Part shown: in pieces, positions 1 through 64,000 of the stretch
Layout of the letters: the number at the start of each line of letters is the position of its first letter
How positions within the stretch are numbered: position 1 is the first letter of the stretch
NCBI RefSeq assembly: GCF_000016185.1
Contig: NC_011420.2
Location: 578,501-642,500, forward strand
Length of the DNA stretch: 64,000 bases
Direction of reading: 5' to 3'
Source of the DNA: Rhodospirillum centenum SW
GTDB lineage: Bacteria > Pseudomonadota > Alphaproteobacteria > Azospirillales > Azospirillaceae
Position numbers and translations under genes: made by a program
Notes under the pieces: generated by a model
Database searches by the model: none
The model's input: only the letters and a program-made list of their open reading frames with translations
What the model was told of the DNA's origin: nothing

Positions 1-1
1 G

Positions 2-1528
2 CGCGACCTCAAGGTCGTGGCCGATCTCTACGCCGTGAACATCGTGGACGCGGTCCACAAGGTCCGTGGCGGCAGCCTGACCTGGGACCAGGGCACGGCA
101 TCGGTGGAGACGGCCAAGGCCGGCATCCGGCAACACTGGGACGCCTACATGGCCACCTGGATGGTGCCGGAGGAAAAGGCGCTGGCCGCGGAGGTGCAGC
201 GGCGGCTGGGACCGGCCGACGCCATGGTGGCCGACCTGCTGCGCATCCTCGCTGCCCGGGACGCCGACGCCCTGGTCCGGCTCGCCGAGAAGAGCCTCTA
301 TCCCGTCATCGACCCGGTGAGCGAGGCCGTCACCGCCCTCATCGAGCTTCAGCTCCGCGTCGCCGACCAGGAGTATCAGACCAATGAGATCGTCTCCGGA
401 CAGTTCCGCCTGGTCATGACGGGACTGACCCTGCTCGGCTCCGTGGCGGTCGCCTTCGCCCTCTACACGGTGCTGCGCAAGGTGCTGCATCCGCTCAACG
501 GCATCACCGCCGTGATGGGCCGCATGGCCAGCGGCGACCTGCGGGTCGAGGTCGCGGGGGCCGACGGACGCGACGAGGTGGCGGCCATGGCCCGCGCCTT
601 GCGGGTCTTTCGTGACGGGCTGCTGGAGAGCGAGCGGCTGGCCCAGGCCCAGGAGGCGGAGCGCGCCGCCAAGGAACGCCGGGCGGCGGAGGTGGACCGG
701 CTGGTCCGCGGCTTCGACCAGGAGGCGGCTGCCGTGCTGCGCGCCGTCGGCGCCGCCGCGACCGAACTGGACTCCACGGCGCAGTCCATGGCCTCCATCG
801 CCGAGGAGACGAGCCGGCAGGCGGGCGCCGCCGCCACGGCCGCCGGCCAGACGACGGGCAATGTGCGGACCGTCGCCGCCGCGTCGGAAGAGATGGCGGC
901 GAGCATCCGCGAGATCGCCGAGCAGGTCGTCCGCTCCAAGACCGTGGCCGATCAGGCGACCGAGGATCTGCGCCAGACGAACCGCTCCGTCGCCGGCCTT
1001 TCCGCCGCGACCGACCGGATCGGGACCGTCGTGCAGCTCATCCAGGAGATCGCCGCCCAGACCAACCTGCTGGCGCTGAACGCCACCATCGAAGCGGCCC
1101 GCGCCGGGGAGGCGGGCAAGGGCTTCGCCGTCGTCGCGGCGGAGGTCAAGGCGCTGGCCAACCAGACGGCGAAGGCGACGGAGGAGATCGGGCAGCAGAT
1201 CGCGGCCGTGCAGTCCGTCTCGGCCGAGGTGGTCGCTGCCATCCGCGGCATCAGCCGGACGGTCGAGGCGGTCAACGAGATCTCCTCCTCCATCGCCGCC
1301 GCGATGGACGAGCAGGAGGCCGCGACCTCGGAGATCAGCCGCAACGTCGCCCAGGCCGCCGTCGGCACCGAAGGCGTCTCCGGCAATGTCGAGCAGGTGC
1401 TGGAGGCGGCCGGGCAGACCGGCGCCGCCTCCAGCCAGGTGCTCGGCGCCGCGCGGGAACTGGCGCAGCAGTCGGAGACCCTGCGCGCCCGAGTGGAGAC
1501 GTTCCTGGCCGCGATCCGCGCCGCCTGA
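2..1528 (+). CDS. Methyl-accepting chemotaxis protein, 5' end cut by window
   Basis: Transmembrane chemoreceptor that relays ligand binding to CheA/CheW. The frame is open to the left edge, so the first transmembrane helix and part of the periplasmic domain are missing; the GTG at 17 is probably internal. The visible part holds the end of a helical sensor domain, a membrane helix at about residues 131-153 (counting from the GTG), a HAMP domain to about 205, and a long cytoplasmic coiled coil ending near 500. The signalling hairpin is clear: [20 protein letters not shown] followed by [11 protein letters not shown]. There is no C-terminal CheR/CheB tether pentapeptide. The sensor looks like a four-helix bundle, but the ligand cannot be read from the sequence. 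The next gene is convergent, so no operon partner is visible. Confidence 0.95.
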
Positions 1529-1560
1529 CCCGCGAGGGGCAGGGGCTTCAGGCAGGGGCT

Positions 1561-2631
1561 TCAGGCCGGCACCGTCCGCACCAGCCAGTCCCGCAAGGGG
1601 CGCCACAGCGTCGCTTCGGCCCCGCCGCTGACGACCATGCCGATATGGCCCAGCGGCGGGTCCCAGCGCTCGGCCCCCGGGATCGCGGCCGCCAGCGCGG
1701 CGGCGGAGGCCGGGGGCACGATGCGGTCGCGCGCCGGCACCACCACCAGGGTCGGAAGGGTCAGCCGGGCCGGCCCGACCGGCTCCCCCGCCACATGCCA
1801 GCGGCCCCGGCCGGGATCGTTGCGGCCGTACCAGCCGCCCAGGCACTCCCGCGCCACCGGGGCCGGGAGCGGCACCCCGTCGTTCAGCCAGTCCTCCAGC
1901 GCCACGAAGTCGTCCGCCTCCTCCGATCCCTCGGGCAGCTCGGCGAAGCGGCTGAACTTCTTCAGTCCCAGCAGCGGGTCCAGCATCAGGAACAGGGTCT
2001 GGATCGCGTCCACCGGCAGCTCGCCCAGGACGCCCAGGGCCGGCTCGAAGACCGGCAGCAGCGCCGCCGTCCGCCGGGCTCCGGCGGGGGTGTCGGCATG
2101 GAAGTCCCACGGTGTCGCCAGCGCCACCAGGGCGGCCACGTCGTCGGGCCGGCGCTGCGCCGCGGCCACCGTCAGCAGTCCGCCCATGCAGTAGCCGACC
2201 AGGGCCGGCCGGCGCCCGTCCAGGTGCCGGCGCGCCGCGGCCAGCGCGCGGGTCAGCCGCCCGGCGATCAGGTCGGTCAGGTCGAAGCTCCGCTCCGCCG
2301 CCACCGGCCGGCCCCAGTCCAGCAGCAGCGGCCGCACCCCGTTGCCGGCCAGCCAGCGCAGCAGGCTCCGGTGGCGGGAGAGGTCCAGGATGTAGCCGCG
2401 GTTGACCAGCGACGGCACGAACAGGGCGGGCGCGCCCCGCCCGCCGAAGTCCAGCAGCCGTGCGGCGCCTTCCGCCCAGACGGTGGGCGGGTCCTCCAGG
2501 TCGCGGTGGTAGGGGTGCCGGCGGTAGCGCTCAATCCCCGTCAGCAGCCGGTCCAGCCGGTGGCGCATCTCCCGATCGACGGCGCGGGCGAGGGCGTCCG
2601 CCCCGACGGCCGCGAGGTGCGGTTGCAGCAT
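1561..2631 (-). CDS. phaC: Poly(3-hydroxyalkanoate) synthase, class III-like catalytic subunit
   Basis: Alpha/beta-hydrolase that would polymerise 3-hydroxyacyl-CoA into storage polyester. From the ATG at 2631 it has 356 residues, the size of class III PhaC (about 355) rather than class I/II (about 560-600). The catalytic triad is visible: Cys148 in the lipase-like box GYCMGG, Asp302 in VVPARDRIV, and His329 in LGHIGM. From memory, the class III enzyme of Allochromatium has C149/D302/H331, so the spacing supports this start. The frame stays open upstream to 2916, but that stretch is proline-rich and overlaps another gene in a different frame. Even so, the chosen start overlaps the upstream 183-residue gene by about 100 bp. 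It lies downstream of that gene, which may encode its partner subunit. Confidence 0.85.
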   Translation of the reverse strand: MLQPHLAAVGADALARAVDREMRHRLDRLLTGIERYRRHPYHRDLEDPPTVWAEGAARLLDFGGRGAPALFVPSLVNRGYILDLSRHRSLLRWLAGNGVRPLLLDWGRPVAAERSFDLTDLIAGRLTRALAAARRHLDGRRPALVGYCMGGLLTVAAAQRRPDDVAALVALATPWDFHADTPAGARRTAALLPVFEPALGVLGELPVDAIQTLFLMLDPLLGLKKFSRFAELPEGSEEADDFVALEDWLNDGVPLPAPVARECLGGWYGRNDPGRGRWHVAGEPVGPARLTLPTLVVVPARDRIVPPASAAALAAAIPGAERWDPPLGHIGMVVSGGAEATLWRPLRDWLVRTVPA

Positions 2632-3082
2632 CGCCGCCCGCTCCCGCAGTTCCGGCCGCCAGGGCAGCGATCCGCTCCTCAAGAAGGGCAATCCGGCGGG
2701 ACAGCTCAGCAGCACGCTCAGACTCGCCGCCAGATGCAGCCCCAGCGGCCGCGGGCCCTGGCGCCGCGGGGGCGGCGGGGGCGGCGGAGGAGGCGGGGCG
2801 GGGCTCATCGGGCCGGCCCGTCCGGTCGGGCACGCCCCAGGGCGCCATCGTGCCGGGCGGAACGGTGAAGGCGGCGGTCGCCATGCGGGTGGCCTGCTCC
2901 AGGGTGCGGGCGACATGCTGTGCGGTGCGGACCGCCATGTCCGCCATCTCCGGATCGGCGGCCAGCGCCGCCCACTGGTCCTGCCACAGGTCCAGGCAGC
3001 GCCGGGCCAGTTCCTCCAGCGGGGGCGGCTCCTCCCGCGGCGGTTGCTGACCCCCGGGGGGACGGTCGTCGCTCTGCGTCAT
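2531..3082 (-). CDS. Small PHA-associated protein, possible synthase subunit (PhaE-like role)
   Basis: A 183-residue protein encoded immediately upstream of, and overlapping, the short PHA synthase. The start MTQSDDRPPG was chosen because the upstream open frame is low-complexity. The N-terminal third is helical (LARRCLDLWQDQWAAL, then ARTLEQATRMATAAF). A Pro/Ala-rich linker follows, then a heptad-like helix (ELSRRIALLEERIAALA) and a very basic Arg/Gly/Pro-rich tail. Class III synthases need a second subunit, PhaE, and class IV a different small subunit. This protein has the right position and helical character, but I do not recognise enough sequence to name it. It could instead be a phasin-like granule protein. 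It diverges from phaR. Confidence 0.7.
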   Translation of the reverse strand: MTQSDDRPPGGQQPPREEPPPLEELARRCLDLWQDQWAALAADPEMADMAVRTAQHVARTLEQATRMATAAFTVPPGTMAPWGVPDRTGRPDEPRPASSAAPAAPAAPGPAAAGAASGGESERAAELSRRIALLEERIAALAAGTAGAGGDAATAPRGRRGGRPRPRRRSGDAPPAGPAADGD

Positions 3083-3273
3083 GGTTCCTGCCTTCCGGCA
3101 TCCTCTCCCCGCCGGGTTCCGTCCTCCCTGGGCGCAGCGGCGCCGACGGCCGGTATTCCGACCGCGCGGGCGCTGCGGCAGGGCCTGTTCGCCAATGCGG
3201 GATGCTTGCGCCGGGACCGCTGCATCGCGTACTTCTACCAAGGACGACGCACATTGCCGGAAAGCGCCCCGAT

Positions 3274-3873
3274 ATGGCCGATAAAGAAGATAGCAAGCCC
3301 GCGCCGGTCACGATCAAGAAGTATGCTAACCGGCGGCTCTACAACACCGCGACCAGCAGCTATGTGACCCTCGACCATCTCTGCCAGATGGTCAAGGAGG
3401 GGACGGATTTCGTGGTGTACGACGCCAAGACGGGGGATGACATCACCCGTTCGGTGCTGACCCAGATCATCGTGGAGGAGGAGGCGAAGGGTCAGAACCT
3501 GCTGCCCATCCCGTTCCTCCGGCAGTTGATCAGCTTCTACGGCGACAACATGCAGTGGCTGGTGCCCCGGTATCTGGAGTACAGCATGCAGTCGTTCACC
3601 CGCAACCAGGAGAAGATGCGCGACTATTTCCAGAACGCGTTCGGCGGCATGTTCCCGTTCGGACCGTTCGAGGAGATGGGCAAGCAGAACATCGCCATGT
3701 TCGAGCGGGCCATGCGCATGTTCGCCCCCTTCGCCGGGGCCGAACCGCCGAAGCCCGACAGCCCCGCGGGGGAGTTCCGCAAGGGCGCGGACGACAAGTT
3801 CTCCGAATTGCAGCAGCGCCTGGACGAGTTGCAGAGCCAGCTCGAAACCCTGACGCGCAACAAGGGGTCCTGA
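3274..3873 (+). CDS. phaR: Polyhydroxyalkanoate synthesis repressor PhaR
   Basis: DNA- and PHA-binding regulator, 199 residues, that represses phasin and its own gene until polymer granules titrate it away. The N-terminal PhaR DNA-binding domain is distinctive (IKKYANRRLYNTATSSYVTL, residues about 14-33), followed by the PHB-accumulation regulatory segment around VYDAKTGDDITRSVLTQIIVEEE and a C-terminal helical part ending in a short coiled coil (ELQQRLDELQSQLETL). The start ATG GCC GAT follows a stretch with no good alternative. It is divergent from the synthase pair, the usual neighbourhood. This PhaR is the transcriptional regulator, not the class IV synthase subunit of the same name. Confidence 0.95.
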   Translation: MADKEDSKPAPVTIKKYANRRLYNTATSSYVTLDHLCQMVKEGTDFVVYDAKTGDDITRSVLTQIIVEEEAKGQNLLPIPFLRQLISFYGDNMQWLVPRYLEYSMQSFTRNQEKMRDYFQNAFGGMFPFGPFEEMGKQNIAMFERAMRMFAPFAGAEPPKPDSPAGEFRKGADDKFSELQQRLDELQSQLETLTRNKGS

Positions 3874-3991
3874 CCCCCTTCCGTGCGGGGCAGGCCGGGG
3901 GTTCCCAGCCCTTCGGTCCTGCCGCCACCGGGCCGGCAGCGCCACCGTCTGCACCCCTGCAACCCGCCCCGACCCCGCCTAGGCTGGGGGG

Positions 3992-4288
3992 ATGCGTGCT
4001 GCCCGATTTTCACTTCCCCGTCTGCTCCCCCGGCCGCTCCGTTGCGATGCGCGGTCCGGTTCCCCGGCTCCGTGCTGCCAGCCTGTCCGTGATACCACAG
4101 GCCGCGACTCCCCGGACTGTCGGGGGGAGCCGCCCGTCATCGACGCCGAGTTCGTGACGCTGGAGCCGGAGGCCCTTCCACCGCCCCGCCGGCCGGCCGC
4201 GGACCTCCCGGCCTTTCGCCGTGCCTGCGCCGCCTACCGCCGGGCCGCCGCCCTGGACGGGGCCGCGGGGCATGAGGTGGAGGTCTGA
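3992..4288 (+). CDS. Hypothetical protein, doubtful
   Basis: A 98-residue open frame between phaR and hicB. The second half (from about 4136, VIDAEFVTLEPEALPPP to the end) has strongly G/C-biased third positions and an acidic-then-basic composition that could be coding. The first half is Arg/Pro/Cys-rich and looks like noise. ATG 3992 is the only in-frame start and has a G-rich stretch just before it. No domain is recognised. It may be a short real gene or simply an open frame in high-GC intergenic DNA; apart from it, nothing else is seen between 3874 and 4292. Confidence 0.3.
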   Translation: MRAARFSLPRLLPRPLRCDARSGSPAPCCQPVRDTTGRDSPDCRGEPPVIDAEFVTLEPEALPPPRRPAADLPAFRRACAAYRRAAALDGAAGHEVEV

Positions 4289-4292
4289 TCCG

Positions 4293-4646
4293 TCAGGCCG
4301 GACCTTGAGCCTCACTGTCGAGATAGCGGCGCAGCGCGTCACTGACGACGGTGTTGAGGGTCTCGCCCCGACGTCTGGCGAGGAGCATGGCACGGCGGTG
4401 CAGGTCGGGGCCGGGCCGGACGTTGAAGCTGCCCTTCAGCGGCACATCGGGCTGGCGCCCCTCCGCCTCGCACAGATCAAGATAATCGTCCACGGCCTCG
4501 TGGAACGCTGCCTTGAGGCCCCTTGCGTCCACGCCTTCGTAGGTTACCAGATCGCGGATGAACTCCAGCCGGCCATGCAGCACCTCATCCGTGTCGCTGT
4601 ACTCGACCGAGCCGATATATCCCTTGTATTCCAGCATCGTACTCAT
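4293..4646 (-). CDS. hicB: HicB antitoxin with Arc/MetJ-type C-terminus
   Basis: Antitoxin of a HicAB type II module, 117 residues. The N-terminal part is the partially degraded RNase H-like HicB fold (LEYKGYIGSVEYSDTDEVLHG, split here as two motifs around residue 15), with the typical helix AAFHEAVDDYLDLCEAEG. The C-terminal third (GSFNVRPGPDLHRRAMLLARR, then LNTVVSDALRRYL) is a ribbon-helix-helix DNA-binding domain, so the protein can both neutralise the toxin and repress the operon. Its ATG overlaps the hicA stop by 4 bp, giving translational coupling with toxin first and antitoxin second, the usual HicAB order. Confidence 0.93.
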   Translation of the reverse strand: MSTMLEYKGYIGSVEYSDTDEVLHGRLEFIRDLVTYEGVDARGLKAAFHEAVDDYLDLCEAEGRQPDVPLKGSFNVRPGPDLHRRAMLLARRRGETLNTVVSDALRRYLDSEAQGPA

Positions 4647-4897
4647 ATCAGGCCCTCTTCGGCGAGCACCCGCAGCAGGTCTTCGATGACGTACATCTTC
4701 ACGATGCTGCCGGGGTGGGGCTTGTGCAGCGCGATGGTCGGTGCGGTGGCATGGACAAACCGTCGCCGGGACCCGCCTGTCCTGCCGGTCGGTGCTTCGC
4801 TGTAGCCCAGCCCTTCCAGCAGCCTGACCAGTTCGTCCCAGGTGAAGTCCGTCGGCCTGCCCTTGAGCCGGTCCACCAGTTTGTCGCGCCGGCTCAT
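4643..4897 (-). CDS. hicA: HicA mRNA interferase toxin
   Basis: Toxin of the HicAB pair, 84 residues, predicted to cleave mRNA through a double-stranded RNA-binding-like fold. The family layout is seen: RRDKLVDRLKGRP at the start, the WDELVRLLEGLGY helix, the basic strand GGSRRRFVH, and the catalytic histidine context ALHKPHPGS, followed by the C-terminal helix YVIEDLLRVLAEEGLI. The gene is slightly longer than the shortest HicA proteins (about 60 residues) but fits YcfA/HicA members of this size. It is first in a two-gene operon with hicB and is probably repressed by HicB from the inverted repeat at 4956-4975. Confidence 0.93.
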   Translation of the reverse strand: MSRRDKLVDRLKGRPTDFTWDELVRLLEGLGYSEAPTGRTGGSRRRFVHATAPTIALHKPHPGSIVKMYVIEDLLRVLAEEGLI

Positions 4898-4932
4898 GAC
4901 GCCGTGCCGCCTCCGTCCCGACTTTCCCTGTC

Positions 4933-4975
4933 AGTATGGCCCCTTCCCGCCCATTTGCAACCGGACGCGGTTGCA
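4933..4975 (-). promoter_or_regulatory. Candidate hicAB promoter and HicB operator
   Basis: A perfect 8-bp inverted repeat, TGCAACCG-gacg-CGGTTGCA, lies at 4956-4975, about 60 bp upstream of hicA. Reading the minus strand, a -35-like TTGCAA (4960-4955) sits inside this palindrome and a -10-like CATACT (4938-4933) follows after 16 bp. A repressor bound to the palindrome would cover the -35 element. Ribbon-helix-helix antitoxins typically bind such palindromes. The promoter match is moderate (4 of 6 in each box). Confidence 0.5.
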
Positions 4976-5092
4976 GGTCTGGGACGATGCGGGGTACGGC
5001 CAGCGCGGATTCTGGCCGTACTCCGTCCTTCCGCCCCCTGCGGTCGGGCTCTCGACTTATCCACAGGTTGCGTACCACCGGGGGGCCTGGTC

Positions 5093-7189
<2,097 letters not shown>

Positions 7190-7424
7190 GGTTTCCTCAC
7201 CCGTCTTGGTTCGCGTTTGCCAGGAACAGACAGGATCGGCCGCGCCGCGGTCAAGCGCACGGTCGGCGGAGAGGCGGCCTTCTCCGGGAGGCGGCCCGCT
7301 GGGCGGACATCCTCGGCGGCGCCTGTCGTTCCGGGGCGGGTCTGGTCTATCGTGCCGCGCCGGTCGCCGAGAAGCCGGGCAGGACGCCGTCCCGGCGCAG
7401 GAACTTGGGAAAGGAAACAGAGAC

Positions 7425-8450
7425 ATGCCCGTGAACCGTCGTATCGTGCTGGCCGAACGGCCGCAGGGGATGCCGACGCCGGAGACCTTCCGGCTGGAGG
7501 AAGGGCCGGTTCCGACGGCCGGCCCCGACCAGGTGCTGTTGCGGACCGTCTGGCTGTCGCTCGACCCCTACATGCGCGGCCGGATGAGCGCCGCGAAATC
7601 CTATGCCCAGCCGGTGGAGATCGGCGACGTCATGGTCGGCGGCACCGTCTGCGAGGTGGTGCAGTCGAACGCCGAGGGATTCGCGCCCGGCGATCTGGTG
7701 CTGGCCCAGACCGGCTGGCAGGACTATGCCGCCGCCGGGGCCAAGGCCGTACAGAAGCTGGACCCCGGCGCCTTTCCGCCCAGTCTGGCGCTGGGCACGC
7801 TCGGCATGCCGGGTCTGACCGCCTATGTCGGCCTGCTGGACATCGGGGAGCCGCGCAACGGGGAGACGGTCGTCGTCTCCGCCGCGGCCGGGGCGGTGGG
7901 CTCCGTCGTCGGGCAGATCGCCCGGATCAGGGGCTGCCGCGCCGTGGGCATCGCCGGCGGCAAGGACAAGTGCGACTACGTCACCGGCACGCTGGGGTTC
8001 GACGCCTGCGTGGACTACAAGGCGCCCGACTTCATGCAGCGCCTGAAGGAAGCCTGCCCCAGCGGCATCGACGTCTATTTCGACAATGTCGGCGGGGACG
8101 TGGCGGACGCCTGCATGGCGCTGCTGAACAATTTCGCCCGCGTGCCGGTCTGCGGCCGCATCGCCAACTACAACGACACCGAACTGCCGCCGGGGCCGAA
8201 CCGGGTGCCGCAGCTCATGGGGCTCGTGCTGACCCGCCGGCTGAAGGTGCAGGGCTTCATCGTCTCCGACCGCTGGCACCGCATGGCGGATTTCCACCAC
8301 GACATGGGCGCCTGGCTGCGCGACGGCCGGATAAAGTACCGCGAGGACGTGGTGGAAGGGCTGGAAAAGGCGCCGGAGGCGTTCATCGGCCTGCTCCAGG
8401 GCCGCAACTTCGGCAAGCTGCTGGTCCGCGTCGGGCCCGACCGGGCCTGA
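7425..8450 (+). CDS. NADP-dependent oxidoreductase, MDR superfamily (CurA/leukotriene B4 dehydrogenase-like)
   Basis: Zinc-independent medium-chain reductase, 341 residues, of the group that reduces alpha,beta-unsaturated ketones or aldehydes with NADPH. Visible marks are the N-terminal substrate-domain sequence WLSLDPYMRGRMS, the Rossmann segment VVSAAAGAVGSVVGQIAR, the NADP-side GIAGGKDKC, and YFDNVGGD, all typical of the family. The catalytic-zinc ligands of alcohol dehydrogenases are absent. A purine-rich stretch (ggaaaggaaacag) precedes the ATG. It heads a run of five same-strand genes (two SDRs, an APH-like kinase and, further on, a Nudix gene), which suggests a shared catabolic function; the substrate is not readable. 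Confidence 0.9.
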   Translation: MPVNRRIVLAERPQGMPTPETFRLEEGPVPTAGPDQVLLRTVWLSLDPYMRGRMSAAKSYAQPVEIGDVMVGGTVCEVVQSNAEGFAPGDLVLAQTGWQDYAAAGAKAVQKLDPGAFPPSLALGTLGMPGLTAYVGLLDIGEPRNGETVVVSAAAGAVGSVVGQIARIRGCRAVGIAGGKDKCDYVTGTLGFDACVDYKAPDFMQRLKEACPSGIDVYFDNVGGDVADACMALLNNFARVPVCGRIANYNDTELPPGPNRVPQLMGLVLTRRLKVQGFIVSDRWHRMADFHHDMGAWLRDGRIKYREDVVEGLEKAPEAFIGLLQGRNFGKLLVRVGPDRA

Positions 8451-8520
8451 CCCGCCGGGCAGGACGACGCGCAGAACCAAAGGCCGGACCCCACCGGCCG
8501 GAACGACGGGAGGAACGCCC

Positions 8521-9285
8521 ATGACGGGCCGTCTCAAGGACAAGGTCATCCTCATCACCGGCGGGGCGGGCGGCATCGGGTCCGCCACCGCGCGCCACGC
8601 TGCCCGCGAGGGCGCGCGGGTCGTCATCACCGACCTGAGCGCCGCCCGGGGCGAGCAGGCGGCGGCCGAGATCGGCCACGGCACCCTGTTCCTGGAACAG
8701 GACGTGCGCGACGAGGCACGCTGGCAGGACGTGGTGGACGCCGTGCTGCGCCACCACGGCCGGCTGGACGGGCTGGTCAACAATGCCGGCGTCGGGGTGC
8801 GCGGCTCCATCGTGGAGACGACGCTGGAGGACTGGCGCTTCGTCCACGCGGTCAACACCGAGGGCGTCTTCCTGGGCTGCAAGCACGGCATCCTGGCGAT
8901 GCGGGAGACGGGGGGCGGGTCCATCGTGAACCTGTCCTCCGTCGCCGGGATGATCGGTGCGCCGGACCTGACCGCCTACTGCTCGTCCAAGGGGGCGGTG
9001 CGGCTGCTGACCAAGTCCGTCGCCGTCTGGTGCGCCGAGCAGAAGAACGGCATCCGGGTGAACTCCGTCCACCCGTCGTTCTTGATGACGCCCATGGTGC
9101 AGATGATGATCGACACGGCCCCCGACCCGGCCATGGCGCACAGGATGCTGTCGCGCGCCGCCCCGATGGGCCGGCTGGGCGAGCCGGAGGATGCCGCCGG
9201 CATGATCGTCTTCCTGCTGTCGGACGAGGCCGGGTTCATGACCGGCGGCGAGTATGTCGTGGACGGCGGCCTGACGGCCCGCTGA
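8521..9285 (+). CDS. SDR family oxidoreductase
   Basis: Classical short-chain dehydrogenase, 254 residues. The cofactor motif TGGAGGIG is at residues 13-20, NNAG at 87-90, and the catalytic Ser/Tyr/Lys at about 140/153/157 (LSSVAGMIG, then YCSSK). The acidic residue at the end of the second strand (VITDLS) favours NAD over NADP. The C-terminus MTGGEYVVDGG is typical of the cyclopentanol dehydrogenase/3-hydroxyacyl reductase group. The start has a good Shine-Dalgarno (gggagga) 6 bp upstream. It lies between the MDR reductase and a second SDR in what looks like one transcription unit. Substrate unknown; a hydroxyacyl-CoA or alcohol is plausible from context. Confidence 0.9.
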   Translation: MTGRLKDKVILITGGAGGIGSATARHAAREGARVVITDLSAARGEQAAAEIGHGTLFLEQDVRDEARWQDVVDAVLRHHGRLDGLVNNAGVGVRGSIVETTLEDWRFVHAVNTEGVFLGCKHGILAMRETGGGSIVNLSSVAGMIGAPDLTAYCSSKGAVRLLTKSVAVWCAEQKNGIRVNSVHPSFLMTPMVQMMIDTAPDPAMAHRMLSRAAPMGRLGEPEDAAGMIVFLLSDEAGFMTGGEYVVDGGLTAR

Positions 9286-9348
9286 TCCCCCGCCCGTCCA
9301 GGCCAGCAATCACAAGTCTGCAATCATAAGAAGGAAGGAAACGACCCG

Positions 9349-10134
9349 ATGCATCCGTTGTTCGACCTCACCGGCAAGGTCGCCCTCATCACCGGCTCCT
9401 CCCGCGGCATCGGCCGCGCCATCGCCGAGGAATACGCCCGCGCCGGCGCCCGCGTGGTGATCTCCTCGCGCAAGCTGGACGTCTGCGAACAGGTGCGCGA
9501 CGCCATCAACGCCGAGCACGGCGCCGGCCGCGCCATCGCCGTGGCCTGCAACATCGGCCGCAAGGAGGATCTGGAGCGGCTGGTCGCCGAGACGAAGGCG
9601 GCGTTCGGACAGATCGACATCCTGGTGGCGAACGCGGCCATCAACCCGGTCTACGGCCCCCTGGCCGCCGTCAGCGACGACGCCTGGGACAAGATCATGG
9701 GCACCAACCTGCGCAGCACCTGGTGGCTGTGCAACATGGTGATGCCGGAGATGGCGGAGCGGAAGGGCGGCAGCGTCATCGTGCTGTCCTCCATCGCCGG
9801 ACTGCGCGGCAACCCGGTGATCGGCGCCTACGGCATCTCCAAGGCGGCGGAAGCCGCACTGGTGCGCAACCTCGCCGTCGAGTACGGCCGCGCCGGGGTC
9901 CGCATCAATGCCATCGCCCCCGGCATCATCGAGACGGACTTCGCCAAGGCCCTGACCGACAATCCGGAGATCGCCAAGGCGACGATGCGCAAGACCCCGC
10001 TCGGCCGCTTCGGCCGGCCGGTGGAGATCGCCGGCGTTGCCCTGATGCTGGCATCGCCCGCGGGCGGCTACCTGACCGGCCAGACGCTCGTGGTGGACGG
10101 CGGCGCCACCATCGGCGATCCCTTGACGGTCTAG
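9349..10134 (+). CDS. SDR family oxidoreductase (3-oxoacyl reductase-like)
   Basis: Second classical SDR in the cluster, 261 residues. The TGSSRGIG cofactor loop is at residues 15-22, followed by VISSRK, whose Arg/Lys after the second strand favours NADP. The catalytic set is Ser147/148, Tyr161 and Lys165 (AYGISKAA). The active-site NNAG motif is replaced by VANAAI, which is common in some SDR groups. The C-terminal YLTGQTLVVDGG is typical. aaggaagga lies just upstream of the ATG. Only 14 bp separate its stop from the phosphotransferase gene that follows, a gene pairing often seen near acyl-CoA dehydrogenases. Confidence 0.9.
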   Translation: MHPLFDLTGKVALITGSSRGIGRAIAEEYARAGARVVISSRKLDVCEQVRDAINAEHGAGRAIAVACNIGRKEDLERLVAETKAAFGQIDILVANAAINPVYGPLAAVSDDAWDKIMGTNLRSTWWLCNMVMPEMAERKGGSVIVLSSIAGLRGNPVIGAYGISKAAEAALVRNLAVEYGRAGVRINAIAPGIIETDFAKALTDNPEIAKATMRKTPLGRFGRPVEIAGVALMLASPAGGYLTGQTLVVDGGATIGDPLTV

Positions 10135-10148
10135 GCGGGGAGACGGCC

Positions 10149-11204
10149 ATGGCGTCCGGCGCCGTCCTGATCGACGTCCTGCCACAGCACCGCTTCGACG
10201 AGGCGGCGCTGTGGCGCTATCTCTCCACCGCCCTGCCGGAGTTCCAGGAGCCGGCGGAGATCCGGCAGTTCCAGGGCGGGCAGTCGAACCCGACCTTCCT
10301 CGTCACCACGCCCTCGGCGCGCTACGTCCTGCGCAAGAAGCCGCCCGGCAAGCTGCTGCCCAGCGCCCACATGGTCGAGCGGGAATACCGCGCCATGCGG
10401 GCGCTGCACGACACGGCGGCGCCGGTGCCGACCGTCCGCCTGCTCTGCGAGGACGCGGGTGTGATCGGCACCCCGTTCTACGTGATGGACTACATCGACG
10501 GGCGCATCTTCACCGACGTGACCCTGCCCGACCTCGCGCCGGCGGAGCGGACGGCGCTCTACGACAGCATGAACGCCACCCTGGCGGCGCTGCACCAGGT
10601 GGACTGGCAGGCCTGCGGGCTGGGCGACTTCGGCCGGCCGGAACAGTACGTGGCCCGGCAGGTGGACCGCTGGACCAAGCAGTACCTCGCCGCCCGGACG
10701 GACGAGATTCCGGCCATGGACCGGCTGGTCGACTGGTTGCCGCGGAACATCCCGGCGGGCGACGAGACGACCATCGCGCACGGCGACTTCCGCCTGGGCA
10801 ACCTGATGGTGGACCGGGACGAGCCCCGCGTCGTCGCCATCCTGGACTGGGAGCTGGCGACCCTGGGCCATCCGCTCAGCGATCTCGCCTACAACTGCAT
10901 GGCGTGGCATCTGCCGGCGGGAGTGAAGGAGTTCCCGGGCCTGAAGGGCATCGACCTCACGGCCCAGGGCATCCCGACGGAGGAGGAATACGTCGCCGCC
11001 TACTGCCGCCGCACGGGCCGCGGGGGCATCCCCGACTGGCCGTTCTACATGGCCTTCTCCTTCTTCCGCATTGCCAGCATCTGCCAGGGGGTCTATGCCC
11101 GGGCCTTGCAGGGCAACGCCGCCGACCGCCGCGCCATCGGCTATGGCGAGGTGGCGCGCGTCACGGCCGGGATCGGCTGGTCGCTGATCTCCGACCGGGC
11201 CTGA
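10149..11204 (+). CDS. Aminoglycoside phosphotransferase-fold kinase, ACAD10/11-type
   Basis: Kinase-fold protein of 351 residues, related to the APH domain of mammalian ACAD10/ACAD11, which phosphorylate 4-hydroxyacyl-CoA so that it can enter beta-oxidation. Visible motifs are QFQGGQSNPTFLV (nucleotide loop), YVLRKKPPG (ATP lysine), VEREYRAMRALH (Glu partner), the Brenner motif HGDFRLGNLMV (catalytic Asp and Asn) and ILDWELATLGHP (metal Asp). The family assignment is secure; the 4-hydroxyacyl-CoA substrate is inferred from the homologues and from neighbouring SDRs and the bifunctional FadJ-like gene. No acyl-CoA dehydrogenase is present in the window. Confidence 0.88.
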   Translation: MASGAVLIDVLPQHRFDEAALWRYLSTALPEFQEPAEIRQFQGGQSNPTFLVTTPSARYVLRKKPPGKLLPSAHMVEREYRAMRALHDTAAPVPTVRLLCEDAGVIGTPFYVMDYIDGRIFTDVTLPDLAPAERTALYDSMNATLAALHQVDWQACGLGDFGRPEQYVARQVDRWTKQYLAARTDEIPAMDRLVDWLPRNIPAGDETTIAHGDFRLGNLMVDRDEPRVVAILDWELATLGHPLSDLAYNCMAWHLPAGVKEFPGLKGIDLTAQGIPTEEEYVAAYCRRTGRGGIPDWPFYMAFSFFRIASICQGVYARALQGNAADRRAIGYGEVARVTAGIGWSLISDRA

Positions 11205-11446
11205 CGGGGAGACGGCGGGTCGCGGTGGCGGCGGCCCTGCCTGCCGCCCGGGTGCCCGTGGCCGGCCTCCGACGGGGGGCCGGCAGAGCCGCGCCCGGAT
11301 GCCGGCAGGGGCCGCATGCTGTGACGACAGGTCCCGTTAACCAATTTGACATTTTCGTTACAGCGTGGGATCGCTGACCCTATCCTTAGGTTTCCGCAAG
11401 GAATTGGATTTATGTAGAGCCTGCCCCGGAGGCGCTATCCTGGGGC

Positions 11447-11920
11447 ATGGATGGGCTCATCCCGACGTCAGGAGGGGCTGTGGCGAAGAAGCAGGCGGCC
11501 AAGAAGAAGAGAATGCAGGTGGCCGCCCTGCCGTACCAGATGGAGGACGGCCATCTGCGCGTGCTGCTGGTGACATCCCGCGAGACGCGCCGGTGGATTC
11601 TGCCCAAGGGCTGGACCGAGAAGGACCTCGACGGTCCCGGCGTGGCTGCGCTCGAAGCCTATGAGGAGGCGGGGGTGCGCGGCGTCGCGGCGCCGAAGCC
11701 GATCGGCTCCTACCAGTATTTCAAGCGGCTGAGCACGGGCCGGACGGTTCCGTGCGACGTGAAGGTCTACGCCCTTGAGGTGATGGAGGAGCTGGAGGAC
11801 TGGCCCGAGGCCAAGGAGCGCCAGCGCCGCTGGATGTCGCCATCGCAGGCGGCGCTGCACATCTCCGAGACGGGGCTGGTGGACCTGCTGCTCCGCCTGG
11901 GCATGCCGACGGTCGATTAG
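11447..11920 (+). CDS. Nudix hydrolase, DIPP-like
   Basis: 157-residue Nudix-fold pyrophosphohydrolase resembling the alphaproteobacterial diphosphoinositol-polyphosphate phosphohydrolase-like group (RRWILPKGW before the box). The Nudix box is partly degenerate: residues 55-77 read G-x13-L-E-A-Y-E-E-A-G-V, so the usual Arg before the first Glu is Leu69 and the earlier Glu of GX5E is also absent, while the metal-binding Glu70, Glu73 and Glu74 remain. An alternative GTG start at 11480 has an aggagg Shine-Dalgarno 4 bp upstream and would remove a poorly conserved extension, leaving 146 residues. The 11205-11446 gap ahead includes TTGACA at 11346 but no convincing -10. Confidence 0.85.
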   Translation: MDGLIPTSGGAVAKKQAAKKKRMQVAALPYQMEDGHLRVLLVTSRETRRWILPKGWTEKDLDGPGVAALEAYEEAGVRGVAAPKPIGSYQYFKRLSTGRTVPCDVKVYALEVMEELEDWPEAKERQRRWMSPSQAALHISETGLVDLLLRLGMPTVD

Positions 11921-11943
11921 GGCCGGATCAGTTTGAACCCGGA

Positions 11944-12597
11944 TCAGACGGGCCGGGGCGCCGCCGCGTCGCACCGCGCCACCCAGGCGTGCAGCGCGTC
12001 GAACGTCTCCTGTGCCGCGGCGATGCAGGCGGTTTCCGCCTCCGGATCGGCGCAGGCGGTGGCCAGTGCCTGCTGGAAGGCCCGCCACTGCCGCCCGATG
12101 TTGGCGCCGTAGGAGGTGTAGTAGCGCATGGCCCGGCCCCCCAGGCCGCCGAACACCTCCCCGTACTGGCGCACCACCACCTGGCCGCCCAGGGTCGATC
12201 CCTCCAGCACGTAGAGCGCGCCGAAGGCCCGTGCCAGCCCGTCCACCGGCGGCAGGTCTGGGCAGTCCGGCGCCGAGTCCGGGTCCAGGCCCAGATCCTC
12301 CAGGTCGGCGGCCAGCAGGGCGGTGCGGCGGCGCTGGTCGAAATCCAGCCCCGTCTCCGACCAGTCGAGGCCGCCCAGCACCGACTCGAGCGGGCGGTGG
12401 AAGCCCAGCAGGATGCCCAGCCAGCCAAGATAGCCGTCCAGAGTCCGCAGCCGCCGCTCGGGATCGACCTGCGCCTCCAGGGCCACATGCTGGTCGCGGG
12501 TGGCGAGGCGGAGCCTCACCGGCAGGTCGGTCTTCCGCGGGGGAGTCCTGGTGGCCTCCGGTCCCGTCGAGCCCGCCTCGATCATCGTACTGTCCAT
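11944..12597 (-). CDS. Biliverdin-producing heme oxygenase
   Basis: 217-residue heme oxygenase of the bacterial BphO/HmuO fold, converting heme to biliverdin, iron and CO. The proximal heme ligand is probably His37 in the N-terminal helix (LRLATRDQHVALE), and the distal helix has the family sequence ALYVLEGSTLGGQVV. A GTG at 12615 is an alternative start adding six residues. Such genes often sit beside a bacteriophytochrome, but none is present here; the neighbours are a convergent Nudix gene and a polysaccharide deacetylase. Biliverdin could serve a phytochrome elsewhere, or the enzyme may be for iron release. Confidence 0.88.
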   Translation of the reverse strand: MDSTMIEAGSTGPEATRTPPRKTDLPVRLRLATRDQHVALEAQVDPERRLRTLDGYLGWLGILLGFHRPLESVLGGLDWSETGLDFDQRRRTALLAADLEDLGLDPDSAPDCPDLPPVDGLARAFGALYVLEGSTLGGQVVVRQYGEVFGGLGGRAMRYYTSYGANIGRQWRAFQQALATACADPEAETACIAAAQETFDALHAWVARCDAAAPRPV

Positions 12598-12691
12598 TCC
12601 TCTTCCGTATGGCACGGCTGACCCTACGCTCCGACAGGCGGAGTTCCAAGTGCGTGCGATAAAAAAAGGACCATCGCGGCGGCCCCCGTCC

Positions 12692-13936
12692 TCAGCGGTC
12701 GGCCTGCCGGTTCAGCACCGCCGTCACGGGCGCCAGCACGATGCCCCGGTCCTTCAGTCCGGCGGCCCAGGCGGCCAGCCGCTCCAGCGTCGCGGGGAAG
12801 GGCTGGGCGAAGCCGACCGCCGCGCCGTTGGCCCGGGCCAGACGCTCCAGCTCCTGCAACTGGGCATCGATGCCGCCGGCGCTGGCCACCCTGTCCACCA
12901 GCAGGTCGCTGGTGGCGCGCGGCAGGCCCAGTTCCGTGGACAGCCGGGTGGCGGTGCTCCGCGGCGTCATCCAGGCATCGACGAAGACCAGCCCGCGTCG
13001 CTTGAGCTGTTGCAGCACGGCACGCAGATGGTCCCCCTCCGCGGTGAAGCGGGTGCCGCTGGGGCTGGTCAGCCCGACATAGCCGGACGCGGCCGCCAGC
13101 GCCTTCTCCAGCCGGCCCAGATTGTCCTGGTCGGTCAGCCGGGTCAGCAGCGTGCCGGGGCCGGGATCGTTGCGGGGATAGCCCTCCGGCTCCATCGGCA
13201 CGGAGAGCAGGACCTCATGCCCGTTCGTGCGGGAGCGGTCGATCATCTCCTGCACCCCGGTCAGGCCCGCCGGGAAGGCGAAGGTCACCGCCCCCGGCAG
13301 CCGGTCGATGGCGCTCTCCAGCATCGTCCGGGACAGGCCGAGATCGAACAGCACGATGGCGATGCGGGGGCGGGTATCCTCCTGCGGGAAGGGGCGGGCG
13401 TAGAACTGCCAGGGCGCCACCCCGTCCTCCCCGATCCGGGGCAGCAGGCCGGCCCGGGTCCGCTCCTGCAGGTCCGGATTGCGGGACGGACCCAGGGTCA
13501 CCGGCAGGTCCACCGGGTCCACGGCGGGTTCCGGGGCCGGCGTTTCCGGCGTCCCGGTCGCGGCGGGTCCGGCGGGGTCCGCATCGGCAGCGGAAGACGC
13601 TCCGGGGGCAGCGTCGGGGAAGCGGGGCGTGCCGTCCACGGCCAGCACGGGCGTGCGCAGGACAGGTCCCTGGCGGGCGGCCGCCTCCATCCGGGCCAGC
13701 GTGTCCGGGGCGGCCAGCGACAGCCAGACGAGCGTTCCGGCGACGGCCAGCACGAGGCCGGCCACCGTCAGCGGAAAGGCGAGGGCGCGCGTCGGCCGTG
13801 CGACGGCCGGCGTGTCCAGGTCGATGTAGGACTCCCCGCCGGCCGCGGCGGCAGCCGTCCCGGCGGCGTTGCCGCGGCGCAGGCCGAAACGGCTGGCCAG
13901 CACTGCGGCGCTGTCGGACAGGTTCCCGTCGGTCAT
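12692..13936 (-). CDS. Divergent polysaccharide deacetylase family protein (YibQ-like)
   Basis: 414-residue protein: a short cytoplasmic N-terminus, one membrane helix at about residues 45-70 (LTVAGLVLAVAGTLVWL), a Pro/Ala-rich linker, then a NodB-like TIM-barrel domain of the divergent polysaccharide deacetylase family. Recognisable segments are ARPFPQEDTRPRIAIVLFDLG, ITFA-like VTFAFPAGL, and HEVLLSVPMEPEGYP. The classical metal-binding His/Asp set is not intact, as expected for this family. It follows ctpA by 103 bp on the same strand; envC-ctpA-YibQ is a common alphaproteobacterial order linked to peptidoglycan processing. Start MTDGNLSDSA chosen because the upstream frame is low complexity. 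Confidence 0.85.
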   Translation of the reverse strand: MTDGNLSDSAAVLASRFGLRRGNAAGTAAAAAGGESYIDLDTPAVARPTRALAFPLTVAGLVLAVAGTLVWLSLAAPDTLARMEAAARQGPVLRTPVLAVDGTPRFPDAAPGASSAADADPAGPAATGTPETPAPEPAVDPVDLPVTLGPSRNPDLQERTRAGLLPRIGEDGVAPWQFYARPFPQEDTRPRIAIVLFDLGLSRTMLESAIDRLPGAVTFAFPAGLTGVQEMIDRSRTNGHEVLLSVPMEPEGYPRNDPGPGTLLTRLTDQDNLGRLEKALAAASGYVGLTSPSGTRFTAEGDHLRAVLQQLKRRGLVFVDAWMTPRSTATRLSTELGLPRATSDLLVDRVASAGGIDAQLQELERLARANGAAVGFAQPFPATLERLAAWAAGLKDRGIVLAPVTAVLNRQADR

Positions 13937-14039
13937 GGCCCGCCCGTCCCCGACGCGATCGTCCGCGTCGGGGGTCGGGGCGCCGGCGGCCGCCTTGGCT
14001 CGGAACCGGAACAGGGCCACGGGTCGGGACCGCGCAGCG

Positions 14040-15407
14040 TCAGTTGATCGACTTGCCCTGCGCGAACAGGGCGACCCCGCGCAGCAGGTCCACCGCCCGG
14101 GCGAGCTGGTAGTCGAAGGGCTGCTCCTGCCCGGGGCCCTGGGCCGTGGTCGGCTGGGGGGCTGCCGGGGCCTGCACCTCGCCACCAGCCGGGGCCTGCG
14201 GGGCCTGCGGGGCGGCGGGGGCGGCCGGCTGCTGGCCCGCGGGCCGGTCGGTGTTGCGCAGGGCGTGCGGGAGGTCCGCCTCGCGCCGGCGCTGGCCCTG
14301 CTGGATCTCCTCCAGCCGGGCGGGTTGCACCTCGATGTCCGGGCTGATGCCGAGCTGCTGGATCGAGCGGCCCGACGGCGTGTAGTAGCGCGCCGTCGTC
14401 AGCCGCATGGCGCCCTGGCCCTGCAACGGGATGATGGTCTGGACCGAGCCTTTGCCGAAGGACTGCGTGCCCAGGATGATGGCGCGGTGGTGGTCCTGCA
14501 AGGCGCCGGCCACGATCTCCGACGCCGAGGCGGAGCCGCCGTTGACCAGCACGACGATGGGCTTGCCGCGGGCCAGATCGCCCGACTTGGCGTTGTAGCG
14601 TTCGCCGGTGCCGTTCTTGCGGCCGCGGGTGGAGACGATCTCCCCGCGCTCCAGGAAGGTGTCGGAGACGGAGATCGCCTGCTCCAGCAGGCCGCCGGGG
14701 TTGTTGCGCAGGTCGATGACGTAGCCGACCAGCTTGTCGCCCACCTGCTCCTCGATCTTGGCGATGGCCTTCTCCAGCCCCGGCTGGGTCTGCTCGTTGA
14801 AGCTGGAGATGCGGATGTAGCCGATGTTCTCCGCCTCCACGCGGAAGCGCACCGACTGCACCTTGATGACCGCGCGGGTCAGGGTGAACTGCAACGGCTC
14901 GGCCTGCTCGGCGCGGCGGACCGTGATCCTGATGTCGGTGCCGGCGGGACCGCGCATCTTCTCCACGGCGTCGCTGACCGACATGCCGAGCACGGCCTCG
15001 TCATTGATGTGGGTGATGTAGTCGCCCGGCAGGATGCCGGCGCGGTAAGCCGGCGTGTCGTCGATCGGCGACACCACCTTGACGACCCCGTTCTCCTGCG
15101 TCACCTCGATGCCCAGCCCGCCGAACTCGCCGCGCGTCTGCACCTGCATGTCGGTGAAGTTCTTGCGGTTCAGATAGCTGGAGTGCGGGTCCAGCGAGGT
15201 CAGCATGCCGTTGATCGCTGCCTCGATCAGCTCCTCGTCCGAGACCTGCTCCACATATTCGGAGCGCACCCGCTCGAACACGTCCACGAACAGGTCGAGC
15301 TGCTTGTAGGTGTCGGACTTGGCCGGCTGCTTCGACTGGGCGGCGGCGCAGGCCGGCGCGGTGAACAGCAGCGCCACGGTGGCGACCGATGTCAGGAACT
15401 TCCTCAT
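14040..15407 (-). CDS. ctpA: Carboxyl-terminal processing protease, S41A family
   Basis: Periplasmic serine protease, 455 residues. A signal peptide with a probable cleavage after ACAAA (residues about 1-22) is followed by the S41 N-terminal helical part, a PDZ domain (GGLGIEVTQENGVVKVV to AGILPGDYITHIND, about 85-160), and the tail-specific protease core with catalytic Ser in GGSASASEIVAGAL and Lys in TQSFGKGSVQT. The C-terminal ~80 residues are Ala/Pro/Gln-rich, longer than usual. The start lies 1 bp beyond the envC stop, so the two are translationally coupled; CtpA proteases often degrade or trim peptidoglycan hydrolases and lipoproteins, in keeping with that partner. Confidence 0.93.
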   Translation of the reverse strand: MRKFLTSVATVALLFTAPACAAAQSKQPAKSDTYKQLDLFVDVFERVRSEYVEQVSDEELIEAAINGMLTSLDPHSSYLNRKNFTDMQVQTRGEFGGLGIEVTQENGVVKVVSPIDDTPAYRAGILPGDYITHINDEAVLGMSVSDAVEKMRGPAGTDIRITVRRAEQAEPLQFTLTRAVIKVQSVRFRVEAENIGYIRISSFNEQTQPGLEKAIAKIEEQVGDKLVGYVIDLRNNPGGLLEQAISVSDTFLERGEIVSTRGRKNGTGERYNAKSGDLARGKPIVVLVNGGSASASEIVAGALQDHHRAIILGTQSFGKGSVQTIIPLQGQGAMRLTTARYYTPSGRSIQQLGISPDIEVQPARLEEIQQGQRRREADLPHALRNTDRPAGQQPAAPAAPQAPQAPAGGEVQAPAAPQPTTAQGPGQEQPFDYQLARAVDLLRGVALFAQGKSIN

Positions 15408-15408
15408 G

Positions 15409-16662
15409 TCAACCTTGTCCTTTGCCGTCGGAGGGCGCAAAGCCGCGCAGGGGGTTGATCGGCTGACCGCCCCGCCGCAGTTCGAAATACAGGGATTGAG
15501 ATCCATCGGTGGCCATGGCGCCCACAGGTTCGCCCGTCAGTACACGCTGGCCGACCTGACTGTCGATCCTGCCCAAGCCCGCCAAGAGGGAATGATATCC
15601 ATTGGCGTGTTCCACGATCAAGATCAGCCCATACCCCTTGAAAGGTCCCGCGAACAGGACGGACCCGTCATAGGGGGCCACGACCACGGCGCCGGACCGG
15701 CCCTTGAAGGTCAGGCCGCGGCTGGTTCCGCCGAAGGCGTCGGCCTGACCGTAGCGGGTCGTCACCTCACCGGCCACCGGCATGATCATGCCGGTCAATC
15801 TGGGCACGCCGGTGGCGCGCCCCAGGGCGGCGACGCTGTCCCGCGCGCGCTTCTCCCGCTCGGCCTCCGCCGTGGCACGGCGGGCGGCCTCTGCCGCGGC
15901 CTTGCGGTCCCGCTCCCGGCGCTCGGCTTCCAGCCGGTCCACCAGATCCTTCAGGTCCCCGGCCTTTGCCGCCAGTCCGGTCAGTTTCGTGTCCAGCGCC
16001 TTGCGCTCGGCGGCGGTGCTGCGCGACAGCTCCTCCCGCCGGGCCACCAGCACGGCCATTTCCCGCTGCTGCCTGCCCAGGGCCGCCGCCGCGGTTGCCG
16101 CGGCGTCGCGGCGGGCCGCCAGATCCGTGCGGACCTCGGCCAGCTTCTCCAGGTCGGCCGCCAGCCCGTCGGCGCGGGTCTTCAGCTCCGGCACCAGCGC
16201 GCGCAGCAGCAGCGCGCTGCGCACCGTGTCCGCCGGCTGCTCCGGCCGCGCGATCAGCGCCTCCGGCGGCAGGCGGGACAGCCGTTGCAGAGCCCCCAGC
16301 AGCTCGGCCATGGCGGCGCGGTCGGCGTCGATGCGGCGGCTGCGCTCCGCCTCGTCCCGGGCGACGGCCTCCAGGGCGGCCTCGGCATGGGCCAGGGCCT
16401 CCTCCTGCCGGCGCTGCTCCGTGGCGGCCTGGACCGCCCGGGCGCGCAGGTCCGCCAGTTCGGACTCCAGTGCCTCCGCAGCGGAGTCGAGTTGCCGGCG
16501 CTGCGCCTCGCCCGCCTTCAGGTCCTGCTGCACCCGGTCCAGTTCGCGCTGCGGATCGGGCTGCTTCGTGTCGGCCGCGGTGACCTGCCCGGCCAGCAGG
16601 ACGGCCAGCAGGCCGGCGCCCGCCGTGGCGATCCGTCTCTTCCGTGCTGGGCCCGTTGCCAT
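15409..16662 (-). CDS. envC: Murein hydrolase activator EnvC-like, degenerate LytM domain
   Basis: 417-residue periplasmic protein: signal peptide (about 1-29), long Ala/Arg/Glu-rich coiled coil (about 35-290) and a C-terminal LytM/M23 domain (about 300-410). The LytM zinc ligands are missing: the usual HxGxD segment reads SRGLTFKG and the HxH motif reads SLLAGL, so it should be inactive as a peptidase and act instead by activating amidases at the division septum, as EnvC does. One His survives in VEHANG. It is the first gene of the envC-ctpA pair. The phosphoglycerate mutase and rlmH genes that often precede it in relatives are not here; a divergent ornithine aminotransferase is. Confidence 0.88.
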   Translation of the reverse strand: MATGPARKRRIATAGAGLLAVLLAGQVTAADTKQPDPQRELDRVQQDLKAGEAQRRQLDSAAEALESELADLRARAVQAATEQRRQEEALAHAEAALEAVARDEAERSRRIDADRAAMAELLGALQRLSRLPPEALIARPEQPADTVRSALLLRALVPELKTRADGLAADLEKLAEVRTDLAARRDAAATAAAALGRQQREMAVLVARREELSRSTAAERKALDTKLTGLAAKAGDLKDLVDRLEAERRERDRKAAAEAARRATAEAEREKRARDSVAALGRATGVPRLTGMIMPVAGEVTTRYGQADAFGGTSRGLTFKGRSGAVVVAPYDGSVLFAGPFKGYGLILIVEHANGYHSLLAGLGRIDSQVGQRVLTGEPVGAMATDGSQSLYFELRRGGQPINPLRGFAPSDGKGQG

Positions 16663-17041
16663 CGGCGCCTTTCCTTCCGGGGTATCGTGCGCGGCGGAGT
16701 GTAGGCGGCCGGCCGATCGCCGTCGATTGCGCTGTCCGCATCGGACCGTTCCCGCGGCGGACCGTTTCCCCTGCCACCCGACTGAACCCGGTTCCTGGTT
16801 AACGGCTGCTTTCCGGACCGCCGGAAGGCACCGGCGAAATGGGGGTGCGCCATGCCTCGGCGCGGTCCGCGATGGCACGGGGCCGCATCGTCGCGGCGGC
16901 CGGAACCGGTGCTGGCGGGCGGTCCCGCGGCCCGGTCCTGTCGCCTGCGGCGGCCACTTCGGCCGTTTCGGCTGCCGGCCCCGTGTCATGCTGTTCCGGA
17001 AGGGCCGGCACAGGCCCGGCCATGGCAGGCGGGAGAGGCGG
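16663..17041. other. Divergent intergenic region envC/rocD, no gene seen
   Basis: 379 bp between two divergently transcribed genes. Short open frames run through it in several frames, but they are Arg/Pro/Gly-rich and lack a plausible start. It must carry promoters for both sides; a gttaacgg stretch at about 16798-16805 is the only AT-rich spot noticed. No terminator or clear inverted repeat was found. Confidence 0.5.
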
Positions 17042-18280
17042 ATGGACGGCGGCTTCGGAGCGGCGGGCGGCGCGATGGCCATCGAGGCGCGCTGGTGCGC
17101 CCGGAACTACCGGCCGCTGCCGGTCGTCATCAGCCGGGCCAAGGGCGTCTGGCTCTGGGACTCCGACGGCCGCCGCTACCTGGACATGATGAGCGCCTAT
17201 TCGGCCGTCAATGTCGGCCACGGCCATCCACGGGTGCTCGACGCGCTGCAGCAGCAGGCCGGCCGGGTCGCCGTCGTCTCCCGCGCCTTCCACACCGACC
17301 GGCTGGGGCCGTTCCTGGCCCGGCTCTGCGCCCTGGCGGGGCTGGACGCCGCCTGCCCCATGAACACCGGGGCGGAGGCGGTGGAGACGGCGATCAAGGC
17401 GGCGCGGCGCTGGGGCCACCGGGTCAAGGGCATCCCCGACGGCCATGCGGAGATCATCGTGGCCGAGGGCAACTTCCACGGCCGCACCACGACCATCGTC
17501 GGGTTCTCCTCGGAAGCCGACTACCGCGACGGCTTCGGCCCCTTCGCCCCCGGATTCCGGGCGGTGCCCTTCGGCGACGCCGCGGCGGTGGAGGCCGCCA
17601 TCGGCCCGCACACCGCCGCCGTGCTGGTGGAGCCGATCCAGGGCGAGGCCGGGATCGTGGTGCCGCCCGGGGGCTATCTGCGGCGGCTGCGCGAGATCTG
17701 CGACCGCCACGGCGTCCTGCTGATCCTGGACGAGGTGCAGTCCGGCCTGGGCCGTACGGGCGCCTGGTTCGCCTTCGAGCACGAGGGCATCCGCCCCGAC
17801 GGGCTGTGCCTGGGCAAGGCGCTGGGCGGCGGGGTGATGCCCGTCTCCGCCTTCGTGGCGCGGCGCGGGCTGATCGACATGTTCGAGCCGGGCAACCACG
17901 GTTCCACCTTCGGCGGCAACCCGCTGGCCGCGGCCGTGGGCGAGGCCGCCCTGGCGGTGATCGAGGAGGAGGGGCTGGTGGCCCGCTCCGCCGAACTGGG
18001 CGCCCACCTGATGGAACGGCTGCGCCGGATCGACTCGCCCCTGGTGCGGGAGGTGCGCGGCCGCGGCCTCTGGGTCGGGGTCGAGATCGACCCGGCCCGC
18101 GTCTCCGCCCGGGCCGTCTGCGAGGAACTGATGCGCCGCGGCGTGCTGAGCAAGGAGACGCACGAGACCGTGATCCGGCTGGCGCCGCCGCTGGTGATCG
18201 ACCGCGAAACCCTGGACCACGGCATCGACCGGCTGGAGGAGGCGCTCGCCGCCCTCGCGGCCGGGCCGGCCGCGGCCTGA
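17042..18280 (+). CDS. rocD: Ornithine--oxo-acid aminotransferase
   Basis: PLP-dependent class III aminotransferase, 412 residues, transferring the delta-amino group of ornithine to 2-oxoglutarate to give glutamate semialdehyde. Family signatures: MSAYSAVNVGHGHPRV, NTGAEAVETAIKAARRW, EGNFHGRTTTIVGFS, VEPIQGEAG, the metal/PLP Asp in LILDEVQSGLGRTG, PLP Lys in CLGKALGGGVMPVSA, and NHGSTFGGNPLA. These fit ornithine aminotransferase better than acetylornithine or GABA transaminase. An ATG at 17075 (MAIEARW) could be an alternative start. Thirty-one base pairs downstream is a guanidino-group hydrolase and then an Lrp regulator, which together suggest arginine catabolism through ornithine. Confidence 0.9.
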   Translation: MDGGFGAAGGAMAIEARWCARNYRPLPVVISRAKGVWLWDSDGRRYLDMMSAYSAVNVGHGHPRVLDALQQQAGRVAVVSRAFHTDRLGPFLARLCALAGLDAACPMNTGAEAVETAIKAARRWGHRVKGIPDGHAEIIVAEGNFHGRTTTIVGFSSEADYRDGFGPFAPGFRAVPFGDAAAVEAAIGPHTAAVLVEPIQGEAGIVVPPGGYLRRLREICDRHGVLLILDEVQSGLGRTGAWFAFEHEGIRPDGLCLGKALGGGVMPVSAFVARRGLIDMFEPGNHGSTFGGNPLAAAVGEAALAVIEEEGLVARSAELGAHLMERLRRIDSPLVREVRGRGLWVGVEIDPARVSARAVCEELMRRGVLSKETHETVIRLAPPLVIDRETLDHGIDRLEEALAALAAGPAAA

Positions 18281-18311
18281 CCCGCCCCCCATCGCCGACG
18301 CGAGGACGACC

Positions 18312-19292
18312 GTGACCATCGACGTGACCGCACCCGGCCAGCGGCCTTCCGCGCAGCCCGAGCCCGCCCCGCCGCGCATCATCATGTGCGCCCCCGATCA
18401 TTTCGAGGTCAGCTACACCATCAATCCCTGGATGCGCCCCGACGAATGGGAGGCCCGGCGGTCGGAGCTGAGCGGGGCCGCCGCCGCCGGCTGGTCGGCG
18501 CTGCGCCGCCGCCTGCAACAGCTCGGCGCGGCCGTCGAGCTGGTGGCGCCGCGCTCCGGCCTGCCCGATCTGGTCTTCACCGCGAACGCCGCGGTCGTGC
18601 TGGACGGCAAGGCGCTGGTCGCCCGCTTCCGCCATCCCGAGCGCCGGCCGGAGGAGCCGCACTTCCGCCGCTTCTTCGACGGGCTGGCCGCCCGCGGGCT
18701 GCTGGACGAGGTCCACGACATGCCGCCGGGCGTCTGCCTGGAAGGGGCGGGGGACTGCGTCCACGACGCCGGGCGGGGCGTCTTCTTCCTGGGCCATGGC
18801 TTCCGCTCCGACCGGGAGGCCGCGGCGGTCGTGGCCGACCTGTTCGGGGAGGAGGTGGAGCCGCTGGAACTGGTGGACCCGCGTTTCTACCACATGGACA
18901 CCGCCCTCTGCCCGCTCTCGGGCGGCGAGGTGCTGTACGTGCCGGGCGCCTTCTCCGCCGAGGGGCGCGGCCGGCTGCGCGAGCGGATCGGGGCCGACCG
19001 GCTGATCGAGGTGCCGGAGGCGGATGCCGTGCGGCTGGCCGCCAACGCCGTCAATCTCGGCCGCGACGTGGTGCTGGCCGAGGCGTCGGACGATCTGAAG
19101 GCGGCGCTGGCCGAGCGGGGCTACAGCGTCCACGAGGTGCCGATCCGCAGCTTCGGGCTTTCCGGCGGATCGGCCTTCTGCCTGACCCTGCGGCTGGACC
19201 GCCGTTCCAACCGCCGCTCCGGCCGCCCTGTCGGCGGGACCGGGCCGGGGGCGGCCGCCGACGCACCGGGTCAGCCCGCGCTGCTGGACTGA
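18312..19292 (+). CDS. Guanidino-group hydrolase, arginine deiminase/dihydrolase superfamily
   Basis: 326-residue pentein-fold enzyme. Catalytic residues can be placed: Cys290 in GGSAFCLTL, His194 in FYHMDTALC, Glu144 and Asp148 in CLEGAGDCV, and Asn92 in VFTANAAVV. The N-terminal CAPDHFEVSYTINPWM closely resembles the start of cyanobacterial arginine dihydrolase (ArgZ/AgrE), which converts arginine directly to ornithine, CO2 and ammonia; dimethylargininase and arginine deiminase share the fold. Position directly after ornithine aminotransferase favours an ornithine-producing activity. GTG start with a gaggac stretch upstream. The C-terminal ~35 residues are Arg/Gly/Pro-rich and look disordered. 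Exact substrate not provable from sequence. Confidence 0.85.
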   Translation: MTIDVTAPGQRPSAQPEPAPPRIIMCAPDHFEVSYTINPWMRPDEWEARRSELSGAAAAGWSALRRRLQQLGAAVELVAPRSGLPDLVFTANAAVVLDGKALVARFRHPERRPEEPHFRRFFDGLAARGLLDEVHDMPPGVCLEGAGDCVHDAGRGVFFLGHGFRSDREAAAVVADLFGEEVEPLELVDPRFYHMDTALCPLSGGEVLYVPGAFSAEGRGRLRERIGADRLIEVPEADAVRLAANAVNLGRDVVLAEASDDLKAALAERGYSVHEVPIRSFGLSGGSAFCLTLRLDRRSNRRSGRPVGGTGPGAAADAPGQPALLD

Positions 19293-19345
19293 TCCGGCGG
19301 CATCGGACAAGCTGGCGCCCGCGGAAACCGGGGGCCGGGGAGGCC

Positions 19346-19843
19346 ATGCGACGCAGGCTGGACCAGATCGACCTGAGAATCCTCCAGGAACTCCAGGACG
19401 ACGGGCGCATCACCAACCAGGCCCTGTCCGAGCGGGTGGGGCTGTCGCCCCGTCCCTGCCTGGAACGGGTGCGCCGGCTGGAGAAGGAGGGGCTGATCGT
19501 CCGCTACCAGGCGCTGGTGGACGTGCGCAAGCTGCAGTCCTGCGTCTTCGTGCTGGCCCAGGTGGCGCTGGAGAAGCAGGGCAGGGACGCGCGGCACCGC
19601 TTCGAGCGGCGCCTGCGCGACACGCCCGAGGTGATCGAGTGCTTCGAGGTCAGCGGCCCCTTCGACTACATCGCCAAGCTGGTGTGCGAGGACCTGGACG
19701 CCTATCAGGACCTGACCACGGGCTGGATCGACGACCCCGAACTGGGCGTCGCCCGCGTCGTCACCAACGTGGTGCTGCGGCCGGTGCGCGACTTCGGCCG
19801 CTATCCCATCTTCGCCGGCGAGGGGCCGGCATCCGCGGGATAG
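19346..19843 (+). CDS. Lrp/AsnC family transcriptional regulator
   Basis: 165-residue regulator. An N-terminal winged helix-turn-helix (LDQIDLRILQELQDDGRITN, then LSERVGLSPRPCLERVRRLE) occupies residues 5-65, and an AsnC-type ligand-binding RAM domain (about 70-150; VIECFEVSGPFDYIAKLVCE) follows. It is the third gene of the rocD cluster, 53 bp after the guanidino-hydrolase. Lrp relatives such as PutR/ArgP-like activators control ornithine, arginine and proline catabolism in alphaproteobacteria, so it probably senses one of these amino acids and controls the upstream genes. It converges on the ArsR gene with a 19-bp gap. Confidence 0.92.
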   Translation: MRRRLDQIDLRILQELQDDGRITNQALSERVGLSPRPCLERVRRLEKEGLIVRYQALVDVRKLQSCVFVLAQVALEKQGRDARHRFERRLRDTPEVIECFEVSGPFDYIAKLVCEDLDAYQDLTTGWIDDPELGVARVVTNVVLRPVRDFGRYPIFAGEGPASAG

Positions 19844-19862
19844 GGCCGGGTGCGGGAGGGGG

Positions 19863-20219
19863 TCAGAACCCGACCGGCTCCGGCGCACAGGGCGGGCTCT
19901 TGCCGTCGCGGCGCACGCGCGGCCCCTCGCTCCCGAACAGCTCCAGGAGCGAGGCCATGATGAGCGGGGCGGCGTCGCCGTTCAGCGAGTAGTAGATGGT
20001 CTGGGCGCTGCGGCGGGTCCGCACCAGCTTGTCCCGGCGCAGCCGGGCAAGGTGCTGCGACAGGGCCGACTGGGACAGGCCCACCAGACGCTCCAGCTCA
20101 CCGACCGATCGCTCCTGCTCCATCAGGTGGCAGAGGATCAGGATGCGGCGCTCGTTCGCCATCGCCTTGAGCAAGGCGGCGGCCCGGCGTGCGTTGACTT
20201 TGAGGACGTTCACATTCAT
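19863..20219 (-). CDS. ArsR-family regulator, BigR/SqrR-like
   Basis: 118-residue winged-helix repressor. The HTH core SVGELERLVGLSQSALSQHL and the wing VRTRRSAQTIYYSL are typical of ArsR proteins, and the metal-binding ELCVC motif of ArsR/SmtB sensors is absent. The placement of Cys30 (LILCHLMEQERSV) and the HTH wording resemble the persulfide sensors BigR and SqrR. In those proteins a second Cys lies about 66 residues later; here that place (residue 96) is Gly, and the only other Cys is Cys111, in a C-terminal tail. It is divergent from a tusA-like sulfur carrier gene, which supports a reactive-sulfur role. That function is inference. Confidence 0.85.
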   Translation of the reverse strand: MNVNVLKVNARRAAALLKAMANERRILILCHLMEQERSVGELERLVGLSQSALSQHLARLRRDKLVRTRRSAQTIYYSLNGDAAPLIMASLLELFGSEGPRVRRDGKSPPCAPEPVGF

Positions 20220-20316
20220 GTCAGGGAAATCGGTCGCGCGGCCGTCCGGTCAAGCGGTTCCGGAAAAATTAAGAAAAACACCCTCGGCGCGAACAGAAAC
20301 AAGGGAAACTCCCCCG

Positions 20317-20547
20317 ATGGATGCCGACCGCAGCCTGGACTGCACCGGCCTGGTCTGCCCGCTTCCGGTCCTGCGGGCGCGCAAGGTGCTGAGCGGCATG
20401 GCGCCGGGCCAGGTGCTGGCGGTCAGCGCCACCGATCCCGCCGCCCCGCGCGACTTCGACGCGTTCTGCGCCGCCGCCGGCCACACCCTGCTGGACCGGG
20501 AGGAGCGCGACGGCGTCTTCGGCTTCCGCATCCGGCGCGGCGGCTGA
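20317..20547 (+). CDS. TusA-family sulfurtransferase
   Basis: 76-residue sulfur carrier with the family signature DCTGLVCPLPVLRARK at residues 8-23; Cys14 of the CPxP motif is the expected persulfide-carrying residue, and Cys9 is an additional cysteine often seen. TusA proteins pass sulfur for tRNA thiolation, molybdopterin or sulfur oxidation. The 97-bp region shared with the divergent ArsR gene should hold its promoter and operator; it is relatively AT-rich (attaagaaaaaca at about 20268-20280). The next gene, an HDAC-like protein, starts 97 bp downstream and may be separate. Confidence 0.9.
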   Translation: MDADRSLDCTGLVCPLPVLRARKVLSGMAPGQVLAVSATDPAAPRDFDAFCAAAGHTLLDREERDGVFGFRIRRGG

Positions 20548-20644
20548 CCCGGCCCGGCAAACATCGGCCCCATCACAGATTCTTCATGAATCCCGATGCC
20601 GTTTGCGGGATGATGCGGGTGGAGGAAGCCACCCAGGAAAAACG

Positions 20645-21571
20645 ATGCATACGGCGTTGTTCACCCACTCCGCCTGTCTCGACCACGACACGGGCGAGGG
20701 GCATCCCGAATGCCAGGAGCGGCTGCGGGCCGTGCTGCGGGCGCTGGAGGATGAGGCCTTCATGTTCCTGGACCGGCGCGAAGCCCCCCGCGTGACGCGG
20801 GAACAGCTTGAGCGCGTCCACCCGGCCAGCTACCTCGACAGCCTGGAAGCGGCCATGCCGCAGAGCGGCTACGCCACCCTGGATGCCGACACCCTGGTCT
20901 CCCCCGGCTCGTGGGAAGCCGCCCTGCGCTCGGCCGGCGCCGTCTGCGCCGCCATCGACGCCGTGCTGGCGGGGGAGGCCCGCAACGCCTTCTGCGCCGT
21001 CCGCCCGCCCGGCCACCATGCCGAACCCGACAAGGCCATGGGCTTCTGCCTGTTCAACAATGTCGCGGTCGGGGCTGCCCATGCCCGGGCCTGCGGGCTG
21101 CGCCGGGTGGCCATCATCGACTTCGACGTCCACCACGGCAACGGCACCCAGACCTACTGCCAGCACGACCCGTCCCTGCTCTATCTCTCCACCCACCAGT
21201 GGCCGCTCTATCCCGGCACCGGCTCCGCGCGGGAGCACGGCGACTACGACAACGTGGTGAACGCCTGCCTGGGGCCGATGTCCGGCAGCCCGGAGTTCCG
21301 CCACGCGGTGCAGACCAAGCTGCTGCCGCGGCTGGACGCCTTCCGGCCGGAGATCCTGCTGATCTCCGCCGGGTTCGACGCGCACAGCCGCGACCCCATG
21401 GCCGGCCTGCACCTGATGGAGGACGATTTCGCCTGGGTGACGGAGAAGCTGGGGGAGGTGGCGGCGAAGCACGCAGCAGGTCGCATGGTGTCCGCCCTCG
21501 AAGGCGGGTACGATCTGCGCGCCTTGGCCAACTCCGCCGCCGTCCACGTCAAGGTGCTGATGGCGGTCTAG
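20645..21571 (+). CDS. Histone deacetylase-family amidohydrolase
   Basis: 308-residue zinc-dependent deacetylase of the HDAC/acetylpolyamine amidohydrolase fold. The catalytic set is intact: His124/His125 in PPGHHAE, the zinc ligands Asp161 and His163 in DFDVHHGNGTQ, and the third metal Asp in SAGFDAHSRDP, plus the glycine-rich end SALEGGYDL. In bacteria these enzymes act on acetylated polyamines, acetoin-linked proteins or other small amides; the substrate cannot be told here. In Rhodospirillales this gene is commonly found just before xseB-ispA-dxs, as seen here, so the position is ordinary. Confidence 0.9.
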   Translation: MHTALFTHSACLDHDTGEGHPECQERLRAVLRALEDEAFMFLDRREAPRVTREQLERVHPASYLDSLEAAMPQSGYATLDADTLVSPGSWEAALRSAGAVCAAIDAVLAGEARNAFCAVRPPGHHAEPDKAMGFCLFNNVAVGAAHARACGLRRVAIIDFDVHHGNGTQTYCQHDPSLLYLSTHQWPLYPGTGSAREHGDYDNVVNACLGPMSGSPEFRHAVQTKLLPRLDAFRPEILLISAGFDAHSRDPMAGLHLMEDDFAWVTEKLGEVAAKHAAGRMVSALEGGYDLRALANSAAVHVKVLMAV

Positions 21572-21572
21572 C

Positions 21573-21601
21573 TTGCGGTGATGCGCCAGTGGTCATAGAG
21601 T
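21573..21601 (+). promoter_or_regulatory. Candidate sigma-70 promoter for xseB-ispA-dxs
   Basis: TTGCGG at 21573-21578 and TAGAGT at 21596-21601 are spaced by 17 bp, starting right after the HDAC-like stop codon and 29 bp before xseB. Each box matches four of six consensus positions. The alternative is that the operon is read through from the upstream gene. Confidence 0.35.
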
Positions 21602-21629
21602 CTCCGGCTCCGCAACGGAACCTGCCGAC

Positions 21630-21881
21630 ATGACCGATTCCAGTCTGCCGTCCGACATCGCGGCCCTGTCCTTCGAGGACGCCCTTGCCGAGCTGGAGCG
21701 CATCGTGCGCCAGCTCGAAGAGGGCAAAGCCCGGCTGGACGACGCCATTCGATTCTATGAACGCGGGACGCTTCTGAAGCGGCATTGCGAGATGAAACTC
21801 CGCGATGCGCAGCAGAAGGTGGACCGCATCACCGTCGCGGCCGACGGCGCGCTTGCCGCCGAACCGGCGCGGCTCGACTGA
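21630..21881 (+). CDS. xseB: Exodeoxyribonuclease VII small subunit
   Basis: 83-residue helical protein that assembles around XseA to form exonuclease VII. The family core LSFEDALAELERIVRQLEEG and the helix KARLDDAIRFYERGTLLKRHCEMKLRDAQQKVDRI are split by a short turn, exactly the expected hairpin. Length is normal (about 80). ispA begins 14 bp after the stop, which is the standard xseB-ispA-dxs arrangement. Confidence 0.95.
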   Translation: MTDSSLPSDIAALSFEDALAELERIVRQLEEGKARLDDAIRFYERGTLLKRHCEMKLRDAQQKVDRITVAADGALAAEPARLD

Positions 21882-21895
21882 CGCCTCATTTCCGG

Positions 21896-22795
21896 ATGCC
21901 CAGCTTGCCCAAGACGCTCACCGCCGCCATGGCCGACACCGTCGAACAGGTGGAAGCCGCCATCGACGTCCTGTTGCCCCGTGTCGACCTGCCCGAAGCC
22001 CGCCTGTTCGAGGCGATGCGCTACGGCTGCCTCGGCGGCGGCAAGAGGTTGCGTCCCTTCCTGGTCATGGAAAGCGCGCGCCTGTTCGGGGTGAACCCGG
22101 CCTGCGCCCTGCGCGCGGCGGCGGCGGTGGAGTTCATCCACTGCTACAGCCTGGTCCATGACGATCTGCCGGCGATGGACGATTCCGACCTGCGCCGCGG
22201 CCGCCCGACCCTGCATCTGGAGTATGACGAGGCCACGGCGATCCTGGCGGGCGACGCCCTGCTGACGGTGGCTTTCGAGATCCTGGCCGATCCGGAGACG
22301 CACGAGGATGCGCAGGTGCGCTGCCGTCTCGTCTCCGCCCTGGCCAAGGCGGCCGGCCCGCGCGGCATGGTCGGCGGTCAGATGCTGGACCTGATGGCCG
22401 AGGACCGGACCTTCGACATCGGCGCCATCACCCGGCTGCAGCGCCTGAAGACCGGGGAGCTGATCGCCTTCTCCGCGACGGCCGGTGCGATCCTAGGTCG
22501 CGCTTCCCCGCCGCAGCATCATGCGCTTCAAGCATACGCGCACGACCTGGGCCTCGCCTTCCAGATCGCCGACGACCTGCTGGACGTCGAGGGGACCGAG
22601 GCCGAGACCGGGAAGTCCGTGGGCCGCGACGAGGGCGCCAACAAGGCGACCTTCGTGTCGATCCTGGGCGTGGAACGGGCGCGCGAGCAGGCAGGCCGCC
22701 TCGCCGATCAGGCGATGGCGCACCTGGATATTTTCGAGGACCGGGCGGACATGCTGAAGCAGGTCGCCCGCTACGTTGTCGATCGGCGTTCGTGA
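21896..22795 (+). CDS. ispA: Polyprenyl (farnesyl/geranyl) diphosphate synthase
   Basis: 299-residue trans-prenyltransferase condensing isopentenyl diphosphate with allylic diphosphates. The first aspartate-rich motif DDLPAMDD lies at 89-96, the second (DDLLD) near 222, and the [11 protein letters not shown] diphosphate-binding loop at 48-58. The His-Cys-Tyr before the first motif ([10 protein letters not shown]) is typical of bacterial C15 synthases. The chain-length residue pattern was not analysed further. It shares a unit with xseB and dxs, supplying the isoprenoid pathway downstream of DXS. Confidence 0.94.
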
Positions 22796-22839
22796 TGCCC
22801 CCCGCAGACGGCGGCCCGGCGCTTGGTGGAAGGAATGGG

Positions 22840-24768
22840 ATGATGGTGGAGTCGAAGACGCCGTTGCTCGACACGGTCAATACGCCGGAGGATCTGCGCA
22901 AGCTCGACCCCTCGCAACTGCGGCAGTTCGCGGACGAACTGCGCACGGAGACGATCAACGCCGTCTCCGTGACCGGCGGCCATCTCGGCGCCGGGCTGGG
23001 TGTCGTCGAGCTGACGGTCGCCCTGCACTATGTCTTCAACACCCCGGCGGACCGGCTGATCTGGGACGTCGGCCACCAGTGCTATCCGCACAAGATCCTG
23101 ACCGGGCGGCGCGACCGCATCCGCACCCTGCGCATGGGCGGCGGCCTGTCGGGCTTCACCAAGCGGGCGGAGAGCGAGTACGACCCCTTCGGCGCCGGGC
23201 ACAGCTCGACCAGCATCTCCGCCGCCCTGGGCATGGCGGTGGGGCGCGACCAGCTCGGCCACAAGAACCACGTCATCTGCGTCATCGGTGACGGCTCCAT
23301 CAGCGCCGGCATGGCCTACGAGGCCATGAACAACGCGGGCGCGATGAACAGCCGCATGATCGTCATCCTGAACGACAACGACATGTCCATCGCCCCGCCG
23401 GTGGGCGCGATGAGCGGCTACCTGTCGCGGCTGATCTCCTCGCGCCAGTACCGCGGCCTGCGCGAGCTGGGCAAGCAGGTGGCCGAGCGGCTGCCGCGGC
23501 CCTTGCAGGAGGCCGCCCGCCGGGCCGAGGAATACGCCCGCGGCTTCGTCACCGGCGGCACGCTGTTCGAGGAGATGGGCTTCTACTATGTGGGGCCGAT
23601 CGACGGACACAACCTGGACCACCTGCTGCCGGTCCTGGAGAACATCCGCGACGACCAGGGCACCGGCCCCGTCCTGATCCATGCCGTGACCCAGAAGGGC
23701 CGCGGCTACGGCCCGGCCGAGCGGTCCGCGGACAAGCTGCACGCCGTCAGCAAGTTCGACGTCATCACCGGCGCCCAGGCGAAGGCGAAGGCGAACGCGC
23801 CGAGCTACACCCGGGTCTTCGCCGACAGCCTGATCCAGGAGGCCGAGGCCGACAGCCGCGTCGTCGCCATCACCGCGGCCATGCCGTCGGGCACCGGCCT
23901 GGATCTGTTCGAGAAGCGTTTCCCCGACCGCACCTACGATGTCGGGATCGCCGAGCAGCATGCGGTCACCTTCGCCGCCGGCCTCGCGGCGGAGGGGCTG
24001 AAGCCGTTCTGCGCCATCTACTCCACCTTCCTGCAGCGCGCCTACGACCAGGTGGTCCACGACGTCTGCATCCAGAACCTGCCGGTGCGCTTCGCCATCG
24101 ACCGCGCCGGTCTGGTCGGGTCGGACGGCTGCACCCATGCCGGCAGCTTCGACGTCGCCTATCTCGGCTGCGTGCCGAACATCGTCATCATGGCGGCGGC
24201 GGACGAGGCCGAGCTGAAGCACATGGTCGCCACGGCTGCGGCCTACGACCACGGCCCCATCGCCGTGCGCTATCCGCGCGGCGAGGGCGTCGGTCTGGAG
24301 ATGCCGGAGCGCGGTCAGGTGCTGGAGATCGGCAAGGGCCGCATCGTGAAGGAGGGCACGAAGGTCGCCATCCTGTCGCTGGGCACCCGCCTGAAGGAGG
24401 CCCTGCTGGCGGCGGAGGACCTGAACGCCCGCGGTCTTTCCACCACCGTGGCGGACGCCCGCTTCGCCAAGCCGATCGACGAGGCGCTGATCCGCCGGCT
24501 GGCGCAGGACCATGAGGTGCTGATCACCGTCGAGGAAGGCTCGATCGGCGGATTCGGCAGCTACGTGCTGCACTTCCTGGCGCAGTCCGGCCTCCTCGAC
24601 CAGGGCCTGAAGGTGCGGCCGATGGTGCTGCCCGACATCTTCCAGGACCAGGACGCGCCCGCGAAGCAGTACGACGAGGCCGGGCTGAACGCCCGCCACA
24701 TCGTGGAGACGGCGCTGAAGGCGCTGGGCACGGGTCTGGCGGCGGAAACCCCGGCGGCGCGGGCCTGA
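22840..24768 (+). CDS. dxs: 1-deoxy-D-xylulose-5-phosphate synthase
   Basis: 642-residue thiamine-diphosphate enzyme, first step of the MEP isoprenoid pathway (pyruvate + glyceraldehyde 3-phosphate). The TPP motif [18 protein letters not shown] is followed by the Asn of ILNDNDMSI, the transketolase-type pyrimidine domain contains the catalytic Glu in [15 protein letters not shown], and the C-terminal transketolase domain is complete. The double ATG start (ATGATG at 22840) follows a ggaaggaatggg sequence; the open frame upstream reaches back to 22792 but overlaps the ispA end. A rho-independent terminator follows at 24793. Confidence 0.97.
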
Positions 24769-24792
24769 CCGTCCCGTCACCGGATGCGCGAA

Positions 24793-24823
24793 GGCCGCGC
24801 CGGAGGGGTCCGGCGCGGCCTTT
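24793..24823 (+). terminator. Rho-independent terminator after dxs
   Basis: Perfect 12-bp stem GGCCGCGCCGGA / TCCGGCGCGGCC (24793-24804 and 24809-24820) with a GGGG loop, then TTT. It lies 25 bp after the dxs stop and marks the end of the xseB-ispA-dxs unit. Confidence 0.85.
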
Positions 24824-24829
24824 GTCGTG

Positions 24830-25228
24830 TCATGGGGGCTGGCAGGGGCCGTCCGCCGCCGACAGGGCACGGATCTCGGCCAGGAAGAGCGCCGCATCCT
24901 CGCTGTGGATCCGCGTCTCCTCCTCCGAGGGATCGCGCCCGGAACAGTCCGTCTCCATCCGGGCGGCGAAGGCGGCGCTGTAGCGTTCCATGGCATCGAG
25001 CGACAGACGGCCGGTCACAGCACCAGCCGCTGGCCCAGCAGGGTCCGCACCCCGGCATGTGCGCGCGGAAACAGGCCCAGAGCGGCCAGCGCCGCGGATG
25101 CCGCATGGAACATGGCGTAGCAGGCGCGGTTCAGCGCGGTCCCGGCGAAGCCGCCGGCGAGGGTGGGCTGCCGCCAGGGTCTGCTCTGCCCGTGCCAGCA
25201 GGATCTGGACGGACGGTTCCGTCGTCAC
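24830..25228 (-). pseudogene. HEPN-domain protein, broken by two compensating frameshifts
   Basis: Reading from the GTG at 25228, the frame gives TEPSVQILLARAEQTLAAA, then nonsense, and recovers after about 25016 with TGRLSLDAMERYSAAF and a normal helical end to the stop at 24830. The missing middle is found in the neighbouring frame as TLAGGFAGTALNRACYAMFH and SAALAALGLFPRAHAG, ending in a stop at 25015-25017. Removing one base near 25160 and adding one near 25016 would give a single HEPN domain of about 130 residues with an R-x6-H motif (RACYAMFH). So either two indels have broken the gene or there are two sequence errors. HEPN proteins pair with MNT nucleotidyltransferases as toxin-antitoxin modules; a possible MNT remnant lies just upstream. 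Confidence 0.6.
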
Positions 25229-25414
25229 ACCGCGCCCCGTCGCGCACGACCTTCCGGTAGAAGGGATGCTGCTGGTCGATCCCCTTCACCGTCCGCAGCA
25301 CGGGCGAGATGATGCCCCTGTCCCGCAGTTCGATCGGCACCGCCAGCCGGGTAAGCTGACGCTGTTCGGCCGCCCGGGGCGGATGCGCGCGTCCATGGGG
25401 CGCAGCATAGCACC
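25229..25414 (-). pseudogene. Possible remnant of an MNT-type nucleotidyltransferase C-terminus
   Basis: Directly upstream of the broken HEPN gene on the same strand, an open stretch reads QRQLTRLAVPIELRDRGII and then VKGIDQQHPFYRKVVRDG, a typical C-terminal ending of minimal nucleotidyltransferases (…HPFYR.V.RDG). No N-terminal catalytic GSxxxGxxxxxSDxD segment is found before the entericidin gene, only about 60 residues are left, and there is no proper start. It therefore looks like the tail of a truncated MNT partner. The match is short, so this is a tentative call. Confidence 0.4.
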
Positions 25415-25463
25415 GCTGCCCCGGCGCGGGGAGGCGCGGGTTTGACCGGACCCGGGCGGGCGG

Positions 25464-25619
25464 CTACTTCTTCCCCTTCTGCCCGGCGCCTTCGATGGCC
25501 TGACCGGCCTTCTGGATATCCTTGCCGATGCCCTCGACGGTGTTGCAGGCGGCAAGGGCGAACAGGGCCGCGGCCAGCGTGAGGGCGGCGGCGATGCGGT
25601 GGCGTGGCGTGCGCTGCAT
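25464..25619 (-). CDS. Entericidin A/B-like small lipoprotein
   Basis: 51-residue precursor with an n-region (MQRTPRHR), a hydrophobic stretch (IAAALTLAAALFALAAC) whose LAAC lipobox places the lipid-anchored Cys at residue 25, and a mature peptide of 27 residues, NTVEGIGKDIQKAGQAIEGA and a lysine tail, the entericidin signature. Entericidins are small membrane-active lipoproteins of uncertain function, in E. coli a toxin/antidote pair; here only one is present. It stands alone between the MNT/HEPN remnant and tlyA, and its start is 55 bp from the divergent tlyA start. Confidence 0.85.
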   Translation of the reverse strand: MQRTPRHRIAAALTLAAALFALAACNTVEGIGKDIQKAGQAIEGAGQKGKK

Positions 25620-25674
25620 GGCTGTCCCGGCGGATGGAAACCCGAACGGCCCCCTTACCACGAACGTGCGAACC

Positions 25675-26424
<750 letters not shown>

Positions 26425-26501
26425 GGCAGGGGCTCGGAGGCACCGCCGCCCCGCCGGGACGGGTCCCGGCAGGGCGGTCGGCGGCGGACTCAGCGATGGC
26501 T

Positions 26502-28289
26502 TCAGTGGCCGGCGATGCCGACCGGGGGCATCAGCACGGTCTGTTCCTCCGTCCGGGTGGCCCGCAGCAGCGGCTCCACCTGGGTCAGCAGCGGCCGGTA
26601 CTCCGCCAGCGCGTCGGCCAGCACCCACTGGCCGAGCTGGACCCGCGCACCGCCGTCGAACAGGCTCATGATCAGCTCGAACTGCGACTTCGGCTTCGGG
26701 AAGAGGGCGACCCGGACCGGCGCGTCGGCGCTCAGCCCCATCACTTCCCGCGCCAGGGAGAGGGCGGTGGCGTAGCCGCCGAGCGCATCGACCAGCCCGA
26801 TCTCCTTGGCCTGCCGGCCGGTCCAGACGCGGCCCTTGGCCACCTCCTGCACCTTCTCCAGCGGCAGGTTGCGGCCGGCCGAGACGCCGGTGGTGAACTG
26901 CGCGTAGATGTCGTCCAGCAGCGCGGCGCGGCGGTCCAGCTCGGCCGGGGTGTAGGGCTGCTGCGTCGTCCACATGGTGGCGTTCCTGCCGCGGGACGTC
27001 ATGCCGTAGTTCACGCCCAGCATGTCCGTCAGCCCGCTGGTGACCAGCTTGCCCCCCAGCACGCCGATGGAGCCGGTGAAGGTGCCCGGCTGGGCCACGA
27101 TGCGGTCGGCGTCCATCGACACCCAGTAGCCGCCCGAGGCCGCGAGGTCGCCCATGGAGACGATCACCGGCTTGCCCTGCTCGCGGGCCCGCTTCACCGC
27201 CCGGCGCACGACCTCCGAGCCGACGGCGGAGCCGCCGGGGCTGTTCACCCGGAACAGGATGGCCTTGACGCTGCTGTCGGCGGCGGCGGCGTTGATCGCC
27301 TTGGCGACGTCGGTGGCGCCGAAGCCTTCGCTGCCCGTCACCGGGTTGTCGTCGCTCTCGCCGCGGGCGATGCCGCCCTCGCCCACGACCAGGGCGACGA
27401 CCGGGGCCTGCGCGTCGGTCTCCTCCGCGGCGTCGCGGTAGGCGGTCAGCGCCACCGTCTTCGCCGTCCCCTTGTCGGAGCGGGTGCGCTCCTTGGCCGT
27501 TTCGACCAGCTCGTCATAGTAGCCGAGCCGGTCCACCAGCTTCAGCTCCAGCGCCTCCTTGTCCAGCAGGGGGGCGCGGTCCACGGCGGCGTTCACGGCG
27601 TCGATGGGCAGCTTGCGGTCGGCCGCGATGCCGGCGACCATCTGCTCGTAGAGATCGCCGATCAGCGACTCCGTCATCTCCTCGTTGGCCGGGGTCGGCT
27701 CGCGCTCCATGAACTGCTCGGCGGCGGTCTTGTATTCGTAGCGCTTGTCGATCTGCGGCTCGATCTTCAGCTTCTCCAGCGTGCCGCGCAGCAGCGGCCG
27801 CTCCGACAGGATGCCGGTGATGCCCACGGTGCCGACCGGTTGCAGCCAGATCTCGTCGAACGCGGTGGCTAGATAGTAGGACTGCATCCCGGGGGAGAAT
27901 TCGCCGAACGTCTCGGCATGCACCAGGGCGAACTTGCCGGCGGCACGGAACCGCTCGACGGCGTCGCGCAGCTCCTGGAGGGTGGCGACGCCGCCCTCGG
28001 CCGTGCCGGCACGGGCGATCAGCCCCTTCACCCGCGGGTCGCGGGCGGCGCGGTCCAGGGTGGCGACCACATCATGCAGGGTGGCGGTCTGGTCGGAGGA
28101 CAGGGCGGCAAAGGGGTTGCCCGGCGCCTGTTCCGACAGGGGCTTCTCCAGATCCAGTTCCAGCACGACGCTGTCGGGCAGGGTCGGACGGCCCGGCGAC
28201 AGCATCATGCCGATGGCGACCGCGCCGCCGACCAGCAGGACGGCAAGCAGGCCGATCACGGCGAATATCCTGACGATGACCTTCATCAT
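26502..28289 (-). CDS. sppA: Signal peptide peptidase SppA, 67K type
   Basis: 595-residue membrane-anchored serine protease that degrades cleaved signal peptides. It has an N-terminal membrane helix (about 4-28, VIVRIFAVIGLLAVLLVGG), an N-terminal S49 domain supplying the catalytic Lys (region EPQIDKRYEYKTAAEQFMER) and a C-terminal S49 domain with the nucleophile Ser in GDLAASGGYWVSM, plus RVNSPGGSAVGSEVVRR. The double-domain length matches the E. coli-type enzyme. Start chosen at the ATGATG, before the hydrophobic helix. It is convergent with tlyA and divergent from pabB. Confidence 0.93.
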   Translation of the reverse strand: MMKVIVRIFAVIGLLAVLLVGGAVAIGMMLSPGRPTLPDSVVLELDLEKPLSEQAPGNPFAALSSDQTATLHDVVATLDRAARDPRVKGLIARAGTAEGGVATLQELRDAVERFRAAGKFALVHAETFGEFSPGMQSYYLATAFDEIWLQPVGTVGITGILSERPLLRGTLEKLKIEPQIDKRYEYKTAAEQFMEREPTPANEEMTESLIGDLYEQMVAGIAADRKLPIDAVNAAVDRAPLLDKEALELKLVDRLGYYDELVETAKERTRSDKGTAKTVALTAYRDAAEETDAQAPVVALVVGEGGIARGESDDNPVTGSEGFGATDVAKAINAAAADSSVKAILFRVNSPGGSAVGSEVVRRAVKRAREQGKPVIVSMGDLAASGGYWVSMDADRIVAQPGTFTGSIGVLGGKLVTSGLTDMLGVNYGMTSRGRNATMWTTQQPYTPAELDRRAALLDDIYAQFTTGVSAGRNLPLEKVQEVAKGRVWTGRQAKEIGLVDALGGYATALSLAREVMGLSADAPVRVALFPKPKSQFELIMSLFDGGARVQLGQWVLADALAEYRPLLTQVEPLLRATRTEEQTVLMPPVGIAGH

Positions 28290-28520
28290 GGCGGGTAATG
28301 TCGTATCCTGTTGGAAAGGGCGGGCGGGGCCGGACCTGGACAGGTTCCTCTTCCGGCCGGGACATCCCACCACAAAGGCGCGGACCACGCCAGTACCGTT
28401 CCGTTACGCGCCGGTTGCTGAACGGTTTCGCTCATCGCGCGGTTGGCGTGTCCCCGGGTGTTCCGGCGGGCATTCCGGCGATGCTTGGCGGTCCGGAGCC
28501 GTGCGGCTAAGGTCGCCGCC

Positions 28521-30020
28521 ATGACCGCTGCCCCCGTGATCCTGGACCTGCCGCCGTTCGACCCGGCGGACGCCTTCACCGCCCTGGCCGGGCGCCCGCG
28601 CGCCCTGTTGCTGGACGGGGCCGCGTCGCCCGACCGCGGCCGCTTCTCCTACATCGTGGCCGATCCGCTGGCGTGGCTGGAGGCGGGGCCGACCGGCGTG
28701 ACGCTGGACGGCGTGGCCCCGGAGTCCTGCGGCGGGTCGGGCGATCCCTTCGCCCTGCTGGAGACGCTGCTGGCCCGCGGCCGGCGGCCGGCCGTGCCGG
28801 GACTGCCGCCCTTCCAGGGCGGGGCCGTCGGCATCCTGGGCTACGAACTGGGCGGGCGGCTGGAACGGCTGCCACTACCGCAGGCCGCGGGGCTGGCGTT
28901 CCCCGACATGGCGGTGGGGCTCTACGACACGGTGGCGGCCTTCGACCATGCGGCCGGGCGGGCCTGGGTGATCGGCCCCGACCGTGCCCGGGCGCAGGCC
29001 CTGGCGGATGATCTCCGTCGGGGTGCCGCCCTGGCAGCGGAAACGGCGGCGGGCGAGGCTTCGGCCGGGGAAGGCGAGAGCCTGCTGACCCCGCCGGGCT
29101 GGCAGGCGGAACAGACGCCGGAGCGGTTCCGCGCCGCCATCGCCCGCATCCTGGACTACATCCGGGCCGGCGACGTCTATCAGGTCAACTACACCCAGCG
29201 TTTCCTGGGCCGGCTGGCGCCGGGGGCGACGCCCTGGCGGGCCTACCGCGCCCTGCGCCGGCGCACCGCCGCGCCGTTCAGCGCCTGTCTCGACCTCGGC
29301 GGCGGCCGGGTGGTGGCGTCGGGCTCGCCCGAGCGGTTTCTCTCGCTGACGGCGGACGGCCGCATCGAGACGCGGCCGATCAAGGGGACCCGCCCGCGCG
29401 GGGCCACGCCGGAGGCCGACGCCGCCCTTGCCGCCGAGCTGCTGGCCAGCGGCAAGGACCGGGCGGAGAACCTGATGATCGTGGACCTGTTGCGCAACGA
29501 CCTGTCGCGGGTGGCGGCGGTGGGCAGCGTCCGCGTGCCCGCCCTCCAGACGCTGGAGAGCTACCGCACCGTCCACCATATGGTCTCGGTGGTGGAGGCG
29601 CGGCTGCGCCCCGGCCTGGGGCCGGTGGACCTGTTGCGCGCCGCCTTCCCCGGCGGCTCCATCACGGGGGCGCCGAAGATCCGGGCCATGCAGATCATCC
29701 GCGATCTGGAACCCGCCCGCCGCGGCCCCTACTGCGGCTCGGTCGTCTGGATCGGCTGGGACGGGGCGATGGACAGCTCCATCGTCATCCGCACCCTCTG
29801 CGCCGCCGGCGACCGGGTGCAGGTGCAGGCCGGTGGCGGCATCGTCGCCGACAGCGACCCGGAGGCGGAATACCAGGAGAGCCTGACCAAGGCCCGCGCC
29901 GTCCTGCTCGCCCTCGACCCCGCCATGCCCTGGCCCGCCGCGCCCCGGCCCGCCACGCCCCGGCCCGCCACGCCCTGTCCCCCCGCCGCGGACGACGGCG
30001 GACAGGAGGCGGCGGAATGA
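28521..30020 (+). CDS. pabB: Aminodeoxychorismate synthase component I
   Basis: 499-residue chorismate-utilising enzyme. After an N-terminal anthranilate-synthase I-like region, the chorismate-binding domain is complete: the PIKGT motif (RIETRPIKGTRPRG), the ASGSPERFL and FPGGSITGAPKIRAM signatures. PIKGT rather than PIAGT marks PabB over TrpE, and the following gene is a PabC-like lyase. The last ~45 residues are a low-complexity tail that contains three 15-bp repeats (29931-29975). The stop overlaps the pabC start by 4 bp (ATGA). Confidence 0.94.
   Translation: MTAAPVILDLPPFDPADAFTALAGRPRALLLDGAASPDRGRFSYIVADPLAWLEAGPTGVTLDGVAPESCGGSGDPFALLETLLARGRRPAVPGLPPFQGGAVGILGYELGGRLERLPLPQAAGLAFPDMAVGLYDTVAAFDHAAGRAWVIGPDRARAQALADDLRRGAALAAETAAGEASAGEGESLLTPPGWQAEQTPERFRAAIARILDYIRAGDVYQVNYTQRFLGRLAPGATPWRAYRALRRRTAAPFSACLDLGGGRVVASGSPERFLSLTADGRIETRPIKGTRPRGATPEADAALAAELLASGKDRAENLMIVDLLRNDLSRVAAVGSVRVPALQTLESYRTVHHMVSVVEARLRPGLGPVDLLRAAFPGGSITGAPKIRAMQIIRDLEPARRGPYCGSVVWIGWDGAMDSSIVIRTLCAAGDRVQVQAGGGIVADSDPEAEYQESLTKARAVLLALDPAMPWPAAPRPATPRPATPCPPAADDGGQEAAE
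29931..29975 (+). repeat. Three 15-bp tandem repeats inside pabB 3' end
   Basis: Units 29931-29945, 29946-29960 and 29961-29975; the last two are identical (CGGCCCGCCACGCCC) and the first differs at two positions. They encode a Pro/Ala/Arg/Thr-rich linker, and a unit length divisible by three keeps the frame. Probably a length-variable, unconstrained tail. Confidence 0.8.
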
Positions 30021-30832
30021 CCCCCATCCTCTGGCTTGACGGGACCCTGCGGCCGGCGGGGGAGGGGCGGGTCGATCCGGGGGACCGGGGCCTGCTGCTG
30101 GGCGACGGGCTGTTCGAGACGATCTGCGTCCGCGGCGGCCGGGCGCTCCGGCTGGAGGCGCACTTCGCCCGGCTGCGGACAGGGGCGGGCATCCTCGGCC
30201 TGCCGGTGCCGGCCGGCGACGACGCCCTGGCCGATGCGCTGGAGCAGGTGGTGCGGGCCAACGGGCTGGCGGACGCCGTCGTGCGGCTGACGCTGACGGC
30301 GGGGCCGGGGCCGCGCGGGCTGCCGCGGCCGGCGCCGCCGCGGCCGACGCTGCTGCTGACGGCGGGCCCGCTGCCGCTGCCCCCGCCGCCCGCGCGGCTG
30401 CTGGTGGCGCGCAGCACCCGGCGCAACGAGCACTCCCCGCTCAGCCGGGTGAAGAGCCTGAACTACCTGGATTCCATCCTGGCAAGGCGGGAGGCGGCGG
30501 CGGCCGGGGCGGACGACGCCGTGCTGCTGAACACCGCCGGACGGGTGGCGGAGGCCAGTGCCGCGAACCTGTTCCTGCGGCTGGACTGCGGCTGGGTCAC
30601 CCCGCCGGTGAGCGAGGGGGCGCTGCCCGGCACCATGCGCGCCGTGCTGGCGGAGGCCTGGGACGCGGCGGAGCGGCCGGTGACCGTGGCCGACCTGCAC
30701 CGCGCCGACGCCATCGTCCTGACCACGGCGCTGGGCGTGCGCGAGGTGGCGGGGATGCTGGAGCCCGCCGCGCTTCCCGAGGCAGCCCCGCCCGGGACCT
30801 CACCGCTCAGCAGCAACGGGTCACCCCGCTGA
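30017..30832 (+). CDS. pabC: Class IV aminotransferase, aminodeoxychorismate lyase
   Basis: 271-residue PLP enzyme that would release p-aminobenzoate and pyruvate from aminodeoxychorismate. Fold-type IV marks: WLDGTLRP, GDRGLLLGDGLFETI, the PLP Lys in LSRVKSLNYLDSILAR, EASAANLFL and PGTMRAVL. D-amino acid and branched-chain transaminases share these; translational coupling to pabB makes the PabC role likely. The C-terminal ~25 residues are Pro/Ser-rich, and the 3' end overlaps by 26 bp the convergent ybdD gene. Confidence 0.9.
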   Translation: MTPILWLDGTLRPAGEGRVDPGDRGLLLGDGLFETICVRGGRALRLEAHFARLRTGAGILGLPVPAGDDALADALEQVVRANGLADAVVRLTLTAGPGPRGLPRPAPPRPTLLLTAGPLPLPPPPARLLVARSTRRNEHSPLSRVKSLNYLDSILARREAAAAGADDAVLLNTAGRVAEASAANLFLRLDCGWVTPPVSEGALPGTMRAVLAEAWDAAERPVTVADLHRADAIVLTTALGVREVAGMLEPAALPEAAPPGTSPLSSNGSPR

Positions 30833-31001
30833 ACCGCCGGTCCAGTTCCGAGAGGTAGAAGGCCTCCCGGTCCAGCGGCGGTTCCTCGGGGTGGGTGGCG
30901 GCGTGCCGCTCCAGGTAGCGGTCATAGGCGTCGTCGCCGGAGATCTCCCGCAACGCCTGCCACGCCGTGCGCAGGAAGGAGGCCGGCCCCGCCACCGCCA
31001 T
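30807..31001 (-). CDS. YbdD/YjiX family small protein
   Basis: 64-residue protein of the YbdD/YjiX family (FLRTAWQALREISGDDAYDRY, PPLDREAFYLSELDRRF). These proteins are encoded next to CstA-type transporters, and here the start lies 5 bp downstream of the cstA stop. YbdD homologues are thought to assist the transporter in pyruvate or peptide uptake. The gene ends with a Cys-Cys pair and its 3' end overlaps pabC tail-to-tail. Confidence 0.88.
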   Translation of the reverse strand: MAVAGPASFLRTAWQALREISGDDAYDRYLERHAATHPEEPPLDREAFYLSELDRRFSGVTRCC

Positions 31002-31006
31002 GGGGC

Positions 31007-33073
31007 TCAGTCCCCCGCCGCCGGAACGGCGCCCAGCGGCACCCGCGGCGTCTCCGTCAGCGGCGGCACCGACCGGCCGGCGATGTGCCGGCGGGAGATG
31101 CGGACGGCCTCCACGATCGTGACCCAGAGCACGATGACGAAGAAGACCGTCAGCGCCGCGTCCAGGCGCTGGTTGAAGATCAGCTTCGGTGCGGCCGCGA
31201 GCTGTGCCGCCGGCAGGGTGCCGGCCGCCAGCTTCGCCGCCAGCGCGTCCGCCCCGGCCAGGAAGCCCACCCGAGGGTCGGCGGAGAACAGCTTCTCCCA
31301 GGCCGCGACGGTCGTCGTCACCGCCAGGAAGGCGGCCGGGGCCGCCGTGACCCAGACGTAGCGGAGCTTGCCCGACTTCACCAGGATGGTGGAGGCCACG
31401 GCCAGCGCGATGGCCGCCAGCATCTGGTTGGAGATGCCGAACAGCGGCCAGAGGATGTTGATGCCGCCCAGCGGATCGATGACGCCGATATAGAGGAAAT
31501 ACCCCCACATGGCGACGAACACGGCCGAGCAGACGACCGTGGACGGGTAGGAGGAGGTGTTGCCGAGGGGGCGCCAGAGATTGCCCAGCATGTCCTGGAG
31601 CATGAAGCGGCCGACGCGGGTGCCGGCATCCACCGCCGTCAGGATGAACAGCGCCTCGAACATGATGGCGAAGTGATACCAGACGGCCAGCAGGCCCTGG
31701 CCGAAGGCGCCGGCGAAGATCGTCGCCATGCCCACCGCCAGCGACGGCGCGCCGCCGGTGCGGTGGAACAGCGTGCTCTCCCCCATGGCGGTAGCCAGTT
31801 CCTGCATCCGCTCCGGGGTCACCGGGAAGCCCCAGGCGGTGATCGTGGCGGTCGCCTGTTCCGCCGTGGCCCCGACGACGCCGGCGGCGCTGTTGATGGC
31901 GAAGTAGACGCCCGGCTCCAGCACGCAGGCGGCGACCAGCGCCATGATGCCGACGAAGCTCTCCATCGCCATGCTGCCGTAGCCGACCAGCCGCAGGTCG
32001 GCCTCGTTGGCGATCAGCTTCGGCGTCGTGCCGGAGGAGATCAGGGCATGGAAGCCGGAGACCGCGCCGCAGGCGATGGTGATGAAGAGGAAGGGATAGA
32101 TGTCGCCCGCCACGACCGGGCCGGTGCCGTCCACGAACCGGGTCAGGGCCGGCATGTGCATGTCCGGTCGCAGGATCACGACGGCGAAGGCCAGCAGCAG
32201 GATGGCACCGATCTTGATGAAGGTGCTGATGTAGTCGCGCGGCGCCAGCAGCAGCCAGACCGGCATGATGGCGGCCACCAGACCGTAGCCGATCACCATC
32301 AGCGCCAGTTCCGGCCCGTCGAAGTCGAACAGCGGCCCCAGTACCGGGTGATGCGCGACCCAGCCGCCGCCGACGGTGGCGGCCAGCAGCAGGACAAGGC
32401 CGATCAGCGAGCCCTCCAGCACCCGGCCGGGGCGGATGGTGCGCATGTAGATGCCGACCAGGATGGCGATGGGGATGGTCATGGCCACCGTGAAGGTGCC
32501 CCAGGGGCTGTGCTTCATGGCGTTGACGACGACGAGCCCCAGCACGGCGACGATCAGCACCATGATCAGCAGGGTGCCGATCAGGGCGGCGGTGCCGGCG
32601 ATCGGCCCCATCTCGTCGCGCGCCATCTGGCCCAGGGTGCGCCCGTCGCGGCGGGTGGAGCACCACAGGATGATCATGTCCTGCACGCAGCCGCCCAGCA
32701 CGGCGCCGGCCAAGAGCCACAGCGTTCCCGGCAGGTAGCCGAACTGCGCCGCCAGCGTCGGGCCGACCAGCGGCCCCGCGCCGGCGATGGCCGCGAAATG
32801 GTGGCCGAAGGTGATCCAGCGGTGGGTCGGAACATAGTCCCGGCCGTCGTTCAGCCGCTGCGCCGGGGTGGCCCGGCCGGGATCGGCCGACATCACCCGC
32901 GCCGCGATCCAGCCCGCATAGAGACGGTAGGCGACGGCATAGACGCCCGCCGCGGCGGCGATGAACCAGAAGGCGTTGATCGTCTCGCCCCGGTTCAGGG
33001 CGATGACTCCCAGACAGACGGCGCCCAGCGCGCCGATGACGACCCATACCAGATTGCGCATCACCGCTGACAT
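31007..33073 (-). CDS. cstA: Carbon starvation protein CstA, pyruvate/peptide transporter
   Basis: 688-residue polytopic membrane protein with about 16-18 hydrophobic segments. Family motifs: INAFWFIAAAAGVYAVAYR, FGHHFAAIAGAGPLVGPTLAAQFG, and SGFHALISSGTTPKLIANE. Homologues import peptides under starvation (E. coli CstA) or pyruvate (BtsT). The pair with ybdD is the standard two-gene unit. An ATG at 33061 (MRNLVWV) is an alternative start. No two-component regulator is adjacent. Confidence 0.93.
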   Translation of the reverse strand: MSAVMRNLVWVVIGALGAVCLGVIALNRGETINAFWFIAAAAGVYAVAYRLYAGWIAARVMSADPGRATPAQRLNDGRDYVPTHRWITFGHHFAAIAGAGPLVGPTLAAQFGYLPGTLWLLAGAVLGGCVQDMIILWCSTRRDGRTLGQMARDEMGPIAGTAALIGTLLIMVLIVAVLGLVVVNAMKHSPWGTFTVAMTIPIAILVGIYMRTIRPGRVLEGSLIGLVLLLAATVGGGWVAHHPVLGPLFDFDGPELALMVIGYGLVAAIMPVWLLLAPRDYISTFIKIGAILLLAFAVVILRPDMHMPALTRFVDGTGPVVAGDIYPFLFITIACGAVSGFHALISSGTTPKLIANEADLRLVGYGSMAMESFVGIMALVAACVLEPGVYFAINSAAGVVGATAEQATATITAWGFPVTPERMQELATAMGESTLFHRTGGAPSLAVGMATIFAGAFGQGLLAVWYHFAIMFEALFILTAVDAGTRVGRFMLQDMLGNLWRPLGNTSSYPSTVVCSAVFVAMWGYFLYIGVIDPLGGINILWPLFGISNQMLAAIALAVASTILVKSGKLRYVWVTAAPAAFLAVTTTVAAWEKLFSADPRVGFLAGADALAAKLAAGTLPAAQLAAAPKLIFNQRLDAALTVFFVIVLWVTIVEAVRISRRHIAGRSVPPLTETPRVPLGAVPAAGD

Positions 33074-33187
33074 GATCGTTCCGTTCCTCTCCCGACGGCC
33101 TGCCCGACTTCGCGGGTCATCCAGGGTAGAACAGGCGATGGGGGCGGAAGGTGCGACGCCATGGCATGGCTGCCCACCCGCGGCGGC

Positions 33188-33826
33188 TCAGCGCATCACC
33201 GCTGTGCGGACAGGCTTCGTGGCGGACCGGGGCAGGGCACGGCAGGGCTGGTGCGTCGCCGGCCCCAGGGCGCCGAGCCCGATCCCCAGCGCCGCTGCCA
33301 GTTCCGCCGGGCCCGCGGCACCGCAGTCGGCCATCGCCCGCAAGGCGATCGCGGCGCAGGCGCGGGCATCGCTGCCGGCGCGGTGGTGCTCCAGCTCGAT
33401 GCCGAACTGCCGGGCCAGGTGGTTCAGCCTGTGCTTCTCAAGATCGGGCCAGGCCCGCCGTGCCGCCACCAGGGTGCAGAGATAGCCGTGGTCCGGCACC
33501 GCCAGCCCGTAGGTCCCCAGCATCGCGCGCAGCACGCTCATGTCGAAGCTGGCGTTGTGGGCCAGCAGCACCGCCCCCTCCAGTTCCGGGCGCATCGCGT
33601 CCCAGATGTCCGGGAACTCCGGCGCATCGACCACATCCTCCGGCCGGATGCCGTGGATGGCGATGGTGAAGGGGGTGAAGCGCAGTTCCGGCGGCCGGAT
33701 CAGATACTCGGCCGTCCGCACCACCCGCCCGTTCTCCACCCGGCACAGCCCGATGGAACAGGCGCTGGCGCGCTGTTCGTTGGCGGTCTCGAAATCAATG
33801 GCGAGGAGGGGAGGCGGGACAGGCAT
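33188..33826 (-). CDS. DEDDh 3'-5' exonuclease (DnaQ-like)
   Basis: 212-residue single-domain exonuclease. The DEDDh active-site set is intact: IDFETANEQ (Asp/Glu, motif Exo I), LLAHNASFDMSVL (Exo II Asp) and HHRAGSDARACAAIAL (Exo III His and Asp). It starts with MPVPPPLLAIDFET; a GTG/ATG extension to 33844 is not supported. Domain-only proteins of this kind act in repair or RNA processing, or as a stand-alone proofreading activity; here no polymerase is adjacent. The last ~25 residues are poorly conserved. Confidence 0.85.
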   Translation of the reverse strand: MPVPPPLLAIDFETANEQRASACSIGLCRVENGRVVRTAEYLIRPPELRFTPFTIAIHGIRPEDVVDAPEFPDIWDAMRPELEGAVLLAHNASFDMSVLRAMLGTYGLAVPDHGYLCTLVAARRAWPDLEKHRLNHLARQFGIELEHHRAGSDARACAAIALRAMADCGAAGPAELAAALGIGLGALGPATHQPCRALPRSATKPVRTAVMR

Positions 33827-33878
33827 GACCCGTCCAGCATACACCCGACCGGGCCGCGGAAGGGAAGCGCCGTCGGCG

Positions 33879-35018
33879 TCAGCCCCCGACCGGGTCGCCG
33901 TCTTCGACCGGACCGCCGTTTCCGACCGGGCCAGGGGCGCCGACCAGGGCGCGGTGGCGCAGGAAATGGTCCGCCAGCACGCAGGCCATCATGGCCTCGC
34001 CCACCGGCACGGCGCGGATGCCGACGCAGGGGTCGTGCCGGCCCTTGGTGACGATCTCGGTCTCGTGGCCGGCGGTGTCGATGGTCCGGCGCGGCGTCAG
34101 GATGGAGCTGGTGGGCTTCACCGCGAAGCGCACCACGATGTCCTGGCCGGTGCTGATGCCGCCCAGGATGCCGCCCGCCCGGTTGGAAAGGAACAGCGGC
34201 TGCCCGTCGGGGCCGGCCCGCATCTCGTCGGCGTTCTCCTCCCCCGACAGTTCGGCCGCGGCAAAGCCGGCGCCGATCTCCACGCCCTTGACGGCGTTGA
34301 TCGTCATCATGGCGCGGGCGAGGTCGCCGTCCAGCTTGTCGTAGATCGGCTCGCCCCAGCCGGCCGGCACGCCCGAGGCCACCACCTCGACCACGGCGCC
34401 GATGGAGGAGCCGGCCTTGCGCACGCCGTCCAGATAGTCGGCCCACAGCGCCGCCGTGCCGGCGTCGGGGCAGAAGAAGGGATTGCGCTCCACCTCGGCC
34501 CAGTCCCAGCGGGCGCGGTCCACCCGGTGCGGACCGACCTGGACCAGGGCGCCGCGGACCGTCACCGGAGCGGGGGCGGTCTCCAGCACCCGGCGGGCGA
34601 CGGCGCCGGCCGCGACGCGGCTGGCCGTCTCCCGCGCGGAGGAGCGGCCGCCGCCGCGGTGGTCGCGGATGCCGTACTTGGCCTGATAGGTCCAGTCGGC
34701 ATGGCCGGGCCGGAACCTGTCCCTGATCTCCCCGTAATCGCGGGAGCGCTGGTCCTGGTTCACGATCTCCAGCATCACCGGCGTGCCGGTGGTCAGACCC
34801 TCGAACACGCCCGACAGGATGCGGACCGCGTCCGGCTCCTGCCGCTGGGTGACGAAGCGGGACTGGCCCGGCCGGCGCCGGTCCAGGAACCCCTGGATGA
34901 AGGCTTCGTCCAGCGGCAGGCGCGGCGGCACCCCGTCCACGATACAGCCGATGGCGGGGCCATGGCTCTCGCCGAAGGTGGTGAAGCGGAACAGGGTGCC
35001 GAAGCTGTTGCCGGCCAC
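33879..35018 (-). CDS. aroC: Chorismate synthase
   Basis: 379-residue FMN-dependent enzyme making chorismate from EPSP, the substrate pool for PabB in this window and for aromatic amino acids. Signatures: [54 protein letters not shown], and [20 protein letters not shown]. The C-terminal part with [20 protein letters not shown] matches. It follows fabI by 32 bp on the same strand, a frequently conserved pairing. Confidence 0.96.
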
Positions 35019-35050
35019 GGTCGCGGTTTCCTTGTCTCAGGCCGCCGGGA

Positions 35051-35893
35051 TCAGCCGGCGTCGCCGCCCAGGCTCTGCAGCAGCTTCGCCGTCTCCGCCG
35101 CGCTGTCCACGGCGGCCATGCCGACCGTGTGGTAGCCGGCATCGACGTGCAGGTTCTCGCCCGTGACCCCGCCGCCCAGGTCGGACAGCAGGAACAGGGC
35201 GGCGTTGCCGACATCCTGGATGGTGACGTTGCGGCGCAGGGGCGCGTTCAGCTCGTTCCACTTCAGGATGAAGCGGAAGTCGCCGATGCCGCTGGCAGCC
35301 AGGGTCTTGATCGGGCCGGCGGAGATCGAGTTGACCCGGATGCCCTTCGGCCCGAGATCGTTCGCCAGATACATGACGCTGGATTCCAGCGCGGCCTTGG
35401 CGACGCCCATCACGTTGTAGTGCGGCATCACCTGCTCGGCGCCGTAGTAGCTGAGCGTCAGCAGGCTGCCGCCGGGCTGCATCAGCGGCACGGCGCGCTG
35501 CGCCACGGCGGTGAAGGAGTAGCAGGAGATGTCCATGGTCCGGGCGAAATTGGCCCGGGTGGTGTTGAGGTAGAGACCGTCCAGCTCGTTCTTGTCGGAG
35601 AAGGCGATCGCATGCACCACGAAGTCGAGCCCGCCCCAGCGTTCCTTGACGGTGGCGAAGGCGGCGTCGATGCTGGCCTCGTCGGTCACGTCGCAGGGCA
35701 GGATCAGGTCCGATCCGGCCTGTTCGGCCAGCGGCCGGACCCGCTTCAGCAGGGCGTCGCCGACATAGGTGAATCCGAGCTGTGCCCCCTGGGCCCGCAC
35801 CGCCTGGGCGATGCCCCAGGCAATCGAACGGTCGTTGGCAACGCCCATGATCAGGCCGCGCTTGCCGGCCATGAGGCTGGAACTGGTCGTCAT
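35051..35893 (-). CDS. fabI: Enoyl-[acyl-carrier-protein] reductase (NADH), FabI type
   Basis: 280-residue SDR-fold enzyme completing each cycle of fatty acid synthesis. FabI signatures: RGLIMGVANDRSIAWGIAQA, and Tyr149, Tyr159 and Lys166 in the Y-x9-Y-x6-K pattern (LSYYGAEQVMPHYNVMGVAK). GVAN at the start is the FabI variant of the glycine-rich cofactor loop. Start MTTSSSLMAGK is the last ATG before the conserved region, with aaatgcgct upstream rather than a strong Shine-Dalgarno. It is first of the fabI-aroC pair and divergent from yihY across a repeat-bearing region. Confidence 0.96.
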   Translation of the reverse strand: MTTSSSLMAGKRGLIMGVANDRSIAWGIAQAVRAQGAQLGFTYVGDALLKRVRPLAEQAGSDLILPCDVTDEASIDAAFATVKERWGGLDFVVHAIAFSDKNELDGLYLNTTRANFARTMDISCYSFTAVAQRAVPLMQPGGSLLTLSYYGAEQVMPHYNVMGVAKAALESSVMYLANDLGPKGIRVNSISAGPIKTLAASGIGDFRFILKWNELNAPLRRNVTIQDVGNAALFLLSDLGGGVTGENLHVDAGYHTVGMAAVDSAAETAKLLQSLGGDAG

Positions 35894-36015
35894 AAAATGC
35901 GCTCCGCTGGGAGTGGAATCGCCCTGGCGCGGGCCGTTTCGCGGAAACCGGCCCGGAAAAGCGGCGCGCATCCTACACGAACGTCCTTTGGGGTCAAACA
36001 GATGCCGCCCGCCCG

Positions 36016-36051
36016 GCGGTCGCAGGCCGGGACGGGGGATGCCGCCGGAGG
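36016..36051. repeat. 36-bp direct repeat, copy 1
   Basis: Identical to 36082-36117; the two copies are separated by 30 bp. GC-rich, starts GCGGTCGCAGG and ends GCCGCCGGAGG. The copies lie between the divergent fabI and yihY genes, with copy 2 abutting yihY. Confidence 0.95.
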
Positions 36052-36081
36052 CACCCTGGCACCGATGTCTACGGCGAGAGC

Positions 36082-36117
36082 GCGGTCGCAGGCCGGGACG
36101 GGGGATGCCGCCGGAGG
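36082..36117. repeat. 36-bp direct repeat, copy 2, supplying the yihY Shine-Dalgarno
   Basis: Exact copy of 36016-36051. Its last bases GGAGG lie 6 bp before ATG 36124 and directly before GTG 36118, so the repeat end forms the ribosome-binding site of yihY. Confidence 0.95.
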
Positions 36118-36123
36118 GTGGCG

Positions 36124-37458
36124 ATGCTGACATCCGACCGGCTGCGCGGGATGCTGCGGCGCCTGCCGGGCCGGCTGCCCGACGCCGTCGGGGTGGTCCG
36201 CCATGCCGTGCCGCGCTTCTGGAACAACAACGGCTTCGCCATCGCCGCGTCGCTGACCTACACGACGCTGCTGGCGCTGGTGCCGCTGCTGACCGTCACT
36301 TTCGCCATCTTCTCCGCGTTTCCGGCCTACGGCCGGCTGCGCGACACGGCGCGGGAACTGATCTTCGACAGCCTCGCCCCGTCCGTCAGCGACGAGGTGC
36401 AGGCCTATTTCGACCAGTTCATCAGCAACGCCGCCGCCCTCACCGGGTTCGGGGTGATCGGCCTGTCGCTCACCTCCATCCTGCTGTTCTTCTCCGTCGA
36501 AGCGGCGCTGAACGTGATCTTCCGGGCGACCGAGCCGCGGCCGCTGGTGATCCGCCTGCTCTCCTTCTGGGCGGTGCTGACGATCATGCCGCTGCTGCTG
36601 GGGGCCAGCCTCTCCGTCACCTCCGGCGTCGTCGCGGACCTCCAGGCAACGGGGCGGGATGCGGTCACCGTTCTGCGCTTCATGCTGCCGGGACTGCTGG
36701 AGGCGGCGGCCTTCACGCTGATGTTCCTGATGATTCCGAATCGGGAGGTGCAGTGGTTCGACGCCCTGGTCGGCGGGATCGCGGCGGCCCTGCTGATGGA
36801 GGTGTCCAAGGTCGGGTTCGGGCTCTACATCGCCGCCTTCCCGACCTATGAGACGATCTACGGCGCGCTGTCGGTGATCCCGATCTTCCTGTTCTGGCTC
36901 TATACCGTGTGGTCGGTCGTGCTGTTCGGGGCGGAGATCACGGCCACCCTGCCGGAATGGCGGGCCGGCAAGATCACCCAGGTCGGGCCGGAGGGGCTGC
37001 TGTCGGCGCAGCGGATCGTCGTGGCGGTGGCCATCCTGCACGAGTTGCAGCGGGCCGCGCGGCTGGGCGTCGGCATCCGCCGCGGCACGCTGTCCACCCG
37101 CGTGCCGGTGGGGGCCAACGTCATCGACGGCATGCTGGAACAGCTCCAGGCCGCGCACTGGGTGGCGCGGACCCGCGACGGCGCCTGGGTGGCGACGCGC
37201 AACCTGAGCGATGCCACGGTGGACGACCTGCGCCACAGCCTGGGCATGGCGATCCGGGGCAATCTGCGCTCGGTCGGCCACCTCAGCGCCGGGTGGCAGA
37301 ACCGGCTGGCCGATCTGTTCGAGCGGGCCGAGGCGGCCGACCGCGAGGTCCTGGGCGTCTGCTTCGCCGACCTCTTCGCCGATCCACCGTCCGGACAGCC
37401 TTCCGGGCAGGTCGAAACGGCCGTGCGCCAGAGGACGGGTCTGCAGGGACGCATCTGA
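36124..37458 (+). CDS. YihY/BrkB family inner-membrane protein (UPF0761)
   Basis: 444-residue protein with six predicted membrane helices (for example TTLLALVPLLTVTFAIFSAF, LTGFGVIGLSLTSILLFFS and VIPIFLFWLYTVWSVVLFGA), the BrkB/YihY/UPF0761 layout ending with the ALLMEVSKVGFGLYIAAF and GAEITATLP signatures. The C-terminal ~130 residues form a soluble domain with a winged-helix-like feel (STRVPVGANVIDGMLEQLQ), seen in many alphaproteobacterial members. Function unknown. Start: GTG 36118 is possible, but ATG 36124 has the better spacing to GGAGG. Confidence 0.85.
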   Translation: MLTSDRLRGMLRRLPGRLPDAVGVVRHAVPRFWNNNGFAIAASLTYTTLLALVPLLTVTFAIFSAFPAYGRLRDTARELIFDSLAPSVSDEVQAYFDQFISNAAALTGFGVIGLSLTSILLFFSVEAALNVIFRATEPRPLVIRLLSFWAVLTIMPLLLGASLSVTSGVVADLQATGRDAVTVLRFMLPGLLEAAAFTLMFLMIPNREVQWFDALVGGIAAALLMEVSKVGFGLYIAAFPTYETIYGALSVIPIFLFWLYTVWSVVLFGAEITATLPEWRAGKITQVGPEGLLSAQRIVVAVAILHELQRAARLGVGIRRGTLSTRVPVGANVIDGMLEQLQAAHWVARTRDGAWVATRNLSDATVDDLRHSLGMAIRGNLRSVGHLSAGWQNRLADLFERAEAADREVLGVCFADLFADPPSGQPSGQVETAVRQRTGLQGRI

Positions 37459-37581
37459 CCGCCCTGGAAACCGTTTCAATCAATCATAAGTAGCGATCCG
37501 GTCCGGACGGGGCAGGAAATGCCGTCTCTTGCCCGGATGGGTGGGTCTGAGAAACAAACAGCGTCTCCCGGTATGCAAAAA

Positions 37582-37629
37582 TGCAACGCTTCCCCAGGAT
37601 CTGCTTATGGGTTCTGCCGAAGCGTTGCA
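37582..37629 (+). promoter_or_regulatory. 11-bp perfect inverted repeat in the TonB receptor leader
   Basis: TGCAACGCTTC (37582-37592) and GAAGCGTTGCA (37619-37629) are perfect complements with a 26-bp loop. They lie in the 332-bp space (37459-37790) between yihY and the receptor gene, which otherwise holds no gene. It could be an operator with two half-sites or an RNA stem in the leader. The surrounding sequence is the most AT-rich seen nearby, so a promoter is likely here, but no clear boxes were identified. Confidence 0.5.
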
Positions 37630-37790
37630 CCTCCGTGAAGATCGTCTGATATTTCGGGCAGCCAGCTATGCGGAATGCGGAGGGCATGAACCCTCCCGCG
37701 CGTATAGCCGCAGCCACAGCTCCCCCGAACGTCGCGTCCAAGCGGCGGATGGGGAGCGACAGTGGACTTCACGGAAAGGGAAAAGAACGG

Positions 37791-40757
37791 ATGAAGATGA
37801 CTGACACGCAACGCCGGGTTCGGCGCGCGGCCCTTCTGGCCGGCGCGGCCGTCGCGCTCGCCATGCCCGCGATGGTCCCGGTTCATGCGGTCGCCCAGGA
37901 AGCGGGCGCTCTTGAGGAGATCGTCGTCACGGGGTCGCGCATCCGCGCGCCGAACCTCGTCAGCACCAGCCCCGTGACCGCCGTCACCGGCGAGGACATC
38001 AAGGCCCAGGGCGTGACCCGCGTCGAGGACCTGGTGAACTCGCTGCCGCAGGCGTTCGCCGCCCAGGGCGGGCAGGTCTCCAACGGCTCCACCGGCACGG
38101 CGACCGTCAACCTGCGCGGCCTGGGTTCGTCCCGCACCCTGGTCCTGATCGACGGCCGGCGCCTGATGCCGGGCGACCCCTCGGTCCCGTCGCCCGACCT
38201 GAACTTCATTCCGTCCTCGCTGGTCCAGCGCGTGGACGTCAACACCGGCGGCGCTTCGGCGGTGTACGGTTCCGACGCCATCGCCGGCGTCGTGAACTTC
38301 ATCATGGAGCGCGACTTCGAGGGCGTCCGCGTCGATGTGCAGCATGGCTTCTACATGCATCACAACGAGAACGACGACGTCCAGTCGATCATCCGGGCGA
38401 AGTCCGCTTCCGCCTCGGTCCCGACGGACTTCGCCGTTCCGGATTCCAACGTGACGGACGGTGAGCAGTCCGAGGCGACCCTGGTGATCGGTGCCAACAG
38501 CGCCGACGGCAAGGGCAACGTGACGGCCTATGCCGGCTACCGCGAGATCAAGGCGGTGCTCCAGGGCGACCGCGACTTCAGCGCCTGTTCGCTGAATTCC
38601 GGCGACGTGTTCACCTGCGGCGGTTCCGGCACGGCCTATCCGGCCCGCTTCGGTAACTGGGTCGTCGATCCGGCCGGCCCGGGCAACACCTTCCGCGCCC
38701 GCAACGCCAGCACCGACGTCTACAACTTCGGTCCGACGAACTACTACCAGCGCCCGGACGAGCGCTACGTGCTGGGCGCCTTCGCCCATTACGAGATCCA
38801 GCCGTGGGCGGACGTCTATGCCGACGTCATGTACATGGACGACCGCTCGATCTACCAGATCGCGCCGGGCGGTATCTTCGCCGGCACCTTCTCGGTGAAC
38901 TGCGACAACCCGTTCATGACCCCGACGCAGCAGCAGCAGCTCTGCGGCGCGAATGCGGGAACCCAGAACAACTTCACCGGCACGATCGCCCGCCGCAACA
39001 TCGAGGGCGGCGGCCGCCAGGGTGACATGCGTCACTCCGCCTACCGGTTCGTGACGGGTGTCCGCGGCGACATCACCGACGAGTGGAATTACGACGCCTA
39101 CCTGCAATACGGCGCCACCTCGTTCAACCGGGCTCAGACCGGCTTCTTCCAGACCCAGAAGATCCGCAACGCGCTGATCGCGCGGCGCGACGCCAACGGC
39201 AACATCGTCTGCCAAGCGGCGATCGACGGCAGTGACACGAGCTGCGTGCCGTACAACATCTTCAAGATCGGCGGCGTGACGCAGGAAGCGCTGGACTATC
39301 TGGAGACCCCCAGCTACGCCACCGGCAACACCGAGGAGATGATCCTCAGCGCCTCGCTGGCGGGTGATCTGACCAACTACGGCGTCGTGTCCCCCTTCGC
39401 GACCAGCGGTGTGGGCGTGGCGTTCGGTATCGAGTACCGCAGCGAGTATCTCGACTCCGCCTCCGACTACACGGCGGCTGCCGGCCTGCTGAACGGGTCG
39501 GGCGGCGCCAGCCTGCCGGTCGAGGGCGACTTCGACACGAAGGAAATCTACGGCGAAATCCGTATCCCGCTGGTCGAAGACAAGCCCTTCGCCCAGTCGC
39601 TGGAGCTGGATGCCGGCTTCCGGTACTCGGAATATTCCTCGGTCGGTTCGACGGACGCCTACAAGGCGGGTCTGATCTGGTCGCCCGTCTCCGATCTCCG
39701 CTTCCGCGGCAGCTTCCAGCGCGCCGTCCGCGCGCCGAACATCCTGGAACTGTACGATCCGCAGGTCGTGCAGCTCGACGGTTCGACCGATCCCTGCGCC
39801 GGCCTGTCCGCGGGCGACGCCCTGGTCGCCCGCTGCGCCCAGGCGTTCGGCCTGACGGCAGCCCAGGTGCTGGCCATCGAGGAGAACCCGGCTTCCCAGT
39901 ACAACGGGCAGAACGGCGGTAATCCGAACCTCGATCCGGAAACCTCCGACACCTACTCGATCGGCGTGGTGCTGACCCCCGAGTTCGCCCCGGGCCTGAC
40001 CGTGTCGTTCGACTACTTCGACATCAAGGTGGAGGACTACATCAGCGGCATCGGCGCCGACCTGATCATCTCCCGCTGCCTTGAGACCCTGGATCCGTAC
40101 TTCTGCGGTCTGGTGAACCGCGACGCCAACGGTTCGCTGTGGCTGTCCGACCAGGGTTACATCACCAACACCACGCTCAACACCGGCTCGCTGAAGACCA
40201 CCGGCATCGACGTCAACATCGACTACTCCCTCGACCTGGAGGATGTCGGTCTGAACAATGCCGGCTCGCTGGCCTTCACCATGGCCGGCACCTGGCTGGA
40301 CACGCTGAAGACCCAGCCGCTGCCGAACGACAAGGCCTATGACTGCACCGGCTACTACGGCACGGTCTGCGGCACGCCGAATCCGGAGTGGCGCCACAAG
40401 GCCCGCCTGACCTGGACCACCCCGATCACCGGCCTGACCCTGTCCACCCAGTGGCGCTACTACTCCAAGGCCGAACTGGACGCGACCTCCGACCAGCCGG
40501 GCCTGAACAACCCGGCCCAGGTCGCCGGCACCGACCTGAAGCTCGGCACGCAGAACTACTTCGACGCCACGATCACCTACCAGTTCCTGGAGTCGTACAC
40601 GCTGCGTATCGGCGCCAACAACATCTTCGACCGCGACCCGCCGCTGACCGGCAGTGCCAACTGCCCGACCGGCCCCTGCAACGGCAACACCTGGCCGCAG
40701 GTCTACCAGGATGCCATGGGCCGCTACGTGTTCGTCGGCCTGACGGCCAAGTACTGA
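37791..40757 (+). CDS. TonB-dependent receptor
   Basis: 988-residue outer-membrane receptor. Signal peptide about 1-36 (AALLAGAAVALAMPAMVPVHAVA), TonB box-like LEEIVVTGSRI, then a plug domain (VTGEDIKAQGVTRVEDLVNSLP to GASAVYGSDAIAGVVNFIMER) and a large 22-strand barrel ending in the aromatic FVGLTAKY. Start ATG AAG ATG follows aaagggaaaag. Seven Cys pairs lie in what should be extracellular loops, e.g. CSLNSGDVFTC, CDNPF…LC, CAGLSAGDALVARC, CLETLDPYFC, CTGYYGTVC and CPTGPC. The family resembles Caulobacter/sphingomonad receptors for glycans or amino-acid-type substrates; the ligand is unknown. No transporter or regulator is adjacent. Codon use is strongly C-ending, suggesting high expression. 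Confidence 0.93.
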   Translation: MKMTDTQRRVRRAALLAGAAVALAMPAMVPVHAVAQEAGALEEIVVTGSRIRAPNLVSTSPVTAVTGEDIKAQGVTRVEDLVNSLPQAFAAQGGQVSNGSTGTATVNLRGLGSSRTLVLIDGRRLMPGDPSVPSPDLNFIPSSLVQRVDVNTGGASAVYGSDAIAGVVNFIMERDFEGVRVDVQHGFYMHHNENDDVQSIIRAKSASASVPTDFAVPDSNVTDGEQSEATLVIGANSADGKGNVTAYAGYREIKAVLQGDRDFSACSLNSGDVFTCGGSGTAYPARFGNWVVDPAGPGNTFRARNASTDVYNFGPTNYYQRPDERYVLGAFAHYEIQPWADVYADVMYMDDRSIYQIAPGGIFAGTFSVNCDNPFMTPTQQQQLCGANAGTQNNFTGTIARRNIEGGGRQGDMRHSAYRFVTGVRGDITDEWNYDAYLQYGATSFNRAQTGFFQTQKIRNALIARRDANGNIVCQAAIDGSDTSCVPYNIFKIGGVTQEALDYLETPSYATGNTEEMILSASLAGDLTNYGVVSPFATSGVGVAFGIEYRSEYLDSASDYTAAAGLLNGSGGASLPVEGDFDTKEIYGEIRIPLVEDKPFAQSLELDAGFRYSEYSSVGSTDAYKAGLIWSPVSDLRFRGSFQRAVRAPNILELYDPQVVQLDGSTDPCAGLSAGDALVARCAQAFGLTAAQVLAIEENPASQYNGQNGGNPNLDPETSDTYSIGVVLTPEFAPGLTVSFDYFDIKVEDYISGIGADLIISRCLETLDPYFCGLVNRDANGSLWLSDQGYITNTTLNTGSLKTTGIDVNIDYSLDLEDVGLNNAGSLAFTMAGTWLDTLKTQPLPNDKAYDCTGYYGTVCGTPNPEWRHKARLTWTTPITGLTLSTQWRYYSKAELDATSDQPGLNNPAQVAGTDLKLGTQNYFDATITYQFLESYTLRIGANNIFDRDPPLTGSANCPTGPCNGNTWPQVYQDAMGRYVFVGLTAKY

Positions 40758-40783
40758 TCGGCGCAGCCTTCGCTGATCGACTG

Positions 40784-40815
40784 GCGGCGGGACTTCGGTC
40801 CCGCCGCTTTTTTTT
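40784..40815 (+). terminator. Strong rho-independent terminator after TonB receptor
   Basis: 9-bp stem GCGGCGGGA / TCCCGCCGC (40784-40792, 40799-40807) closing a CTTCGG tetraloop-type loop, followed by eight T. It lies 26 bp after the receptor stop. Confidence 0.95.
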
Positions 40816-40927
40816 GTACCGCGCCGGCTGATGGCGCGAAGGGCTTGGTACGGAAGGGAAGTCTCTCGCCAAAAGGGACCGGGGGCGCTAGCCTGCGGGA
40901 CATCTCCGACCCTTCCCAAGAGCCACG

Positions 40928-41452
40928 ATGCGCCGTCCGTCCCTTCCGGTCCTGCTGCTCGGCCTGCCGGTTCTGCTGGCCGCGGCTCCCGCCTCTGCCC
41001 AACCCGTTCCGCCCGTGGCCGCCGTGCTCGGCTGCCTCGATCTGCCCGACGGTCCGGAGCGGCTGGCCTGCTTCAACCGGACGGTTCCGGCGCTGCGCGC
41101 CGCCGTGCCGCCGGCGGCTTCGTCCGGGGCCGTGCCGCGTGTGGGGGCGGTGTCCGCTCCCCCGGCGGCGGCGCCCGATCAGTCCTTCGCCGCCGAACAG
41201 CTTCCCCGCGCGACCGAGCCCGGGGCAGAGCCGGTCCGCATGACCGCCACGGTCACGGAGGTCGGCCGCGACCCGTCCACCGGCCGCCTGCTGGTGACAC
41301 TGGACAACGGTCAGGTCTGGATGCAGCGCGAGGCTGCCGCCATCCGGCTGAAGACCGGCATGAGCGTGACCGTCAAACCCGGCCTGTTCGGCAGCTACGC
41401 CATGGTGCCGGAGGACGGGGCGACGATGATGAAGGTGCGGCGGGTGCGCTGA
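40928..41452 (+). CDS. Periplasmic hypothetical protein
   Basis: 174-residue protein with a signal peptide (about 1-24, LLLGLPVLLAAAPASA). It then has C-x-D-L-P-x-x-x-E-R-L-A-C-F (CLDLPDGPERLACFN), a pattern seen in a family of small secreted proteins of unknown function, a Pro/Ala-rich linker, and a C-terminal beta-rich segment (MTATVTEVGRDPSTGRLLV, VWMQREAAAIRLKTGMSVTV) that might be an OB- or SH3-like barrel. The two cysteines probably form a disulfide. Own transcription unit, divergent in layout from the DnaJ-like gene by convergence. Confidence 0.7.
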   Translation: MRRPSLPVLLLGLPVLLAAAPASAQPVPPVAAVLGCLDLPDGPERLACFNRTVPALRAAVPPAASSGAVPRVGAVSAPPAAAPDQSFAAEQLPRATEPGAEPVRMTATVTEVGRDPSTGRLLVTLDNGQVWMQREAAAIRLKTGMSVTVKPGLFGSYAMVPEDGATMMKVRRVR

Positions 41453-41488
41453 CGCGCGCTTCCGTCATTCCGGGCGCCGTCCCGGGAG

Positions 41489-42388
41489 TCAGCCCAGCCC
41501 GGCCTTGCGCCGGACGTCGTAGTCGTGGGATTTCGCCCACTTCTCCACAAAGGCGGTGAGGTCCGCGTCCGGGCGTTCCGGCAGGACCACCGTCAGCTTC
41601 ACGTACTGATCGCCGTGCGCCTTGCGCTCGGGGCTGAAGACCCCCTTGCCCTTGAGGCGCAGCACGCTGCCGGTGTTCGACCCCTTCGGCACCTTCACCG
41701 CCACCAGCCCGTCCAGGGTGGGCACCTTGATGGTGGCGCCCAGCAGCGCCTCCTGCAAGGTCACCGGCACATCCATATGGATGTCGTCCTCGCGGCGGAC
41801 GAAGTAGGGGTGGGGGTCGACATGCACCTCCACGATGGCATCGCCCGCCGGGGCGCCGCCGACCCCGGCCAGCCCCTGGCCCTTCAGGCGCAGCTTGGTC
41901 TGGTCGCGGGTTCCCGGCGGGATCGTGACGTCGATGCTCTTGCCCGTGGACAGGGTGAGGCGCCGCTTCGTGCCCAGGCAGGCGTCGGCGAAGGGGACGG
42001 TGACGGAATAGGCGACGTCCGAGCCGCGTCCCTTGCTGCCCGTGCCGTAACGGCGCCGGGTGGCGCCGAACAGGTCGGCGAACGGGTCGTCGGAGAAGTC
42101 GAAGGGGTCGTCGCGGCCGGCGCCGGCATAGGCGCGCCGGAAGGAACGGTCCGGCCGCTCCGCCCCCGAGGCGTCGATCTCGCCACGGTCGAAGCGTGCC
42201 CGCTTGTCGGCATCCGACAGCAGGCTGTAGGCGCCGTTCACTTCCTTGAACTTCAGCTCGATGTCCGTGCGGCCCGGATTGAGATCCGGATGGTACTGCT
42301 TGGCCAGACGCCGATATGCCTGTTTGATCTCCTCGGCGGACGCTGTCCGACCGACGCCGAGGATTTGGTAGGGATCGCGCATGGTCAC
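41489..42388 (-). CDS. DnaJ-like co-chaperone, CbpA type
   Basis: 299-residue J-domain protein. The J-domain with the HPD motif (RRLAKQYHPDLNPGRTD) occupies residues 4-70, a Gly/Phe/Asp-rich linker follows (AGAGRDDPFDFSDDPFADLF), and two DnaJ C-terminal beta domains (VAYSVTVPFADACLG… and LDGLVAVKVPKGSNTGSVLR) complete it. There is no cysteine-rich zinc finger, so it is the CbpA (class B) rather than DnaJ type, and would assist DnaK and bind curved DNA or substrates. ATG 42382 (MRDPYQILG) is a likely alternative start. The neighbouring glycine-zipper lipoprotein is same-strand upstream and 100 bp away. Confidence 0.92.
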   Translation of the reverse strand: MTMRDPYQILGVGRTASAEEIKQAYRRLAKQYHPDLNPGRTDIELKFKEVNGAYSLLSDADKRARFDRGEIDASGAERPDRSFRRAYAGAGRDDPFDFSDDPFADLFGATRRRYGTGSKGRGSDVAYSVTVPFADACLGTKRRLTLSTGKSIDVTIPPGTRDQTKLRLKGQGLAGVGGAPAGDAIVEVHVDPHPYFVRREDDIHMDVPVTLQEALLGATIKVPTLDGLVAVKVPKGSNTGSVLRLKGKGVFSPERKAHGDQYVKLTVVLPERPDADLTAFVEKWAKSHDYDVRRKAGLG

Positions 42389-42487
42389 CGCAATTTATAG
42401 GACAGGTTGTTCCCGCATCCTACGCCGGCCACGCCGCCGGTCAAGCGGCGGGCCGGTGATCAGGAAGGGAACGCTGTCCCGCGCCGG

Positions 42488-42961
42488 TCAGCTCACGATC
42501 TTCCAGGAGCCGTCGGGCTGCTGGCAGGCCTGACCGTAGGCTTCCTCGCTGCGGCCGCCGACCGTGATGCGCTGCTGGAACTCGCGGCAGTAGGCGCCCG
42601 CCTGGGTGCGGCCCTCGCGGGTGGGGGTGACGACGACGCGGTTGCCGTTGTCGGGATTGTCCCAGATGATCGGCTGGTTCAGCGGGGTGGAGCGGTCCCA
42701 GGCGGTGCGGGTGTTGCGCTCCAGCGCCAACTGGTCGGCACGGTCGAGCGAGGCACCGACCTCGGACCCGATCAGCGCACCGAGCAGCACGCCGGCGCCG
42801 GTCGCCCACAGGCGGCCCGATCCACCGCCGATCTGGGAGCCGGCGAGACCGCCGGCGAGACCGCCCAGGACGGCACCCGCCCCCTGCTTCTGACCACCCG
42901 TTGACGTACACCCGGCCAGCATGGCGGTGGTGACGGCGACGAGAACGACTTTCCGGATCAT
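42488..42961 (-). CDS. Glycine-zipper outer-membrane lipoprotein (17 kDa antigen-like)
   Basis: 157-residue lipoprotein. The lipobox LAGC places the lipidated Cys at about 18. A glycine-zipper follows ([20 protein letters not shown], then [19 protein letters not shown]), which forms membrane-associated helices, and then a beta-rich C-terminal domain with two cysteines ([22 protein letters not shown]). The family is the rickettsial 17 kDa surface-antigen type, common in alphaproteobacteria. It is divergent from pdxH. Confidence 0.88.
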
Positions 42962-43113
42962 GGTGCTGCCTCTTGAGGGAAGCCTGCGGATGCGCTGGGC
43001 GGGACCGCCGGCCTTCGGGTAACCGAAACGCCGGTCGGGACGTCTGCCATGCGGCTCCGGGCATGGACAAGGATTTAATGTTCCCTATTGTCGTGGGCAA
43101 TTCCGGCGCAACT

Positions 43114-43746
43114 ATGACACAGGTCACCGCCATGAATGCCGTGCCCAGCCCGCTGTCGCCCGCCGAGGCACCTGCCGATCCGTTCCTCTTCTTCCGCGAC
43201 TGGCTGGCAGAGGCGGAGCGGACCGAACCCAACGACCCCACCGCCATGTCGCTGGCGACCGTCGATGCCGACGGCCGGCCCAGCCTGCGCATCGTCCTGC
43301 TCAAGGGGCTGGATGAGCGCGGCTTCGTCTTCTACACGAACACGGAGAGCCGCAAGGGATTTCAGCTTGCGGCGCGGCCGGTGGCGGCGCTCTGCTTCCA
43401 CTGGAAGAGCCTGCGCCGCCAGGTCCGCATCGAGGGCGCCGTGGAGCGGGTGACGGAGGCCGAGGCCGACGCCTATTTCGCCTCCCGCCCGCGCGGCAGC
43501 CGTATCGGCGCCTGGGCTTCGCAGCAGTCGCGTCCGCTGGAGTCCCGCGCCGTGCTGCAGCACCGTGTGGCCGAGACGGAAGCCCGCTACGACGGACAGG
43601 AGGTGCCGCGGCCGCCGCACTGGTCGGGTTACCGCGTTCTGCCGGACGACATCGAGTTCTGGCAGGACGGCGAGTTCCGCCTGCACGACCGTTTCCGCTA
43701 CCGGCGCTCGGCGACGGGCTGGACCTGCCAGCGGCTGTACCCGTAA
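43114..43746 (+). CDS. pdxH: Pyridoxamine 5'-phosphate oxidase
   Basis: 210-residue FMN enzyme making pyridoxal phosphate, used by the PLP enzymes of this window. Signatures: [20 protein letters not shown] (FMN-binding), [43 protein letters not shown] and the C-terminal RFRYRR…CQRLYP. The start [11 protein letters not shown] was chosen; ATG 43132 is an alternative giving 204 residues. The frame is open further upstream to 42973, but there it overlaps the divergent gene's promoter region. A 12-bp perfect hairpin follows the stop. Confidence 0.95.
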
Positions 43747-43752
43747 GGTCCC

Positions 43753-43785
43753 GGCGCGGAAGCCGGGAGGCCGGGCTTCCGCGCC
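43753..43785 (+). terminator. Hairpin after pdxH, terminator-like without U-tract
   Basis: Perfect 12-bp stem GGCGCGGAAGCC / GGCTTCCGCGCC (43753-43764, 43774-43785) with a 9-nt loop, 6 bp after the pdxH stop. No T-run follows, so it may act as an mRNA-stabilising or Rho-assisted terminator. Confidence 0.6.
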
Positions 43786-43818
43786 GCGGGGCCTGTCGGG
43801 GAAGCATATCGGGGCGTC

Positions 43819-44784
43819 ATGAACACCGATCACATGCAGGACCGGGAAGGCGCGGCGCGCTGGCGGCGGCGGGCAGCCTATGCCAGCATCGCCGTGGCGC
43901 TGACGCTGATCGCGGTGAAGCTCGCCACCTATCTCAGCACCGGGTCCGTCAGCATCCTGTCCTCGCTGATCGATTCGAGCGTGGATGCGCTCGCCTCCGT
44001 CGTCACCCTGCTGGGTGTCGCGCAGGCGCTGACGCCACCCGATGCCGCCCATCGGTTCGGCCACGGCAAGGCCGAACCGCTGGCGGCGCTGGCGCAGTCC
44101 GCCTTCATCACGGGCTCTGCCGTCTTCCTGGGCTACGAGGCCATCGGCCGGCTGGTCGATCCCCGTCCCGTGGACTCCACCGGCCTGGGCATCGCCGTGA
44201 TGGTCTTCGCCATCGTCATGACGGCGGGGCTGGTGACCTTCCAGCGCTGGGTGATCGAACGCACGGGCTCCATCGCCATCGACGCGGACAGTCTGCACTA
44301 CCGCGGCGACCTGCTGATGAACCTGGCCGTGATCGCGGCCCTGGTGCTGACCCGGGTCACCGGGTCCGGGTACTGGGACCCGCTGTTCGCGCTGGGCATC
44401 GCCGGCTTCCTGGTCTGGAACGCCCTGCGCATCGCGGAGACGGCGCTGGACGTGCTGATGGACAGGGAACTGCCCGACGACGACCGCGCGCGCGTGGTGG
44501 CGCTGGTCCTGGCACATCCGCAGGCGCGGGGCCTGCACGACCTGCGCACCCGCTCCACGGGGGTCGGCCAGCACATCGACTTCCACCTGGAGCTGGACAG
44601 CGACCTGACCCTGGCGGAAGCGCACGACATCACCGACGAGATCGAGCTGCGCCTGCGTGAAGCCTTTCCGTCCGCCGACTTCAGCATCCACCAGGAACCC
44701 GAGGGCTTGGACGACGACCGTCTGGACAACCGTATCGCGGAAGCGCGGGCGGCTGCCCGCAGCGGGCTCCTGTCCGGGCGATGA
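43819..44784 (+). CDS. Cation diffusion facilitator (FieF/YiiP-like)
   Basis: 321-residue metal/proton antiporter. Six membrane segments are followed by a cytoplasmic ferredoxin-like domain. The metal-site motifs of FieF/YiiP are present: SLIDSSVDALAS (D-x3-D in TM2, with preceding Asp) and DSLHYRGDLLMN (H-x3-D in TM5). The C-terminal domain has the HIDFHLELDSDLTL segment and AHDITDEIELRL helix. Zn, Fe, Mn or Cd are possible substrates; the two-Asp-plus-Asp/His set suggests zinc or iron. The last ~30 residues are variable. An independent unit after the pdxH hairpin. Confidence 0.93.
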   Translation: MNTDHMQDREGAARWRRRAAYASIAVALTLIAVKLATYLSTGSVSILSSLIDSSVDALASVVTLLGVAQALTPPDAAHRFGHGKAEPLAALAQSAFITGSAVFLGYEAIGRLVDPRPVDSTGLGIAVMVFAIVMTAGLVTFQRWVIERTGSIAIDADSLHYRGDLLMNLAVIAALVLTRVTGSGYWDPLFALGIAGFLVWNALRIAETALDVLMDRELPDDDRARVVALVLAHPQARGLHDLRTRSTGVGQHIDFHLELDSDLTLAEAHDITDEIELRLREAFPSADFSIHQEPEGLDDDRLDNRIAEARAAARSGLLSGR

Positions 44785-44947
44785 ATGGAAGGGACGCGCG
44801 GACGCCGTCCACGCGGGGCAGGGGCGCGTCGGCAGGGGAGCCGCCGGGGCGGCTCCTGTGCGCGCGGTCACACTTCCGGACGGCGGCCTGCTCTATCGTC
44901 TAGTCTACTGAGACAGGGTCCGGAGGGGTCCGGACCAAGGGGCGGAA

Positions 44948-45778
44948 ATGGACTTCCGAGTCACTTTCTGGGGCGTGCGCGGCACGTTCCCCTGCGCCTA
45001 TGCGTCACATCTTGGCTTTGGCGGCAATACGAGCTGTGTCGAAGTGCAGGCCGGTGACAGGACGCTGCTGCTGGATGCCGGGTCGGGCCTGCGCGCCGCG
45101 GGCAAGCATCTGCGGCGTGACGGGATCAAACACGCCACGATGCTGGTGACCCATACGCACTGGGACCACATCACCGGCTTTCCCTTCTTCGAACCGGCCT
45201 ACTGCCCGGATTTCAGCATGGACATCCTGGGCGGCCATCTCCAGGGCGTCGCCTGCATCAGCGAGGCGCTCGCCACCTGCATGGAATCGCCGCTGTTCCC
45301 GGTGCCGCTGGAGACCATGCGGGCCGATCTGCGCTTTAGCTGGATCCAGCCCGGCGACGTGCTGGACATCGACCGGGGGATCACCATCCGCACGGCGTCG
45401 ATGAACCATCCCGGCGGCGCCATCGGCTACCGCATCGAGTGCGCCGGCAGATCCGTCTGCTATGTGACGGACACCGAGCATGTGCCTGGACTGATGGATG
45501 CCAGCATCCTGCGCCTGATCGAAGGCGCGGACATGGTCATCTATGACGCCAGCTACACCGATGAGGAATTCGAGCAGCGGCGCGGCTGGGGCCATTCCAC
45601 CTGGTCGGAGGGCGTGAAGCTCTGCCAGGAAGCGGGAGCCCGCCGGCTCTGCCTGTTCCACCACGATCCCGACCATGACGACGCCGCCATGACGGCGATC
45701 GAGCGGGCGGCCCGGGAGCGGATGCCGACGGCTTTCGCCGCGCGCGAGGGCACGACCCTGGATCTGCGGCGCGACTGA
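44948..45778 (+). CDS. MBL-fold metallo-hydrolase
   Basis: 276-residue metallo-beta-lactamase-fold enzyme of the PhnP/RNase Z-like branch. The start motif FWGVRGTFPC and GGNTSCVEVQAG are typical; the metal-binding HTHWDH is at about residues 90-95, DTEHVPG supplies a further ligand, and LFHHDPDHDD near the end gives the last His. The likely action is hydrolysis of a phosphodiester (cyclic or RNA-like), substrate unknown. It stands alone, with a ggggcggaa stretch before the ATG. Confidence 0.88.
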   Translation: MDFRVTFWGVRGTFPCAYASHLGFGGNTSCVEVQAGDRTLLLDAGSGLRAAGKHLRRDGIKHATMLVTHTHWDHITGFPFFEPAYCPDFSMDILGGHLQGVACISEALATCMESPLFPVPLETMRADLRFSWIQPGDVLDIDRGITIRTASMNHPGGAIGYRIECAGRSVCYVTDTEHVPGLMDASILRLIEGADMVIYDASYTDEEFEQRRGWGHSTWSEGVKLCQEAGARRLCLFHHDPDHDDAAMTAIERAARERMPTAFAAREGTTLDLRRD

Positions 45779-45892
45779 CCGGCCGCTCTGGCGGTATCGG
45801 GAACCCGGCCGGCGGCGGCCGGTTGACCCGGGCGAGCGGGACACGGGCAAGACGCCCGGCTGTTCCGACCCGCAACCGCTCCGGAGCCTGCC

Positions 45893-46438
45893 ATGTCGCG
45901 CACCGCCAGCATCCCGCCTGCCGCTGCTTCCCTTCTCATCCTTCTCCTGACCGCTCCGGCTGCCGCCGGCCAGTCCGCCGCGCCCGCCCCGTCCGGCACC
46001 GCCGTGCCTGCCGCGCAGGAGAAGGCGGCACAGGAACTGGAGCGCCAGCGCGCCGCCGACAGGGTGGAAACGCTGACGGGCTCGGACGCTCCGGTCACGG
46101 CGCCGGATCCGGGCGTCGGTGTCACCGGCGGCGACTGGGCCGCCGAGACCGTTCCGCCCGCACCCGCCGACGGCGCCGCCCCCCAAGGACCCGGCACGGA
46201 TGCCGCGGGTGTGGACACCGCGGGCCGGGCGCAGGACGGACCGCCCCTGCCCGACGTTCCCGAGGCGATCGGGGAGGAGATGACGGACCAGGGCATCGCC
46301 GGCATCGACGCGCCGCAGCCGGGTTCCGCAGGAGCGGGGCAGGGGGATGCCGTCCGTCCTTCCGGAAACCGCCCCTCCGAAGGCCGTCCCTCAGAAGCTC
46401 GTCGGTCCGGGGTGCCCGCGGGCCAGGACGGCGGCTGA
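45893..46438 (+). CDS. Secreted low-complexity hypothetical protein
   Basis: 181-residue protein: signal peptide (about 1-25, AASLLILLLTAPAAAG), then a disordered Ala/Pro/Gly/Asp-rich chain (e.g. AQEKAAQELERQRAADRVE, PVTAPDPGVGVTGGD) with no recognisable fold. The next gene also has a signal peptide and low-complexity part, so the two may be linked, but no functional prediction is possible. Acidic and glycine-rich composition would fit an envelope-associated linker or a desiccation-type protein. Coding status rests on the signal peptide and codon bias. Confidence 0.55.
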   Translation: MSRTASIPPAAASLLILLLTAPAAAGQSAAPAPSGTAVPAAQEKAAQELERQRAADRVETLTGSDAPVTAPDPGVGVTGGDWAAETVPPAPADGAAPQGPGTDAAGVDTAGRAQDGPPLPDVPEAIGEEMTDQGIAGIDAPQPGSAGAGQGDAVRPSGNRPSEGRPSEARRSGVPAGQDGG

Positions 46439-46621
46439 CACCGGCGCCGGACGTACCCCGAAAAGGCGGAACTCCCGGACCGGCCGCCGGTTGGAGGGGG
46501 CGCGGACAGCCCGGGCGCGCCCCCCGGTGGTGGGCCGATCCGGTGACCTGCCCGCACCAAGGCCGGCCCGCCAGATCTGACCCCGTCAGATTCGCCCATG
46601 AAAGCCCCCAGGAGGACCCCC

Positions 46622-47674
46622 ATGCGACATCGGCTGTTGTTCGGCACCGCTCTGGCCGTGGTGATCGGCGCCTCTTCCCTGACCCAGGCACAGCCCGGCG
46701 GCACCGCCCCGGGAACCGACAGGCGCCCCGTCGGTGAGCCCGGGCGCGAGGACACTCTGACCCTGCCCCCGGGCGGCCAGCCGCCGGCCGGGCTGGCGGA
46801 TACCAGCGTCGCTGAGCGCCTGCAGGGCGCGTCGCAACGGCTGGCCCAGGCGCAGCAGCAGCTCGGTCAGGGTGGCCAGAACCAGGAGCAGCTCGGCCAG
46901 GTACGCGCCGCCCTGACCCAGGTCCGCCAGACGCTGGGCGACCTCAGCCGGCATGCGGACACCGGCCGCGCCATGCAGGCCGTGGAGAAGGCGGAGCAGG
47001 CCCTGGCCCAGGGCGGCGGGCAGCAGGCGACGCAGCAGATCGCCCAGGTGCAGAGCGAACTCCAGCTCCTGCAACGCGCCGCCGTCGCGGCGGACCGCCC
47101 TTCCGGCCAGGACGGGACCCGGAAGGATCAGACTGCCGACGTGCAGTCTTCCGGGGCGCAGCAGATGTCGGGGCCGCAGTCGGGCAGTGCCCAGGCAGGC
47201 AGCGCCCAGTCGAGCAACGCCCAGTCGAGCAACGCCCAGGCACCCGGCTCTGCCCAGGGCCAGCCGGCGGGCCAGTCGCAGCAGTCCGCCGCCCAGGGCC
47301 AGTCGGCCGGGCAGCCGCCGTCCGGTCCGTCCGGTGGCAGCGCCGGCCCGGCGCAGCCGCAGCAGACCCTGGCCCAGGCCGAGGCGCTGCTGGGCAAGCG
47401 GGTCCAGGTCTCCGACGGCAGCGAGATCGGCTATGTCGAGGATCTGGTGATCGACCGCAGTTCCGGCCGCGTCCGCGGGGTCGTCCTGACCCGCGGCACG
47501 GAAGGCATGGGCGGGGCGAACATCCTGGTTCCGTGGGAACAGGCCAGCATCGACCCGCAGGCCGGTGTCCTGAAGCTGGGCATGAGCGAGCAGGAGGTGA
47601 TGGCGCTGCCGACCTTCACCTACGAGCAGATGGAGGAGTCCATGGTCGGCCTGTTCGGCCAGCAGCAGGACTGA
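46622..47674 (+). CDS. Exported PRC-barrel domain protein
   Basis: 350-residue protein with a signal peptide (about 1-23, LFGTALAVVIGASSLTQA), a Gln-rich helical part (RLAQAQQQLGQGGQNQEQLG, ending VEKAEQALAQGGGQQATQQI), a Ser/Gln/Asn/Ala repeat linker encoded by the 15-bp repeats at 47204-47239, and a C-terminal PRC-barrel (about 262-345; LGKRVQVSDGSEIGYVEDLVIDRSSG, split at the middle). A strong aggagg lies 5 bp before this ATG; a frame extension to 46598 is less likely. Periplasmic PRC-barrel proteins are common in alphaproteobacteria, with unknown roles. Convergent with the CobW gene. Confidence 0.8.
   Translation: MRHRLLFGTALAVVIGASSLTQAQPGGTAPGTDRRPVGEPGREDTLTLPPGGQPPAGLADTSVAERLQGASQRLAQAQQQLGQGGQNQEQLGQVRAALTQVRQTLGDLSRHADTGRAMQAVEKAEQALAQGGGQQATQQIAQVQSELQLLQRAAVAADRPSGQDGTRKDQTADVQSSGAQQMSGPQSGSAQAGSAQSSNAQSSNAQAPGSAQGQPAGQSQQSAAQGQSAGQPPSGPSGGSAGPAQPQQTLAQAEALLGKRVQVSDGSEIGYVEDLVIDRSSGRVRGVVLTRGTEGMGGANILVPWEQASIDPQAGVLKLGMSEQEVMALPTFTYEQMEESMVGLFGQQQD
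47204..47239 (+). repeat. 15-bp tandem repeat in PRC-barrel gene
   Basis: GCCCAGTCGAGCAAC at 47204-47218 and 47219-47233, plus a partial third copy GCCCAG to 47239. It encodes A-Q-S-S-N units in the flexible linker. Confidence 0.85.
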
Positions 47675-47715
47675 CCACGGCAGGCAGGGACCGACGGACA
47701 CGCGGTCCGGTAGAC

Positions 47716-47744
47716 GGGGCGGTGCTGCGCGGCACCGCCCCTTT
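47716..47744 (+). terminator. Terminator-like hairpin between PRC-barrel and CobW genes
   Basis: 10-bp perfect stem GGGGCGGTGC / GCACCGCCCC (47716-47725, 47732-47741), 6-nt loop, then TTTCC. It lies 42 bp past the PRC-barrel stop. Confidence 0.65.
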
Positions 47745-47776
47745 CCGTGTCGGCAGGCCGGGCCGCGGCCGGCGGG

Positions 47777-48955
47777 TCAGGTGTGGGCTGAACCCTGTCC
47801 GGTGCAGGCCCGGAACAGCGTCTCCACCACTTCCCGCGACAGATCCTTGACGATGAAGACGATGCGGGTGCGGTGGTCGTCGCTCGGCCAGGCGTCGAGT
47901 TGCACCGGCGGGTGGAACAGGTGCTGCACACCATGGACGACGATGGGGCGGTCGGACTCCTCCACGTTCAGCAGGCCCTTCACGCGCAGGATGTTCTCCC
48001 CCTGCAACTGCGCCAGAGTCTCGAAGAAGCTGACCAGCGCCTCCCAGGACAGGCGGTCCTCGGCCGTCAGGCAGAAGGACCGGATCGCGTCGCCATGCCG
48101 GTTGGGGTCGTGCGCATGGTCGTGCCCATGATCGTGGTCATGGTCGCAGTGGCCGTGCGCGTGGTCGCAGTGGCTGTGGTCGTGGCCGTCATCATGGTCA
48201 TGGCCGTGGTCATGGCCGTGATGGTGATGGTCGTGCCCATGATCGTGCCCGTGGGGCTCGTAGGCCTCGGCCTTCAGCCAGCGCTGCACGTCCAGCGACT
48301 TGGTGGCGGGATTGTAGAGCCCGGCATCGAACAGCAGCACCGGCAGCGCGCCGCCGGTCTGCGCGTCCACCACGGCGGCGGCCGGGTTGATCGCCTTCAG
48401 CCGGGCCTTCAGCCGGGCCACCTTCTCCGGGGCGGCGAGATCGGTCTTGGTCAGAACCAGCCGGTCGGCGACGGCGGCCTGCTTCAGGCTCTCCTCGTGC
48501 GCGTCGAGCTGGCCCATGCCGTGGACGGCGTCCACCGTCGTCACCACCCCGTCCAGCCGGAAGCGCGAGGCGATCAGCGGGTCCGTCATCAGCGTGTGCA
48601 GGATGGGGGCGGGATCGGCCAGCCCCGTCGTCTCGATCACCACGCGGTCGAACCCGGTGATCTCGCCCCGCAACTGCCGCATGTAGAGGTCGCGCAGCGT
48701 GTCGGCCAGATCGCTGCGGATGGTGCAGCAGATGCAGCCCGAATCCATCAGCACCGTGTTCTCGTCGGCCTTGGCGACCAGCAGATGGTCGAGGCCGACC
48801 TCGCCGAACTCGTTGATGATGACGGCGGTACGGGCCATGGCGGGGTCGCGGATCAGCCGCGACAGGAGCGTGGTCTTGCCGCTACCCAGGAAGCCGGTCA
48901 GGACGGAGACGGGCAGGCGCGGCGGCGGGGAGGGGGGCTGCTGCTGGTCGGTCAC
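47777..48955 (-). CDS. CobW/COG0523 family GTP-binding zinc metallochaperone, His-rich
   Basis: 392-residue G3E GTPase. Walker A GFLGSGKTTLL at about 20-30, the COG0523 metal motif CICC (SGCICCTIRSDLADTL), VVIETTGLADPAPI, and the NKxD equivalent LVLTKTDL. A His/Asp-rich stretch (about residues 225-300, dozens of His in HGHDH-type repeats) precedes the C-terminal domain (FFETLAQLQGENILRVKGLLN). GTG start overlaps nothing; 59 bp after the zur stop. Zinc-limitation-induced COG0523 proteins of this kind pass zinc to client enzymes (ZNG1/ZigA-like), and co-occurrence with zur supports that role rather than cobalamin synthesis. Confidence 0.92.
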   Translation of the reverse strand: MTDQQQPPSPPPRLPVSVLTGFLGSGKTTLLSRLIRDPAMARTAVIINEFGEVGLDHLLVAKADENTVLMDSGCICCTIRSDLADTLRDLYMRQLRGEITGFDRVVIETTGLADPAPILHTLMTDPLIASRFRLDGVVTTVDAVHGMGQLDAHEESLKQAAVADRLVLTKTDLAAPEKVARLKARLKAINPAAAVVDAQTGGALPVLLFDAGLYNPATKSLDVQRWLKAEAYEPHGHDHGHDHHHHGHDHGHDHDDGHDHSHCDHAHGHCDHDHDHGHDHAHDPNRHGDAIRSFCLTAEDRLSWEALVSFFETLAQLQGENILRVKGLLNVEESDRPIVVHGVQHLFHPPVQLDAWPSDDHRTRIVFIVKDLSREVVETLFRACTGQGSAHT

Positions 48956-49014
48956 GGTGGTGCAATCCCGGAGCTTGCGGTGTCGCGTGCGACGGTAACA
49001 GGAACGGGTGGCGG

Positions 49015-49566
49015 TCAGGCCCCCTGGCAGGCGGGGCAGAGGCCGATCACCTCCACGGTCTGGCGGACCGCGGTGAAGCCGCGCGCCCTGGCCCCTTCGG
49101 CCACGGCGCGGGCGATCTCGGGGTCGTTCAGCTCCGCGGCGTTGCCGCAGCACTGGCAGACCAGGAACTGGCCGGCATGGGTCTGGCCGGGCTCGGTGCA
49201 GCCGATATAGGCGTTCAGGCTCTCGATCCGGTGAACGAGGCCCTGCTCCACCAGGAAATCCAGCGCCCGGTACACCGTCAGCGGGGCCACCGCGCGCCCG
49301 TCCTGCCGGGCCAGATCGTCCAGCACGGCATAGGCGCCGCGCGGCCGGTGGCTGGACCAGACCAGACGGAGCACCCGCTCGCGCAACTGGGTCAGCCGCG
49401 CGCCGCGCCCCGCGCACAGGGTCCGGGCCCGCTCCATCGCCTCTTCGATGCAGACGCCATGGTCGTGCGCCGAATGGCTGCGCAACGGCGCACAGGGCGC
49501 CGGGGCGGGAGGCGAGCCGGAGGCGGCTGCGGAGGGGAGCCTCTGTCGGGGGCCGGCGTGGGTCAT
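49015..49566 (-). CDS. zur: Zinc uptake regulator, Fur family
   Basis: 183-residue Fur-family repressor. The winged-helix domain runs from ARLTQLRERVLRLVWSSHRP through APLTVYRALDFLVEQGLVHR; the dimerisation domain carries HRIESLNAYIGCTEPGQTHAG, the VCQCCG pair and CPAC at the C-terminus, giving the structural zinc Cys4 site expected in Zur. The His-rich sensory region of Fur (HHHH) is not present. The N-terminal 35 residues are a Pro/Ala extension. The CobW-family gene follows, so Zur probably derepresses it when zinc is low. Confidence 0.92.
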   Translation of the reverse strand: MTHAGPRQRLPSAAASGSPPAPAPCAPLRSHSAHDHGVCIEEAMERARTLCAGRGARLTQLRERVLRLVWSSHRPRGAYAVLDDLARQDGRAVAPLTVYRALDFLVEQGLVHRIESLNAYIGCTEPGQTHAGQFLVCQCCGNAAELNDPEIARAVAEGARARGFTAVRQTVEVIGLCPACQGA

Positions 49567-49593
49567 GATGGACGCGGTTGGTCGATCCGATGC

Positions 49594-49608
49594 TGTTACC
49601 TTATTACA
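49594..49608. promoter_or_regulatory. Candidate Zur box
   Basis: TGTTACCTTATTACA, an imperfect palindrome (TGTnA…TnACA), embedded in a wider AT-rich stretch unusual for this window and 28 bp upstream of zur. From memory it resembles the alphaproteobacterial Zur consensus with TGTTAT-ATAACA arms. The same region could serve the divergent DUF6134 gene at 49709. Confidence 0.5.
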
Positions 49609-49708
49609 TTCCGAGGCGTCTGTCGCGCCCGACCAGGGGGAGCGGCATTGCGGAACAAGGGATGAGCCCTACCTCTCTGCGCGGGTGCGGAAGAGACGGA
49701 GGCGGCGC

Positions 49709-50521
49709 ATGCGGGCGCGGTTCGGGGCAGGGTTTCCGGCGGGGCTGCTGCTGGCCGTCGCCCTGATGGCGGCGACGGTGGCGGCGGGGATGACGGCCGC
49801 AGCGGCGACGGTGCCGGCGGCGGGTCGGCTGGCCTTCAGCGTCTTCCGCAACGGCGACAGCACGATGGGCTGGCACCGGCTGGACTTCCACCGCGACGGC
49901 GACCGGCTGGTGGTGGAGAAGGAAATCCGCTTCGAGGTGAAGGTCGCCTTCTTCACCGCCTACCGCTATGTCCACACCAACCGCGAGGTCTGGCAGGGCG
50001 ACCGCCTTGTCGCGCTGGAGACGAGCACGGACGATGACGGCAGGCGGCACTGGGTGCGCGGCCGGGCCACGCCCGAGGGCTTCGCCGTGGAAAGCTCCCG
50101 CGGGGCGCTGCTGGCGCCGGCCGACGTGGTGCCGACCAGCTACTGGAACATCCGCACCGTCGGCACGACGCGCCTGCTGGACACGCAGCGCGGCGTGCTG
50201 ATGGATGTCCGTGTGGAACCGCTGGGGGCAGAGCCCGTAGCGGCGGCCGGCAGCGTGGTGGAGGCGCGGCACTTCCGCCTGCACTTCCTCAGCAACCGGC
50301 CGGGTGCGACGGATTTCGTGGACATCTGGTACGACGATGCCGATGCCTGGGTGAAGCTGGCCTTCCGGGCCAAGGGGCAGGACATCGTCTACCGGCTGGA
50401 TGCGCCCGGCGCCCTTCCGCAGCAGCCCCCGGCACAGCCGGCGGTCACCCGGGCTGCCGACACTCCCCAGGCAGACACTCCCCGGCCCGGCAAATTCCAG
50501 GCCGCCGCTCCGTCCCTCTGA
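49709..50521 (+). CDS. DUF6134-like secreted protein
   Basis: 270-residue protein with a signal peptide or N-terminal membrane helix (about 8-33, AGLLLAVALMAATVAAGMTAAA). The mature part is beta-rich: RLAFSVFRNGDSTMGWHRLD, VEKEIRFEVKVAFFTAYRY, TSYWNIRTVG and DFVDIWYDDADAWVKLAF, the pattern of the DUF6134 (DUF3108-like) lipocalin-like family. Function unknown. Its stop codon overlaps the photolyase start region by 1 bp spacing (TGA 50519-50521, ATG 50523), so it is the first gene of the photolyase operon; the C-terminal 30 residues are Pro/Ala-rich. Confidence 0.75.
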   Translation: MRARFGAGFPAGLLLAVALMAATVAAGMTAAAATVPAAGRLAFSVFRNGDSTMGWHRLDFHRDGDRLVVEKEIRFEVKVAFFTAYRYVHTNREVWQGDRLVALETSTDDDGRRHWVRGRATPEGFAVESSRGALLAPADVVPTSYWNIRTVGTTRLLDTQRGVLMDVRVEPLGAEPVAAAGSVVEARHFRLHFLSNRPGATDFVDIWYDDADAWVKLAFRAKGQDIVYRLDAPGALPQQPPAQPAVTRAADTPQADTPRPGKFQAAAPSL

Positions 50522-50522
50522 C

Positions 50523-52142
50523 ATGCCCGGCACCCTCCGCTTCGTCCTCGGTGACCAGCTCAGCCGGGGCATCTCTTCCCTGCGCGGGCTGGATCCCGCT
50601 GCCGACACCGTGCTGCTGGCCGAGGTGGCGGCGGAGACGGAGTACGTCCCCCACCATCCGAAGAAGATCGCCCTGATCCTGGCGGCGATGCGCCACTTCT
50701 CCGCGGCGCTGCGGGCCGACGGCGTGCGGGTGGACCATGTCCGGCTGGACGATCCGGGGAACAGCGGCAGCTTCCGCGGCGAGCTGCTGCGCGCGGTGGA
50801 GCGGCACCGGCCCGACCGCGTGGTCGTGACCTTCCCCGGCGAGTGGCGCGTCTGGACGGACATGAAGGGCTGGGAGGCCGCAGCGGGCGTGCCGGTGGAG
50901 ATCCGCGACGACGACCGCTTCTTCTGCCCGCCGCGCCGTTTCCGTGCCTGGGCGGCGGGCCGTCGGCAGCTCCGCATGGAGTTCTTCTACCGCGAGATGC
51001 GGCGGGAGACGGGCCTGTTGCTGACACCCGACGGGGAACCGGAGGGTGGGGCCTGGAACTACGACACCGACAACCGCAAGCCGCTGCCGCGGGGGCTGGA
51101 GCCGCCGCCCCGCTTCGACGTCCGGCCCGACGCCCTGACGGCAGAGGTGTTGGCCCTGGTGCGGGCGCGCTTCGCGGAGAGGTTCGGGGAGCTGGAGCCG
51201 TTCCGCTTCGCCGTCACGGCCGCCGGGGCGGAGGCCGCCTTCGAGCATTTCGTGCGCCACGCCCTGAGGCACTTCGGCGACTACCAGGACGCCATGGCGG
51301 CGGGGCAGGACACGCTGTTCCATGCCGTCATCTCCCCCTACCTGAACATCGGCCTGCTGGACCCCCGCGCCGTCTGCCGCCGGGTGGAGGCGGAATACCG
51401 CGCCGGCCGGGTACCGCTGAACGCAGCGGAGGGGTTCATCCGCCAGATCCTGGGCTGGCGCGAATATGTCCGCGGGCTCTACTGGCTGCGCATGCCGGAC
51501 TATGCGGAGACGAACGCGCTGGGGGCCGTGCGCGACCTGCCCCCCTTCTTCTGGACGGGGGAGACGCCGATGACCTGCCTGCGCGAGGTCATCGGCCAGA
51601 CCCGGCGGGAGGCCTATGCCCACCACATCCAGCGCCTGATGGTGACCGGCAACTTCGCGCTGCTGGCGGGACTGGCGCCGCGACAGGTGGAGGAGTGGTA
51701 TCTGGCCGTCTACGCCGATGCCTTCGACTGGGTGGAACTGCCCAATGTCCACGGGATGGTGCTGCACGCGGACGGGGGCGTCATGGCGTCCAAGCCCTAT
51801 GCCGCCAGCGGGAAATACATCGACCGCATGTCGGACTACTGCGGGCGCTGCCGTTTCGATGTGCGCCGGACCACGGGGGCCGATGCCTGCCCGTTAAATT
51901 TCCTTTACTGGACCTTTCTGATGGACCAGCGGGAACGGTTGCAGGGCAACCCCCGCATGGCCATGATCTACCGGACGCTGGACCGCATGGCCCCGGCCAC
52001 GCGGGACGCGGTGCGGGCCGATGCCGCCCGCTTCCTGGCCGGGCTCGGGTCCGCATCCGGCCCGCCATCCGATCCGCCATCCGATCCGCCGTCCGCCGCG
52101 GCGTCTCCCGTGCAGCCCTCCCTTCTGGAGAAAGACGCATGA
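50523..52142 (+). CDS. Cryptochrome/photolyase, iron-sulfur FeS-BCP type (PhrB-like)
   Basis: 539-residue bacterial cryptochrome/photolyase with a [4Fe-4S] cluster, the class that repairs (6-4) photoproducts (PhrB) or acts as a regulator (CryB). N-terminal LRFVLGDQLSRGISSL is the antenna-domain start; the FAD domain carries WNYDTDNRKPLP, GGVMASKPYAASGKYIDRM and the cluster cysteines: MTCLREV, YCGRC and DACPLN, all four present. The C-terminal ~45 residues are low-complexity. It overlaps the SDR gene by 4 bp, and follows the DUF6134-like gene at once, so co-expression is likely, perhaps light- or singlet-oxygen-induced. Confidence 0.9.
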   Translation: MPGTLRFVLGDQLSRGISSLRGLDPAADTVLLAEVAAETEYVPHHPKKIALILAAMRHFSAALRADGVRVDHVRLDDPGNSGSFRGELLRAVERHRPDRVVVTFPGEWRVWTDMKGWEAAAGVPVEIRDDDRFFCPPRRFRAWAAGRRQLRMEFFYREMRRETGLLLTPDGEPEGGAWNYDTDNRKPLPRGLEPPPRFDVRPDALTAEVLALVRARFAERFGELEPFRFAVTAAGAEAAFEHFVRHALRHFGDYQDAMAAGQDTLFHAVISPYLNIGLLDPRAVCRRVEAEYRAGRVPLNAAEGFIRQILGWREYVRGLYWLRMPDYAETNALGAVRDLPPFFWTGETPMTCLREVIGQTRREAYAHHIQRLMVTGNFALLAGLAPRQVEEWYLAVYADAFDWVELPNVHGMVLHADGGVMASKPYAASGKYIDRMSDYCGRCRFDVRRTTGADACPLNFLYWTFLMDQRERLQGNPRMAMIYRTLDRMAPATRDAVRADAARFLAGLGSASGPPSDPPSDPPSAAASPVQPSLLEKDA

Positions 52143-52924
52143 ACAGCCCCTACACCCCCCGGCCGGGCGACGGGGTCGCCTGGGTCACCGGCGCGTCCAG
52201 CGGCATCGGCGAGCATGTCGCGCTGCGGCTGGCCCGGGAGGGCTGGACCGTCGTCATCAGTGCCCGGCGGGCCGCGGTGCTGACGGCCATCGCGGACCGG
52301 GCGCCGAAACCCGGCCGCATCGTGCCGCTGGCCCTGGACGTGACCGACCGCGACGCGGTCGGCCGCGCCGTGGCGGAGATCCGGGCACAGCACGGGGAGA
52401 TCGCGCTGGCCGTGCTGAACGCCGGGACCTATCAGCCCGATTCCGCCGCCAGCCTGGACGCGGCGGCGTTCCGCGCCACGCACGAGCTGAACGTGATGGG
52501 CACCGTCCACTGCCTGGAGGCGGTGCTGCCGGCGATGATCGCGCGCCGCCGCGGGCATCTGGTCGTCGTCTCCAGCGTGGCCGGCTACCGCGGCCTGCCG
52601 CGGTCGCTGGCCTATGGCTCCAGCAAGGCGGCGTTGATCAACCTGACCGAGTCGCTGAAGATGGATGTCGAGCGGTTCGGCCTTAAGACCCAGCTCGTCA
52701 ATCCCGGCTTCATCAGGACTCCCTTGACGGACAGGAACGACTTCCCCATGCCCTTCCTGATGCCGGTCGAGGACGCGGCGGAACGGATGGTGACGGAGAT
52801 GAAGGGCGACAGGTTCGAGATCACCTTCCCGCGCCGCTTCACCTTCCTGCTGCAACGGCTGCGCTGCCTGCCGTATCCGGCCTATTTCGCGCTCGCCCGG
52901 CGGGCGATGCCGAAGGGGGGCTGA
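52139..52924 (+). CDS. SDR family oxidoreductase (photolyase operon)
   Basis: 261-residue classical SDR; TGASSGIG at 17-24, LNAGTY, SSVAGYRGLPRSLAYGSSKAAL (Ser/Tyr/Lys). The second strand ends SARR, favouring NADP. Its C-terminus (FPRRFTFLLQRLRCLPYPAY) is hydrophobic, suggesting membrane association. Start codon overlaps the photolyase stop (ATGA); the SnoaL-like gene starts 4 bp after the stop. In Rhodobacter relatives, SDR genes of this kind occur in the sigma-E/ChrR singlet-oxygen cluster with a photolyase; that link is recall and inference. Confidence 0.9.
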   Translation: MNSPYTPRPGDGVAWVTGASSGIGEHVALRLAREGWTVVISARRAAVLTAIADRAPKPGRIVPLALDVTDRDAVGRAVAEIRAQHGEIALAVLNAGTYQPDSAASLDAAAFRATHELNVMGTVHCLEAVLPAMIARRRGHLVVVSSVAGYRGLPRSLAYGSSKAALINLTESLKMDVERFGLKTQLVNPGFIRTPLTDRNDFPMPFLMPVEDAAERMVTEMKGDRFEITFPRRFTFLLQRLRCLPYPAYFALARRAMPKGG

Positions 52925-52928
52925 GCGC

Positions 52929-53366
52929 ATGGCCGAGCCTGTGCCGGTGGAAGCGGCGCTCGACGCCTATGTCCGCTACTTCGAGGCGCTGACCCCCGAC
53001 ACGCTGGACCGGCTGGACCGGCTGGCCGTGCCGGACATCCACTTCAAGGACCCGTTCAACGAGTTCCGCAGCCGCGACCGGCTGAAGCTGGTGTTCGGCC
53101 GCATGTTCCAGCGGGTGGACAGCCCGCGCTTCATCGTGCGCGACCATGCCATCAGCGGGCAGACGGCGTACCTGCGCTGGACCCTTACCTTCCGCAGCCG
53201 CGGCCCGCGGCCCTGGAGCATCGAGGGCATGTCGGAGGTGCGCTTCGACCATGCCGGCCGCGCCGTCAGCCACGTCGATCACTGGGATGCAGCGGAACAG
53301 CTCTACGAGCGCCTGCCGGTGCTGGGCACCGTGCTGCGGTTGATCAAGGCGCGGCTGGCGGATTGA
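52929..53366 (+). CDS. SnoaL-like / NTF2-fold protein
   Basis: 145-residue nuclear transport factor 2-like protein (AALDAYVRYFEALTPDTLDR, HFKDPFNEFRSRDRLKLVF). The fold has helices followed by a curved beta sheet, with DHWDAAEQLY near the C-terminus, as in SnoaL-like proteins. These bind small hydrophobic ligands or act as ketosteroid-isomerase-like enzymes; catalytic residues for either cannot be assigned. Last gene of the DUF6134-photolyase-SDR-SnoaL run. A rather strong start context (TGAGCGCATGG) follows the SDR stop. Confidence 0.85.
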   Translation: MAEPVPVEAALDAYVRYFEALTPDTLDRLDRLAVPDIHFKDPFNEFRSRDRLKLVFGRMFQRVDSPRFIVRDHAISGQTAYLRWTLTFRSRGPRPWSIEGMSEVRFDHAGRAVSHVDHWDAAEQLYERLPVLGTVLRLIKARLAD

Positions 53367-53403
53367 GGTTGCGCCCGCTGCCGCGCCGTCCTACATCGCC
53401 GCC

Positions 53404-54282
53404 ATGAGCCAGACGCCCGATCATCCCCCGCTCGACACCGTCCGCAGCGTCTCCGACCTCCGTGCCCGCATCGCCCTCTGGCGGCGCGAGGGTCTGCGGG
53501 TCGCGCTGGTGCCCACCATGGGCGCCCTGCACGACGGCCACCTGACCCTGGTGCGGCGGGCGCGCGATCTGGCCGACCGGGTCGTCGCCTCCGTCTTCGT
53601 CAACCCCGCCCAGTTCGGCCCGAACGAGGATTTCGCCCGCTATCCGCGGGACGAGGCGGGCGACGCGGCGAAGCTGGCGTCTGCCGGCTGCGATCTGCTG
53701 TTCGCGCCCGATGTCGCCGCCATGTACCCGCCCGGCTTCGCCACGGCCGTGGAGGTCGAGGCCCTGTCCCGCCGCTGGGAGGGGGAGTTCCGGCCCGGCC
53801 ATTTCCGCGGCGTGGCGACGGTGGTGACGAAACTGCTGCTCCAGGCCCTGCCCGACGTGGCCTGCTTCGGGGAGAAGGACTACCAGCAGCTCCAGGTCAT
53901 CCGGCGGCTGGTGGCGGACCTGGACATTCCGGTGCGGATCGAGGGCGTGCCGACGGTGCGGGAGGCGGACGGGCTCGCGCTTTCCTCCCGCAACGCCTAT
54001 CTGACGTCGGCGCAGCGGGCGGTCGCGGCAGCGCTGAACCGCACCCTGCGCAGCGTGGTGGCGCGGCTGGCGGCCGAGCCCGGTGCGGTGGCCGAGACGG
54101 AGTCCCGCGCGCGCGCGGCACTGCTGGAGGCCGGCTTCGACGCCGTGGACTATCTGGCCGTCGTGGATGCCGCCAGCCTGGAGCCGCTGCTGCGGCTGGA
54201 CCGGCCGGCGCGGGTGATCTGCACGGCCCGGCTGGGGACCACGCGCCTGCTGGACAACATGGACGTGCCCGTCCCGGCCTGA
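53404..54282 (+). CDS. panC: Pantothenate synthetase
   Basis: 292-residue enzyme joining pantoate and beta-alanine with ATP, a step to coenzyme A. Signatures: LVPTMGALHDGHLTLVRRAR (HIGH-type ATP site), SVFVNPAQFGPNEDF, GEFRPGHFRGVATVV, CFGEKDYQQLQVIRRLV and GLALSSRNAYL. It is transcribed separately from the photolyase operon, 38 bp after the SnoaL-like gene, so read-through is possible. panB, its usual partner, is not in the window. Confidence 0.96.
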   Translation: MSQTPDHPPLDTVRSVSDLRARIALWRREGLRVALVPTMGALHDGHLTLVRRARDLADRVVASVFVNPAQFGPNEDFARYPRDEAGDAAKLASAGCDLLFAPDVAAMYPPGFATAVEVEALSRRWEGEFRPGHFRGVATVVTKLLLQALPDVACFGEKDYQQLQVIRRLVADLDIPVRIEGVPTVREADGLALSSRNAYLTSAQRAVAAALNRTLRSVVARLAAEPGAVAETESRARAALLEAGFDAVDYLAVVDAASLEPLLRLDRPARVICTARLGTTRLLDNMDVPVPA

Positions 54283-54285
54283 GCG

Positions 54286-54681
54286 TCAGCGCCCTTCGGC
54301 CGTCTTCTTCAGGATCTTGATCCACTCGTCTGCCGTGGCCGAGCGGCGGAAGCTCACGATGAAGGGCTGCGGGTGGCGGCGGGAGGTCAGCTCCATCTCG
54401 AACGCTCCGTCCTTCGGCAGGTAGTGCCAGGCGCCCAGATCGCGCGGACCCAGCAGCACCATCTGCGGCCGGCCCTTGCCCAGCACGGCGATCCGGCCGC
54501 GCGTCTCGTCCGCGGCGAGGCCGGAGCCGTCATGGGCATGGCGCTCCGTGACGGTGAAGCCGTCGATGGCGTCGAACCGGGCCAGGATGTCGTCGTCGGA
54601 CGGCTGCGCCGGCTGGCTCAGCAGCCAGAGCGCCCCCGCCAGAACCAGACCCGCGATCCCCAGCAGCAGCACCAGCGTCAT
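54286..54681 (-). CDS. Hypothetical membrane-anchored protein
   Basis: 131-residue protein with an N-terminal hydrophobic helix (about 2-22, LVLLLGIAGLVLAGALWLL), then a mixed alpha/beta soluble part (FDAIDGFTVTERHAHDG, QMVLLGPRDLGAWHYLPKDG, FIVSFRRSATADEWIKILKK). No family is recognised. Its stop is 3 bp from the panC stop, so the two genes converge tightly. A possible small-protein gene lies upstream on the same strand. Confidence 0.65.
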   Translation of the reverse strand: MTLVLLLGIAGLVLAGALWLLSQPAQPSDDDILARFDAIDGFTVTERHAHDGSGLAADETRGRIAVLGKGRPQMVLLGPRDLGAWHYLPKDGAFEMELTSRRHPQPFIVSFRRSATADEWIKILKKTAEGR

Positions 54682-54730
54682 GGCCCCGTCCTCCCCCTCC
54701 CGGAAGGGATAGGGCGCGGGGCCGGCGCGA

Positions 54731-54895
54731 TCAACGGGGCCGTTCGTCCGCGGCCCGGCCCGGCATCGCCGCCACCGCCGTGCGGCGGGTCCGGCGCTGC
54801 GCCACGACGATGACGATGGCCGCCACCGCGAAGACGGCCAGCAGCATCGCCAGGAACCACATCACCTCGCCGCTCACGCCGCCGTCCACATCCAT
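54731..54895 (-). CDS. Small single-pass membrane protein
   Basis: 54 residues with one hydrophobic helix (about 11-31, VMWFLAMLLAVFAVAAIVIVV) followed by a basic RRTRR cluster, so a type with cytoplasmic C-terminus. Start MDVDGG is chosen from an upstream open frame that lacks coding character; the ATG is preceded by aggagga. It may be a real short membrane protein next to the hypothetical at 54286; no family recognised. Confidence 0.5.
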   Translation of the reverse strand: MDVDGGVSGEVMWFLAMLLAVFAVAAIVIVVAQRRTRRTAVAAMPGRAADERPR

Positions 54896-55013
54896 CCGTT
54901 CCTCCTGTCGTGTTCCCCGCGGTGTCCAGGAACGGCAACGGGCGGCGCACCGGACCGGCACGCCGCCCGCGACGATTTGCACGCCGCCCGCCGGGCTGAC
55001 CGGCGGCCGCGGC

Positions 55014-55433
55014 TCACCAGGTGCCGGTGTTCGGCATGCTGGCCCAGGGCTCCCGCGGCTCCAGCGCACCGCCCTTCTGCAACAGCTCCACGGAGATGTT
55101 GTCCGGCGAGCGGATGAAGGCCATGTAGCCGTCGCGCGGCGGCCGGTTGATCGTGACGCCCATGTCCATGAGCCGCTGGCAGGTGGCGTAGATATCATCC
55201 ACCGCGAAGGCCAGATGGCCGAAGTTGCGGCCGCCGGTATAGACCTCCGGGTCCCAGTTGTAGGTCAGTTCGACCTGCGCTTCGGGATTCTCGTCGGCGC
55301 CGAGATAGACCAGGGTGAAGCGGCCTTTCTCGTTCTCCATGCGGCGGACTTCCTTCAGCCCCAGCTTGGTGCAGTAGAAATCCAGTGATTCCTCCAGGTC
55401 CGTCACGCGGACCATGGTGTGGAGGTACTTCAT
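55014..55433 (-). CDS. gloA: Lactoylglutathione lyase (glyoxalase I)
   Basis: 139-residue metalloenzyme isomerising the methylglyoxal-glutathione hemithioacetal. Metal ligands are all visible: His5 (YLHTMVRV), Glu55 (QVELTYNW), His73 (FGHLAFAV) and Glu116 (SVELLQK). Gene length matches E. coli GloA (135). [16 protein letters not shown] and [18 protein letters not shown] are typical. A likely nickel-type enzyme, since it lacks the C-terminal extension of zinc forms. ATG 55433 follows ggaggta-like bases (gagctgggc) and the upstream open frame is not coding-like. Confidence 0.95.
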
Positions 55434-55749
55434 GCCCAGCTCCTTCGGCGTCGGGGGATCGCATCGGCCGGTCGGCCCGGCGACAAGATAGGAAGCGGAC
55501 GCCGCCGGCGCCACCCGGGCAGTGCTCTCCCGACCGGCTCCGGCCGCATGGTGTTCATGTGCAGGTCAACAGGGCCGGGACGACAGGTGTTTCGTGGTGA
55601 GCGATACGACCGGCGCGGGAGAGCCCGTCGGACGGGCGCGGGCGACCCGGCCGCCGCTTGCCCTCTCCCCTGGCCCTCTTCCCTGGCCCTCTCCCCAGGC
55701 CCCCTTGCCGGCAACGCAACCGGGTCTGCCCGCGCCGCCTGACCGGGGA
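55434..55749. other. Gene-free gap between gloA and GIN-domain gene
   Basis: 316 bp with short open frames only. It contains the three 13-bp tandem repeats at 55661-55699 and no terminator of the classical kind. The gloA promoter must be at the left end, minus strand. Confidence 0.5.
55661..55699. repeat. Three imperfect 13-bp tandem repeats
   Basis: CCCTCTCCCCTGG (55661-55673), CCCTCTTCCCTGG (55674-55686), CCCTCTCCCCAGG (55687-55699), a pyrimidine-rich tract in the gap between gloA and the GIN-domain gene. Confidence 0.9.
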
Positions 55750-56574
55750 TCAGCGGCCGCTGTCGTCGCGGATGCGGACCGAGGCGATGCCGGAATTGCG
55801 GACCGAGCGGCTGTCCGCCACCCCGTCGAAGGACAGGCTGCCCAGGCCGCTGATGCTGGCCTCCAGCCGCGGGGTATGGCCGCCGCGGACGGCGACGTCG
55901 GCCATGCCGCTCATGTCGATGCTGACGGGACCGGAAACCGCGGCGATGTCCACATGGCCCGCGCCGCTGATGCTGACGTCGACCGCCCCCGCGACAGCGC
56001 CGGTTGTGACGGCGCCCGCCCCGCTGATGGTGAGCTTCAGGGGGCCGGCCACGTCGCCCACGGTGACAGCCCCGGCGCCGGAGATGCGCAGGTCGGCGCG
56101 GGCGACGCGGCCCGCCTCCACCTCCGCGGCCGAGGTCAGGGCCAGGGTCAGCGGCCCGTCCAGGTCCCCGATGCGGGCCTCCCCGATCAGGTTGCCGATG
56201 GTGACGGCGCTGCCGGCCGGCACGCTGACCTGGATCCTGACGGTGTCGTCATGGTCCACATTGCGCCGGCTCACCCCGTCGAGGTTCTGGTCAACCACCA
56301 CCTCGCCGTTGCGCAGGATGACGCTGGTCCGGTCCACCATATCGGACGGCCCGTCGAGAGTGACGCCGACGCGGCCCGTGCCGGTCGCCACCGTCACGGT
56401 CACGTCGCCGATCAGGTCCTCAATGCGGAAGGCGCGGGCGTCGAACTCCTGCGGGGCGGCCAGGGCGGCGGGCAGGGGAAAGAGGAGGGCGGTCAACAGG
56501 GCCGCCGCCGCGGCGGTGCGCCGGCCCCGGGCGGGGCGGGAAGGGGCCGGGCTGGATGGATCAGGGCGGAACAT
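55750..56574 (-). CDS. Secreted GIN-domain (DUF2807) protein 1
   Basis: 274-residue exported protein; N-terminal basic tail then signal helix (about 20-40, AAAAALLTALLFPLPAALAA). The mature part is a right-handed beta-helix made of repeated strands with a G-x-G turn: ISGAGAVTVGDVAG, ISGAGAVTTGAVAG, ISGAGHVDIAAVSG, SMADVAVRGG. This is the putative auto-transporter-adhesin head GIN domain, which has no known enzymatic function. It is the downstream member of a tandem paralogous pair, 11 bp after the second gene. Confidence 0.85.
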   Translation of the reverse strand: MFRPDPSSPAPSRPARGRRTAAAAALLTALLFPLPAALAAPQEFDARAFRIEDLIGDVTVTVATGTGRVGVTLDGPSDMVDRTSVILRNGEVVVDQNLDGVSRRNVDHDDTVRIQVSVPAGSAVTIGNLIGEARIGDLDGPLTLALTSAAEVEAGRVARADLRISGAGAVTVGDVAGPLKLTISGAGAVTTGAVAGAVDVSISGAGHVDIAAVSGPVSIDMSGMADVAVRGGHTPRLEASISGLGSLSFDGVADSRSVRNSGIASVRIRDDSGR

Positions 56575-56585
56575 GCCGGGCCTCC

Positions 56586-57353
56586 TCAGCGCCTGCCGGT
56601 GATGGTGACCTTGCCGGAGCCGGACTGGCGGATGGACTGGCTGCCGGCCGTGCCGTCCAGGGTCAGGTCGCCCGAACCGGAAATGGAGACGGACAGCGGG
56701 TCGGCCCGGCCGCCGCGCAGGGCGATGTCGCCCGAGCCGTTGATCTCGGCCGCGACGGGGCCGGAGACGCTGGCGATCTCGATATCACCGGACCCGTCAA
56801 TCTCCAGCGTCACGGCCCCGGCGGCGGCGCCCGTCTTCACCTTGCCCGAGCCGTTGATGTCCACCGCCAGATCGCCGGAGATGGCGCCGACGGTGATGTC
56901 GCCGCTGCCGCTGACGTCCAGGCTGGCCGTCGTCACGTCGCCGACCGTCAGGGTGCCGGAGGTCATGTCCTCCACGGCCAGCGGACCGCGCAGGTCGCCC
57001 ACGCGGCCCTCGCCGATGAAATCCTCCACGGACAGACCGCTGCCCGCCGGCAGCGTCACCTTCACGGCGATCCAGAGGTCGCGGTCGGAATCGCGCCAGG
57101 TGCGGCGGTCGCTGTTGTCCTGCTCCAGCACCACGCGGTCGCCGTCCTGGCGCACGCGGACCCGGTCGATCCGCGCCTGCGGGCCGCTGATGGCGACGGT
57201 GACGGGGCCCGACCCCGGAGTGACGGTCACATCCAGGGTGCCGACCACCCCGTCCACGGTGACGCCGCGGGCCGTGTAGTCCTGCGGCCCGAAGGCCAGG
57301 GCGGGGAAACTGACGGCGGCGAGAGCCGTGGCGGCGAGCAGGGAACGCAACAT
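56586..57353 (-). CDS. Secreted GIN-domain (DUF2807) protein 2
   Basis: 255-residue paralogue of the neighbouring gene. Signal peptide (about 1-20, SLLAATALAAVSFPALA); N-terminal region with VTVTPGSGPVTVAISGP, then the same beta-helix rungs, here VSGSGDITVGAISG, INGSGKVKTGAAAG, IDGSGDIEIASVSG, INGSGDIALRGG and ISGSGDLTLDGTAG. The G-S-G-D turn replaces the G-A-G of protein 1. ATG 57353 chosen because the upstream frame lacks a signal peptide. Both probably form one transcription unit; gene duplication is likely. Confidence 0.87.
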   Translation of the reverse strand: MLRSLLAATALAAVSFPALAFGPQDYTARGVTVDGVVGTLDVTVTPGSGPVTVAISGPQARIDRVRVRQDGDRVVLEQDNSDRRTWRDSDRDLWIAVKVTLPAGSGLSVEDFIGEGRVGDLRGPLAVEDMTSGTLTVGDVTTASLDVSGSGDITVGAISGDLAVDINGSGKVKTGAAAGAVTLEIDGSGDIEIASVSGPVAAEINGSGDIALRGGRADPLSVSISGSGDLTLDGTAGSQSIRQSGSGKVTITGRR

Positions 57354-57519
57354 GGGGAAAGCCTCGTAGCGATGGACTTCCCCTCTCAAAGCAAGCGCCG
57401 TGCCGGTCCGGAAAGCCACGGAAAGTCCGGGGACATTCCATCCGTCGGTGGCGGGATCCGTCACCGGGTGGCGGAATTCCCCAACGGATGGTCCCGCCAG
57501 CCCGACCCCGCCGCCCCGC

Positions 57520-59739
<2,220 letters not shown>

Positions 59740-59761
59740 CTACACCGACCGGCGCTTCAAG

Positions 59762-60325
59762 TCATGACCGCCGGGCGGTGAAGGGCAGCCGTGCCAGCCG
59801 TTCCCACGGGCCGCCGTGGTAGCGCCAGAGCAGCAGCCCCTCGGCCCGCGCCGTCCAGGGCGAGAACCCGGCGGAAAGGTCCGCCAGCAGGGCCTTGGCC
59901 GCGGCGGGCTCGACCTTGTTCTGGATGGTGACGTGCGGCCGGTGCGCCTGCCGGTCCTGCGGGATCAGCCACTCCGACCAGAGGGCGGCCAGCCGCTCGC
60001 GCAGCCGGGCCAGGTCGGGGGCGGCCAGGGTGAGGGCGACACCGCGGCCCAGCGGGCGCAGGCCCGTCACCGCCAGGGGGAACGGCGCCGCGTCCCGGCA
60101 GGTCCGGCGCAGATCGGCCAGGATGACGGGGAGCTGCGGTCCCGGCAGATGGTGGAAAAGGGTCAGGTGCGCGGGGATCAGGTTGCGCTCCGGCGGGAAG
60201 TGCGCCCGGCGCAGCGCCTCGAAGCGGGCGAAGGAGCGGTCGTCGAAGGCCAGCGTCAGGATCAGGGGCGCGGCTTCCGGCCCGGCGCTCCCCGCCACCG
60301 GCGGCGCGTCGCCGGGTGGGGTCAC
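59762..60325 (-). CDS. 2'-5' RNA ligase/cyclic phosphodiesterase (LigT) family protein
   Basis: 187-residue member of the 2H phosphoesterase family. Both H-x-T motifs are present: HLTLFHHL (about residue 50) and HVTIQNKV (about 137). Such enzymes hydrolyse 2',3'-cyclic phosphate ends or join RNA halves. It starts with GTG and overlaps the recN stop by 4 bp (GTGA), so it is translationally coupled to recN. In many relatives recN is followed directly by ligA; this is an inserted gene. Confidence 0.88.
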   Translation of the reverse strand: MTPPGDAPPVAGSAGPEAAPLILTLAFDDRSFARFEALRRAHFPPERNLIPAHLTLFHHLPGPQLPVILADLRRTCRDAAPFPLAVTGLRPLGRGVALTLAAPDLARLRERLAALWSEWLIPQDRQAHRPHVTIQNKVEPAAAKALLADLSAGFSPWTARAEGLLLWRYHGGPWERLARLPFTARRS

Positions 60326-61992
60326 GCCTTGGCCAGCAGGCTGTCCGCGGCGGCGCGGGCGGCATCCGTCACCTCGGCGCCGGAGAGCATGCGGGCGATC
60401 TCCTCCCGCCGCTGCGCCGCGTCCAGGGCCGCGACCTCCGTCACGGTGCGGCCGGCGGCGGCCTTCTTGCGCACCTGCCAGTGATGCCCGCCGCGGGCCG
60501 CCACCTGCGGGCTGTGGGTGACCACCAGCACCTGGAGCGCGCGGCCCAGCCGGGCCAGCCGCTCGCCCACGGCGTCGGCCACGGCCCCGCCGATGCCGGT
60601 GTCCACCTCGTCGAAGACGAGCGTCGGCACGGTGCCGAGCTGGGCCAGCACCACCTTCAGCGCCAGCATGAAGCGCGCCAGCTCGCCGCCCGAGGCGATC
60701 TTTGCCAGCGGTCCCGGCGGCGCGCCGGGGTTGGTCGCCACGGTGAAGCTGACATCGTCGATGCCGTGCGGCCCCCAGGCCGCCTCCTCGGTCGGGGCCA
60801 CGCGGGTGACGAAGCGGGCCTTCTCCAGCTTCAGGGGAGCCAGCTCCGCCGCCACCGCCCGGTCCAGCCGGCCGGCCGCCTTGGCGCGGGCGGCGGACAG
60901 TTCGCGCGCCGCGGCGGCGAAGCGGGTCCTGGCATCCTCCGCCTGTTTGGCGAGGCGCTGCAGCAGGTCGCCCTGATCCTCGATCAGCGCCAGCCGCCGC
61001 GCCATCTCCGCCCGCAGCCCGGCAAGGCCGTCCACCTCCACCGAGTGCTTGCGGGCGGCGGCGCGCAGGGCGAACAGGCGCTCCTCGATCGTCTCCAGGC
61101 TGCCGCCGTCCAGGTCGATGTCGGCGGAGAGCGCCTGGAGCGCGCGGGCGGCCTCCGCCACCTCCGCCGCGGCCTCGTCCAGCACCTGGATGACCGGGTC
61201 CAGCCGGCCGCCGGCCTTGTCGGCGATGCGGGCCAGCAGGCGCAGCGACGCGGCCAGCCCGCGCTCCGCCCCGCGGTCGCCGGACAGCTCCGCATGGGCG
61301 CCGTTGATCGCCTCGATCAGCCTTTCGCGGTGTTGCAGGGTGACCCGCTTCTCCGCCAGCTCCGCCTCTTCCCCCTCGCGCGGGTCCAGGCTGTCCAGCT
61401 CGGCCACGGCGTGGCGGAGATACTCCTCCTCGGCGCGGGCGCGGGCGGCGTCCTCGGCCGCCTGCTGGCGGGCCTGGTCGGCCTGCCGCCAGTCGCGCCA
61501 GGCGCCGGCCGTGGCCCGGGCGGCATCGCCCAGGCCGGCATACTCGTCCAGCAGCCCCAGATGGGTGCGCGGGTCCAGCAGGCCGTGCGTGTCGAACTGG
61601 CCGTGGACCTCCACCAGCGTCTCTCCCAGCCGGCGCAGCAGGGTGACGCCCACCGGCTGGTCGTTGACGAAGGCGCGGGAGCGGCCGTCGGCGCTGACGG
61701 TCCGGCGCAGCACCAGCGTGTCCTCCGCCTCCAGCTCCTGCTCGCGCAGGATGCCCAAGGCGGGGTGGTCGGGATGGCCGGAGAGGTCGAATTCGGCGGT
61801 GACGGCGGCCTGCTCCGCCCCGTGGCGGACCAGCGCGCTGTCGCCGCGGGCGCCCAGCGCCAGCCCCAGCGCGTCCAGCAGGATCGACTTGCCGGCCCCG
61901 GTCTCGCCGGTCAGCACGCACAGCCCCGGACGGAAGGCCAGGGTCAGACGGTCGATCAGGACGACATCGCGGATCGAGAGGGTGACCAGCAT
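60322..61992 (-). CDS. recN: DNA repair protein RecN
   Basis: 556-residue SMC-like ATPase for double-strand break repair. Walker A GETGAGKS at 29-36; long coiled coil (about 160-360); Walker B/signature VFDEVDTGIGG and SGGELARFMLALK near 430-480. Order of domains and length are those of RecN. bamD lies upstream on the same strand (58 bp gap). Confidence 0.96.
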   Translation of the reverse strand: MLVTLSIRDVVLIDRLTLAFRPGLCVLTGETGAGKSILLDALGLALGARGDSALVRHGAEQAAVTAEFDLSGHPDHPALGILREQELEAEDTLVLRRTVSADGRSRAFVNDQPVGVTLLRRLGETLVEVHGQFDTHGLLDPRTHLGLLDEYAGLGDAARATAGAWRDWRQADQARQQAAEDAARARAEEEYLRHAVAELDSLDPREGEEAELAEKRVTLQHRERLIEAINGAHAELSGDRGAERGLAASLRLLARIADKAGGRLDPVIQVLDEAAAEVAEAARALQALSADIDLDGGSLETIEERLFALRAAARKHSVEVDGLAGLRAEMARRLALIEDQGDLLQRLAKQAEDARTRFAAAARELSAARAKAAGRLDRAVAAELAPLKLEKARFVTRVAPTEEAAWGPHGIDDVSFTVATNPGAPPGPLAKIASGGELARFMLALKVVLAQLGTVPTLVFDEVDTGIGGAVADAVGERLARLGRALQVLVVTHSPQVAARGGHHWQVRKKAAAGRTVTEVAALDAAQRREEIARMLSGAEVTDAARAAADSLLAKA

Positions 61993-62050
61993 GGTCCGGG
62001 TCAGCGGAGGCCCGGCCCGCCGGCCGGGACGGCTGCGGGCAGGGCGGTCA

Positions 62051-62875
62051 TCAGAACATCCAGTCCCAGGCGCGGCTGAAGAAGCCGCGCTCCGCCGCGG
62101 GGCGGCTGTCCGTCATCAGGGTATAGGTGCGCTGATACCAGTCGCTGCCCGGGTAGTTATGGCCCAGCAGCGCGGCGGAGGCCTGTGCCTCGTCCACGAT
62201 GCCCAGGGCCAGATAGGCTTCGGTCAGGCGGTGCAGCGCCTCCGGCACATGGCTGGTGGTCTGATACTTGTCCACGACCCGGCGGAACCGCTTGATCGCG
62301 GCCATGTACTGCCCGGTGACCAGATAGTAGCGGCCGACCTCCATGTCCTTGCCGGCCAGGTGGTCGCGGGTCAGGTCCAGCTTCAGGTTGGCGTCGCGGG
62401 CATAGGTGGTGGCGGGGAAGCGGCGGGCCACGTCCTGCAGGGCGGTCAGCGCGCTTTCCGTCATGCTCTGGTCGCGGCGCACGTCGGAGATCTGCTCGTA
62501 GTAGCAGAGCGCCTTCAGGTAATAGGCGTAGGCGGCGTTGCGGTTGCCGGGATGCAGAGAGATGAAGCGGTCCAGCGTGGTGATGGCGTCGTCGTAGCGC
62601 AGCGCCTCGTAATGCGCGTAGGCCGCCATGAGCTGCGCCCGCACGGCCCACTGCGAATAGGGGTGCTGCCGCTCCACCTCGTCGAACAGGGCGGCCGCCT
62701 TCAGATAGTTCTCGTTGTCCAGCGCGTTCGCCGCCTCGGTATAGATCTGCTCCACCGGGCGCTCGATATACGGGATCACCTCCTTCTCGCCGGCGCAGGC
62801 CGCCAGCAGCAGGAGTGAGGCCGACGCCGCGAGGAGGCGGGGACGGAGGCGGGCGAAGCGGATCGACAACGACAT
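62051..62875 (-). CDS. bamD: Outer-membrane assembly lipoprotein BamD
   Basis: 274-residue lipoprotein with lipobox LAAC (Cys about residue 28) and TPR-type helices that hold BamA in the outer-membrane insertion complex. Family sequences: AANALDNENYLKAAALFDEV, RQHPYSQWAVRAQLMAAYAH, ISLHPGNRNAAYAYYLKALC, YARDANLKLDLTRDHLAGKD and EVGRYYLVTGQYMAAIKRF. Start MSLSIRFARLRPR is the first ATG in good context. The 236-bp gap to lpxC is longer than within the rest of the cluster. Confidence 0.95.
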   Translation of the reverse strand: MSLSIRFARLRPRLLAASASLLLLAACAGEKEVIPYIERPVEQIYTEAANALDNENYLKAAALFDEVERQHPYSQWAVRAQLMAAYAHYEALRYDDAITTLDRFISLHPGNRNAAYAYYLKALCYYEQISDVRRDQSMTESALTALQDVARRFPATTYARDANLKLDLTRDHLAGKDMEVGRYYLVTGQYMAAIKRFRRVVDKYQTTSHVPEALHRLTEAYLALGIVDEAQASAALLGHNYPGSDWYQRTYTLMTDSRPAAERGFFSRAWDWMF

Positions 62876-63111
62876 CTTCAGCGGCTGCCTGGAAGCAAGG
62901 GACGGGGACTTATAGCACGCGGACTTGGCCTGCCGCCAAGCGGCAACTGCGGGGCACGAACCACCTGCGGGCCACCGGCGGGCAGCCGGGAGCATGCCGC
63001 CGGACCGGGGCGCAATCATGGCATCGCCGGAGCGGCGGGGCCGCCCCGGCGGTGCTGGGAGGGGTCGGGCAGGGGAAGGACAGGCCGCGCAGGGAAGCCG
63101 CGCGGGCGGGA

Positions 63112-64000
63112 TCAGGCGATGGCGGCCAGCGGCTCGTCCTCGTCGGTCCAGAGCGTGCGGGCCGGTGCCGTCTCTTCCCAGCGGAAGGCGCCGACATCCG
63201 CGAACAGGGCGCGCAGCAGGCGGTTGTTCATCTCGTGGCCCGGCCGGACACCGTGGAAATGGCCGATGATCGGAGCGCCGGCCATGTAGAGGTCGCCCAC
63301 CGCGTCCAGGATCTTGTGGCGGACGAACTCGTCCCCGTAGCGCAGCCCGCCCTCGTTGACGATGCGGTCGCCGTCGATGACGACGGCGTTCTCCAGCGAG
63401 CCGCCGCGCGCCAGCCCGGCCTTGCGCATCATGTCCACCTCGTGCAGGAAGCCGAAGGTGCGGGCGCGGGCGACCTCCGCCTTGAAGGTGCGGTCATCCT
63501 CACCGATGCCCAGGCGCAGCGCGCCCTCCTGCCGGCGGATGGCGGCGGTGCTGAAGTCGATCTCGACGCGGAAGCTGCTGACCGGGGCGGGCATCAGGGC
63601 AACGGACTTGTCGCCGGCCTCCACCCGCACCTCGCGCAGGATGCGCAGGTGGCGGCGCGGGGCGGTCTGGACGGCGCGGCCGGCGCACTCCACCAGGAAG
63701 ACGAAGGGGGCCGCGCTGCCGTCCATGATCGGCACTTCCGGGCCGTCCAGATCGACCCGCAGATTGTCGATGCCGCAGCCGCGCAGCGCCGACATCAGAT
63801 GCTCGACCGTGCCGACCTGGGCGCCGTAGGCGTTGCCGACGACCGTGCAGAGGCGGGTATCGACCACCTGGTCCCAGCGCGCCGGGATGGTCGCCTGCTC
63901 GTCCGTCGCTCCCCGGGCGACCAGATCCGTGCGGCGGAACACGATGCCGGTGCCGGCCGGGGCGGGCGCCAGGGTCATGTTCACCCGCTGGCCGGAATGC
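63112..64000 (-). CDS. lpxC: UDP-3-O-acyl-N-acetylglucosamine deacetylase, 5' end cut
   Basis: Zinc deacetylase for lipid A synthesis, 290 residues from an internal ATG; the frame continues to the right window edge with HSGQRVNMTLAPAP, so about 20 N-terminal residues are missing (family HSG motif seen just at the edge). Zinc His in TVEHLMSAL, and catalytic His/Asp region KILDAVGDLYMAGAPIIGHF with HFHGVRPGHEMNNRLL. LpxC is the first gene, by transcription, of the visible part and normally follows ftsZ. Regulated stability often involves the C-terminus, which here is TLWTDEDEPLAAIA. Confidence 0.97.
   Translation of the reverse strand, partial: HSGQRVNMTLAPAPAGTGIVFRRTDLVARGATDEQATIPARWDQVVDTRLCTVVGNAYGAQVGTVEHLMSALRGCGIDNLRVDLDGPEVPIMDGSAAPFVFLVECAGRAVQTAPRRHLRILREVRVEAGDKSVALMPAPVSSFRVEIDFSTAAIRRQEGALRLGIGEDDRTFKAEVARARTFGFLHEVDMMRKAGLARGGSLENAVVIDGDRIVNEGGLRYGDEFVRHKILDAVGDLYMAGAPIIGHFHGVRPGHEMNNRLLRALFADVGAFRWEETAPARTLWTDEDEPLAAIA

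What the first reader, a model, noticed from the sequence alone, without database searches (positions are those of the whole stretch)
17042..19843. Three-gene arginine route: guanidino-hydrolase with OAT and an Lrp regulator
Seen: ornithine aminotransferase, then a pentein-fold enzyme with Cys290/His194/Glu144/Asn92 and the CAPDHFEVSYTINPWM start, then Lrp. Known: cyanobacterial ArgZ/AgrE with a like start converts arginine to ornithine, CO2 and ammonia without citrulline. Inferred: together they would take arginine to glutamate semialdehyde in two steps without the urease/arginase or ADI pathways. Annotation pipelines probably label the middle gene dimethylarginine hydrolase.
Basis: partly seen in the sequence, partly recalled or inferred. 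Interest (0 to 1): 0.65.

Follow-up and report, generated by a model that had tools for sequence, protein, structure and literature searches.

The report
Arginine dihydrolase operon with ornithine aminotransferase
This bacterium appears to break arginine straight down to ornithine with an enzyme type known from cyanobacteria and to pass the ornithine to a neighbouring aminotransferase; similar gene teams occur in many other bacteria, sometimes under the name of a different enzyme.

Summary
Confirmed. Window 17042-19843 (+) encodes an ornithine aminotransferase (OAT), a stand-alone pentein enzyme and an Lrp/AsnC-family regulator. The enzyme is closest to arginine dihydrolases ArgZ and AgrE (phmmer 7e-62; model Z 44, 1.0 Å over 269 residues; Z 30 for dimethylarginine hydrolase, DDAH). 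It carries ArgZ's Asn/His/Glu/Cys set and Asp, not the Lys of DDAH, two residues after the catalytic His. The complete genome gave no hit for arginase, arginine deiminase, AstA, SpeA-type decarboxylase, PF02423 ornithine cyclodeaminase or urease, but has PutA. Of 93 related loci with enough flank, 78 have an ornithine-consuming enzyme adjacent or fused (52 OAT, 26 cyclodeaminase); 64 of the 68 with OAT or PF02423-type cyclodeaminase also have an Lrp/AsnC gene within 3 kb. An 18-bp element precedes OAT in 10 of 11 same-family operons.

Likely function: arginine → ornithine + CO2 + 2 NH3, then ornithine → glutamate semialdehyde, under a local regulator. Activity is untested, and NCBI's curated arginine-dihydrolase cut-off is not met. 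A similar cluster is known in mycobacteria (rocD, Rv2323c, regulator Rv2324), where the enzyme is labelled dimethylarginine hydrolase and its reaction was left open.

The parts
16957..16974 (+). 18-bp conserved element CTTCGGCCGTTTCGGCTG upstream of OAT; candidate operator or promoter of the operon
   Evidence: Pattern CTTCRRCCGNTTCGGCTG found once in each of 10 of the 11 same-family operons, upstream of OAT, not in the eleventh (L012/L133), and in no other of the 136 loci held; one hit with up to 3 mismatches in 64 kb, 0.10 expected; the main conserved block of the 200-nt upstream alignment of those 10. Function inferred.
17042..18280 (+). ornithine aminotransferase (RocD/OAT type)
   Evidence: TIGR01885 486.4 bits, cut-off 378.4; PF00202 409.6 bits; start at 17042 supported by three relatives
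18312..19292 (+). stand-alone arginine-dihydrolase-like pentein enzyme (relative of the ArgZ/AgrE N-domain), 326 aa
   Evidence: phmmer E 6.9e-62 to ArgZ 6jv0; AF2 mean pLDDT 91.5; VIA Z 44.4, 1.0 A over 269 residues to 6jv1; N92/E144/H194/D196/C290
18585..18587 (+). codon of Asn92, equivalent to ArgZ Asn71
   Evidence: alignment mapping
18741..18743 (+). codon of Glu144, equivalent to ArgZ Glu118
18891..18899 (+). codons of His194-Met195-Asp196 (ArgZ His168 and Asp170; Lys in place of Asp196 in DDAH)
   Evidence: DDAH Lys described in a passage of PMC11659421
19179..19181 (+). codon of the nucleophile Cys290, equivalent to ArgZ Cys264
19346..19843 (+). Lrp/AsnC-family transcriptional regulator
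   Evidence: PF13412, PF13404, PF01037 over gathering scores; below the cut-off of NF008370 Lrp (125.5 vs 233)

Best explanation
The three genes form a self-contained arginine catabolic operon. The middle enzyme works as an arginine dihydrolase: Cys290 attacks the guanidinium carbon, His194 and Glu144 activate water, and Asn92 lets the enzyme hydrolyse twice, so that arginine goes to ornithine, CO2 and two ammonia without releasing citrulline. The OAT then moves the delta-amino group to 2-oxoglutarate, giving glutamate semialdehyde, which PutA encoded elsewhere in the genome can oxidise to glutamate. The Lrp/AsnC protein senses arginine or a product and controls the operon, possibly through the conserved 18-bp element upstream of OAT. 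Shown here: gene content, homology, fold, residues, no hit for the alternatives in the genome, recurrence in other genomes. Inferred: the reaction, the role of Asn92 (by analogy with ArgZ N71; what N71 does is recalled), co-transcription and regulation.
For: Nearest solved structures are ArgZ and AgrE (E about 1e-61; DDAH1 about 1e-6). The model superposes on ArgZ at 1.0 A, Z 44.4, against Z 30.4 for DDAH, 28.5 for AstB and 26.8 for ADI. N92 is Asn in 109 of 109 aligned in-group rows and Asp in 5 of 5 outgroup rows; D196 is Asp in 109 of 109 and Lys in both DDAH rows. The tree joins window, ArgZ/AgrE and actinobacterial relatives apart from DDAH, which stands on a long branch. Own complete genome: no hit for PF00491, PF02274, PF04958, PF17810, PF02423 or PF00449, each of which rang in control genomes; bifunctional PutA present. 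78 of 93 loci with at least 1300 nt on both sides have OAT (52), PF02423-type OCD (16) or ArgZ-type OCD (10) adjacent or fused (the two OCD queries identified). Lrp/AsnC within 3 kb in 48 of 52 OAT loci and 16 of 16 PF02423-OCD loci, 0 of 10 ArgZ-type loci, 1 of 15 without partner. Mycobacterial precedent: loss of Rv2323c cut 13C excess in proline from arginine from 49.8 to 6.4% (PMC4569260).
Against: No assay. NF052232 Arg_dihydro scores 249 bits, under its cut-off of 450, and a dimethylargininase model, NF045659, scores nearly as well (225, cut-off 300). 15 of 93 loci have no ornithine partner. An ornithine-using neighbour would fit a citrulline hydrolase equally well. The window protein is outside the clade that holds the characterised ArgZ and AgrE; no starred set of up to half the rows holds it, and the order of the three main clades is unresolved. 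Loci were gathered by similarity, and the genome contigs patterns contained FYH-x-D and EGAGD, so invariance of H194, D196 and E144 is partly built in for the 77 loci kept from that scan; N92 and C290 were in no pattern. In M. tuberculosis the adjacent rocD is frameshifted and its deletion did not affect growth on arginine, and the Rv2323c mutant kept some nitrogen uptake from arginine (PMC4569260). Not searched in the genome: TIGR00300-type OCD, AdiA-type decarboxylase, arginine transaminases.
Confidence: 0.85

Rival explanations
1. It is a dimethylarginine dimethylaminohydrolase that frees citrulline and dimethylamine from methylated arginine; the OAT beside it serves a separate ornithine supply.
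For: Pfam DDAH_eukar passes its gathering score (48 vs 23), as it also does in a cyanobacterial ArgZ-type protein (47.4); five plasmid relatives are annotated dimethylargininase; NF045659 scores 225 bits.
Against: All three dimethylargininase models are under cut-off. Asp196 replaces the DDAH Lys that makes room for the methyl groups (PMC11659421 passage; alignment). Structure and tree favour ArgZ. Citrulline release does not explain OAT or OCD adjacent or fused in 78 of 93 loci.
Confidence: 0.05
2. It is an arginine deiminase making citrulline, with the ornithine partners fed by a separate carbamoyltransferase.
For: Same fold and catalytic Cys/His/Glu; Asp at the position after His-x shared with ADI (passage).
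Against: PF02274 below its gathering score (14.8 vs 22.8). Asn92 instead of the second Asp described for ADI and DDAH. Superposition on ADI is much looser (Z 26.8). None of the nine flanking frames scanned is a carbamoyltransferase or carbamate kinase (the whole genome was not searched for these).
Confidence: 0.05
3. It hydrolyses citrulline to ornithine (CtlX-like), so the operon salvages citrulline rather than arginine.
For: Ornithine as product also explains the OAT and OCD partners; a Cupriavidus relative matches the CtlX model weakly (26.4 bits).
Against: The window protein has no match to NF046062 CtlX at E up to 1, and the Cupriavidus match is far under its cut-off of 334. The nearest solved relatives are arginine dihydrolases.
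Confidence: 0.05

Closest known systems
ArgZ (Sll1336) and AgrE (Alr4995) of cyanobacteria, N-terminal arginine dihydrolase domain
   Same: About 41% identity, same fold to 1.0-1.4 A, same catalytic residues and equivalents of ArgZ N71, D170, R90 and R139
   Different: The window enzyme is a separate 326-aa protein, not fused to an ornithine cyclodeaminase; its genome has no PF02423 OCD (the ArgZ-type TIGR00300 OCD was not searched); its neighbours are OAT and an Lrp/AsnC regulator; it lies in another clade
Mycobacterial roc cluster: Rv2319c, rocE, rocD, Rv2323c and regulator Rv2324 (PMC4569260)
   Same: OAT gene, an enzyme that NCBIfam's NF045659 is named after by its label, and a regulator gene side by side; induced by arginine; enzyme needed for normal growth on arginine; no arginase homologue found by the authors
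   Different: Rv2323c is annotated as dimethylarginine hydrolase and its reaction was left open; rocD is frameshifted in the M. tuberculosis complex; the cluster includes a permease, none seen among the frames scanned beside the window operon. Rv2323c itself was not aligned here, only four actinobacterial proteins over the NF045659 cut-off; that Rv2324 is of the Lrp/AsnC family is recalled
Cupriavidus-type loci: divergent Lrp/AsnC gene, enzyme, ornithine cyclodeaminase (for example L060)
   Same: Same enzyme family and regulator family
   Different: The second step is OCD (NF005762 540 bits, cut-off 350), which makes proline, instead of OAT
Bacillus rocDEF arginase pathway (as described in PMC4569260)
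   Same: Arginine to ornithine to glutamate semialdehyde to glutamate
   Different: The first step by arginase releases urea; no arginase or urease hit in this genome

Membership tests
Arginine dihydrolase (ArgZ/AgrE N-domain) | Catalytic Cys/His/Glu plus Asn71 and Asp170 equivalents | tested here: met
   C290, H194, E144, N92, D196
Arginine dihydrolase (ArgZ/AgrE N-domain) | Closest fold and sequence among solved structures | tested here: met
Arginine dihydrolase, NCBIfam NF052232 | Curated cut-off of 450 bits | tested here: not met
   249.1 bits; so not filed under that curated model, only as working like it
Bifunctional ArgZ/AgrE, NCBIfam NF052231 | Fusion to an ornithine cyclodeaminase domain | tested here: not met
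   326-aa protein; 255.5 bits against cut-off 1025
Arginine dihydrolase | Arginine to ornithine + CO2 + 2 NH3 without citrulline release | not testable with these tools
   needs an assay
Dimethylarginine dimethylaminohydrolase (DDAH) | Lys two residues after the catalytic His | tested here: not met
   Asp196; Lys in L114 and L115; role of Lys from a passage of PMC11659421
Dimethylargininase, NCBIfam NF045658/NF045659/NF045660 | Curated cut-offs (450, 300, 340 bits) | tested here: not met
   24.8, 225 and 52.5 bits
DDAH_eukar PF19420 | Pfam gathering score 23 | tested here: met
   48 bits; a cyanobacterial ArgZ-type protein passes it as well (47.4), so it does not separate the two
Arginine deiminase PF02274 | Pfam gathering score | tested here: not met
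   14.8 vs 22.8
Citrulline hydrolase CtlX NF046062 | Match to the curated model | tested here: not met
   no match at E up to 1
Ornithine aminotransferase TIGR01885 | Curated cut-off 378.4 bits | tested here: met
   486.4 bits; the other OAT model, NF003145, is under its cut-off (550.9 vs 656)
Lrp/AsnC regulators | AsnC-type HTH and AsnC ligand-binding domain | tested here: met
   PF13404, PF01037 over gathering scores
Leucine-responsive Lrp NF008370 | Curated cut-off 233 bits | tested here: not met
   125.5 bits
Mycobacterial-type roc cluster | OAT, enzyme and regulator genes side by side | tested here: met
   one actinobacterial locus (L111) has the enzyme and OAT adjacent, three others (L108-L110) do not
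Mycobacterial-type roc cluster | Adjacent amino-acid permease (rocE) | tested here: not met
   None of the nine flanking frames scanned between 11944 and 24765 is a permease

The most novel reading that the evidence does not exclude
The whole Asn92/Asp196 family, including the actinobacterial proteins now named dimethylargininase (NF045659, the Rv2323c type), are arginine dihydrolases: a widespread urea-free and citrulline-free arginine-to-ornithine route with interchangeable second steps (OAT, separate OCD, or fused OCD), run under a dedicated Lrp/AsnC regulator in many Pseudomonadota. It would name the missing ornithine-forming enzyme in arginase-less bacteria.
Probability: 0.6. Interest if true: 0.65.

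Novelty: new variant of a known kind. Interest (0 to 1): 0.5.

Why it matters
The usual list of four bacterial arginine routes (deiminase, arginase, decarboxylase, succinyltransferase; so listed in PMC4569260) leaves out the dihydrolase route, which to my knowledge (recalled) was shown in cyanobacteria. This locus lies in a complete genome where the enzymes searched for those four routes gave no hit, so the route can be tested directly in an alphaproteobacterium. Similar gene teams recur in Burkholderiales, Caulobacterales, Rhodospirillales and others. It also bears on an open question in mycobacteria, where the homologue is needed for normal growth on arginine, arginine is turned into ornithine, no arginase homologue was found, and the gene is labelled dimethylarginine hydrolase (PMC4569260). 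The active-site pattern (Asn + Asp here, Asp + Lys in DDAH) offers a simple rule for checking database names.

Tried and rejected
Considered and rejected: DDAH (Lys position, tree, structure), ADI (score, Asn92), CtlX (no match). Fusion of OAT and enzyme, suggested by open frames of 733-792 aa in some relatives, was not supported: the two genes align as separate stretches, and high GC content keeps frames open. L020, L024-L026, L029, L035, L047, L083, L091, L098, L101, L102 and L108-L110 have no ornithine partner; L024 instead lies just upstream of argG; the rest are unexplained. A sigma-70 scan found no promoter in 16700-20100. The 18-bp element has no exact match outside ten same-family operons; allowing mismatches, one search lists scattered hits with 2 (L094), 3 (L050, L069) or 4 mismatches elsewhere, which I take for chance. 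The eleventh same-family operon (L012/L133) lacks it. A mycobacterial sequence could not be had: the genome-contig scan returned none among its 80, and the one mycobacterial plasmid hit (H10) was left alone because it might be a virulence plasmid. Literature searches listed no paper joining stand-alone arginine dihydrolase with OAT in proteobacteria; the library is open-access only, and the two JBC structure papers on ArgZ and AgrE were not held, so what N71 does is recalled; only the PDB title naming ArgZ(N71S) comes from a search. Rows dropped: duplicates of one locus and L013 (fragment) before the tree; L112 (29-30% identity) before the neighbour count; 12 of 105 loci with under 1300 nt on one side before the count of 93. 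Self-matches are in the counts: the second regulator query and the OCD query come from L060, the ArgZ-type OCD query from L087. In one search three DDAH-like loci (L115, L117, L119) were translated on the wrong strand; L115 was corrected and L117 and L119 left out.
Full report
Observation. OAT passes the curated TIGR01885 cut-off (486.4 vs 378.4 bits); a second OAT model, NF003145, and the acetylornithine models listed are under theirs. The regulator has the AsnC HTH and ligand-binding domains but is below the cut-off of the Lrp model.

The middle enzyme. By phmmer its nearest solved relatives are ArgZ (6jv0, 6.9e-62) and AgrE (6lrf, 2.4e-61), then DDAH1 at about 1e-6. An AlphaFold2 model from 37 sequences of window and loci (mean pLDDT 91.5) superposes on ArgZ with Z 44.4 and 1.0 A over 269 residues; then come DDAH of Pseudomonas aeruginosa (Z 30.4, 2.2 A over 252), AstB (28.5) and ADI (26.8). 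In NCBIfam it scores 249 bits for Arg_dihydro (cut-off 450) and 225 for the dimethylargininase model labelled Mtb (cut-off 300), so no curated name applies.

Active site. Mapped on ArgZ native numbers, N92 = N71, E144 = E118, H194 = H168, D196 = D170, C290 = C264, with R111 = R90 and R165 = R139. The PDB titles of 6juz (N71S) and 6jv1 (C264S) fix the numbering. In 109 aligned in-group rows (window, ArgZ, AgrE, L112 and 105 other loci) N92 is Asn in 109, D196 Asp in 109, E144 Glu in 109 and H194 His in 109; C290 is Cys in 108, with one gap. Outgroup rows in correct frame: the two DDAH rows have Asp and Lys at the N92 and D196 places, L118 and L120 Asp and Asp, L116 Asp and Met. Passages of PMC11659421 say that the second place is Asp in ADI and Lys in DDAH, where it lets in the dimethylamino group, and that a second Asp faces the guanidino group in ADI and DDAH; that this second Asp is the N92 place is my reading of the alignment. 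So the enzyme differs from both. Caveat: the patterns held FYH-x-D and EGAGD, so H194, D196 and E144 are partly selected for in the 77 loci kept from that scan; N92 and C290 are not. The four actinobacterial proteins L108-L111, over the cut-off of the dimethylargininase model (387-438 bits, cut-off 300), carry the same eleven residues as the window.

Tree. With DDAH as outgroup, the quick tree of 114 rows places the window in a clade of 83 rows (SH-aLRT 95), nearly all Pseudomonadota (two rows are from records named Actinobacteria and Acidobacteria). Beside it stand a set of 21 rows with ArgZ, AgrE and bacterial kin (80; its core of 19 rows, 96) and the four actinobacterial rows (99). The order of these three is unresolved. 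All of them, with the archaeal L112, are apart from the DDAH and DDAH-like rows (95), and DDAH stands on a long branch (2.98 on each side of the drawn root). Support is SH-aLRT only and long branches are present.

Genome. It is one contig of 4,355,543 bases, 100% complete, with a single copy of the enzyme. Family searches gave no hit for arginase/agmatinase, ADI (37), PF02423 OCD (38), AstA (44), urease alpha (46) or the SpeA arginine-decarboxylase domain (77); each of these rang in 2 to 9 of 14 control genomes. A bifunctional PutA is present (PRK11904 1495.6 bits, cut-off 747; TIGR01238 629.1, cut-off 485.2). Arginine transaminase, AdiA-type decarboxylase and TIGR00300-type OCD were not searched.

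Distribution and neighbours. In the same class 16 of 337 genomes gave a match at E up to 1e-30, own genome included; among 59 relatives 13 at E up to 1e-20, own included. Of these 93 have at least 1300 nt on both sides: 52 have OAT adjacent (31 upstream, 21 downstream), 16 a separate PF02423-type OCD, 10 the ArgZ-type OCD fused or adjacent, 15 no such partner. The query OCDs are confirmed by curated cut-offs (NF005762 540 vs 350; TIGR00300 608 vs 411). A looser search with two regulator queries finds an Lrp/AsnC gene within 3 kb (centre to centre) in 48 of 52 OAT loci and 16 of 16 PF02423-OCD loci, in 0 of 10 ArgZ-type loci and in 1 of 15 without partner; with the window regulator alone and a stricter score it was 30 of 52. 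Two regulator hits lie further than 3 kb in the 105 loci as first fetched, many of which have only short flanks. The loci are related and were gathered by similarity, so these counts are not independent; on the tree the partner and its side change at least 14 times, so the link with ornithine use was kept or re-made repeatedly.

Upstream element. In 10 of the 11 same-family operons, CTTCRRCCGNTTCGGCTG lies upstream of OAT, at window 16957-16974; in the alignment of 200 nt before OAT of those ten it is the main conserved block, with a CTGTCG a little upstream. The eleventh (L012/L133, order Lrp-OAT-enzyme) lacks it. No other of 136 loci has an exact match, and the window has one hit with up to three mismatches where 0.10 is expected. 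It is present before the OAT of L002, which has no Lrp within 3 kb. I read it as a candidate operator or promoter; nothing shows which.

What is known. In M. tuberculosis the cluster Rv2319c-rocE-rocD-Rv2323c is induced over 20-fold by arginine and Rv2324 next to it 6-fold; loss of Rv2323c impairs growth on arginine and cuts 13C excess in proline from 49.8 to 6.4%. The authors found no arginase homologue, saw ornithine formed, and left the reaction open, quoting the dimethylarginine hydrolase annotation. Against a simple parallel: rocD is frameshifted there and its deletion was without effect (in M. smegmatis it mattered), and the Rv2323c mutant kept some nitrogen uptake from arginine (PMC4569260; abstract, passages, the Results part on Rv2323c and the whole Discussion seen). 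A 2024 review repeats the DDAH role (PMC11008464, passages). PMC11659421 notes that the bifunctional cyanobacterial enzymes cluster with a larger group of uncharacterised proteins (one section read). The R. centenum genome paper has no occurrence of 'arginine' in its main text (PMC2890560, term search). Searches of an open-access library listed no paper linking a stand-alone arginine dihydrolase with OAT in proteobacteria.

Verdict. It is not new enzyme chemistry but another arrangement of it: a stand-alone dihydrolase-like enzyme with OAT and a local Lrp/AsnC regulator. It recurs widely in the loci found, and where plasmid records named it, it bore the name of another enzyme (6 of 12 records).

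Noticed in passing
window 16957-16974: 18-bp upstream element conserved in 10 of 11 same-family operons and without exact match in the other loci; candidate regulator site.
   Followed up: partly
L108-L111 (actinobacterial plasmid records): Proteins over the cut-off of the dimethylargininase model NF045659 carry the arginine-dihydrolase residue set, not the DDAH one; L111 has OAT beside it.
   Followed up: partly
L134 7302-8537: In a small alphaproteobacterial genome the ArgZ-like gene lies directly upstream of argG (TIGR00032 341.9 bits, cut-off 268.2), hinting at an arginine cycle rather than breakdown.
   Followed up: partly
L108 1-9127: In Pseudonocardia plasmid pFRP1-1 the enzyme gene sits among nonribosomal peptide synthetase, cytochrome P450 and adenylation-domain genes, perhaps making ornithine for a natural product.
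   Followed up: no
window 11944-12612 (-): Heme oxygenase domain protein (PF01126, 37.9 bits), a few genes before the operon.
   Followed up: no
window 20603-21568 (+): Histone-deacetylase-family protein (PF00850, 300 bits), followed by polyprenyl synthetase and Dxs genes.
   Followed up: no
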